From IMG/VR virus record IMGVR_UViG_3300035670_000977, positions 1 through 29,789 of that record: DNA of 29,789 nucleotides. One strand, written 5' to 3'. The notes beneath the pieces are model-generated. The model did no database searches. It worked only from the letters and a program-made list of their open reading frames with translations, and was not told where the DNA came from. The DNA is from a virus. Of the stretch, positions 1-29,789 are shown piece after piece. Numbering within the stretch: position 1 is the stretch's first letter; every line of letters starts with the position of its first letter. Position numbers and translations under genes: made by a program.

Positions 1-766
1 AGGTGGCGTACTCGGTATTGGAACCACTCTCAGCGGTTTGCACGTCATCAGAGACGATCACGCGCAGACCCATGAAAGTAGGAACTGCAACCGAACCAAA
101 GGCAGTAGCGGTCGAACCTTGCGATGCGCTGGTGTCAGCGGCACCGGTGTTGTCGTAGATGTAGTCGATCGCTTTGCGCTCAACAAGGTCGTAGTAGACC
201 TTGCTGTGGCAGCACATAGCGGTCAGCTTGTCACCTTGATCACCCAGCAGTGCGCGAGCCTCTGCAACGTGGCGGGGGCTAAGCACAGTGGGGCTATCGC
301 CAGACCCACCGTCGATGGTCAGGTCGAAGAAAGCAGCGCTGCTAGTGGTGGTGTTGACAGAGCCAAACACGCCGCCAAGGCAGGACAGCAGGTCCTTCTG
401 ACGCTGGTTAGCAACGTAGTCAGCGATCTTGGCGCCAATGGCAGCCATCGGGTCGGCACCAGCAGCCAGAGCTGCCAGATCACGAGCCTCGAAAGCACGA
501 CCACGGTGCAGGATCACGCCAACTTGCTTATCAGCAGTGATTTTGCCGGGGGTCAGCGAAGAGCTGTCAGACAGCACCTCGAAGTCGCCAGACAGGTTGG
601 CCTTCCAGAAAGGCACGTTGATAAAATCACCACCCTCAGCAGCATTTAGCTCCGCCATGGGCTGCACCACGCCGCTAGCCAAAAAGGCATCACGCTGCGT
701 GGTTTGCTCAATGACGTAAGGCGTAAATACCTCGGGGATGATGATGTCAGAGCGAAGAGTCGCCAT
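1..766 (-). CDS. Major capsid protein, partial (C-terminus beyond window)
   Basis: The reverse strand is open from ATG at 766 to the window edge, giving the first 254 residues without a stop. The start MATLRSDIIIPEVF, followed by an early F-x-N-V-P-F-W segment (about residues 48-53) and the alanine-rich stretch LAALAAGADPMAAIGAKIAD, is the pattern of phage coat proteins of the gp13/P22-coat-like HK97-fold families. This protein would form the icosahedral shell. A GAGGA Shine-Dalgarno sequence sits 6 nt upstream of the ATG, which fixes the start. It follows the scaffold gene with a 71-bp gap, the usual scaffold-then-capsid order. The family name is inferred from the general pattern and gene order; the capsid role itself is well supported. 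Confidence 0.85.
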   Translation of the reverse strand, partial: MATLRSDIIIPEVFTPYVIEQTTQRDAFLASGVVQPMAELNAAEGGDFINVPFWKANLSGDFEVLSDSSSLTPGKITADKQVGVILHRGRAFEARDLAALAAGADPMAAIGAKIADYVANQRQKDLLSCLGGVFGSVNTTTSSAAFFDLTIDGGSGDSPTVLSPRHVAEARALLGDQGDKLTAMCCHSKVYYDLVERKAIDYIYDNTGAADTSASQGSTATAFGSVAVPTFMGLRVIVSDDVQTAESGSNTEYAT

Positions 767-837
767 GAGTCATCCTCAGAATTGGTTTACGGTGTGGGCG
801 CAGCCCTAAATCACCAGCGCAGCCGGTTGGCAATAGC

Positions 838-1518
838 TTAACGGTTCGCCATTGCTTTCATCCGATCATACATGTCACGGTCTGTTCTAAACAGACGTGC
901 TTGCTCAGTCAGATTGAATGTTTCCTTGTTGAACGGATTGGTCATACCGGGCGGAATGCTGTTGCTGGTAACACCAGCAGCCGGCGCACCACTGCCTTGC
1001 GGCTTGGGTTGCTTTTGCATCCAGCTAGGCAGCGTCTGCTTAGCCCATTCGCTAACAGGTGTGCGCTGGTAGCCGTCAACAACAACCACGGTGCCATCAG
1101 CTTCGCGCTCGATCTTGTCGGCACTCAGTTTGGTCTTGAGCACCATATCAGGATCGTGCACAATGTCAGCCAATGCCGTGACCGCTGGCGTAATCAGCTC
1201 TAGCTCTCGGACACGGGCTTCAAGGTCGCTGATGCGCTGGTCCTTTTCTGCCGTCGCCTCACGGAACTGCTGCTCCAAAGCCTGTCTGGCTTCGGTGTAT
1301 TTGCCTTGGGATTCAAGCTGCTGCTGCTCGTAATTGCGCTTGAACTCAAGCAGTTCTTCAACATTGACACCATCAGGCAACTTCTTTGACTTGGCTTGCC
1401 GTAGCTCAGCGATTAGTTCTTGATTTTTGCGCTCAAGTGCCTCGACGCTGCGCTGCAACGCTTCGGTATTTTCAACCCCAGTAGCCGCAAGCTCCTGAGT
1501 TTGTGTTTCGTCAGACAT
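838..1518 (-). CDS. Head scaffolding protein
   Basis: This 226-residue protein lies directly upstream of the capsid gene. Residues about 20-110 are highly charged and rich in E, Q, R and K with heptad-like spacing, which predicts a long coiled coil. The tail contains a proline/glycine linker (about 172-196) and a basic, amphipathic C-terminus ending in DRMKAMANR. An acidic N-terminus, a coiled-coil middle and a short basic C-terminal helix are typical of phage scaffolds, which assemble inside the procapsid and contact the coat protein through the C-terminus. There is no protease signature, so a scaffold-protease fusion is unlikely. No Shine-Dalgarno sequence is seen before the ATG; a small stem-loop occupies that position. 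Confidence 0.8.
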   Translation of the reverse strand: MSDETQTQELAATGVENTEALQRSVEALERKNQELIAELRQAKSKKLPDGVNVEELLEFKRNYEQQQLESQGKYTEARQALEQQFREATAEKDQRISDLEARVRELELITPAVTALADIVHDPDMVLKTKLSADKIEREADGTVVVVDGYQRTPVSEWAKQTLPSWMQKQPKPQGSGAPAAGVTSNSIPPGMTNPFNKETFNLTEQARLFRTDRDMYDRMKAMANR

Positions 1519-1521
1519 GGA

Positions 1522-1536
1522 TAAGCCGCAGGCTTA
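1522..1536 (-). promoter_or_regulatory. Stem-loop just upstream of the scaffold start codon
   Basis: TAAGCC and GGCTTA form a 6-bp stem with a 3-nt loop, 3 nt before the scaffold ATG, where a ribosome binding site would normally lie. There is no U-tract, so it is not an obvious terminator. A role in setting scaffold translation is only an inference. Confidence 0.3.
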
Positions 1537-1569
1537 ATTACGCTGTCATCGTAACGGCGCGGCACGATC

Positions 1570-1797
1570 GTGTCAAAGCGTGAATGGGATACGCCTGTCC
1601 GTCAGCCGTGGAATCCGCTCATCAAGCAATGCCTTGATGCGGTAGATCGGCATGAGCATCTGTATCGCACCACTGGCAATGGCTGGCACGCTGCCAAAGC
1701 TCAGGATCTGCGGTGGTACATAGCTGAGCTGAAAACGTGGATTCACGCGCAGGAGCGTGTCACCACTTCGTCTTGCTTGACCACCACGCAGCACTGA
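1570..1797 (+). CDS. Hypothetical small protein, opposite to the head operon
   Basis: This is a 75-residue reading frame on the plus strand inside the minus-strand head cluster. It fills the gap between the scaffold gene and the gene ending at 1760. The only start is GTG at 1570, since an in-frame stop lies at 1552, and no clear Shine-Dalgarno sequence precedes it. The composition looks like a real soluble helical protein, for example WNPLIKQCLDAVDRHEHLY and LRWYIAELKTWIHAQE. The opposite-strand frame over the same interval looks like an out-of-frame shadow. The last 38 bp overlap the neighbouring minus-strand gene tail to tail. I do not recognise the family. The alternative is that the interval is simply a leader for the scaffold gene. 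Confidence 0.5.
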   Translation: MSKREWDTPVRQPWNPLIKQCLDAVDRHEHLYRTTGNGWHAAKAQDLRWYIAELKTWIHAQERVTTSSCLTTTQH

Positions 1798-2032
1798 GTT
1801 TACCTTTAGCGATGTTGGCCGCGTGCCGAGCTTTAAACGATGCCCTTCTGGCTTTGTCCGCTGCTGATTCTCCTTTTCGTGCTGGTGAGCCAGATACGCC
1901 TTGCTGACCGAATCTGATCAGCTTGACGGTATCACCCTCCTTGGCGAGCACCGCATGGGATTTTGTCGGATGCTTCGGCGTCCGCTTCGGCTTGTTGTAG
2001 CCGTCAAACTGCTCGCCGCGGTAGGTGATCAT
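1760..2032 (-). CDS. Small conserved phage protein, DUF6321-like
   Basis: This 90-residue basic protein carries a recognisable core: AKEGDTVKLIRFGQQG at about residues 30-45, then S-F-K-A-R-H at about 67-72, and a C-terminal A-W-W-S-S-K-T-K-W. I associate this pattern with small phage proteins of the DUF6321 type, found in phages of aquatic bacteria. Their function is not known to me, but they are usually encoded among head or structural genes, as here. It overlaps the upstream Tudor-like gene by 4 bp (ATGA), so the two are translationally coupled. The family assignment is from memory of the motif and is moderately sure; the gene itself is well supported. Confidence 0.75.
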   Translation of the reverse strand: MITYRGEQFDGYNKPKRTPKHPTKSHAVLAKEGDTVKLIRFGQQGVSGSPARKGESAADKARRASFKARHAANIAKGKLSAAWWSSKTKW

Positions 2033-2250
2033 CGCTTTGGTGCCCGCTTCAGTTCTGACCGTTTCTTGATGACCGAATTACCAGTTGACTCAGACTTGAT
2101 CCGCACGATCGGATCGTCCATGCTGCCAACGCGGGTGACGCTACCACCGCCCTGCGTGGGTATGGTCGCCCGCTCGCCGCCAATGCTGGTGATAACGCCA
2201 AAGGTGCGGGTGCCTTGGTAGTTCCAGCTAACCCGGTCGCCGCGTTTCAT
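2029..2250 (-). CDS. Tudor-like small protein (DUF2945/HVA1 type)
   Basis: This 73-residue protein begins MKRGDRVSWNYQGTRTFGVI and ends with K-S-E-S-T-G-N-S-V-I-K-K-R-S-E-L. It matches the layout of the DUF2945 (hypervirulence-associated, Tudor-like) family: G-D-x-V-x-W, then G-x-I near residue 18, D-D-P near 45, and a closing S-x-L. Such proteins form a small beta barrel of uncertain role. The start overlaps the stop of the 22-residue gene upstream, and its end overlaps the next gene by 4 bp. It is therefore one link in a tightly coupled chain below the head morphogenesis gene. Confidence 0.75.
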   Translation of the reverse strand: MKRGDRVSWNYQGTRTFGVITSIGGERATIPTQGGGSVTRVGSMDDPIVRIKSESTGNSVIKKRSELKRAPKR

Positions 2251-2315
2251 TTCTTTTTGCCTCCTTTCTTGGGCATGGGCTTTTGAGGCTTAGCAGGTCC
2301 GGTGTACTTAGGCAT
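2247..2315 (-). CDS. 22-residue basic peptide
   Basis: The frame is ATG at 2315 to TGA at 2247 and gives a 22-residue peptide, MPKYTGPAK followed by lysine- and proline-rich sequence ending GGKKK. It starts 4 nt after the stop of the upstream 47-residue gene, and its TGA overlaps the ATG of the Tudor-like gene. An AAGAAAGGAGG stretch near its end provides the Shine-Dalgarno sequence for that next gene. Lysine-rich mini-proteins of this kind occur in phages of marine and freshwater bacteria. A role in binding nucleic acid or acting inside the capsid is speculative. The coupling and composition support translation, but the size leaves doubt. Confidence 0.55.
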   Translation of the reverse strand: MPKYTGPAKPQKPMPKKGGKKK

Positions 2316-2319
2316 GGCT

Positions 2320-2463
2320 TTAGCGCTTGGGTTTACGTTTGCGGCTTTTGCCGGCTTTTGCGTACGCGATTGCTGCCGCCTGAGCTGGTGTCTTGCCTGC
2401 CTTGATCTCGCGCCGGATGTTTTCGGAGATCACCTCTTGAGACTTACCGCGCTTTAGGGGCAC
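2320..2463 (-). CDS. 47-residue basic conserved phage protein
   Basis: This frame starts with GTG at 2463, inside the last 20 bp of the head morphogenesis gene, and ends with TAA at 2320. The sequence MPLKRGKSQEVISENIRREI continues as KAGKTPAQAAAIAYAKAGKS with a basic tail. This is a pattern I recognise as a widespread small phage protein (M-P-L-K-x-G-x-S-x-x-V-I-S-x-N-I-x-x-E-I-x-x-G, then Q-A-x-A-I-A). Its function is unknown. The repeated A-I-A-Y-A-K-A-G-K-S unit suggests a helix followed by a flexible basic end. Overlap on both sides points to translational coupling. Confidence 0.75.
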   Translation of the reverse strand: MPLKRGKSQEVISENIRREIKAGKTPAQAAAIAYAKAGKSRKRKPKR

Positions 2464-3643
2464 CGTATCGAGCACGCAACTGATCCAAGGTTAGCTCTGA
2501 CCCGTCGTCGCGGACCAGCTTGGCGATGGCAGCTTTGGGTCCATATTTAGCCGACAGCCGATCGAAGTAAGCAACCTTGCTGGCGCCTAACGCTTTGGCT
2601 TTGACTGGCAGTGGTTGCTTTGCAAGCCACTCGCCGTAAGATTGATCTGCAGGCACCTGTCCCGCAGCACTGGCACGGGTGCCTGTTGGTGGCGGTGTAA
2701 AGCCCAGCTCGTCGTAGTCGATCACCGGCACTGTCGTCGAGCGGCAGTTGAAATGTTGCGGCGGAGTTGGACCTTTGCCGTATTCAAACTCTCGACCATC
2801 CAATGCACGACAAATGCTGCTGGTGCGGGTATCCAGTGTTGCCACATAGCGATACTTCTTTGTAATGTCTTGATTAGCTTCATAAACCTGCTGGCTGGCG
2901 GTATTTGCCACTTGGTTGACGCTAGTGCGGATCAGCGTCAGCACCTGATTGTCTGCTACTGCCGTTGCCTGTCCGCCTGCTGCGATGAGTTGCGGCACCG
3001 TGCGCGCTTCTTCGCCGAACTGCAATCTGCCGATCAACCGCCTAGCGATTTCTGACGTCGGCTCGCCGGTAAGGAGTCCTTGCCTTACTACTTGCGAAAA
3101 CCGCTCAGCTTGATCGACGGCAATGCCTCGAAATGCCTTTGCGACCACCTCGCCATTTGGCAGCGTAATAGTCGCACCTTGGGCAGCGGTCAGCGAAAAC
3201 GTAGTCGGGGCGCCCTGTACAGCAGCAAAAAGGTCATCAGAAAGTGCGACCACGTTGAGCTGCGTCGGGTCGGTTGTAACCACCGACTGCGCAAACTGCG
3301 GGCTGATTTCAACGGTGCGCACTGCATCACGAGCACCGGCAGGTAGCGCGCGTGCTAACTGATCGGTGACAAACTCCGACTGCAACTGCGCGATGCCTTG
3401 CAGCTCTAGCGCGGTCAGCTCAGTCGCATCACCTGCCCAAGTAGCAAGGCTGTCTTTCAGTTGCGCCAAGATCGCGCGTAGTCTGGCCGCCTTGACTGGT
3501 GCCGCCAGCTCATCAATGACCCGCAACTGGTTGACGCTATCAATGATGATGTCGTTGTAAGCATTGATGATCCGCCGCGCGACGCTGTTGCTGTAGCGGT
3601 TCAGGTCAATCGCATTGCGGTATAGCGCCTCTGGTGTGCTCAT
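2444..3643 (-). CDS. Phage head morphogenesis protein (Mu gpF / SPP1 gp7-like)
   Basis: This 399-residue protein shows the diagnostic C-terminal block of the Phage_Mu_F family at about residues 265-312: Y-x-A-T-L-D-x-R-T-S-x-I-C, then L-D-G-R-E-F, then P-P-Q-H-F-N-C-R-S-T. The two cysteines and the histidine in that block are the conserved features. The N-terminal half is helical. In SPP1 and Mu the homologue is a minor head protein that binds the portal and affects DNA exit or capsid maturation. The gene follows the portal and a short gene, the canonical position. It overlaps the upstream short gene by 4 bp and the downstream 47-residue gene by 20 bp. Confidence 0.88.
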   Translation of the reverse strand: MSTPEALYRNAIDLNRYSNSVARRIINAYNDIIIDSVNQLRVIDELAAPVKAARLRAILAQLKDSLATWAGDATELTALELQGIAQLQSEFVTDQLARALPAGARDAVRTVEISPQFAQSVVTTDPTQLNVVALSDDLFAAVQGAPTTFSLTAAQGATITLPNGEVVAKAFRGIAVDQAERFSQVVRQGLLTGEPTSEIARRLIGRLQFGEEARTVPQLIAAGGQATAVADNQVLTLIRTSVNQVANTASQQVYEANQDITKKYRYVATLDTRTSSICRALDGREFEYGKGPTPPQHFNCRSTTVPVIDYDELGFTPPPTGTRASAAGQVPADQSYGEWLAKQPLPVKAKALGASKVAYFDRLSAKYGPKAAIAKLVRDDGSELTLDQLRARYGAPKAR

Positions 3644-3852
3644 GAAAGGATGCCAAGCTGCTCTGGTTTGTACTGCGATCTGATGCTGACGTTGGCGCCA
3701 CGGGTCAATGCTGTACGTACAACAGCCGCAAATGCGTCATAGCCGTTCTGCCCATCTTCAAGTAGCACGATCTCGTCCACTTCGTCAGCTTTGCCCTGTT
3801 TGTACCACGTTGTGCGCACGATTGCCAGAATCTCATCCGGCAGTTTGCACAT
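3640..3852 (-). CDS. Hypothetical protein between portal and head morphogenesis genes
   Basis: This is a 70-residue protein starting MCKLPDEILAIVRTTW. I chose ATG at 3852 because it lies 7 nt after the portal stop and has AGGAG about 12 nt upstream. The same frame extends to an ATG at 3975, but that longer version would run out of frame through the last 116 bp of the portal gene, and its extra residues (Trp- and Leu-rich, then basic) look like a shadow. The remainder contains V-L-L-E-D-G-Q-N-G-Y-D-A-F-like sequence and no domain I recognise. Its position suggests a minor head role, which is inference only. Confidence 0.6.
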   Translation of the reverse strand: MCKLPDEILAIVRTTWYKQGKADEVDEIVLLEDGQNGYDAFAAVVRTALTRGANVSIRSQYKPEQLGILS

Positions 3853-3859
3853 GGTGTAG

Positions 3860-5305
3860 TCAAGCTCCTGCCTGCGCGGCTTCTTCGGCTCCACTGCGAT
3901 CATCACCGCTACCAGCCAGTCTGTCAGCCAGTCCAGTAGACGGTAGATCCATGCCCGCATTGGAGGTCGCCTCAAGCTCTTCGTCTACATCAAAATTATC
4001 GCCAAGGACATCGCCTTCGGCCAGCTCACGCAGCAGGGTTTCTTGGCTGATCGTGCCAGCGGTGTACAGCGACAGCAGGGCGGTAATGTCCTGCGGCTCA
4101 AGGCGTGCACCAAGGAAATCGCGGTTGACGTAGCTGCTGCCGGCAGCGGTGGCATTGCCAAGGTACTGCGCATGGAACTGCAGGCTGTTGTCGATCATGT
4201 CCTGCATGTTTTGCGCGATCACCATCATGGTGCTGTCGCCTTGACTGCGGTCGATGCGCTTTGCCTCGGCGGTCTCGGCACTCAGCTTCTGACCTAGCAC
4301 TGCCGATAAGCCCAGCTCGTTGATCTGCATGGCAAGCTGCTCTAGGCGCTTGAACTGCGCCTCAAAGCTGCGACCCGCTGGCTCGATGTATTCAGCACGC
4401 CCTTCGGCTGGAAATGCGATCGCCTCACCGGGTCCGGCTGATACTTCTTCAGCAGCAGACGGGAATCCATAAAACGCCAGCATCGGCACGGCGCTGATGT
4501 GCAGTTGGTTATCAAGGTCCGACTGCACCTGATAGGTCTTTAGGTTCAGCTCTGCGATGTCTTCCAGCGGTGGGCGTGACTCCATAAACGCGCTGCGTTG
4601 CGCGTAGGCAATGCTGAACGGGATCTCGCTAAGGCTCGTGCGGCCTTCATCGACGATGGTGTATTCGCCGCTGTCATTTTTGCGGTGGATGCGGTATTCA
4701 CCTGGCGTCAGCACACGCACTTGCTCGACTGCCTTCTCGCCAAACTCACCATCAGGCACGGTGACAACTTCGCTAAGCCTTAGCTGCGTTAGGACCTGTT
4801 TGCCCTCTTGCTGCTCAGTACGCCAGCCAAGGATCTGACGCGGCGTATAGGTCACCCAATAAGGTCTACCCCCATCAGCAGGCGCATCCACCAAAGTACC
4901 AATGTGGCCATAACGGACCATCTTGCGGGCTGCTTCATAGGTCCAGACGTTGAGGTCATTGCCTTGCAGGTCTACATCAAACAGTTGCTCGCGGATGACA
5001 TCAGCGGTGTCATCCAGCCTTACAGGCTTGCGGGTCAGCATGCCAGCCAACATGCGCTCTAGGCGGATGTAATACGGCGGGCAGACGCTACGTGCTAGGC
5101 GGTTGTCGTAGGACTCGTCCAGTTCGCGCGGCTCCTGCGGCAGGTAACGGCGATGCTTTTTGCGCATCCCGTAGGTGCCTTGCAACAGATCTTCGATCAG
5201 AACCCAATGCGGCTCTTGCGCATACCAACTGGTGTTGGGGTCGTTGACTTTGGTGACGGTGCGCTCTGCCAGCGGCCTGTCATAGAAGTTGTAACCGCTA
5301 TACAC
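3860..5305 (-). CDS. Portal protein, DUF4055 family
   Basis: This 481-residue protein has the size and layout of DUF4055-type portals. There is an N-terminal WVLIEDLLQGTYGMRKK region, then LERMLAGMLTRKP (about residues 82-94), a central beta region, and a long helical stem (about 250-390) with Y-Q-V-Q-S-D-L-D-N-Q-L-H and E-A-K-R-I-D-R-S-Q. The tail from about 440 is acidic and Gly/Ala-rich. The portal forms the dodecameric ring at the packaging vertex, onto which the terminase docks. The start is GTG at 5305, with no strong Shine-Dalgarno sequence. It lies 24 bp after a small membrane-protein gene and, after two small genes, downstream of the terminase. Confidence 0.85.
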   Translation of the reverse strand: MYSGYNFYDRPLAERTVTKVNDPNTSWYAQEPHWVLIEDLLQGTYGMRKKHRRYLPQEPRELDESYDNRLARSVCPPYYIRLERMLAGMLTRKPVRLDDTADVIREQLFDVDLQGNDLNVWTYEAARKMVRYGHIGTLVDAPADGGRPYWVTYTPRQILGWRTEQQEGKQVLTQLRLSEVVTVPDGEFGEKAVEQVRVLTPGEYRIHRKNDSGEYTIVDEGRTSLSEIPFSIAYAQRSAFMESRPPLEDIAELNLKTYQVQSDLDNQLHISAVPMLAFYGFPSAAEEVSAGPGEAIAFPAEGRAEYIEPAGRSFEAQFKRLEQLAMQINELGLSAVLGQKLSAETAEAKRIDRSQGDSTMMVIAQNMQDMIDNSLQFHAQYLGNATAAGSSYVNRDFLGARLEPQDITALLSLYTAGTISQETLLRELAEGDVLGDNFDVDEELEATSNAGMDLPSTGLADRLAGSGDDRSGAEEAAQAGA

Positions 5306-5329
5306 AGCGCACCAATGCCGACAATGCCG

Positions 5330-5467
5330 TCAGTTTAGGCGCTGGCACGCTGGCTGATTCTGATGTGCTTCAGCAGCACGTTCGCGGCCTGCGTCAACGC
5401 CAGCGATGTAGACGCACAGCAGCAGCACGATAGCGGCTGCGCGGTTGATCCAAGGGTTGTTGATCAT
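5330..5467 (-). CDS. 45-residue single-pass membrane protein
   Basis: The frame runs from ATG at 5467 to TGA at 5330, starting 1 nt after the stop of the preceding gene. The peptide has a short N-terminus, a hydrophobic segment AAAIVLLLCVYIAGV (about residues 10-24), and a polar tail rich in A, E, H and Q. This predicts one transmembrane helix with the C-terminus short and charged. I do not recognise the family. Its position in the packaging and head cluster is unusual for a holin. A small membrane-anchored accessory protein is all that can be said. Confidence 0.6.
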   Translation of the reverse strand: MINNPWINRAAAIVLLLCVYIAGVDAGRERAAEAHQNQPACQRLN

Positions 5468-5468
5468 C

Positions 5469-5642
5469 TCACTCGTTGATAAAGGCTTGAACTTGGCGAC
5501 GGTCGTACCACAAGGTGCCGTTGCCAGATTTTTCGACGATCAGCAGGCTGCCCCAGAAATTGACAAACTCGTCAAGGGTGTAGCCAGCTTTTTCGAGCGT
5601 GTAGAGGATGTCGGCGGTGAGGTGTGCGGGACTGGTTGCCAT
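5469..5642 (-). CDS. Hypothetical 57-residue protein
   Basis: I chose ATG at 5642 (MATSPAHLTADILYTLEKAG). The upstream in-frame ATG at 5678 lies inside the predicted promoter for this gene, upstream of its transcription start. The protein is compact and soluble, with an amphipathic helix ILYTLEKAGYTLDEFVNFWG and a C-terminal basic segment LWYDRRQVQAFINE. No known domain is evident. It is the first gene after the predicted promoter and is followed after 1 nt by the small membrane protein and then the portal, so it leads the head operon. Confidence 0.6.
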   Translation of the reverse strand: MATSPAHLTADILYTLEKAGYTLDEFVNFWGSLLIVEKSGNGTLWYDRRQVQAFINE

Positions 5643-5668
5643 GGGTGAAATCCGTTTGGGATGACCTA

Positions 5669-5697
5669 AGTATGGCACCCTATGCCGCCGTGGTCAA
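5669..5697 (-). promoter_or_regulatory. Sigma70-type promoter for the head operon
   Basis: On the minus strand, TTGACC (5692-5697) is followed after 17 bp by CATACT (5669-5674). That is 5 of 6 and 4 of 6 matches to TTGACA and TATAAT. The start of transcription would fall near 5662, about 20 nt before ATG 5642. It sits just beyond the end of the large terminase gene. Its first 13 bases, TTGACCACGGCGG, nearly match those of the promoter at 17042. Confidence 0.6.
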
Positions 5698-5712
5698 CCC
5701 CCGTTACACTTG

Positions 5713-7062
5713 TTAATAAAGGCGCACTCCTGTGCCGCGGCCAGCGCCGGCGTGCAGCGGGTTGAACTCACGCCAGACCAGATAGCCCAAGGCGTCGTTC
5801 ATGTGGTCAAAGCCGGCATCCTTGTCCGGTTCGCCCTTGTCGTTGTAGCACTGCAGCTCAAGGCACTCGATCACGCGCTTGCACTGTGCTGCTACCTGCA
5901 ACCGCACCTGACCCTTGCCGTTCTCCAGCAAAGCCTGAACAGCAGCCACCCGATCACGGACGGGAGGATTGCTCCGCGATGACTGGTTGCTGAAGCCATA
6001 GCCCTCAAGAATCTGGATGTCAGTCTGGCTTGCGTTGGTGCTCCGGTTGCCGCCGCTGGCATCTGGGTAGACGTACACCTGCTGCTGCGGGTAACGTCTG
6101 CGGATCTCCTGTGCTAGGGCATCGGTGTCATGCGCGCCGGCGATCTCGTCGATCACGGTCAGCCCATTACCAAGCCGCACCGCGATGACGGCTGACATAT
6201 TGCCAATGTTGAAGTCCACGCCAATACGAAGCGGCTCTGATGCAGTATCTGGTGGCTCCGCGATGCAGTGTTTGTCGCGGCTGAACCTGTCATACACCTG
6301 CCCTGTTGTCAGGTTGACAAACTCGCCGTCAAGGTACGCCCGCAGCAGGCTGGGGTCATAGTTGGCCTCTAGCCGCTCGATGAAGTCCGGCGGCAAGTGC
6401 GGGTTGTCAGCGGTGCGCATCTTGATCAGATGTCGGTCACTGCGCTGCTTGGCCTCATCGGTGCCGAACGTGTTCCACATCCACCGGAACCCTTCAGGCG
6501 TTGATGCCGCACCAAACTGCCGCACATTGCCACTGCGCAGGCGACCAAGGATTTTCGGAAATGCCTTATTAGCAATGCTTGGCGTCACGGTGTCGATCTC
6601 GTCCGCCAGCACCCATGCAAGGTTCAAGCCGATAATGCGTGACCAATTCTCAAAGCTGCGGCACAGGATTTTTGTATCACCGCCTGGCAGGTGCAACATG
6701 TACTCAGGCAACGGGCTAGCCCTGAACGTGTACGGAATGTCATACGCCTCAAGGAATGCCTCAAAGTCCGTCTGCCAGATGTCCCTAATCAGCGGTCCAG
6801 TTGGCTCCATCACCGCACCGATGAACCCTTGATTGGCCGCGGCCAGCATCACGGCCTTAGCGCATAGCGCCCGTGTCTTGCCGGCGCCATAGCCGGCGCT
6901 GATGCCTAGGATCTGCGTGCTGCTGTCATCTACAAACGCAAGTTGGCCGGGATGCAGGTCAGCACGTATGCGGTCCAGCAGTTCGCCGGTATCCTCAGGC
7001 GTCTGCTGCTGCATGAACGCCAGCAACGGCTGCGGCTCACAGATGCCGGTAACGAGGCTCAC
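5713..7062 (-). CDS. terL: Terminase large subunit
   Basis: This 449-residue packaging motor has a Walker A motif GYGAGKT at 57-63 and a Walker B with catalytic acids in WVLADEID at 150-157. The C-terminal RNase H-like nuclease has D283 in GVDFNIG, D334 in YPDASGG and D419/D423 in DHMNDALGY. It hydrolyses ATP to pump DNA into the procapsid and cuts concatemers. The length and motif order are standard for complete enzymes. It overlaps the small subunit gene by 4 bp. A predicted promoter lies just beyond its 3' end, so portal and head genes may be transcribed separately from packaging genes. Confidence 0.93.
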   Translation of the reverse strand: MSLVTGICEPQPLLAFMQQQTPEDTGELLDRIRADLHPGQLAFVDDSSTQILGISAGYGAGKTRALCAKAVMLAAANQGFIGAVMEPTGPLIRDIWQTDFEAFLEAYDIPYTFRASPLPEYMLHLPGGDTKILCRSFENWSRIIGLNLAWVLADEIDTVTPSIANKAFPKILGRLRSGNVRQFGAASTPEGFRWMWNTFGTDEAKQRSDRHLIKMRTADNPHLPPDFIERLEANYDPSLLRAYLDGEFVNLTTGQVYDRFSRDKHCIAEPPDTASEPLRIGVDFNIGNMSAVIAVRLGNGLTVIDEIAGAHDTDALAQEIRRRYPQQQVYVYPDASGGNRSTNASQTDIQILEGYGFSNQSSRSNPPVRDRVAAVQALLENGKGQVRLQVAAQCKRVIECLELQCYNDKGEPDKDAGFDHMNDALGYLVWREFNPLHAGAGRGTGVRLY

Positions 7063-7382
7063 GACATTTCAAATCGAAGCAGCCTTGCTTGCTTATCAAG
7101 CGCCATCAGTGCCGTACCTAGTTGATTGTTGTCTGCCGCTCGGCGTTCATATTCCTGCAACCGCGCAAGGGCAGCCTCAAGCCATTGCGGGCGCGCAAGC
7201 TCTGCATCTAGCGCGAGGAGTTGGCGAGCACGAGCGATGTAAGCATCAGCTTGACGCTCACCAACCCCCCAGTTTTCTGACGCAAATTGTATAATTTGCC
7301 TTCTACTATGTGCACGCAATAGCAAGCTGTACACAGCATTTACACGCTGGTCAGATTCGGTATTGTTGCACTTGCGCGCCAT
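7059..7382 (-). CDS. terS: Terminase small subunit
   Basis: This 107-residue protein lies directly before the large subunit gene, with a 4-bp overlap. Residues about 27-55 form the helix-turn-helix-like pattern of small terminases: R-R-Q-I-I-Q-F-A-x-E-N-W-G-V-G-E-R-Q-A-D-A-Y-I-A-R-A-R. It is followed by a helical oligomerisation region, E-A-A-L-A-R-L-Q-E-Y-E-R-R-A. The small subunit recognises the packaging site and regulates the large subunit. The gene follows the sliding clamp gene after only 5 bp, so it may share a transcript with replication genes. Confidence 0.85.
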   Translation of the reverse strand: MARKCNNTESDQRVNAVYSLLLRAHSRRQIIQFASENWGVGERQADAYIARARQLLALDAELARPQWLEAALARLQEYERRAADNNQLGTALMALDKQARLLRFEMS

Positions 7383-7387
7383 TGGTA

Positions 7388-8410
7388 TCAGTTACGGATT
7401 TGCACTGGCATAACTAAGTATGTCATATCCATGCTACTCGGCGTCAACACGACCGGAGCCGTCTGCGCATTGGCGGACAGTGTAACCGTTTCGGAATCAC
7501 GCATCGCCTTGAGGCCATCCAGCAGGTAATGCACGTTGAAGCCCCAGTGGCCTTTAGCGGTGCCGTCGTAGGCGATGATTTCAGTGCCGTTGTTGGCATC
7601 GGCCTCAGCGGTGATGGTCAACTGCTTGCCAGCGGTCAGCTTGACGACATCCGCAAGGAGCGCCACACGCTCCAGCGCACGAGCAAAGCGGTGCCGGTCC
7701 AGCGTGATGGTGTGCTCAAAGCTGGCAGGCACCAATGCGGCCACATCGGGGTACTTGCCATCAAAGATGCGGCTGTAGATGGTGATGCCATCACCGGCAT
7801 CGATGACGGCCTGACCAGTGGCGGTAGCAACCGTGACGCTGCGATCCTGCAGCAGCTTCATTGTGGTGGCCGGTAGCACAAGGTCGATGCCATCAGGCAG
7901 CTCTACCGGCACGCGCATGAGTCTATGACCATCGGTTGACTCCATGACGCCTGCTGCTAGGTGGATGCCTTGCAAGATCTGCTTGCTGGCATCGGTGCTG
8001 ACGGCTGCCATGCAGGCGCGCACGCCAGCGGTCAGGTCCAACTCAGCGCTAGGAGCCTCTACAACAGGCAGAGCGGGGTAATCGGCTGCATCACACGCAG
8101 CAAGCCCATAAGAGCCGCTAGAGGCGCTTACAGAGCCATCTGAGAGGGTTACAGGCTCACCATCGTCCATGCGGCTAATCAAACCAGCCAGCAAGCGGTA
8201 CGGCAATGCCACGGCGCCAGCGGTATCAACAGCAGCAGGCACGCGGACGGTGATGCCTAGCTCCAAGTTGAAACCGGTCACGGTCATGGCGCCGCCGTCG
8301 GCGGTGATGAGGCAACAGTCAAGGATCGGATGCGAGCTGCGCACGCCGATCGCTGGTGCAATGGTGCGCAAGGCGTGACTGAGGTCAGCCTGCGTTGTGA
8401 TGAGTTTCAT
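7388..8410 (-). CDS. dnaN: DNA polymerase III beta subunit-like sliding clamp
   Basis: This 340-residue protein begins MKLITTQADLSHALRTIAPA and has the clamp landmarks: S-S-H-P-I-L-D-C-C-L near residue 25, E-S-T-D-G-H-R-L-M-R-V-P in the middle domain, G-K-Y-P-D-V, and a C-terminal Y-L-V-M-P-V-Q-I-R-N (compare the bacterial M-P-M-R-L ending). It is slightly shorter than typical bacterial clamps of about 365 residues, but all three domains appear present. It would encircle DNA and tether a polymerase and other proteins. No polymerase gene is visible in the window, so it may serve host Pol III or a phage polymerase outside it. It overlaps the upstream gene by 4 bp. Confidence 0.9.
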   Translation of the reverse strand: MKLITTQADLSHALRTIAPAIGVRSSHPILDCCLITADGGAMTVTGFNLELGITVRVPAAVDTAGAVALPYRLLAGLISRMDDGEPVTLSDGSVSASSGSYGLAACDAADYPALPVVEAPSAELDLTAGVRACMAAVSTDASKQILQGIHLAAGVMESTDGHRLMRVPVELPDGIDLVLPATTMKLLQDRSVTVATATGQAVIDAGDGITIYSRIFDGKYPDVAALVPASFEHTITLDRHRFARALERVALLADVVKLTAGKQLTITAEADANNGTEIIAYDGTAKGHWGFNVHYLLDGLKAMRDSETVTLSANAQTAPVVLTPSSMDMTYLVMPVQIRN

Positions 8411-8607
8411 GAGGCGGCTTCGGTAAGGATGGAAATGAGCCGGTGATAGTCGGCTTCAAACGAGCTGACCAGTTCAGCCGGTATTGGCTGCTGATCATCC
8501 TGCGCATTGTCGCGGATAGCCGCGGCATACGCAAGCGCTTGGGTCATGCAGTCATGGAGTCGGTTGATGACCGGTTGCTGCTTGACGGAGATGTTGATGC
8601 GATCCAT
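8407..8607 (-). CDS. Hypothetical 66-residue helical protein
   Basis: This is a small, mostly helical acidic protein (QPVINRLHDCMTQALAYAAA, then IPAELVSSFEADYHRLISIL) with no domain I recognise. It ends with a 4-bp overlap on the clamp gene. Two starts are possible. ATG at 8607 gives 66 residues and a 64-bp overlap with the RHH gene. ATG at 8547 gives 46 residues and a classic ATGA junction with the RHH stop. The N-terminal residues of the longer form fit the helical pattern, so I list the longer one. Its position suggests a clamp accessory protein, but nothing in the sequence proves it. Confidence 0.6.
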   Translation of the reverse strand: MDRINISVKQQPVINRLHDCMTQALAYAAAIRDNAQDDQQPIPAELVSSFEADYHRLISILTEAAS

Positions 8608-8840
8608 GTGATAACAAACGCGACGATGTGCTCCACCATGCGCCGTGGAATGTCACCACGGACGCAGGTAAGCGCTTCGGACACTAGTCGGTGATAGCCG
8701 GCAACGCTGAGTCCTGCGTCACAGTTCGCAACAAGCGCCCGCGACCGGATCAGCTCCGACCGGCTGACGCCCGCCATGGCTGCGTGGTGGTCTAGCACTG
8801 CAAGGTCTGCAGGCGTGAACCGGACTTTGATTTCCTTCAT
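8544..8840 (-). CDS. Ribbon-helix-helix DNA-binding protein beside the iteron region
   Basis: The first 40 residues of this 98-residue protein fit a ribbon-helix-helix fold: a beta strand MKEIKVRFTP, helix A ADLAVLDHHAAMAG and the turn V-S-R-S-E-L-I-R-S. RHH proteins of the CopG/Arc type bind direct or inverted repeats as dimers. The start codon lies 5 bp from the first copy of a 12-bp repeat array, so this is the obvious candidate to bind it, either for autoregulation or origin control. The last 20 residues, Ser/Thr-rich, overlap the next gene and look poorly constrained. DNA binding is inferred from the fold; the target is a guess from position. Confidence 0.72.
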   Translation of the reverse strand: MKEIKVRFTPADLAVLDHHAAMAGVSRSELIRSRALVANCDAGLSVAGYHRLVSEALTCVRGDIPRRMVEHIVAFVITWIASTSPSSSNRSSTDSMTA

Positions 8841-8845
8841 TCGGT

Positions 8846-9205
8846 GGCGGACGCAAAGAATGCAGTGTACAACAGCGTTTTCAGCGATGGCGGACGCAAG
8901 TAGGTCATAGGCGGACGCAAAAAACCTAGTCGTAGCAAGGGAGGACGCAAAATCGCGGTTTTTCCTTACCCCCTATATGTTTCACGTTTCTTCCCCCTTC
9001 TCGTTTTTCTATACACGTTATTTATCCCCTATTTGCGTCCGCCAAGGTAAAAAGATAGATATAGACAGGGTTTTTGCGTCCGCCATTTGCGTCCGCCTAG
9101 CGTCCGCCGTGACGCAAGTTGCGTCCGCCAACCGTCTCACCATGCGTCCATCTTGAGACCCTCGATAAGACGGTCTCTGGATTTGCCGCCTCGGGCGGAC
9201 GCAAG
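8846..9205. repeat. Opposed arrays of a 12-bp repeat (GGCGGACGCAAA) around a pyrimidine-rich core; candidate origin
   Basis: Plus-orientation copies lie at 8846-8857, 8889-8900, 8910-8921 and 8940-8951 (one base changed). Reverse copies lie at 9032-9043, 9073-9084, 9086-9097, 9100-9108 (short) and 9118-9129. The stretch 9111-9125 is a perfect palindrome, GACGCAA-G-TTGCGTC. One more copy (9194-9205) lies inside the primase coding region. The core 8952-9031 is strongly pyrimidine-rich on the plus strand, with C-runs and two related segments starting CACGTT at 8983 and 9014. No gene fits in 8841-9136. Iteron arrays next to replication genes suggest a replication origin. A regulatory region bound by the adjacent RHH protein is the main alternative. 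Confidence 0.75.
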
Positions 9206-11494
9206 TTTCGGGAAGATTTGGCGTAGCGCCGGCACCAGCAGCCGTGGCGCCTTGACCGTGCGGTCGCTCGGCGGGTCCATAAGCCAGCGGTCATTCTTAT
9301 CTAGATAGCCCTCATCTCTGTACCAAGTTTGCAATGCATCCCAAACGCGCTTTACGGCCACCGATGAACCTTCTTCATAGTGCAATCCAATAGCGTCACA
9401 AAACTCCCAGATGTGACAACTTGCACGCCTTACATCTTCCATTGCCTGCCGGCCTGAGCTGTAATCAATGCCATGCTCAATGGACAGAGACAATCCCTCT
9501 AGCAGCCAATTTAAGAACGCTGGGCATATCTGCTGCTGGATAAAGTCTGGGTCATCCTTTAATCGTGGGTCGGCTTGAATGTGGCTTGATTCTGTAGGCG
9601 TTGCCATGAACGTCTTGCAAAACTTAAACACATGAAACCGCGTCTCAATGGCCACCTGATCGCCTGCTAGCGATGGGTCTTTGTTCAGGTTGAACACGAA
9701 GAGCGATGAGGGTACAAACTGCGATTCCTGTACACCTTTCAGCTCGTAAGACAGCTCTTCGCCGCTGATAGCAGCCTTGAGGGATTGCAGGTTGTCAATG
9801 TGTACAAACTGGCTGTTTTCAGATGACCAGTTGACCGATGCACCACGCAGCGGAGCGATCGGGAACTTGCGGCCTTGGTCGTACTGGCGGAAGTCAGCCA
9901 AGGTGCAGGACGTGAAATTGCGGCTGCCAAGGGTGTCGCGCAGGGCGGTGCGGATGGTGTCTTTGCCGTTGCTGCCTTCACCGATCATGAGCACGGCCCG
10001 TGGCCTGCCGCGTGTGGCGCGGTATTTGGTTAGGTCAAGACCACTGCCAAGGATGCGCTGCAGCGTGTCGCGGTCGGTCGGTTCAACAGCTTCGAGCAGC
10101 CGCCATAGGTGTTGCGGGTTTGCTTCGGGGTCGTAGGCATAGGCGGTGACGTATGTGAACGCCGTGTCTGGGTCGTGTGGCGTAAAGCTGTAGTTGAGCT
10201 TGCGGCCATTCCATGACCACGACACCACGCCATTGGCGCAGTTGATCGCATTTGATGGGTTGACTGGTACTGGGTCCAGCAGCCGCCGCATCCACACCAG
10301 CGCCTCATCGACGTATTTAGGGCGCTTCCATGGGTAGGAGTGCTCGCCAGTTTTGGCATCAACGACATGCATTTGCGACAGCAGCGCTGCAATGCTGGGC
10401 GCCAGCTCTTCATCGGTGATGGGCTTGTAATGGGTGCCGCACCAGTAATGGAGCACGTTGTCAACGCAGATCCAGCGTGGCGACTGTGACTGGAAAACGT
10501 GCTGGACCACAAGATCTAGCCATTCGGTATCGGTTTTGCTGTAGAGGCGCAGGTTGATGACCTCTGGCTCTACGGCTTGACGCTTACCACGAGCAACGGG
10601 AACTGGCGGCTTCCAGCCGTGATGCCGCGCCCAGTACCAAAAGGTGCCAGCACTGATCTGGTCGCCACCTGAGCTGGCGATCTGTTGCAACCCCTTCCAT
10701 TCAGGGCTGTGCTGCTGCATGAGGCTGATGGCTTGATCTACGTCGCCGCAGGCTTTGATCAGACCCCAGAAAATGTTGCGGTAAATGTGGTAGGTGCCGG
10801 TACCCGGCTGCCGTGGCGGTATGCAGGCAAGCGCCTCGCGCACTTCATCAATGCTGCGCTCGATCGGTTCGGCATGGGACTGCGCTGGCTTTTCGTGCTT
10901 GTAATAGGTCTCAGACGGCAGCGCTGCTTCGATGTCTGCAACGCTATAGCGGTGCCCTGTATGGGACACCATTTGGCACATCTCGCCTAGCCCGCCATCA
11001 GCACCGACGTGGTAGGTGCCCGGCAATCGCATGACACGAGCAGGATTTTTGATGCTGCGATCTGCATCGGCGTAATCAAGCAAGCGAGCTTGCAGCAATC
11101 GCCAGTGCTCAATGGTGATCGGCTCGGACAGAACCCAGTAATTATGTATCGACTTGCCGCCGGTTGAGACCTGCATAGTCGGCTCTGGCAGCCGCAGTTC
11201 TTTCCATGCGGTGAGCTGCCAATCGGTTGGCCGGTTGTCCCATTCGCAGAAGAATGCGCGGCAAGTGGTGATGTCTGCATCCTTGTCGCCGCCGTCGTTG
11301 ATGACCACATAAACGCCGCGGCCTTCGCGCTGCCATTCGTTAATGCGGATGCGCGAAAAACCGCCTTTGCGGCCAGCGTCATCAGCTTTCTTAGGATTCT
11401 CCGCGTGATAAAACGCCCGCAGGCGAATCTCTCCGGCAGGCTTGCCAAGCGCATGGACAAACTGCCTGCCCAGCTCAAAGTCAATTTTCTTCAT
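9137..11494 (-). CDS. Primase / superfamily 3 helicase
   Basis: The N-terminal part of this 785-residue replication protein looks like an archaeo-eukaryotic primase: CEWDNRP at about 83-89, the S-T-G-G-K-S-I-H-N-Y-W block at 110-120, and R-V-M-R-L-P-G-T-Y-H at 153-162. A PriCT-like helical domain follows (about 213-292). The C-terminal half is a D5/P4-type SF3 helicase with Walker A GEGSNGKD at 505-512, NWSSEN near 555-560 and F-N-L-N-K-D-P near 601-607. ATG at 11494 is chosen because GGAG lies just upstream and the RHH gene before it overlaps by 3 bp (its TGA shares two bases with the ATG); an open frame continues to 11692 but is non-coding in character. One 12-bp repeat copy encodes L-A-S-A near its C-terminus. 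Confidence 0.88.
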   Translation of the reverse strand: MKKIDFELGRQFVHALGKPAGEIRLRAFYHAENPKKADDAGRKGGFSRIRINEWQREGRGVYVVINDGGDKDADITTCRAFFCEWDNRPTDWQLTAWKELRLPEPTMQVSTGGKSIHNYWVLSEPITIEHWRLLQARLLDYADADRSIKNPARVMRLPGTYHVGADGGLGEMCQMVSHTGHRYSVADIEAALPSETYYKHEKPAQSHAEPIERSIDEVREALACIPPRQPGTGTYHIYRNIFWGLIKACGDVDQAISLMQQHSPEWKGLQQIASSGGDQISAGTFWYWARHHGWKPPVPVARGKRQAVEPEVINLRLYSKTDTEWLDLVVQHVFQSQSPRWICVDNVLHYWCGTHYKPITDEELAPSIAALLSQMHVVDAKTGEHSYPWKRPKYVDEALVWMRRLLDPVPVNPSNAINCANGVVSWSWNGRKLNYSFTPHDPDTAFTYVTAYAYDPEANPQHLWRLLEAVEPTDRDTLQRILGSGLDLTKYRATRGRPRAVLMIGEGSNGKDTIRTALRDTLGSRNFTSCTLADFRQYDQGRKFPIAPLRGASVNWSSENSQFVHIDNLQSLKAAISGEELSYELKGVQESQFVPSSLFVFNLNKDPSLAGDQVAIETRFHVFKFCKTFMATPTESSHIQADPRLKDDPDFIQQQICPAFLNWLLEGLSLSIEHGIDYSSGRQAMEDVRRASCHIWEFCDAIGLHYEEGSSVAVKRVWDALQTWYRDEGYLDKNDRWLMDPPSDRTVKAPRLLVPALRQIFPKLASARGGKSRDRLIEGLKMDAW

Positions 11495-11667
11495 GCCTGC
11501 TCCCTGTATCCAGTGGCGGGCAACAGACCTTGGCCGTGCAGCCGTATGGCCTGCTGGAGCAGCAGCCTGATCGCGGCGCTGCGGGAAATGGTCTGACCAC
11601 GCCAAGAGTCCAGCCATTGCAACTGGTCTGGCGACAGGCGTAGCGGTATTGGTCTGGCAAGCGGCAT
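11491..11667 (-). CDS. Small ribbon-helix-helix regulator
   Basis: This 58-residue protein runs from ATG at 11667 to TGA at 11491, overlapping the primase ATG. It shows a short strand A-R-P-I-P-L-R-L, helix A S-P-D-Q-L-Q-W-L-D-S-W-R, a turn G-Q-T-I-S-R-S-A-A, and helix B I-R-L-L-L-Q-Q-A-I-R-L. This is a good match to the CopG/MetJ/Arc-type RHH pattern. It is the first gene of the leftward transcript and lies 18 bp from a TTGACA/TGTCAA dyad in the divergent control region. It is therefore a likely autoregulator of both directions; that role is inferred from position. Confidence 0.72.
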   Translation of the reverse strand: MPLARPIPLRLSPDQLQWLDSWRGQTISRSAAIRLLLQQAIRLHGQGLLPATGYREQA

Positions 11668-11684
11668 CGGCTTCCGGCTGGGTG

Positions 11685-11720
11685 CTTGACAAGCGTATAC
11701 GATTAGTCTACGGTGTCAAG
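11685..11720. promoter_or_regulatory. Divergent promoter/operator region with TTGACA dyad
   Basis: CTTGACA (11685-11691) and TGTCAAG (11714-11720) form a perfect 7-bp inverted repeat spaced by 22 bp, with a CGTATACG palindrome at 11694-11701. Each arm can act as a -35 box. On the plus strand TTGACA is 17 bp from TACGGT (11709-11714). On the minus strand TTGACA is 16 bp from TACGCT. Both -10 boxes are weak. The region separates the RHH-primase genes (leftward) from the zinc-protein and helicase genes (rightward), so the two promoters would overlap. Confidence 0.55.
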
Positions 11721-11737
11721 GCCAAACAGTTCATGAC

Positions 11738-11932
11738 ATGGACAAGCAATGTTGTAAATGCCGACATTCGCACGCCAAAAGTAATTCATTGTTTGAATGC
11801 CGGTTTCACGCGCCTACGACTCAAATTGTTGGCGTAGTTCGCGACCTTGAGGATCAAGGATACGCATTGGCAATTTGGCCTGTTGTTGAGGCAGATGATT
11901 GGTGTTCTGAATTTCATTGGGACAACAGATAA
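11738..11932 (+). CDS. Small Cys-rich, probable zinc-binding protein
   Basis: This 64-residue protein has C5-x-x-C8, C21-R-F-H24 and C56 in the context A-D-D-W-C-S-E-F. Small phage and bacterial zinc proteins often combine a C-x-x-C, a C-R-x-H and a terminal W-P-x-x-x-x-D-D-W-C-x-E-F, and this one fits closely. It would probably bind one zinc ion and might contact DNA or a protein; no function is known to me. It is the first gene to the right of the divergent promoter. ATG 11738 is about 17 nt from the expected transcription start. It is more AT-rich than most neighbours. Confidence 0.7.
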   Translation: MDKQCCKCRHSHAKSNSLFECRFHAPTTQIVGVVRDLEDQGYALAIWPVVEADDWCSEFHWDNR

Positions 11933-11945
11933 ACATTGAAATCAA

Positions 11946-14204
11946 ATGACCTACAAAGACTTCCTAGCCTCAAAATCCACAGCCTGCGCGCCTGCAGGTT
12001 TTGACCCGCCTAGCTTCACCGCGCCGCTGTTCCCTTTTCAGCGGGACATCGTGACCATGGCTTGCCGTGTCGGCAAGTTCTGCATCTGGGCTGACTGCGG
12101 CATGGGCAAAACGGCCATGCAGCTTGAGTGGGCGCATCAAGTGCATCAGCACACCGGCGGCAATGTGCTGGTCCTAGCGCCGCTGGCCGTGGCGCATCAG
12201 ACCGTGAGAGAGGGTGCCAAATTCGGCATCCCGTGCGCGTTCGCTGCGACGCAAGCCGACGTGCAGCCCGGCATCACGATCACCAACTACGAGAAGCTCA
12301 GTCATTTTGATCCAGCAGCTTTTGACGGCGTGGTGCTCGATGAGAGCAGCATTCTCAAGGCGTACACCGGCAAGATCCGCAACCAGATCATTGAGTCGTT
12401 CAGCCAGACACCGTTCAGGCTGGCCTGTTCAGCCACACCAGCGCCCAACGATCACATGGAGCTTGGCAATCATGCTGAGTTCATCGGCGTGATGACCCGC
12501 ACCGAAATGCTGGCCATGTTCTTTGTGCATGATGGGGGCGACACGAGCAAATGGCGCCTCAAGGGTCACGCCAAGGACAAGTTCTGGGAGTGGGTCTGCA
12601 GTTGGGCGGTTACCATCCGCAAACCATCGGACCTTGGCTACGAGGATGGCAACTTCATCCTGCCTGAGCTGCGGATCCAAGACTGCACAGTTGAGACACC
12701 GCGCGAGGCTATGGCAGATGATGCTGTCCAGATGGCACTGTTTGCTATGGAAGCCCGTACGTTGAGCGATCAGCGGCAAGTGCGTAAGGCGTCACTGCAG
12801 ATGAGGGTCGATGCCGCTGCGGCGCTGGCCAACGACAGCACTGAGCAATGGCTGATCTGGTGCGATCTCAACGATGAGTCAAAGGCACTCACTGCTGCCA
12901 TTGATGGCGCGGTCGAGGTATGTGGTAGCGATAGCGATGACCACAAGCGCAAAGCCGCGATTGATTTCCAAGACGGCAAAATCCGCGTACTGGTCAGCAA
13001 GCCCAGCATCTTTGGCTTTGGCTTGAACTTTCAAGGTTGCCACAATGTCGCCTTTGTTGGTTTGTCACACAGCTACGAGGCGTTCTATCAAGCGATCCGG
13101 CGTTGCTGGCGTTTTGGTCAGCAGCATCCGGTCAATGCACACATCATCTACGACGTGGCTGAAGGGCGCGTGATTGAAAACATCCGCCGTAAAGAGGCGG
13201 ACAGCATCGCAATGGCTGAATCAATGGTCACCATCATGAAACAAACCACTATGGAACAACTCAAGAAGATCCAGCGTCAAGTGGCGCCGCATGTCACTGA
13301 GCACAAGTCCGGCGACAATTGGGATCTGTACATGGGCGATTGCGTCGAGAGCATCAAGCAACTCGATTCCGATAGCATCCACTACAGCATTTTCAGCCCG
13401 CCCTTTGCGTCGCTGTACACCTATTCAAACAGCGACCGTGACATGGGCAACAGCCGTAATGATCAGGAGTTTTTCGATCACTTTGTCTATCTAGCCAAGG
13501 ATCTGCATCGGGTGATGATGCCCGGCAGGCTGATCAGTTTCCATTGCATGAACCTGCCCAGCAGCAAAGAGCGTGATGGCTTTATCGGCGTCAAGGATTT
13601 CCGCGGTGACATGCTGCGCATCTTCCAGTCGGCTGGATTTGTGTTCCATTCAGAAGTATGCATCTGGAAAGATCCAGTGACTGCGATGCAACGCACCAAA
13701 GCGATCGGGTTACTACACAAGCAAGTGCGCAAGGATTCAGCCCTTAGCCGCCAAGGCATCCCTGACTATTTGGTCACGGTACGCAAGCTGGGCGACAATC
13801 CTGAGCCATGTGAAGGACCATTTACGAAGTTTGCCGGCGAGAATCCACCCGCCAAAACTGGCGACGCGATCAAAGACAGCATCAACATCTGGCAGCGGTA
13901 TGCCAGCCCTGTATGGATGGACATCAATCCATCTGACACGCTGCAATACCGCAGCGCCCGCGCCAATGAGGATGAGCGACACATTTGCCCGCTGCAGCTT
14001 GAGGTGATCCGCCGCGGACTGCAGCTTTGGAGCAATCCAGGCGATCTGGTGCTCAGTCCATTTGCCGGCATCGGCAGCGAGGGATACGTCAGCCTGCAGA
14101 TGCAGCGGCGCTTCGTTGGCTTCGAGTTGAAGCCCAGCTATTTCAACTGCGCGGTCAAGAACCTGAAGCAGGTTGAGGCACACAAGCAAGGGGAGTTGGT
14201 GTGA
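11946..14204 (+). CDS. SNF2-type helicase fused to a DNA methyltransferase
   Basis: This 752-residue protein has two enzymes in one chain. Residues about 1-440 are a superfamily 2, SNF2-like ATPase: Walker A DCGMGKT at 50-56, DESS at 132-135, SAT at 162-164 and QAIRRCWRFGQ at 382-392. Residues about 455-745 are an amino-methyltransferase of the N6-adenine/N4-cytosine type: SPPF at 484-487 (catalytic motif IV) comes before SPFAGIG at 704-710 (cofactor motif I), so the motif order is the beta class. It probably translocates on DNA and methylates a specific site, perhaps to protect phage DNA from restriction. Its C-terminal codons overlap the next gene by 4 bp. Function is inferred from the domains. 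Confidence 0.88.
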   Translation: MTYKDFLASKSTACAPAGFDPPSFTAPLFPFQRDIVTMACRVGKFCIWADCGMGKTAMQLEWAHQVHQHTGGNVLVLAPLAVAHQTVREGAKFGIPCAFAATQADVQPGITITNYEKLSHFDPAAFDGVVLDESSILKAYTGKIRNQIIESFSQTPFRLACSATPAPNDHMELGNHAEFIGVMTRTEMLAMFFVHDGGDTSKWRLKGHAKDKFWEWVCSWAVTIRKPSDLGYEDGNFILPELRIQDCTVETPREAMADDAVQMALFAMEARTLSDQRQVRKASLQMRVDAAAALANDSTEQWLIWCDLNDESKALTAAIDGAVEVCGSDSDDHKRKAAIDFQDGKIRVLVSKPSIFGFGLNFQGCHNVAFVGLSHSYEAFYQAIRRCWRFGQQHPVNAHIIYDVAEGRVIENIRRKEADSIAMAESMVTIMKQTTMEQLKKIQRQVAPHVTEHKSGDNWDLYMGDCVESIKQLDSDSIHYSIFSPPFASLYTYSNSDRDMGNSRNDQEFFDHFVYLAKDLHRVMMPGRLISFHCMNLPSSKERDGFIGVKDFRGDMLRIFQSAGFVFHSEVCIWKDPVTAMQRTKAIGLLHKQVRKDSALSRQGIPDYLVTVRKLGDNPEPCEGPFTKFAGENPPAKTGDAIKDSINIWQRYASPVWMDINPSDTLQYRSARANEDERHICPLQLEVIRRGLQLWSNPGDLVLSPFAGIGSEGYVSLQMQRRFVGFELKPSYFNCAVKNLKQVEAHKQGELV

Positions 14205-14746
14205 TGCAAATCGTCTTAGATACTTGGACCTTTGAGGAATGCAGATTGTGCGCACTTCAAAGAGATTCCAACAGATTGAACTCAACGGATTACAGCAGCG
14301 ACAAAACCGATGACAAAAGCATCTGGAGCTTTTGCGGCGTTGTAGGAGAGGTTGCATTGTTGACTTATTTCAATCTCAAACCAGATTGGAAGTACCTCTC
14401 TACTGATGAGGGCTTTTGTGGCGTTGATGTTGGAGAGCTATGGGAGGCTAGGTCAATGATGAAAGGGAGCAACAGACTGTTTTTGTGGTCTGATGAAATT
14501 CGCAAAGATTCAAAGCTTTCATGCGCTTGGAGCAAAATAATTGTCAATCTAGAAAGCAGAAGCTGCGAGATAGCAGGCTGGGCTATGGGTTATGAAATTG
14601 CTGATTCAGGCGTACACGCCAAATACGATTGCAAGCGCAGCTCGTATTTCCTGTCTAATTCTAACCTAAGGAATCATGTTGACCCAACAATTGATAATGA
14701 CACAGCCATTTATCTGCATCATGATTTTTTAAACAAAGCTGCTTGA
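14201..14746 (+). CDS. Hypothetical protein, AT-rich; possibly nuclease-like
   Basis: This 181-residue protein lies between two helicase genes and is visibly more AT-rich than both, suggesting separate acquisition. It contains W-S-F-C-G-V-V-G-E-V-A-L-L-T-Y-F near residues 42-57, then G-F-C-G-V-D-V-G-E-L-W-E-A-R-S near 71-85. A G-x-x-G-E-x-A helix, then an Asp and an E-x-R/K in a strand, loosely recalls PD-(D/E)XK-type proteins, but the usual lysine is absent and the match is weak. ATG at 14201 shares ATGA with the methyltransferase stop. The context (helicase-methyltransferase before, helicase and VRR nuclease after) makes a role in DNA processing plausible but unproven. Confidence 0.65.
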   Translation: MMQIVLDTWTFEECRLCALQRDSNRLNSTDYSSDKTDDKSIWSFCGVVGEVALLTYFNLKPDWKYLSTDEGFCGVDVGELWEARSMMKGSNRLFLWSDEIRKDSKLSCAWSKIIVNLESRSCEIAGWAMGYEIADSGVHAKYDCKRSSYFLSNSNLRNHVDPTIDNDTAIYLHHDFLNKAA

Positions 14747-14751
14747 TCGTC

Positions 14752-16119
14752 ATGAACCTCCGCCCTTACCAAAGCCAACTAATCACCGACATCCGCCTGC
14801 AGTACCAGCTCGGCAAACGCACGGTGCTGGCGGTGCTACCAACCGGCGGCGGCAAGACGGTGTGCTTCAGCTACATCGCCCAGTCAGCCGCCAAGAAGGG
14901 CAACCGCGTGTGCATTTTGGTGCACCGCGCTGAGCTACTGGACCAAGCCAGCCGCAGTCTCACGGCGATGGGCGTGACACATGGTCGCATCCAATCCAGC
15001 CGCAGCATGGACCTAAGCCACGCGGTGCAAGTTGCATCGGTGCAGACCCTTGCGCGCAGGCTGCACAAGCTGCCGCCGGAGTTTTTCAACCTGCTCGTGG
15101 TTGACGAGGCGCACCACACCAGTGCTGGCCAGTGGTCCAAAGTGCTGCAGCATTTCCACAAGGCGCATGTGCTTGGCGTGACGGCTACCCCATGCCGAGG
15201 CGACGGGCGCGGCCTTGGCGACCACTACGAGACCATGGTGCTAGGACCATCAGCCCAGTGGCTAACAGATAACGGCTATCTAGCCAATGCCCGTGTGCTG
15301 GCGCCGCCGGGCTTCAACGCTGACGGCCTGCGCAAAAAGATGGGTGACTTTGACACCAAGCAAGCAGAAGAGCGCGTCACCACGATCATGGGCGATTGCG
15401 TAAGCCACTACCGCAAGCACCTGTCAGGCCAGACGGCAATTGCGTTCTGCTGCTCTGTGGCACATGCCGAAGCCGTAGCACGCTTGTTCATGTCCCAAGG
15501 CATCGCCGCAGCCAGCATTGATGGCAGCATGACAACAGACCAGCGCAGCGACCTATTAACAGCACTGGGATCTGGCAGGCTCAAGGTGCTGACATCCTGC
15601 TCACTTATTGGCGAAGGCGTGGACGTGCCAAGCGTCGGCGGTTGCATCCTGCTTAGGCCAACGCAGTCGGTGAGCTTGCACCTCCAGATGATCGGTCGTT
15701 GCCTGCGCCCCAATGGCAACAAGACTGCTGTGGTGCTTGATCATGTTGGCAACACGCTGCGGCTAGGCCATCACCTAGAAGAACGCGACTGGACCCTAGA
15801 CGGCGCCCGCAAACGCGACCGCGATCAAGCACCATCGGTCAAGGTGTGTCCCGTGTGCTTCAGTACCAGCCCCAGCGCTGCACAGATCTGCCGCGAGTGC
15901 GGGCATGTGTTCGCACCACAAGAGCAACGCGAGCTGAAGGTGGTCGAAGGCGAACTGCAGGAGCTGCAACGCCAGCAACGCCGCGAGCAAGGTAGCGCGC
16001 AGACACTGCAACAACTCATTGCGCTTGGGCACCAAAGAGGCTACAAAAATCCTGTGGCTTGGGCAAAGCATGTCTTAGCCGCCCGTCAAACCAAAGGCCA
16101 ATGGAGCAAAGTCAAATGA
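14752..16119 (+). CDS. DEAD/DEAH-type superfamily 2 helicase with zinc finger
   Basis: Numbered from ATG 14752, the 455-residue protein has Q-S-Q-L-I early, Walker A PTGGGKT at 30-36, DEAH at 118-121, TAT at 144-146 and QMIGRCLRP (motif VI) at 312-320. A four-cysteine cluster follows at C366, C369, C380 and C383, then a Gln/Arg/Glu-rich tail. It is a RecQ/XPB-like ATP-dependent DNA helicase that could help recombination or replication restart. A TTG at 14743, overlapping the previous stop, is an alternative start; ATG 14752 is preferred because it precedes the conserved N-L-R-P-Y-Q. This is the second SF2 motor in the same operon. Confidence 0.88.
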   Translation: MNLRPYQSQLITDIRLQYQLGKRTVLAVLPTGGGKTVCFSYIAQSAAKKGNRVCILVHRAELLDQASRSLTAMGVTHGRIQSSRSMDLSHAVQVASVQTLARRLHKLPPEFFNLLVVDEAHHTSAGQWSKVLQHFHKAHVLGVTATPCRGDGRGLGDHYETMVLGPSAQWLTDNGYLANARVLAPPGFNADGLRKKMGDFDTKQAEERVTTIMGDCVSHYRKHLSGQTAIAFCCSVAHAEAVARLFMSQGIAAASIDGSMTTDQRSDLLTALGSGRLKVLTSCSLIGEGVDVPSVGGCILLRPTQSVSLHLQMIGRCLRPNGNKTAVVLDHVGNTLRLGHHLEERDWTLDGARKRDRDQAPSVKVCPVCFSTSPSAAQICRECGHVFAPQEQRELKVVEGELQELQRQQRREQGSAQTLQQLIALGHQRGYKNPVAWAKHVLAARQTKGQWSKVK

Positions 16120-16583
16120 GCAAGTTTTGTATTGAGTTAAAGGGCATGATGCTGCCCGATGCCATCGCGGCAGTTGTAATTGCATGGCATGACGCGCAAG
16201 ACACTGAACCGATAAATATTGATGATGAATGGCATGAAAGGGTGCGCAGCGAGATCAGAAGGCAGCATGGCAGAGGTTGGGTTTTAAGAAGTGTTGGAAA
16301 AAGTCGATTTAGACCGCAAGGGATGGCGCAACTTATCCACAGAAAATCAGATAACACCAAAAGTACTACTGTTTTGCCTTATGAATACAGTCATGAAAAT
16401 GAAAACAAAATACTTAAATGCGCTCTGCATTTGTGTGAACAGGTCGCAATGTGTGAAGGCAATGTATCGTTGCAAGAGGCAGCCAAGGTAGTGCTCCCCT
16501 TTTATGCAGATGAGCGAACAACGCATCCAGCAGGAGATCCGCCTTGCCATCAGCAAAGGCGACTGCCGAGTGTTCCGCAATAA
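16116..16583 (+). CDS. Hypothetical protein overlapping the VRR-NUC gene
   Basis: This 155-residue protein starts at ATG 16116, overlapping the helicase stop by 4 bp. The first 130 residues look like a genuine soluble protein (LPDAIAAVVIAWHDAQDTEP, RRQHGRGWVLRSVGKSRFRP, KILKCALHLCEQVAMCEGN) and the DNA is more AT-rich than nearby genes. The last 26 residues lie out of frame over the VRR-NUC gene and have the Pro/Arg/Gln character of a shadow. The original stop may therefore have been lost by a small indel, or the overlap may be natural. No family is recognised. Confidence 0.65.
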   Translation: MSKFCIELKGMMLPDAIAAVVIAWHDAQDTEPINIDDEWHERVRSEIRRQHGRGWVLRSVGKSRFRPQGMAQLIHRKSDNTKSTTVLPYEYSHENENKILKCALHLCEQVAMCEGNVSLQEAAKVVLPFYADERTTHPAGDPPCHQQRRLPSVPQ

Positions 16584-16902
16584 CACCGGCACGCTGCGTG
16601 ATGCCAATGGTCGCCCAGTGCAGTTCGGTCTATGCAAGGGCAGTGCTGATCTGATTGGCTGGCGTACGGTCACCATCACACCAGAGATGGTCGGCCAGCG
16701 GATCGCTGTATTCACCAGCATCGAGGTCAAGACGCCAACCGGAAGGGTGCAGCCAGAGCAGAAGCAGTGGCTTGAGGCGGTGCAAGCAGCAGGCGGCATT
16801 GCTGGTATTGCGCGCAGTGTTGAGGATGCCAAGGCGCTGCTAGCGGCACAACCAGATGGCGTGCCAAGTGCCAGCCATCAGCAGCAAGCCGAGCAGCCCT
16901 GA
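16504..16902 (+). CDS. VRR-NUC domain nuclease
   Basis: This 132-residue single-domain nuclease shows E-Q-R-I-Q-Q-E-I at the start, F-R-N-N-T-G near 24-29, G-x-C-K-G-S-A-D49-L-I-G, the catalytic strand I-E74-V-K76, and Q-P-E-Q-K-Q-W, then G-G-I-A-G-I-A-R-S. This is the VRR-NUC (PD-(D/E)XK) layout found in phage Holliday-junction or flap nucleases. It would cut branched DNA made by the nearby helicases and recombinases. ATG 16510 is an equally possible start. It overlaps the upstream gene by 80 bp. Its 3' end lies opposite a short minus-strand frame. Confidence 0.88.
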   Translation: MQMSEQRIQQEIRLAISKGDCRVFRNNTGTLRDANGRPVQFGLCKGSADLIGWRTVTITPEMVGQRIAVFTSIEVKTPTGRVQPEQKQWLEAVQAAGGIAGIARSVEDAKALLAAQPDGVPSASHQQQAEQP

Positions 16903-16974
16903 CCACAATGCCACGCGCAGCTCATGCTCGCGGATGGCGCGGTCAATCAGTGCTTGGATCTCCTGCTGGCTCAT
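16840..16974 (-). CDS. 44-residue membrane protein, antisense to the early operon
   Basis: The minus-strand frame runs from ATG 16974 to TAG 16840. The peptide has a charged amphipathic start (MSQQEIQALIDRAIREHELR), then a hydrophobic segment V-A-L-W-S-G-L-L-G-L-L-L-M-A-G-T-W (about 21-37) and W-L-C-R at the end. This is the layout of small phage or cyanobacterial single-pass proteins with a cytoplasmic helix. It overlaps the last 63 bp of the VRR-NUC gene on the other strand. No Shine-Dalgarno sequence is clear. The quality of the peptide argues for a real gene, but its direction within a plus-strand operon is odd. Confidence 0.5.
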   Translation of the reverse strand: MSQQEIQALIDRAIREHELRVALWSGLLGLLLMAGTWHAIWLCR

Positions 16975-17041
16975 GCGCGCAAGGTAGGCACGCCGCAACT
17001 GGACAGCCGTATTGGTTGTAACGGCATGTGACTAACCACAC

Positions 17042-17069
17042 TTGACCAAGGCGGAGCATGGTGTACCAT
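17042..17069 (+). promoter_or_regulatory. Sigma70-type promoter with operator-like dyad
   Basis: TTGACC (17042-17047) is 16 bp from TACCAT (17064-17069). The -10 lies within ATGGT-GT-ACCAT (17058-17069), an inverted repeat that could be an operator. The first 13 bases, TTGACCAAGGCGG, match those of the promoter at 5697 at 12 positions. Transcription would start near 17076, ahead of the gene at 17110. Apart from this site and the antisense gene, nothing else was seen in 16903-17109. Confidence 0.5.
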
Positions 17070-17109
17070 TGACGCACGCAGGCACCGACCTGCACTGCAA
17101 ATCCCAACC

Positions 17110-17289
17110 ATGACCACAACACTGAGCCTGATCGTCGCCCTCCTGCTGCTACCACTGCTGGTGCTGCTATGGGCAACCGAGTCAACCGAGCAACGCGCCA
17201 AGCGACTGCACAGCTACGGCTGGTCGCAGCGACGCATTGCGGAGCATATGCGCATCACGCGCTACCGCGTCCGCGTTGCATTGGCGTAA
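17110..17289 (+). CDS. Membrane-anchored helix-turn-helix mini-protein
   Basis: This 59-residue protein runs from ATG 17110 to TAA 17287. The N-terminus is a strong transmembrane helix, L-S-L-I-V-A-L-L-L-L-P-L-L-V-L-L-W (about 5-21). The C-terminus, L-H-S-Y-G-W-S-Q-R-R-I-A-E-H-M-R-I-T-R-Y-R-V-R-V-A-L (about 33-58), is an excellent resolvase-like helix-turn-helix. It would hold a DNA-binding head at the inner membrane. Whether it is a sensor-regulator or tethers phage DNA is unknown. A promoter lies just upstream and a terminator-like hairpin just downstream, so it may be a separate transcription unit. Confidence 0.7.
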   Translation: MTTTLSLIVALLLLPLLVLLWATESTEQRAKRLHSYGWSQRRIAEHMRITRYRVRVALA

Positions 17290-17315
17290 AAAAAACGGGG
17301 GCAACCACGCCCCCG
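17288..17315 (-). terminator. Intrinsic terminator oriented to the minus strand
   Basis: CGGGGGC (17296-17302) and GCCCCCG (17309-17315) form a perfect 7-bp GC stem with a 6-nt loop. On the minus strand the stem is followed at once by eight T (17288-17295), a textbook Rho-independent terminator. On the plus strand the hairpin is followed by CCCTTCCTT, a poor U-tract. The surrounding genes are plus-strand, so it would mainly stop antisense transcripts. Confidence 0.7.
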
Positions 17316-17338
17316 CCCTTCCTTACCACGACAATTCT

Positions 17339-17539
17339 ATGACTGATCACGACATCTACTGGACACTGGCGACCGCTTGCCAATACGGCGGCAGCTTTTA
17401 TCAGGCATTGGCGTATGCAGGTCTCAAGGCAGACCCCAGCAACAAGCGGCGCATCCTTGATGCGTTCCCCGAGATGGTCGCCACCTACGGCACCGCCAGC
17501 CGCTTGCATCAAGGACTGCGTAGCGGAGCAGTGGCATGA
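17339..17539 (+). CDS. Conserved hypothetical phage protein
   Basis: This 66-residue protein starts at ATG 17339 (MTDHDIYWTLATACQYGGSF). An open frame extends upstream through the terminator, but that part is not coding-like. It contains F-Y-Q-A-L-A-Y-A-G-L-K-A-D-P-S-N-K-R-R-I-L-D-A-F-P, a pattern I associate with small phage proteins of unknown function found near recombination genes. It shares ATGA with the next gene, so it is coupled to the RecE/RecT group. Confidence 0.7.
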   Translation: MTDHDIYWTLATACQYGGSFYQALAYAGLKADPSNKRRILDAFPEMVATYGTASRLHQGLRSGAVA

Positions 17540-17754
17540 CCAGCTATGTAACAGGTAACAGCAAAGAAATAGCAGGATTGCTAGCGGCCTTTGGTATTGA
17601 ATGCAAAGGCGTTACGGCATTTCGCTTAAATGTTGAGCCAGAAAGCGTTGTCCGACTTGAGCTAGAGCGATGCGTTACCGACGATGAAGCATTAGAGATG
17701 ACTCAATGGGTACTAGCAAACAACATCAAAGCGGAGCAACTTAATGACCTCTAA
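17536..17754 (+). CDS. Hypothetical 72-residue protein
   Basis: This is a small acidic protein with an N-terminal helical segment (K-E-I-A-G-L-L-A-A-F-G-I) and a beta-like middle, F-R-L-N-V-E-P-E-S-V-V-R-L-E-L-E. The C-terminal helix is M-T-Q-W-V-L-A-N-N-I. There is no recognisable domain. It is coupled to the previous gene by ATGA and overlaps the exonuclease start by 11 bp; its last codons carry the GGAG Shine-Dalgarno sequence for that gene. It is more AT-rich than its neighbours. Confidence 0.65.
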   Translation: MTSYVTGNSKEIAGLLAAFGIECKGVTAFRLNVEPESVVRLELERCVTDDEALEMTQWVLANNIKAEQLNDL

Positions 17755-18526
17755 CTCTGACTACCACGCCGACCCAGCCGTCAGCGCCAGCCACTTCAAA
17801 GCGGTAATGCAATCGCCTTACCACTACTGGAGCCGGTACGTTGACCCTGACCGCAAGCCTGTCGAGCCAACGGCTGCGATGAAGCTGGGCAGCCTTGCCC
17901 ATTGCGCCATCCTTGAGCCTGACGAGCTGCTGCAGCGCTACGGCGTCTGCGCATCACGCACCACCAAGGCTGGCAAAGAGCAAGCCGCAGCCATGGAAGC
18001 CGAAGGCATTGAAGCTGTCACCAGCAGCGACATGGCACTGGCGCTCAGCATGGCAGCAGCAGTCCGCAACCATCCGGCTGCATCAGCGCTGCTAGCTGAC
18101 GGCAAAGCAGAGCAGAGCTTTTGGTGGGATGACCCATCCAGTGGCCTGCGTTGCAAGTGCCGCCCTGACTGGTACTTCGGCTCAACCGTGGTTGACATCA
18201 AGACCACTACGGACGCCAGCCCGCAGGCATTTGCCCGCAGCGTGGCGACCTTTGCTTACCACATCCAAGCGGCGCATTACCTAGCCGGCTTGCACGGCGC
18301 TGAGCGCTTTGTATTCGTCGCGGTTGAGAAAACCTACCCGCACGCTGTTGCGGTGTATGAACTCGACGCTGATGCGCTTGCATTAGGGCGAACCACGCGC
18401 GACAATGCACTTGACGTGATCGCTGGTTGCAGGGCTGCCGATGTGTGGCCGGGCTACAGCGACACGGTGCAAACCCTAAGCCTGCCTCGGTGGGCAACAA
18501 ATCCCATTCAAACAGAGACATTCTGA
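17744..18526 (+). CDS. RecE-like 5'-3' exonuclease (PD-(D/E)XK)
   Basis: This 260-residue exonuclease is of the RecE/exodeoxyribonuclease VIII type. Motifs are Y-H-x-D-P-A-V-S-A-S near the start, G-S-L-A-H53 with L-E-P after it, E123-x-S-F-W-W, C-K-C-R-P-D142-W, V-V-D151-I-K153-T-T and Y-H-I-Q175-A-A-H-Y. These give the core nuclease residues H, D, D-x-K and Q. It resects double-stranded ends to leave 3' single strands for the annealing protein encoded next, with which it shares ATGA. A GGAG sequence 7 nt before ATG 17744 supports the start. Confidence 0.88.
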
Positions 18527-19284
18527 TGACCAGCAATTTGACCATTACCACTTGGACACCTGACCAAGTGCAACTGATCAGCAGCACCATCGCTCCGGGC
18601 TGCACCAATGACGAGCTGAGGCTGTTTGCCTATGCCTGCCAGCGCACTGGGCTTGATCCGTTCAGCAAGCAGATCTATGCCATCAAGCGTGGCGGCAAGA
18701 TGACCATTCAGGCCGGCATTGACGGCCTGCGTGCCATTGCCGAGCGCACCGGACAACTGGACGGTAGCGAGACCTACTGGTGCGGCGAAGAGGGCGATTG
18801 GCGTGACGTATGGCTCTCGGCTAAGCCGCCTGCCGCGGCCAAGACCATCGTGCATCGCAAAGGTAGTCAGCATCCATTTGTCGGTGTTGCTCGCTTTGCC
18901 GACTACAACGCAGGCCAAGGATTGTGGTCCAAAATGCCAGCCGCGATGATTGCCAAATGTTCTGAAGCGCTGGCACTGCGCAAGGCATTCCCTGCTGACA
19001 TGTCCGGCGTGTACACCACCGACGAGATGGACCAAGCCACTGAGTCTGTAACAGTGACCACCGAGGCCGCTCCGGCGTTGCCTGCGGTCAAGGCCAAGGA
19101 CACCAGCAAAACCTTTACCGCTGGTGCTGCTGCCATCGCCAAAGCCAAGAGCCTTGCAGACCTTGAAGAACTGCAACCGCGAATGACGAAACGGCTAGAA
19201 GATGGCGACCTGACGCAGGAGCAACACGACAAGCTCTTGCAGCAGATGCTTGAAAAGGAGGCGGAACTTGTATCTGACGACTGA
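18526..19284 (+). CDS. bet: Single-strand annealing recombinase, Bet/RecT family
   Basis: This 252-residue protein starts at ATG 18526, overlapping the exonuclease stop. The core fits Bet-type RecT proteins: [14 protein letters not shown]-x-K-Q-I-Y-A-I-K-R, then [17 protein letters not shown], and [12 protein letters not shown]. The C-terminal part is Ala/Glu-rich and variable, as usual. It anneals complementary strands exposed by the RecE-like exonuclease. With the VRR nuclease, SSB and helicases it completes a recombination module. The open frame runs upstream of the ATG without coding character. Confidence 0.9.
19256..19261 (+). promoter_or_regulatory. Strong Shine-Dalgarno sequence selecting a TTG start
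   Basis: AGGAGG, preceded by AAA, lies 6 nt before TTG at 19268, inside the end of the Bet gene. It makes TTG 19268 the likely start of the HTH gene, rather than the upstream TTG at 19250, which precedes the Shine-Dalgarno sequence itself. Confidence 0.65.
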
Positions 19285-19471
19285 ACAACTAGCAGAGCGT
19301 TGGGGCTTGAAACCTAGTACGATCAAGTCCCAGCGGCTTCGCGGTCAGGGTCCGCCCTACTACACAGTGCCGCGGTTTGGCTTGCCACTGGGCGAGTCAC
19401 GGGTCAGGTATCCATTACCGGATCTCTTGGCCTTTGAAGAAACACATTCCATCACTCCAATCAACCCATGA
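19268..19471 (+). CDS. Small helix-turn-helix protein (AlpA/excisionase-like)
   Basis: This 67-residue protein is read from TTG 19268: [21 protein letters not shown] followed by G-Q-G-P-P-Y and, later, [12 protein letters not shown]. This is the MerR-like winged helix layout of AlpA/excisionase-type HTH_17 proteins (helix-turn-helix, a G-x-x-P-P wing and a closing Y-x-x-x-D-L-x-x-F). It would bind DNA as an early regulator or directionality factor, but no integrase is in the window. It sits between Bet and SSB with overlaps on both sides. Confidence 0.75.
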
Positions 19472-19815
19472 GTCTTTACGCATCCGGCGTTGTTCGTATC
19501 ATCAGCGAACCGCAAATCAAGTTCTTTGATTCCGGCACCAGTGTTTGCACGTTTGGTGGCGGCATCAGCGAAGGCAAAGACAAAGACGGCAACTACATCA
19601 ACAACGCCATCGACGTTGAGGTGTGGGGCAAAGGCGGCGAAACCATTGCTGACAACTGCAAAAAAGGCGACAGCATTATGGTGACCGGCTCTGTCCGCCG
19701 CCAGGACTGGACCGACAAGGAAACCGGCGGCAAGCGCAGCAAGCATGTGCTGAGCGTGCAACGGTTTGAGTATCTCCCACGCGCTAAGGCAACCGAAGTG
19801 GAGCCTGCCTTCTAA
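19468..19815 (+). CDS. ssb: Single-stranded DNA-binding protein
   Basis: This 115-residue OB-fold protein has the SSB landmarks: G-x-V-R-I-I at the start, F-x-x-G-I-S-E-G, I-D-V-E-V-W-G-K-G-G-E-T-I, then K-K-G-D-S-I-M-V-T-G-S-V-R-R-Q-D-W, and a short tail ending E-V-E-P-A-F, similar to the protein-docking tip of other SSBs. It coats single strands at forks and resected ends. It is coupled to the HTH gene by ATGA, and its stop shares an A with the next start (TAATG). The length is short for bacterial SSB but normal for phage. Confidence 0.88.
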   Translation: MSLYASGVVRIISEPQIKFFDSGTSVCTFGGGISEGKDKDGNYINNAIDVEVWGKGGETIADNCKKGDSIMVTGSVRRQDWTDKETGGKRSKHVLSVQRFEYLPRAKATEVEPAF

Positions 19816-19967
19816 TGGATGAAGCCACCCTCAAAGCAGCCTTTGAGGAATGGTGGCGTGACAGTTATGGGGTGCCTCCGGGCACCCATGCTGTTATGAC
19901 GCACACCGCCTTCGCTGCATACATTTTGCAACTGATGGAGCTGATGCAGGATGACCGATCTAGTTAA
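19815..19967 (+). CDS. Hypothetical 50-residue protein
   Basis: The frame runs from ATG 19815, using the last base of the SSB stop (TAATG), to TAA 19965. It encodes MDEATLKAAFEEWWRDSYG, then T-H-A-V-M-T-H-T-A-F-A-A-Y and I-L-Q-L-M-E-L-M-Q-D. It is a helical acidic mini-protein with no known domain. The W-W and aromatic spacing resemble small phage proteins that start with a short E-x-W motif. It overlaps the DUF3310 gene by 17 bp. Coupling and composition support translation. Confidence 0.6.
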   Translation: MDEATLKAAFEEWWRDSYGVPPGTHAVMTHTAFAAYILQLMELMQDDRSS

Positions 19968-20157
19968 TCACCCGCCACATTACACGCAAGGCGACATCGA
20001 GTGCATTGATGCCATCCGCGCTGCATTAACGGCGGAAGAATTTAAGGGTTATTGCAAAGGTCAAGTGTTTAAGTACATCTGGAGGTCTGAGCACAAGGGT
20101 GCTTATGACCAAGACATGCGCAAAGCTAATTGGTATATGCAATGGCTGATCGGTTAG
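19951..20157 (+). CDS. DUF3310 protein
   Basis: This 68-residue protein matches the DUF3310 pattern closely: N-H-P-P-H-Y-T-Q-G-D-I-E-C-I-D-A-I near the start, F-K-G-Y-C-K-G-Q-V-F-K-Y-I-W-R in the middle, and D-M-R-K-A-N-W-Y at the end. The family is common in phages and is sometimes fused to or placed near nucleotide-metabolism enzymes; its activity is not certain. Here it lies a few genes before dCTP deaminase, which fits a role in nucleotide supply. Confidence 0.85.
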   Translation: MTDLVNHPPHYTQGDIECIDAIRAALTAEEFKGYCKGQVFKYIWRSEHKGAYDQDMRKANWYMQWLIG

Positions 20158-20384
20158 CCAAAGGCAAAGGCCGCAACTTTACGGTCAACATCCGCATGAG
20201 CCGTGAGGAGATCGAAGCCGCTCGCAAGCTAGGCGACGGTAACATTTCAATGGGCTTTCGGCAGGCCATCCGCTATGCCTGCTGGAAAGAGATGAAGCCG
20301 ATCACGCTGAGCACTATGCTGCGCAGCGCGGCTGTTATGGCGCAAACCCTCGAAAATGCCACTCGTTCAAGTTCCATGCCCTAA
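20142..20384 (+). CDS. Ribbon-helix-helix-like protein
   Basis: This 80-residue protein is read from ATG 20142 (MADRLAKGKGRNFTVNIRM). A beta strand N-F-T-V-N-I-R-M is followed by helix A S-R-E-E-I-E-A-A-R-K-L-G and helix B S-M-G-F-R-Q-A-I-R-Y-A, the RHH layout. It is the third RHH-like protein in the window. An ATG at 20130 is possible but adds only four residues within the previous gene. It overlaps DUF3310 by 16 bp and the zinc ribbon gene by 29 bp. A DNA-binding regulatory role is an inference from the fold. Confidence 0.65.
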   Translation: MADRLAKGKGRNFTVNIRMSREEIEAARKLGDGNISMGFRQAIRYACWKEMKPITLSTMLRSAAVMAQTLENATRSSSMP

Positions 20385-20691
20385 GTGTGGTAGCCGCCGC
20401 AATTATGTAGCAGCCACCAATAGCACTAAAGAGGCCATCATCCGCCGCCGCAAATGCAATGCTTGTGACCATTACTGGTACACACGGCAAGAGCATGAGC
20501 AGTTGGTTTCACGCTACGACATCACCTACATCGGAAAAAAACCGATTATGAAACTCGATTGCGACCCCAAGGAACAGCAGCAGCGCCAAGACGAGCTAGA
20601 GGCGCGCTACGCCGCTGATGGGCGGCACGACAAAGACCATCCCATGCACGCCCTGTACACCGGACTAGCAGAGACCAATGATTCTGTGTGA
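20356..20691 (+). CDS. Zinc-ribbon protein, NrdR-like N-terminus
   Basis: This 111-residue protein has C8-P-K-C11-G-S-R-R and C34-N-A-C37 preceded by R-R-R-K, the arrangement of the NrdR zinc ribbon (C-P-x-C-G ... I-R-R-R-x-C-x-x-C). It lacks the following ATP-cone domain, so it is not a full NrdR regulator of ribonucleotide reductase. The rest is charged and polar, with D-P-K-E-Q-Q-Q-R-Q-D-E-L-E. It may bind nucleic acid. It overlaps the dCTP deaminase gene by 14 bp. Confidence 0.75.
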   Translation: MPLVQVPCPKCGSRRNYVAATNSTKEAIIRRRKCNACDHYWYTRQEHEQLVSRYDITYIGKKPIMKLDCDPKEQQQRQDELEARYAADGRHDKDHPMHALYTGLAETNDSV

Positions 20692-21241
20692 CTTCGAGAT
20701 CCAAGAGCTGATCTGCAACGAAGGCATGGTACAAAACCATGATCCTGAGCTGGTTAACCCTGCCAGTCTTGATCTGCGGCTAGGTGATCTGATCCTGCTG
20801 GAATCCGTGCAATCGCACGAAATGATCCCGCTTTCGATCAAACACTACACGCCAGAGCACCCATACGAGCTGGTGCCGGGACAGTTTATCCTTGCGCAGA
20901 CGGTTGAGACCTTCAACATGCCCGAGGATGTTGCTGGTTTGTTCTTCCTGAAGTCAAGCCGCGCGCGTGAAGGATACGAAAACCTACACGCCGGCTATGC
21001 CGATCCGGGATGGCATGGCAGCAGCCTGACGTTGGAACTGAAAAACCAGCGGCAGCTACAACCGTTGCCGATCTATCCGGGCTTGAAGATCGGGCAAATG
21101 GTGTTCTTCCGCATGAGTCAGCGCCCTGCGCTTAGCTATGCCGCTGTAGGGCATTACAACAACGACAAGCTAGTCACGGCCAGTAAGGTCAGCGAGCAGG
21201 TCTTTGGCCGCGTCAAGATGCCACGGCTCAACGCTGCATGA
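20678..21241 (+). CDS. dcd: dCTP deaminase
   Basis: This 187-residue enzyme of the dCTP deaminase/dUTPase superfamily has V-N-P-A-S-L-D-L-R-L-G-D near 26-37, then F-L-K-S-S-R-A-R-E-G-Y, D-P-G-W-H-G-S-S-L-T-L-E-L (with the catalytic Glu in L-T-L-E-L) and P-I-Y-P-G-L-K-I-G-Q-M-V-F. It converts dCTP to dUTP (or to dUMP in bifunctional forms), feeding dTMP synthesis during phage replication. Bifunctionality cannot be judged here. ATG 20678 overlaps the zinc-ribbon gene. Its last 72 bp lie opposite a minus-strand frame. Confidence 0.88.
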   Translation: MILCDFEIQELICNEGMVQNHDPELVNPASLDLRLGDLILLESVQSHEMIPLSIKHYTPEHPYELVPGQFILAQTVETFNMPEDVAGLFFLKSSRAREGYENLHAGYADPGWHGSSLTLELKNQRQLQPLPIYPGLKIGQMVFFRMSQRPALSYAAVGHYNNDKLVTASKVSEQVFGRVKMPRLNAA

Positions 21242-21421
21242 TCGCATCGCTTCTGCTGCCAGCCATTTGATCTGTGATCGCTGGCTAGCTTCCTGCTCTG
21301 CCAGCAGCAGGCCGTACTCCAGCAAGGCGTTGTAATCCTTGGCGGCATGTAGCTGGCGCAACATGTTAGCGTTGGCAGCGCCATGAAATTGTGCTTCCAT
21401 TGTGTGAACAAAAGGATTCAT
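21170..21421 (-). CDS. Possible small helical protein antisense to the dcd-sigma gap
   Basis: This minus-strand frame fills the 181-bp gap between the dCTP deaminase and sigma factor genes. From ATG 21421 it gives 83 residues; from ATG 21400, 76 residues. The middle is strongly helical and protein-like (MLRQLHAAKDYNALLEYGLL, then AEQEASQRSQIKWLAAEAMR). The last 23 residues lie opposite the end of dcd. Neither start has a clear Shine-Dalgarno sequence. No family is recognised. Composition favours a real gene; orientation against the operon and lack of a ribosome site weigh against it. Confidence 0.42.
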   Translation of the reverse strand: MNPFVHTMEAQFHGAANANMLRQLHAAKDYNALLEYGLLLAEQEASQRSQIKWLAAEAMRSCSVEPWHLDAAKDLLADLTGRD

Positions 21422-21422
21422 C

Positions 21423-22322
21423 ATGTCTGACAGCATCAAAGACTATCTCAACAGTATTGCTAGACATCCACTGTTGACAGCGCAGCAAGAGATACAACTT
21501 GGCCGTCGTGTCGTCAGATGGAGAGAACTGCGCGACAAGGAGCAGTTAACCCCAGACGAGCGGCGCGAGCTGCGCAGCGGTGAACGCGCCCGTCAACGGT
21601 TTATTCAATCCAATCTGCAACTGGTCGTTCATGTAGCGCGCAAGTACGACCGCAGGCAGAACAAGACGCTAGAGCTGATGGATCTGATCCAAGAGGGCAA
21701 TATCGGTCTTGCGCGTGCTGTTGAGTTGTTTGACCCCGCTCGGGGGTACAAGTTTTCGACTTATGCCTATTGGTGGATACGTCAAGGCATCACACGGGCG
21801 CTGATCATGCAGGATTCGATGATCAGACTGCCATCATCGCTGCATGAGCAGTTGTACAAGATTAACCGCACAGCACAAGATCTAACGCATAAGTTGTGCC
21901 GCCAGCCAACACTGATGGAGCTGGCTGATGCTACTGAGATGGATGCCAAAGATTTATCAATGATGCTGAAGCGTGCCTACAAGGTAACTAGCTTAGACCA
22001 AAAAGTGCAAGATGCCGAAAGCGGATCAATTTGCGACACCATTGCAGATCCATCTTGTCTTGAAGAAGATGTTGCAAGATCACAGGAAATAAACAGCATG
22101 ATGAGATATTTTTGCAAGTATCTTGACCCGATTACGCAACAAGTAATACAGGCCAGAAACCTAGCCGTACCAGTCACTTGGACCGCTTTGGAAGATCAGA
22201 TGAATATGAACAAAACCAGACTGCAAAACATCGAACGTCGTGGCATGAATCGGCTGCGTATGCTGATGAGTAACCCTTTGGACGATACGCCGCTTGGACA
22301 TGTCACCACCAACAATCCATAA
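21423..22322 (+). CDS. RNA polymerase sigma factor, sigma70 group 2-like
   Basis: This 299-residue sigma factor has region 1.2 at residues 3-30 (D-S-I-K-D-Y-L-N-S-I-A-R-H-P-L-L-T), region 2 at about 59-135 (I-Q-S-N-L-Q-L-V-V-H-V-A-R-K-Y, D-L-I-Q-E-G-N-I-G-L, G-Y-K-F-S-T-Y-A-Y-W-W-I-R-Q-G-I-T-R-A), region 3 at about 140-215, and a diverged region 4 at about 225-283 (T-R-L-Q-N-I-E-R-R-G-M-N-R-L-R). It most resembles cyanobacterial group 2 sigma factors. AAAAGGA 6 nt before ATG 21423 supports the start. The 3' half is more AT-rich than the 5' half. It would direct host RNA polymerase to chosen promoters, probably phage late or middle genes. Confidence 0.9.
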   Translation: MSDSIKDYLNSIARHPLLTAQQEIQLGRRVVRWRELRDKEQLTPDERRELRSGERARQRFIQSNLQLVVHVARKYDRRQNKTLELMDLIQEGNIGLARAVELFDPARGYKFSTYAYWWIRQGITRALIMQDSMIRLPSSLHEQLYKINRTAQDLTHKLCRQPTLMELADATEMDAKDLSMMLKRAYKVTSLDQKVQDAESGSICDTIADPSCLEEDVARSQEINSMMRYFCKYLDPITQQVIQARNLAVPVTWTALEDQMNMNKTRLQNIERRGMNRLRMLMSNPLDDTPLGHVTTNNP

Positions 22323-22476
22323 AGTCGGAGATATATACAGGGTATGCCTCAACGGCATGTGTAAAGATCATCGCCAAGCATGGCAGGCACTGGTTTTTTA
22401 TCACCAGATGCTTAATCAGTCAACCAATCCTGAATCTTTAACGCGCGATCTTCTGTCCAAGAAGTTTGACGGCTGA
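22300..22476 (+). CDS. Hypothetical 58-residue protein after the sigma gene
   Basis: This small protein starts at ATG 22300, overlapping the sigma gene by 23 bp. It contains V-G-D-I-Y-R-V-C-L-N-G-M-C-K-D-H-R-Q-A-W-Q-A-L-V-F-Y-H-Q-M-L, a strand-strand-helix pattern with two cysteines that looks coding. There is no known domain. Its last 65 bp overlap the minus-strand HNH gene tail to tail, so it marks the end of the plus-strand early operon; no terminator is visible there. Confidence 0.6.
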   Translation: MSPPTIHKVGDIYRVCLNGMCKDHRQAWQALVFYHQMLNQSTNPESLTRDLLSKKFDG

Positions 22477-22711
22477 ACCATTCACGCCACTCGTTGCTGC
22501 CCTTTTTGCGGTTGCAGTTTTTGCAAGCAGGCACAAGATTAGATGCCACCGTAGCACCGCCCTTGTGCCGTGGTTTGACATGATCTAGCGTGTCAGCAGG
22601 TACACCACAGTAGGCGCATTCGTGGTTCCATGCCTCGAATAGTTGTTTTCTGAATAAATGCTTCGCATTGCGTTTCGTAATAAGGCTTGAGCCATCAATC
22701 AGATGATCCAC
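22412..22711 (-). CDS. HNH endonuclease
   Basis: This 99-residue free-standing HNH nuclease has C32-x-x-C35-G, L-D43-H44-V-K-P-R-H49-K-G-G, S-N58-L-V-P-A-C63-x-x-C66-N. The two C-x-x-C pairs hold a structural zinc, and D-H ... N ... H form the metal-dependent catalytic site. It is the last gene of the right-hand minus-strand block. HNH proteins next to terminase can help packaging, but this one lies far from terminase here, so a homing or general nuclease role is equally possible. It overlaps its upstream gene by 17 bp. Confidence 0.85.
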   Translation of the reverse strand: MDHLIDGSSLITKRNAKHLFRKQLFEAWNHECAYCGVPADTLDHVKPRHKGGATVASNLVPACKNCNRKKGSNEWREWFSRQTSWTEDRALKIQDWLTD

Positions 22712-22877
22712 GCAATTCAGGGATAGGTAACACTTGGACCGCTAAGCCCAAGATGTGATCGTTTGACGGCGCTAACTCAGTGAGCCGCGCCACAAAGTCA
22801 TCTGATACCTCTTGCGGATCCTCATTGTCGCTCTCAACGACGATGGTGTATTCAACCTCAAGGACGTACTGCCTCAT
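22695..22877 (-). CDS. Hypothetical 60-residue protein
   Basis: ATG 22877 is chosen because it shares ATGA with the metallophosphoesterase stop; an ATG five codons upstream lies in that gene. The sequence has a beta strand Q-Y-V-L-E-V-E-Y-T-I-V-V-E-S, an acidic loop D-N-E-D-P-Q-E-V, a helix D-D-F-V-A-R-L-T-E-L, and I-L-G-L-A-V-Q-V-L-P. This suggests a small alpha/beta fold. The family is not recognised. It is coupled to both neighbours. Confidence 0.65.
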   Translation of the reverse strand: MRQYVLEVEYTIVVESDNEDPQEVSDDFVARLTELAPSNDHILGLAVQVLPIPELRGSSD

Positions 22878-23725
22878 ACCGTCGGTCTGCATGTGATGTC
22901 AACACCACCGCGCTCTCTTGGTCTTAGCGTCATCCAGATACCACCTAGGGACTTTGGCATCACGATACGCTCGATCGCCCAACCGCCAGTAGCACCAAAC
23001 TCTTGCTTGTAGGTGCCGGTTTGCAGGTGCCAGCGTTGCTCAACCCATGCCTTGCCATTTTCCGCGATGCGGTAACACGGGTGCGCAACGATGCTGCGCT
23101 CGTGGTTGTGACCATTCACCATGATGTCAGCATCAGGCGCGATCTGCGCATAACGACCGCCCCCCATGGTGCCTTTGGTGACGATGCCGCCCCATGCGCC
23201 ATGATGGAAGAACAGCGTGCAGCGGCGTGTTCTGCCTGCTTCTTGCCTGAACGCAAACCGCACAAAGCCTTGATAGCCCATGTGCTCGGTGACGGCACCA
23301 TCGTTGCGCATCAGCCGCACCACGTTCTCCAGCGGGTCGATCTCTTGATTGTTGAGCACAGCAGTTTCGTGATTGCCATCGCCCATCATCAGGATCATGT
23401 CGCCGTAAGGCTTGAGCAGATCGGCTGATTCGCGGAATACCAAGTCAAAGTAGTTACCGCCTAGGTGTTCTGGTCTGATGTCGCCTTTGCTGCCGCGACG
23501 GTCTTTCTTGCCTTGCATCAGGCACAACACATCACCAAACATCAATGCATGACCGCCAAGGGCTTTGCATTCTTCAAGGTGCTGCAGCAGCAGCCTGCGG
23601 TCGCATTTTGGGTTGTCGAGGTGAATGTCTGACAGCAGCAGGAACGTTGCCTCTTCCTTGTGGCTGTGATACGGTATGCGTATCTCTAGAAGCTCTGGCG
23701 ATACTCGCGTCGATGTGATCGCCAT
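22874..23725 (-). CDS. Calcineurin-like metallophosphoesterase
   Basis: This 283-residue enzyme carries the metal-binding motifs in order: D33-I-H35, G-D65-V, G-D-G-N118-H119-E, H174-H175-G and G-H-N-H-E at 205-209. These build the two-metal active site of calcineurin-like phosphoesterases. The substrate cannot be read from the sequence; nuclease (Mre11/SbcD-like), nucleotide or protein phosphatase activities are all known. It lies after the endolysin gene in the late minus-strand block, separated by 28 bp. Phage members are often uncharacterised. Confidence 0.85.
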   Translation of the reverse strand: MAITSTRVSPELLEIRIPYHSHKEEATFLLLSDIHLDNPKCDRRLLLQHLEECKALGGHALMFGDVLCLMQGKKDRRGSKGDIRPEHLGGNYFDLVFRESADLLKPYGDMILMMGDGNHETAVLNNQEIDPLENVVRLMRNDGAVTEHMGYQGFVRFAFRQEAGRTRRCTLFFHHGAWGGIVTKGTMGGGRYAQIAPDADIMVNGHNHERSIVAHPCYRIAENGKAWVEQRWHLQTGTYKQEFGATGGWAIERIVMPKSLGGIWMTLRPRERGGVDITCRPTV

Positions 23726-23753
23726 GCCGTCTGTAGCGGCTTACACAGAAAGT

Positions 23754-24836
23754 CTAATAGTCCCATCTGACTCTTGGCCTGCCTTGACGTATCCCAAGAT
23801 GCACGAAGCCTTTAGGCGCGCCATAACCGAGTGAATACGGCCATTGCTTATCGCACCAGCTCTGGACGGCTTTAATGTCAACGCCTTTGACGTAGAAGTC
23901 CACCGCACCGACGCTGGGAGCGTTGTACAGGTGCTCTGATGCACTGGCACCACCTACTGAGCGATTGATTGCTGGCGGTCGATAGCCGCTGGTGATCACA
24001 ATGGGCTTACCGCCAAATGCGCTGCGCACACGCTCAAGGAATGCAGCCAGCTCAGCAGCCGTGTCAATTTGATGCTGATGGTCAAATCTGCGCGGTTCTT
24101 GATCAAGCGCAAACTCACCGATGCGGATATGTGGCGTGATGCGTGCGCTGAATGGGCTTTTGGGCGACAGCTTGGCAGGTTGCTGCTGGATCTCGACGCG
24201 GCTGCCAGACCATAGTTTGCCTTCGGCTTCACGACGACGCCTAAGGCCAGCCTCGAAGCTGCTGCCGGGATTGCGATATAACAGCATCGCCTCAGGCACC
24301 GCAGGCCAGTCACGCTCACGCAGCCGCTTGCTGATCGTTTCAAAACCAGCAGCACCATAGAAGCCACTGCCGAGGTTGTAGGCAAAACTGATCAATGCAG
24401 ATTTCTGATAATCTTCCATCTCTTGCCAATGCGGCACGGTGGTGCGCAACCGCTCAGCAATGCTGTCAACCTCTTGCCGCAGAAGCATGTCAGCCTCGAC
24501 GCGGTTGATCTTGTCGCCTTGCTTGACCCTGCGACCATCGGTGTAGCGCGTCGTACCCCAGCCGATTGTCCACACGCCAGCAGGGCACTTGTACGCCTCA
24601 AGGTGGCAGCCCTCGAACTGCTGGATTATCTTGAGCGCAGCGCTTAGGTCAGCCTGCTTGCCCGACTGGCTCCAAGTGCTAAACCACGGCTGATCCCTAT
24701 TTAACAGATCAGGCGCAACCTTTAATAGCTGCTGCTCTAATTCAACGATGGCGGCAGCCTGATGCGGCAGCCCACGCCAGTACTTAAACAGCGCCTCAAG
24801 TCTGACTGGTGTCTTTGTCACGTTTCCATGGTGCAT
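23754..24836 (-). CDS. Two-domain endolysin: GH24 lysozyme plus M15 peptidase
   Basis: This is a 360-residue lysis enzyme. The N-terminal domain is a GH24 muramidase with E75-x8-C84-x5-T90 (F-E-G ... Y-K-C-P-A-G-V-W-T-I-G-W-G-T), the variant in which Cys replaces the usual Asp. A linker rich in P, S and Q (about 212-235) leads to a peptidase M15 domain with S-G-Y-R-P-P near 283-288 and zinc ligands H302, D313 and H346 (S-E-H, A-V-D-F, F-V-H-L). It would cut both the glycan and the peptide parts of peptidoglycan. No signal peptide is seen, so it should need a holin. The start overlaps the end of the frameshifted upstream gene. Confidence 0.9.
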   Translation of the reverse strand: MHHGNVTKTPVRLEALFKYWRGLPHQAAAIVELEQQLLKVAPDLLNRDQPWFSTWSQSGKQADLSAALKIIQQFEGCHLEAYKCPAGVWTIGWGTTRYTDGRRVKQGDKINRVEADMLLRQEVDSIAERLRTTVPHWQEMEDYQKSALISFAYNLGSGFYGAAGFETISKRLRERDWPAVPEAMLLYRNPGSSFEAGLRRRREAEGKLWSGSRVEIQQQPAKLSPKSPFSARITPHIRIGEFALDQEPRRFDHQHQIDTAAELAAFLERVRSAFGGKPIVITSGYRPPAINRSVGGASASEHLYNAPSVGAVDFYVKGVDIKAVQSWCDKQWPYSLGYGAPKGFVHLGIRQGRPRVRWDY

Positions 24837-25193
24837 GAATGGACATGGCGCCGCCTAGCAATCGGCTATCGCCAGTTTGCAGCTCTGGATCTATCGGCTC
24901 TTCGCGGATGGTAGGCGATGCAGTATTTGGCGGCTGACTGGTGTGCCATTTGTCGATTTCGGCGTCGATTTTTGCAGGCAGGGTCAGCTCAAACCACCAC
25001 CGACGGATGGCTTGCTCTAGACGCCGCTCCCATGCAGGCTTGCCGAATCGGATCAGCCCTTTTTTGCTTTGATGGCACGCAGGGCGTGAAACACCAATTG
25101 GATGATGCTGTTGTCACGCAGCGGCGACAGTGCGATCAGCTCAGACGCAGCAGCAACAACGATCCAAAAAGCAGGATGAGACAGAAATTCCAT
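24796..25193 (-). other. Predicted -1 frameshift product of the small membrane-protein gene
   Basis: The short gene starting at 25193 contains A-AAA-AAG (25065-25059) in its own frame, two codons before its stop. Slipping by -1 there joins an 87-codon open frame that ends at TGA 24796, giving 132 residues in all. The extension (starts G-L-I-R-F-G-K-P-A-W-E-R-R, then W-W-F-E-L-T-L-P-A-K-I-D-A-E-I-D-K-W, then Pro/Glu-rich) looks fully coding, yet it has no ATG, GTG or TTG start before its last 17 residues. A sequencing error in the six-A run is the main alternative. It overlaps the endolysin start by 41 bp. Confidence 0.6.
25053..25193 (-). CDS. 46-residue holin-like membrane protein
   Basis: From ATG 25193 to TGA 25053, the peptide has an N-terminal hydrophobic segment F-W-I-V-V-A-A-A-S-E-L-I-A-L (about 9-22), a second amphipathic or hydrophobic helix S-I-I-Q-L-V-F-H-A-L-R-A-I (about 29-41), and a basic end K-A-K-K-G. 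The small size, one or two membrane helices, basic C-terminus and position just before the endolysin gene suggest a holin or holin partner. It starts 1 nt after the previous stop. A slippery site near its end may give a longer form. Confidence 0.65.
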   Translation of the reverse strand: MEFLSHPAFWIVVAAASELIALSPLRDNSIIQLVFHALRAIKAKKG

Positions 25194-25194
25194 G

Positions 25195-25446
25195 TCAGCA
25201 CATAGGTGGCCGTGCTTCCAGCATAGTCACGCGCTGCTCGACGCCATTAAGACGAGTGAATGTTTCTTTGCGGTCTTCTTTGATATCAGTATGAAGCACC
25301 TCAAGCTGCGTGGCGATGTGCTCAACAGCAGCGGTCAACCTGATCACGGCATCACGGGCTTCGTCATTGCGGCGCGAAAATCCCATGGCACCCATCGCTG
25401 CCACTGAAATGGACGCACCAGCGACAGCAGCGACGACTTCGATCAT
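25195..25446 (-). CDS. Membrane protein with coiled coil (lysis accessory candidate)
   Basis: This 83-residue protein has an N-terminal hydrophobic helix V-V-A-A-V-A-G-A-S-I-S-V-A-A-M-G-A-M-G-F (about 4-23), then an arginine-rich turn and a long heptad-like helix (about 30-78: L-T-A-A-V-E-H-I-A-T-Q-L-E-V-L, then F-T-R-L-N-G-V-E-Q-R-V-T-M-L). This signal-anchor plus coiled coil resembles spanin or hemolysin XhlA-like lysis proteins. It lies in the lysis block just before the holin-like gene. Function is inferred from topology and position only. Confidence 0.65.
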   Translation of the reverse strand: MIEVVAAVAGASISVAAMGAMGFSRRNDEARDAVIRLTAAVEHIATQLEVLHTDIKEDRKETFTRLNGVEQRVTMLEARPPMC

Positions 25447-25455
25447 GTATCCAAT

Positions 25456-25593
25456 TTAGCGGCCTTGACCCCTGAGCGGTTTCTTACCGCGCCGCCTTGG
25501 CCTGCTGTGTTGACCGTAACCGATGCTGGTTGTCTTAGGCGGTCCCGGCTGATGCTCAATGCGAGCAGTACCTTGCTTTGAACGTACAGCCAT
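25456..25593 (-). CDS. 45-residue basic phage protein
   Basis: From ATG 25593 (overlapping the fibre gene stop as TGATG) to TAA 25456. It begins MAVRSKQGTARIEHQPGPPK and ends with an Arg/Lys-rich tail including K-K-P-L-R-G-Q-G-R. I recognise this M-A-V-R-S-K start and R-G-Q-G-K/R end as a recurring mini-protein of phages from aquatic bacteria, with no known function. It is strongly basic and unstructured, consistent with nucleic-acid binding, but that is a guess. Confidence 0.72.
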   Translation of the reverse strand: MAVRSKQGTARIEHQPGPPKTTSIGYGQHSRPRRRGKKPLRGQGR

Positions 25594-26837
25594 CAGGTAG
25601 CGATCAATCCAAGGGTGCGAAGATGAGCCAGAGCAGCCTCTAGTTTGGCTTCCAGCTCAACACAATACTCAAGCAGTTCTGTCACCGTTGGCGTTGTTGC
25701 ATCAGCAATCGTGACGCTGCCATCAGCCGTTGGTAATGCACCCGACGTGGCAGTGGTAGTCAGGTTGGCAACCGCAGCAGGCTGTACAACAGGCGTGGCA
25801 TTGTAAAACCCGATCTTTTGCGTTGTAGCCGTCCCGATCTTGGTGCCAGTTGTGGTGTCAAAGACCAGATCAACAGCATCAGCAACGGTGATCGCAGCAG
25901 GCTCAAGCGTGACCTTCGTGGTCAATGCGCCATTGTCAATCAGCTTGATGCGCAGTCTGCCATCTTCAGTTGCATCACTAGCATCAACAATGCTGCCTTC
26001 AATGGCGCAATAATCGACCTGCGTCGGCGGTGAGGCGTCATTGTGCGCCCGATAGAACACCGTGCTGATCAGGTCATCATCCTGCGCAACGGTCGTGTCA
26101 CCACGCTTATGCAGCATCGTGATGTCAGCCGCAGAAGCAGCATCGTCAACAACCGCCTCAACATTCAACGCTGTACTGGTGACAGTCGTGCTGACATGCA
26201 ACGGATAGGCAGGATCTGGCTCATGCACGCCGACGTACTGCCCCTTCAGTCTGACGCGCATGGCAGATGTGCCAGCATCAGCGCTCATCAGGTCAACAAT
26301 GCCAACCTCTGCAGCGCTAGTCGGGCTTGATGCCGTAGCAGTCAGTTGACCATAGACCTGATCATTGCCTGCGCTGTCTTTGCCGCGAAACTCAATGTTG
26401 CCAAGGTTGTCATTTGCCGCAGGGCTGCTGCTGTTGCGGTACAGAACCAGATCCGGCGCTGTATCAAGCCCGCTGTCGGTGTTCTCAATGATGACCTGAT
26501 CGGTCGTGTCAGAACTGAACAGGTGCAACTGCGCGGCAGCGGTGCCAGTGCCCAGTTGAAAGCCTGTAGTCGTAAATTTTCCGATCAGCGCGCTGTTATT
26601 GGCAAACGCCGTTTCGTTGGTGCCGCTGCGATAGATGCCGGTCAGGCCAGTATCAGCAGTCCATGCCAGCCCCGGAGCGCCAACGGTGCCGCTGGGCAGG
26701 TTACGCAGGAAGGTGCCGTATTGGATCTTTTTGTTCTTGTTGGCAGCCGTTGCCTCCGAGTCATCAACGATCGGCAGCAGGTCTGCTGCAACTGGTGCAG
26801 TCAGTTCTGTCAGATCTGTAATTTTCTGGTCAGCCAT
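25593..26837 (-). CDS. Tail fibre or virion surface structural protein
   Basis: This 414-residue protein starts MADQKITDLTELTAPVAADL, a typical adaptor start of phage fibre-like proteins. The body is rich in G, T, S, A, D and N with short beta repeats, for example T-G-I-Y-R-S-G-T-N-E, H-L-F-S-S-D-T-T-D-Q and V-G-V-H-E-P-D-P-A-Y-P-L-H-V. It resembles the head segment of S74-type fibres but ends with a coiled coil (L-L-E-Y-C-V-E-L-E-A-K-L-E-A-A-L-A-H-L) and no S74 domain. It probably forms a trimeric fibre or tail appendage used in host recognition. Confidence 0.75.
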   Translation of the reverse strand: MADQKITDLTELTAPVAADLLPIVDDSEATAANKNKKIQYGTFLRNLPSGTVGAPGLAWTADTGLTGIYRSGTNETAFANNSALIGKFTTTGFQLGTGTAAAQLHLFSSDTTDQVIIENTDSGLDTAPDLVLYRNSSSPAANDNLGNIEFRGKDSAGNDQVYGQLTATASSPTSAAEVGIVDLMSADAGTSAMRVRLKGQYVGVHEPDPAYPLHVSTTVTSTALNVEAVVDDAASAADITMLHKRGDTTVAQDDDLISTVFYRAHNDASPPTQVDYCAIEGSIVDASDATEDGRLRIKLIDNGALTTKVTLEPAAITVADAVDLVFDTTTGTKIGTATTQKIGFYNATPVVQPAAVANLTTTATSGALPTADGSVTIADATTPTVTELLEYCVELEAKLEAALAHLRTLGLIAT

Positions 26838-27169
26838 CAGCTATTCCAAGGCAGGCCGGTCAGTTTGGTCGGATTGATGCGCTCTTCAATTTGAGCGGTC
26901 AATGCGGCTTCGACTGCTGCCACTTTATCGGCACCCAGCTTGTCTTTCACCCAGCCGGTCACGATCTCAGCGGTCAGATTCTCGAACGGGATCAGCTTTT
27001 TGCTAGGGCGCTCCAGACCGATGCTGCCGTAAGCGCTGGCAGTGTACGGGTTGCCTTCAGCGTCAAGCTCATCTGAGATGGCAGCCACGACGTAGTGCGC
27101 TGTGAAAACGTAGCCGTCGGCGGATTCGCGCTCAAGGTTGGCGATCGCCCAGTTGTAGGTGGTGGTCAT
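26837..27169 (-). CDS. Conserved phage protein near tail fibre genes
   Basis: This 110-residue protein starts MTTTYNWAIANLERESADGY, followed by V-F-T-A-H-Y-V-V-A-A and a helix-rich second half with T-G-W-V-K-D-K-L-G-A-D-K-V. Similar proteins with the T-T-x-Y-x-W-x-I-x-x-L-E-R start occur beside fibre genes of cyanobacterial and other aquatic phages (DUF7936-like, from memory). A role in fibre attachment or assembly is plausible. Its stop overlaps the start of the next gene by 1 base. Confidence 0.7.
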   Translation of the reverse strand: MTTTYNWAIANLERESADGYVFTAHYVVAAISDELDAEGNPYTASAYGSIGLERPSKKLIPFENLTAEIVTGWVKDKLGADKVAAVEAALTAQIEERINPTKLTGLPWNS

Positions 27170-27218
27170 GATGGTGCCGTGATTCCCGCAGTTTACGTTG
27201 GCTGTCTAGTGAAGGTGG

Positions 27219-27443
27219 CTACTGGGTTTGAAGTTCACAGCGGTAAGTGCCGTACTGGACGCCTTCAAGCTCGGCGGCGATTTCGTAGAGGGAGTCAATA
27301 CAGTTGAACGCGGACCAGTCGTGATCGATGTGATCCGCAGCAGCTCGCAGGGCGGCGGCGATCTGAAGGTTTCTTACAGGAGAGACCGGTGCGCCCCAAA
27401 ACTCGTGCAAAATCGCTTGCGTGGCGGGGGAGAAGTCAGTCAT
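27219..27443 (-). CDS. Hypothetical 74-residue protein
   Basis: ATG 27443 is preferred because it overlaps the preceding stop by 8 bp; an in-frame ATG at 27455 lies within that gene. The sequence has D-F-S-P-A-T-Q-A-I-L-H-E-F-W and L-Q-I-A-A-A-L-R-A-A-A-D-H-I, a pattern seen in small phage and plasmid proteins of unknown function (S-P-x-A-x-A-V-L-x-A-F, then A-A-L-R-A-A-A-D). It ends with L-Y-E-I-A-A-E-L-E-G-V. It belongs to a chain of three coupled small genes between the fibre genes. Confidence 0.65.
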   Translation of the reverse strand: MTDFSPATQAILHEFWGAPVSPVRNLQIAAALRAAADHIDHDWSAFNCIDSLYEIAAELEGVQYGTYRCELQTQ

Positions 27444-27597
27444 CGTATTCACCATCAGAGAAGTATTGGAACCAGTAGTGGTTAGCTTCGCGTTCGGCTA
27501 TTTGCTGATTGGGTGCAATTACTTTCCAAAGTCCTTTGCAGCATGAGATTTGGTAGCCATTCTTGAGTTTGCGACGTTTGATGTGTTGTTCATTCAT
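27436..27597 (-). CDS. Hypothetical 53-residue protein
   Basis: ATG 27597 is chosen because it overlaps the upstream stop in ATGAATGA. The peptide starts M-N-E-Q-H-I-K-R-R-K-L-K-N-G-Y-Q-I-S-C-C-K and ends acidic, F-Q-Y-F-S-D-G-E-Y-D-D. It has a basic start, a strand G-L-W-K-V-I-A-P and a helix with many aromatics, so it looks like a small folded protein. No family is recognised. It is coupled to both neighbours. Confidence 0.6.
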   Translation of the reverse strand: MNEQHIKRRKLKNGYQISCCKGLWKVIAPNQQIAEREANHYWFQYFSDGEYDD

Positions 27598-27949
27598 CGG
27601 GGAGTTGCTCCAGGGCGCGGCTGATAAGTTGCCAGTCTTCAACACGCCAAGCTCCGGTCATTAGGCGCTGCTGTGCCTCAAGCGCTTGCTCCTTCAAGCT
27701 CGGCGGCTTGGGGCGGCGGGCGGCGCGGAGGCTGGCCACTGTCATCCCGTCGAAATACCGATCTTTTTCTGGAAGCGCAGAACCATCCGCCAACTGAATG
27801 ATGGCCTCCAGCTCCTGGTCGGCGCCCCATTGGGCGGCGCGGGTGGCCAAGTGGGCGTTGTAGTCACGCTCACGCACAGCTTCTTCTTCCCACTGCTGCA
27901 CCAGCTCCAGCGGTGGGGTGATGGGGTGCTTGTAATCTTGTCGGGTCAT
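27590..27949 (-). CDS. Conserved hypothetical phage protein
   Basis: This 119-residue protein starts at ATG 27949 (MTRQDYKHPITPPLELVQQW). An open frame upstream is not coding-like. The H-P-I-T-P-P-x-E-L-V-Q-Q-W start is one I associate with a recurrent phage and cyanobacterial protein of unknown function. The rest is helical, with A-T-R-A-A-Q-W-G-A-D-Q-E-L-E and a closing D-W-Q-L-I-S-R-A-L-E-Q-L-P. It is the first of three small genes downstream of the S74 fibre gene. Confidence 0.7.
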   Translation of the reverse strand: MTRQDYKHPITPPLELVQQWEEEAVRERDYNAHLATRAAQWGADQELEAIIQLADGSALPEKDRYFDGMTVASLRAARRPKPPSLKEQALEAQQRLMTGAWRVEDWQLISRALEQLPDE

Positions 27950-27972
27950 GGTTTCTAGGGAACTGTGGCCAG

Positions 27973-27999
27973 GGGCAGGGTGTTGACGCACGCCTGCCC
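27973..27999. other. Strong hairpin between fibre gene and the small-gene cluster
   Basis: GGGCAGG (27973-27979) pairs with CCTGCCC (27993-27999). Three further pairs (GTG/CAC) inside leave a 6-nt loop and one bulged G. There is no U-tract on either strand, so it may attenuate or process the message rather than terminate it classically. Nothing else was seen in 27950-28077. Confidence 0.4.
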
Positions 28000-28077
28000 T
28001 CACACACTACCACACGGCGTCAAGCCCAACCATCCGGTAATTCCAGACAGTTGAGCCAGACCTCTCAGAGAGTAGGA

Positions 28078-29733
28078 CTACGAGGCTTTGAGAGCTGCTA
28101 CTTCGGCTTCCAACGTTTCAATGCGGAGCTGAGCTTCTTGGAGAGCTTTGATAGCCATCCACATCATTTGTTGCTCTTTGACGCCCATGCGAACAATTTC
28201 TTCTTTGGCAGGCTCAATTTCGGTACCATCTTCGCCAAGTTTTGCTGGCTCGGCTTTTTGCTTAATCCACTCAGTAATAACCTCTGGGCAATAATCAGCA
28301 ACCTGCTGTGCTATAACGCCATAGCGAAGGTCATCCGTATCGGCATCTTCGTTGTAATGAAACTTTTTAAGCTCCCAGTGCTTAAGACAATTCCAAGTAC
28401 TGTCAAGATTTACAATGTTTTTCTTTTCGCGCTCATCGCATAGATTGGCATTATTGCCGCTGTAGTTTGCAATGCCGCCATTGGAGCGCACTTCCATCCT
28501 CAAGTTAGTTGTATCACCACAATAAAAAAATTGATTGCTAGTACCGTTTGGCGCAGTCCCCGAATAGCTGATAATCACGCCATTTGGATTAGCAGTTATA
28601 TTTCTTATACCTAAAGTCCATTGTCCAGTTGCGGTTTGATCAAAAGAATGGAAATCGGAAGCCCCTGCTTGTATTCCGTAATAAGAACCATTTGGGGAGA
28701 AAAGGGAGTATCCTTCGGCATTAATTCTTGCCCGCTCCGTCGGAGAAGACGCCGAGTCGCTCGTAGTGGAGAACACTAGTCTGCCCGGATAGTCGCTAGA
28801 CGCCGATGTCCCATCGCTGACGCCTTCGATGCGTGCATAAACACCGCCATCGTTTGCTGCGTAATCAATAAATCCTATTGTTGATCCAGTAACAATCGAC
28901 GCTGGCGCTAATCCTCTGCGAAGCAAAATTGAACCAGAGCCAGTTGCTCCGGCGCTGCTTCCTTCGATTTGAAGCAAATTATTGCCTTGCGAAGTAGACG
29001 TGCCAACTAACAACCTGCCGGAGCTGTCGATGGTTGCGTGTTGAGTTACACCAGCGTTAGTGCTGAACTTGATGCTATTTCCAGAATCAGCAGCAAGCAG
29101 CAAACTATTCGTGTCCCAACTCAGGTAGCCACGACGCGTGCCGTTGTCTTTGTACTCAACGCGAGCGCCACCCGCTGTTGTATCCCAGATACCTGCTACT
29201 CCACCACCCGTTGCGCCAGCGATGTGTAGCTTTGCGCTAACCGTTGTAGTGCCAATCCCTACCGCATCTGCCGACGCATCAACAAAGAACAAGTTGGCGT
29301 TGGTATCGCCTTCAATGCGGAAGTCGTAATTCTCGCCGCCGTCATTGAATACAACCTCACTGGCGCCCCACTCAACACGCTCGACGCCGCCTGTGCTGAC
29401 ATTGACCTGATCAGTGCCGCCGCTGAAGAAGCCCGTATCAGTGCCGCTGTCCTTGAAATAAATCGACGGCGCTGCAGCAGTGCCATCCTCAAATGCAATG
29501 CTGCTCCACTCGCCATCAAGCTGGAATAGCGTCACCCAGCCATCATTGGCCGCATTGCGCAGCTTCATCACCGGCGGGCTGCTGCCAGTGTCTGCCCAAA
29601 GCATGTATGAGTACGTCGTGCTCGGCTCTGTCGCGTTGCTGTTGTTGCTGACGATTGCCGCCAGCGCATTGTTCAGGTCAGCCCTGACAGCCGCACCAGA
29701 AGCATTAGAAATGACGTAATCGTGGGTTGCCAT
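28078..29733 (-). CDS. Tail fibre with C-terminal S74 chaperone domain
   Basis: This 551-residue fibre starts MATHDYVISNASGAAVRADL, a common fibre adaptor. A long Gly/Ser/Asn/Thr-rich beta region follows, with repeated W-D-T, V-G-I-G-T-T and L-L-V-G-T-S-T-S-Q segments. From about residue 430 it has a Peptidase_S74 intramolecular chaperone: C432-D-E-R-E-K437-K-N-I, then H-W-E-L-K-K-F-H-Y, R-Y-G-V-I-A-Q-Q-V and a terminal coiled coil. In S74 proteins the Ser/Lys pair five residues apart releases the chaperone after trimer folding; here Cys replaces Ser. The fibre probably binds the host surface. Confidence 0.88.
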   Translation of the reverse strand: MATHDYVISNASGAAVRADLNNALAAIVSNNSNATEPSTTYSYMLWADTGSSPPVMKLRNAANDGWVTLFQLDGEWSSIAFEDGTAAAPSIYFKDSGTDTGFFSGGTDQVNVSTGGVERVEWGASEVVFNDGGENYDFRIEGDTNANLFFVDASADAVGIGTTTVSAKLHIAGATGGGVAGIWDTTAGGARVEYKDNGTRRGYLSWDTNSLLLAADSGNSIKFSTNAGVTQHATIDSSGRLLVGTSTSQGNNLLQIEGSSAGATGSGSILLRRGLAPASIVTGSTIGFIDYAANDGGVYARIEGVSDGTSASSDYPGRLVFSTTSDSASSPTERARINAEGYSLFSPNGSYYGIQAGASDFHSFDQTATGQWTLGIRNITANPNGVIISYSGTAPNGTSNQFFYCGDTTNLRMEVRSNGGIANYSGNNANLCDEREKKNIVNLDSTWNCLKHWELKKFHYNEDADTDDLRYGVIAQQVADYCPEVITEWIKQKAEPAKLGEDGTEIEPAKEEIVRMGVKEQQMMWMAIKALQEAQLRIETLEAEVAALKAS

Positions 29734-29735
29734 GG

Positions 29736-29789
29736 TTAGGTCTGTTCAGTGCCGTAGCCGCTTGCAACATACTGGAAATTGCGATCTAC
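29736..29789 (-). CDS. C-terminal end of an upstream late gene (partial)
   Basis: Seventeen codons (V-D-R-N-F-Q-Y-V-A-S-G-Y-G-T-E-Q-T) and a TAA at 29736 enter from the right edge, 2 bp before the fibre start. The protein cannot be named. Its position suggests a tail or structural gene of the same operon. Confidence 0.5.
   Translation of the reverse strand, partial: VDRNFQYVASGYGTEQT

Follow-up and report, generated by a model that had tools for sequence, protein, structure and literature searches.

The window analyzed here, which is the whole of IMG/VR record IMGVR_UViG_3300035670_000977 (29,789 bases, possibly a fragment of a larger genome), contains an array of opposed short repeats that is very probably the replication origin of the phage. 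The primase-helicase encoded beside it would bind the opposed arms through its C-terminal winged helix, melt the core between them, and prime, and the host DNA polymerase III would extend. We computed directly the position and geometry of the array, its confinement to one place, the concerted change of its repeats, and its association with the primase and not with the RHH gene on its other side. Binding by the winged helix, melting, priming, and polymerase recruitment are inferred, the steps that follow binding by analogy with SaPI Rep, Cch2, and pRN1.

The array lies between the primase-helicase and RHH genes and comprises nine copies of a 12-bp repeat of the GGCGGACGCAA type around an 80-bp core. 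The features of the region are as follows:

7388-8410, minus strand: DNA polymerase III beta clamp
8544-8840, minus strand: RHH protein, 98 amino acids (NikA-like/RHH_1), adjoining the array in many, not all, relatives
8846-8951, plus strand: iteron arm distal to the primase (copies at 8846-8857, 8889-8900, 8910-8921, and 8940-8951)
8925-8940, minus strand: second conserved element, M2, with its core TTGCTACGACT at 8928-8938
8952-9031, no strand assigned: core and candidate melting/entry region, exactly 80 bp, A+T-rich and purine/pyrimidine-biased
9032-9129, minus strand: iteron arm next to the primase (copies at 9032-9043, 9073-9084, 9086-9097, 9097-9108, and 9118-9129)
9137-11494, minus strand: primase-helicase, 785 amino acids, with PrimPol (AEP), D5_N, DUF5906/SF3-type helicase, and C-terminal winged-helix domains
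9194-9205, plus strand: iteron within the primase gene, where the coding strand reads L764-A765-S766-A767

Repeat mapping and exact-match counts bore out the original prediction of opposed arms with four plus and five reverse copies, and the additional copy that it had placed inside the primase gene was found as well. Some copies deviate: in the distal arm, the one at 8889 ends in G and the one at 8940 has A for C at base 3, while in the proximal arm the copy at 9097-9108 is shortened and that at 9118 differs at its last base. Of the 11-mer GGCGGACGCAA, the whole record of 29,789 bases contains eight exact copies, every one inside 8846-9204, and the reversed control has none. The densest 9-mer cluster reaches nine copies per 400 bp, as compared to two to four in 196 of 200 simulated sequences, and once the array is masked the next-best cluster of the window contains three. 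Short repeats are therefore clustered at a single place of the genome, as in iteron origins.

The core, which occupies exactly the 80 bp predicted between the arms, is 59% A+T as compared to 44% for the window and falls in the lowest 2.8% of 80-mers for G+C; an A+T-rich candidate melting region thus adjoins the repeats, as in iteron origins, with a modest contrast. Its description as nearly all pyrimidine was overstated, since the plus strand is 77.5% pyrimidine; the strand bias is nevertheless extreme, being equaled by only 0.05% of 80-mers. The pair of CACGTT segments noted in the core does occur, at 8983 and 9014, but the segments are not conserved in relatives, which likewise have an iteron-free spacer of comparable length separating the arms. 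What had been called a perfect palindrome at 9111-9125 is an inverted repeat (GACGCAA-G-TTGCGTC), but one centered on an unpaired base. It arises from a degenerate plus-strand half-copy at 9110-9117 beside a minus-strand copy. Because most relatives have a complete head-to-head repeat pair (CGGACGCAAcTTGCGTCCG) at this place, the palindrome belongs to the array. We found no promoter-like or terminator-like signals in the array region.

The M2 element (consensus TTGSTATKACT, usually preceded by CCC) lies between the iterons and the core in either orientation, and its 11-mer is enriched 22-fold in arrays as compared to the rest of the loci. It is also present in the arrays of most relatives and in that of Synechococcus phage S-H1 (L079, at about 17706). 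A hairpin function of M2 was rejected, as a stem of at least three pairs is possible at 12 of 54 sites, against 17.6 expected.

A search with the primase yielded 58 loci, 51 of which had enough sequence for array comparison. In all 51 close relatives, the array is located directly 3′ of the PrimPol/SF3-helicase gene, at near-constant distances from the primase stop codon. The search of related phages that had been proposed as a check on the prediction thus showed the array to be conserved. Nearly all close relatives also carry the in-gene repeat at the matching place, each of the phage's own repeat type. The 9-mer CGGACGCAA is present in 8 to 11 copies per record in 18 related records (5.8 to 52 kb), and among the places listed all but one are in the array. 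Two flank types occur among the close relatives, GGCGGACGCAA and, mostly, TCGGACGCAA. Where the primases are 55 to 70% identical, the repeat positions are kept while every copy is altered together. The changed repeats are as follows:

CGAAGGCAA: L137-L140 and L190-L199
GAAGGCAA: L146, L147, L152, L154, and L155
CGGAGGCAA: L142 and L210
CGGACCCAA, weak: L143

Relatives that share the PrimPol half only and have another helicase half carry GTRGGAACA arrays at the same place (L216-L220; weaker in L214). A single sequence-specific binder would leave just this pattern, in which many sites change in concert while their positions stay fixed. At one locus (L063), the primase frame is disrupted, with an open frame of 315 residues remaining at the 3′ end, and the RHH match contains an in-frame stop; the array there is intact.

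This organization is best read as an iteron origin of the Sfi21/PICI type, in which a melting core between opposed iterons lies just behind the primase gene. The origin of the Streptococcus thermophilus phage Sfi21 is a 302-bp element (Foley 1998, as cited in PMC6356513). An origin of this phage on a multicopy plasmid reportedly interferes with phage growth. In the Sfi21 genome (NC_000872), the annotated origin (34487-34784) is located directly 3′ of a putative primase and overlaps the gene end. Nine opposed AGTAAC/GTTACT repeats (0 of 200 shuffles) flank an A+T-rich core, with copies inside the 3′ end of the primase gene. The Sfi21 origin thus shares with the window a non-coding region behind and overlapping the primase gene, opposed repeats, a core, and in-gene copies, and similar k-mer detection worked on both. 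It differs in its repeat, primase family, and host, its core is far more A+T-rich, and its primase is split into smaller genes. PICI origins are located immediately 3′ of (pri-)rep and are described as an AT-rich region between two iteron sets (PMC6092414), and SaPI Rep and SCCmec Cch2 each rely on a C-terminal domain to bind iterons that directly follow their own gene or operon (PMC7581432). The window shows the same organization, with two iteron sets around a presumed melting region immediately behind the primase; the PICI initiator binds through its C-terminal domain, as is proposed here for the primase-helicase. In contrast to PICIs, which are satellites without virion structural genes, the window is a phage record that encodes terminase, portal, head-morphogenesis, and tail-fiber proteins and is thus not itself a PICI.

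The lytic tailed phage SPP1 has repeat-plus-AT-rich origins (PMC6316719). By k-mer detection, arrays were also found behind the primases of S-LBS1, Marinobacter PS3, Staphylococcus phiSP15-1, Paenibacillus Bob, and S-H1, the last with a different primase. The original view that the layout is uncommon for a lytic tailed phage was therefore not sustained. The layout is not universal either, since no such array was found behind the primases of ten other isolates (Artemius, Vibrio 1.104.O, LoVEphage, Nitro, Floof, Dulem virus 40, Samy, Attoomi, vB_Pae_U5, and Mica). An AGCAGCA repeat behind the primase of Vibrio 489E54-1 is same-oriented and was not counted. S-H1 (L079, 15092-17683) keeps homologous RHH and clamp genes, its primase contains Zn-ribbon and Toprim domains, and it has an opposed repeat of its own, CCGTTCGG. 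Primase and repeat both differ from those of the window at the same place. In Mycobacterium phage Strobilo (L245), seven ATCTGTCC copies in both orientations are found 140 to 347 nt after the primase stop codon, within the next gene and not in a gap. Cyanophage S-2L resembles the window in its homologous PrimPol domain (44% identity; PDB 6zp9) and in the presence, 3′ of the gene, of opposed short repeats (for example, GGTGGCACA/TGTGCCACC); however, it has a VapE-type helicase half and no RHH gene, and its array was not significant by exact k-mers.

Sequence comparison indicates that the C-terminal winged-helix domain of the primase-helicase, rather than the RHH protein, is the likely binder of the repeats. 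Among 42 primases, residue 756 is alanine in all 25 that accompany CGGACGCAA and lysine or arginine in all 17 that accompany other repeats. Residues 744-745 split identically, being Asp-Arg (His in one) with CGGACGCAA and Asp-Pro with the others. According to a tree of the remaining protein, one change on the branch leading to the CGGACGCAA clade probably accounts for this co-segregation; the covariation is therefore statistically weak and suggestive only. The C-terminal 120 amino acids were modeled as a winged helix with modest confidence (mean pLDDT 76.7). The best PDB match of the model was the RFX DNA-binding domain (E 0.02), and its named best matches in a viral library were mostly double-stranded DNA helicases and primases. 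The primase-helicase also weakly matches PDB 7ola, deposited as "DNA primase." The model puts residue 756 in the helix that precedes the wing, and has the wing begin with the residues encoded by the in-gene repeat; these read LASAR in GGCGGACGCAA phages and LASDR or LASER in TCGGACGCAA phages. Origin and initiator could conceivably form a self-referential cassette, in which a change of repeat type would alter the reading edge of the protein and offer an easy route to new, mutually incompatible origins, although we consider this doubtful.

The repeats might instead be binding sites of the RHH protein, forming an operator or partition-like array that controls the RHH, clamp, and terminase genes. 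The RHH gene begins 5 bp from the last repeat and is conserved at the array side in many relatives and in S-H1, and repeated sites are known targets of RHH proteins. However, the array is intact without an adjacent RHH gene in many loci (L042, L043, L047, L048-L050, L064, L123-L127, L132, L135, and L137-L155). A KVRF-like contact strand accompanies both CGGACGCAA and the unrelated S-H1 repeat, while a KINV variant occurs within the CGGACGCAA phages, and no promoter-like site was found in the region. On adjacency and the absence of covariation we rejected the RHH protein as the reader and regard this explanation as unlikely. Of the prediction that the binding protein is encoded next door, the part concerning the primase-helicase is thus supported, and the part concerning the RHH protein is not.

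It is also improbable that the origin acts as a single-stranded stem-loop whose structure, and not duplex iterons, is recognized by the PrimPol protein. Such a mode was proposed for plasmid pRN1 and phage BIP-1, where the origin is a 100-nt stem-loop without conserved sequence (PMC4234260). Both resemble the window in having a PrimPol-SF3-helicase-winged-helix protein, an origin just 3′ of its gene, and a small repressor gene in the replicon, and the opposed arms of the window can pair to give a single large stem-loop whose loop contains the core (z = -5.1). Yet any opposed repeats would fold in this way, and the core alone is unstructured (z = -0.5). Moreover, in contrast to pRN1 and BIP-1, the window family has sequence-identical iterons, the exact sequence being kept beyond complementarity across all copies of an array, including direct copies on one arm. 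A packaging (pac/cos) or other terminase-related site is very improbable. Terminase genes of the same direction are found about 2 kb from the array, but it is the primase gene that the array accompanies, the genes downstream being variable; the type of repeat goes with the primase half, and the Sfi21 counterpart is annotated as an origin, with the cos site elsewhere.

The predicted iteron origin is thus supported, at the level of sequence, by the conserved geometry, the concerted repeat change, and the matching layout at the annotated Sfi21 and PICI/SaPI origins. The GC-skew check gave no such support, as no switch was seen at the array in seven genomes. We propose that copies of the primase-helicase would bind both opposed arms through the C-terminal winged-helix domain, which would place two helicase rings, oriented toward each other, at the flanks of the 80-bp core. 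These would then melt the core, the PrimPol domain would prime the exposed strands, and host DNA polymerase III, tethered by the phage beta clamp, would extend the primers. The array is situated just 3′ of the initiator gene and slightly inside it; therefore, initiator and binding sites travel as one cassette.

Besides the beta clamp, which suggests recruitment of the host polymerase, the window encodes SSB and RecT, and no PolA or PolB family genes were present in the 13 records examined. RecT, a PDDEXK nuclease, and SSB form a recombination module at 17744-19815. The window further encodes a dCTP deaminase-like protein (20678-21241), a phage sigma-70 factor with regions 1.2, 2, and 3 (21423-22322), and a 752-amino acid protein (11946-14204) in which a superfamily 2 helicase-like half is fused to an N6/N4 DNA methyltransferase half. 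The host range of the family is apparently cyanobacterial, judging only from the relatives S-2L, S-H1, and S-LBS1. We found no DNA-level matches in named phages, and the peptide patterns used detected no relatives in 85,000 bacterial and archaeal genomes.

The layout is not rare in tailed phages and has precedents in a few phages and phage satellites. Our search of the open-licence literature found no papers on an origin in this phage family. The array of the window joins this known kind of origin, and the claim that the layout is unique to PICIs fails because it occurs in tailed phages (Sfi21, S-LBS1, PS3, phiSP15-1, Bob, and S-H1). What is distinctive in this family is the unusually clear concerted turnover of the repeats. 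Across the family, origins of one geometry come with at least four repeat sequences, each beside its presumed reader, and in this natural series the protein-DNA code of PrimPol/SF3 initiators is testable by swaps of the C-terminal domain.

Follow-up and report, generated by a model that had tools for sequence, protein, structure and literature searches.

Does a small membrane-protein gene lying just before a phage endolysin yield two proteins by programmed -1 ribosomal frameshifting near its 3' end? The question is raised by a 29.8-kb virus record (29,789 nucleotides, the whole of which we call the window), which carries portal, terminase, head, helicase, sigma-factor, and tail-fibre genes and whose nearest sequenced relatives around this locus are Synechococcus phages such as S-CBS3. 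On the minus strand, where all features described below are located, a 46-codon ORF (25193-25053) runs from ATG to TGA and encodes a 46-aa protein with a single transmembrane (TM) segment. This short form (25053..25193, stop included) matches phrog_22542, a family of unknown function (E 1.3e-29). The 3' end of the ORF reads AAA GC[A AAA AAG] GGC TGA, in which the slippery heptamer A_AAA_AAG (25059..25065) is in frame and separated by a single codon, GGC, from the 0-frame stop TGA (25053..25055). From 25059, the -1 frame is open for 87 codons and ends at TGA 24798-24796, so that the tail with its stop spans 24796..25059. The 45 residues of the short frame and the 87 of the tail would add up to a 132-aa frameshift fusion (24796..25193), a long form that is inferred from the heptamer and the conservation of both frames. 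No start codon was found before the junction in the tail frame of the window, and the earliest ones after it occur at codon 66 (TTG) and codon 71 (ATG). The initial annotation had claimed an in-frame A_AAA_AAG near the end of the 46-codon gene, an 87-codon open -1 frame giving a 132-residue product, and no start in that frame until near its end. All of these claims held, with coordinates and counts confirmed.

As a plain string, AAAAAAG is not rare in the window (2 seen against 2.9 expected). What takes the heptamer beyond chance is its in-frame placement and its conservation together with the -1 tail, not the rarity of the string. When viral contigs were searched with the 132-aa fusion as query, 219 relatives were returned, and the first 80 were kept. 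Every one of these 80 has its tail in frame -1 with respect to the short ORF, and A_AAA_AAG is present in 79. Searches seeded with further members gave 465 loci, 332 of them distinct, and an in-frame X_XXA_AAG is present in 246 of the 332, each time ahead of an open -1 tail from the same family. Three versions of the heptamer occur, A_AAA_AAG (183), C_CCA_AAG (46), and G_GGA_AAG (17), and throughout the 246 the heptamer is followed by the 0-frame stop after one codon (223) or directly (23). Complete tails, available for 243 of them, are 47-103 aa long and have a PW-like ending in all but a few. The relatives are not mutually independent, so we give no p-value; a greedy filter (ungapped tail identity <72%) left 61 representatives. 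Seven sequenced phages among the relatives keep the same arrangement, and a scan of bacterial genomes with the fusion found no relative.

In deposited phage genomes, the two frames are annotated as separate hypothetical proteins, or one of them is left out (the split or omitted set comprises L082, L083, L085, and L088). Two ORFs are annotated in S-CBS3 (gp21/gp22) and S-CBS1 (gp22/gp23), the S-EIV1 deposit has the tail frame alone, and the S-B28 deposit has no feature for the short gene.

Both frames bear the marks of selection. The dN/dS of the tail in the -1 frame has a median of 0.13 over 564 pairs of relatives whose tails are 78-96% identical in nucleotides, all values are below 1, and the substitutions are concentrated at third positions of the -1 frame. 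The tail is under purifying selection in this frame. The 0-frame stop overlaps a Leu codon of the -1 frame, and in the 221 cases with Leu this codon is CTG, CTA, TTG, or TTA but never CTC or CTT, which together make up 27% of the Leu codons elsewhere in the tails. This codon bias over the stop indicates that the short product is kept by selection too. At the slippery site itself, the peptide differs by lineage (x-K-K, F-P-K, or P-G-K) and the slipperiness is constant. In the A_AAA_AAG class, the heptamer begins at the third position of a codon that specifies eleven different residues across the relatives, and this position is always A.

These data bear on three explanations that do not require ribosomal slippage. 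A sequencing or assembly error, or a decayed gene, would be plausible for a single genome, as A6 runs are error-prone and one extra A would fuse the frames; the initial annotation had itself worried about seven A instead of six. However, the same arrangement occurs in hundreds of contigs and in the seven sequenced phages, and both parts are under purifying selection. We reject homopolymer error and pseudogene on this conservation, which leaves them next to no room. Transcriptional slippage at the A6 run could also join the frames, with one additional A in the mRNA yielding an identical fusion. Against it stand 63 relatives with C_CCA_AAG or G_GGA_AAG, which have the same -1 tail family and no run longer than three. 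These lineages argue against both transcriptional slippage and homopolymer error, and on them we reject the former, which we consider very improbable.

The third possibility is that the tail is a separate protein with its own start codon, or is reached by reinitiation after the 0-frame stop. In its favour, the tail module of one relative (L457) is an ORF that begins with GTG and overlaps the stop, and annotators called a separate ORF in S-CBS1, S-CBS3, and S-EIV1. However, in 230 of the 243 complete tails the tail frame offers no start codon up to and including the junction, the window has none until codon 66, and under this explanation the conservation of the heptamer would have no reason. 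An independent start is thus most improbable and is rejected for most members, with L457 apparently the one that does use it. The initial annotation had also proposed a comparison with related genomes. In the heptamer-bearing relatives, the slippery site and both frames are conserved, rather than one continuous frame, and the -1 frame is conserved at the protein level. With these alternatives set aside, we consider it very likely that this cyanophage gene undergoes conserved, programmed -1 ribosomal frameshifting. The reading rests on sequence alone, without expression, proteomic, or reporter data.

The relatives without the heptamer are informative as well. The 86 of the 332 that lack X_XXA_AAG are chiefly P60-like proteins with one continuous frame (~61-76 aa) and relatives of MedDCM-OCT-S37-C6. 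Profile searches place a tail beside the short gene in only three of them, L053, L343, and L457. Where the tail is absent, the heptamer is absent as well. L343 is one further member and uses A_AAA_AAC. L053 has an intact -1 tail, but its site reads GGG AAA AAG (the imperfect G_AAA_AAG), with the first heptamer base broken. It could slip via the A-site tRNA alone, or might be a low-frameshifting variant. In L457 (~850-1050), a P60-like short protein lacks the heptamer, and the tail module comes next as an ORF in its own right, whose GTG start overlaps the stop (AAGTGA). Both modules are apparently produced there without frameshifting. The P60 gp39 family, phrog_15106, is homologous to the short membrane protein (hhalign probability 98%). 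Its P60-like members differ in being continuous and heptamer-free, with a tail module adjoining in L457 only.

The three heptamer versions of this family are exactly the three that were the most efficient of 64 in E. coli with stimulators present (PMC4066793). E. coli has a single tRNA-Lys, which pairs with AAG, and its pairing with the AAA of the -1 frame is stronger (PMC5009743). Eight picocyanobacterial genomes were scanned with a relaxed tRNA pattern, which detected the tRNA-Lys(UUU) signature, confirmed by ARAGORN in the loci checked. The pattern found no CUU tRNA in the same eight genomes, although absence by one pattern is not proof. The window also holds a second possible slip site, A_AAG_GGC (25056..25062), overlapping the main heptamer. 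A slip there would yield the same -1 tail, and A_AAG_GGC or A_AAG_GGT is found in 76 distinct relatives.

Stimulators are less clear. An upstream Shine-Dalgarno-like element was found in 1 of 109 relatives and is not conserved. RNAalifold, run by group, gave only weak local hairpins and no conserved pseudoknot or hairpin common to the downstream regions, and an Rfam search gave no match. Across the relatives, the mean folding z is most negative just 3' of the heptamer (-1.28 in 60-nt windows from +20, compared with ~0 well upstream). This modest enrichment may reflect lineage-specific structures. In the window itself, downstream folding does not stand out (z -1.0, +1.1, and -0.6), in keeping with the earlier statement that no strong downstream pseudoknot is seen.

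The X_XXA_AAG sites of E. coli dnaX and the IS3 family are the closest counterparts in mechanism. They belong to the same heptamer class, with AAG read by tRNA-Lys(UUU), and their two products likewise share an N-terminus. In dnaX, slippage gives the shorter product, whereas in the cyanophage gene it would give the longer one. In addition, the cyanophage gene differs from these sites in having no detected Shine-Dalgarno-like stimulator or common downstream structure. In λ gpG/gpGT, T3 gene 10, and phage A2, some of the product gains a C-terminal domain through a -1 slip close to the end of the gene (PMC5009743), as predicted here. Those are tail or capsid genes, whereas the cyanophage case is a lysis-cassette membrane protein. 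The criterion for a G/GT tail assembly chaperone is not met, the next gene being an endolysin and not a tape measure.

What would the two proteins be? Models of the short form and the tail were made separately, not as the 132-aa fusion, and were too small or uncertain for a fold-similarity search. The short form is modelled as a hydrophobic helix (residues 7-22, peak hydropathy 1.84) followed by a second helix (29-44) with a basic end. Ser17, Glu18, Asn28, and Gln32 are invariant across its alignment, P60 gp39 included. The C side carries a more positive net charge than the N side in 244 of 244 relatives, which predicts an N-out/C-in topology and hence a cytoplasmic tail. The cytoplasmic tail proposed in the initial annotation agrees with this prediction. 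The tail is modelled as a long helix (8-40) followed by a mostly extended region (mean pLDDT 72.6). It contains a conserved C-terminal motif, LLGGAMSIHAPW (24826..24861), supported by the alignments and related to a motif in podovirus tails and phrog_6464, and in the window it ends in APW. No match that would suggest a function for the tail was found in family libraries or the PDB.

The gene order supports membership of a lysis cassette, which we regard as likely. The usual order is a TM/coiled-coil protein, the frameshift gene, and the endolysin. In the window, the upstream gene (25195..25446) encodes an 83-aa protein (phrog_26178, E 4.9e-43) with a hydrophobic N-terminal segment and a heptad-like helix, which is weakly similar to the hemolysin family phrog_937 (E 0.002). 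The endolysin (23754..24836) has Phage_lysozyme and Peptidase_M15_3 matches above cut-offs and belongs with phrog_28234; its ATG at 24836 lies inside the tail frame, so that its start overlaps the end of the tail. Most relatives, in all three heptamer classes, have the coiled-coil homologue upstream and the endolysin directly downstream. The earlier placement of the gene just before the endolysin thus held in the window and in most relatives. In about ten podovirus-type relatives such as S-B28, terS follows instead of the endolysin, and in S-EIV1 the neighbouring genes differ from the usual cassette. In P60, the homologue gp39 is located with the endolysin gp37 and the coiled-coil gp38. Around the cassette of the window, on the same strand, a DNA repair exonuclease-like protein (phrog_7339, 22874-23725) comes after the endolysin, and a DUF7936 protein (26837-27169) lies upstream.

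The N-terminus of the endolysin has no hydrophobic segment, and a holin is therefore expected nearby. The short protein of the frameshift gene and the coiled-coil protein are both possible candidates. The short form meets two holin traits, being small with at least one membrane helix and encoded beside the endolysin. However, neither it nor the tail matches a holin family in Pfam, NCBIfam, or PHROG, and no family library calls the short form or the coiled-coil protein a holin. Since it matches no described holin family, we do not class the short form as a holin.

Two further explanations accept the frameshift and differ in its purpose. The main role might be translational coupling, in which shifted ribosomes would reach the endolysin start and the slip frequency would set endolysin translation. 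In agreement with this, in 216 of 217 measurable cases the start of the longest ORF downstream precedes the tail stop (median -29 nt), and the endolysin ATG of the window lies within the tail frame. However, coupling alone does not call for the conservation seen in the tail protein and its C-terminal motif, and the starts were taken from the longest ORF, so the overlap may be overstated. Coupling as the main role appears unlikely, though it could hold alongside the lysis explanation.

Alternatively, the two proteins may have a role outside lysis, for example in packaging, in virion assembly, or in a membrane process of infection. This remains possible. In its favour, terS directly follows in the S-B28-like podoviruses, S-EIV1 has different neighbours, and the tail motif recurs in phrog_6464 proteins, which in T4-like cyanophages sit near gp3 or nucleotide-metabolism genes. 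Against it, the endolysin immediately follows the gene in most relatives of each of the three heptamer classes, an endolysin without a hydrophobic start leads one to expect a holin close by, and P60 gp39 is grouped with gp37 and gp38.

The motif at the C-terminus of the podovirus -1 tails (ETGSFGEDGWSISLTSPW) is found in stand-alone proteins of T4-like cyanophages, namely phrog_6464, of unknown function (hmmscan E 7e-4, hhalign probability 96%). Carriers of this type include L228 (P-RSM1 CPPG_00176), L229 (S-SSM7 SSSM7_283), L230, and L565-L644. The phrog_6464 protein differs from the frameshift product in being a separate ORF elsewhere in the genome, with no TM or short part, and it shows no significant similarity to the tail of the window. 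In L469/L470, a phrog_6464-like ORF is located elsewhere on the other strand, and the short protein there has no heptamer. The common motif may hint at a shared partner, which keeps a non-lysis role possible.

Returning to lysis, we propose that most ribosomes would stop at the 0-frame stop and make the 46-aa single-TM protein, predicted to be N-out/C-in. A minority would slip on A_AAA_AAG, or on C_CCA_AAG or G_GGA_AAG in other lineages, and make the 132-aa form carrying the 87-residue cytoplasmic tail that ends in the APW motif. At a set low ratio, the long form may modulate the holin-like short form through its tail, so that lysis would be tuned. Taken as a whole (a frameshift gene, two forms, a lysis cassette, and a holin-like role), this account is likely, with slippage, holin function, and lysis tuning all inferred. 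Its weakest part is a holin or holin-like function of the short form, modulated by the long form to tune lysis; this rests on inference only and could as well prove wrong as right. The programmed frameshift proposed by the initial annotation is thus supported; actual slippage and lysis timing by two forms are still inferred in the absence of expression data.

The λ S holin/antiholin offers a comparison for how such a system might work, with a small membrane-protein gene beside the endolysin and two forms at a set ratio. λ S uses two start codons for its two products. The cyanophage gene does not meet this dual-start criterion (two in-frame starts and two N-termini). Its forms would instead share the N-terminus and differ at the C-terminus by frameshift, and its holin function is inferred. 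The MS2 lysis gene, overlapping the coat frame, historically tied frame errors to a phage lysis gene (PMC5009743, PMC10885494). Its expression relies on termination and restart in the overlapping gene, whereas a fused protein is predicted here.

The conserved phage frameshifts known so far serve in tail assembly and in making virion proteins, and holins are unmentioned in the main text of a review (PMC5009743). In the open-access literature searched, we found no earlier report of a frameshift in a lysis-cassette membrane protein; subscription papers were mostly outside this coverage. This use of frameshifting beside phage lysis genes is apparently unreported. In a bolder reading, which is no more than possible, siphovirus- and podovirus-type cyanophages would set their lysis clock by slippage, the tailed form restraining or triggering the holin and its tail binding a shared partner via APW. 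In that case, a tail-like module would persist as a gene of its own in some phages (L457 and the phrog_6464-like ORFs).

The frameshift reading would explain why S-CBS1, S-CBS3, and S-EIV1 were deposited with such ORFs as separate hypothetical genes. In addition, this one gene family offers a natural comparison of the three best -1 heptamers, and the prediction is open to direct testing in cultured phage-host pairs. If it is true, cyanophages would make two forms of a lysis-block protein at a ratio set by translation.
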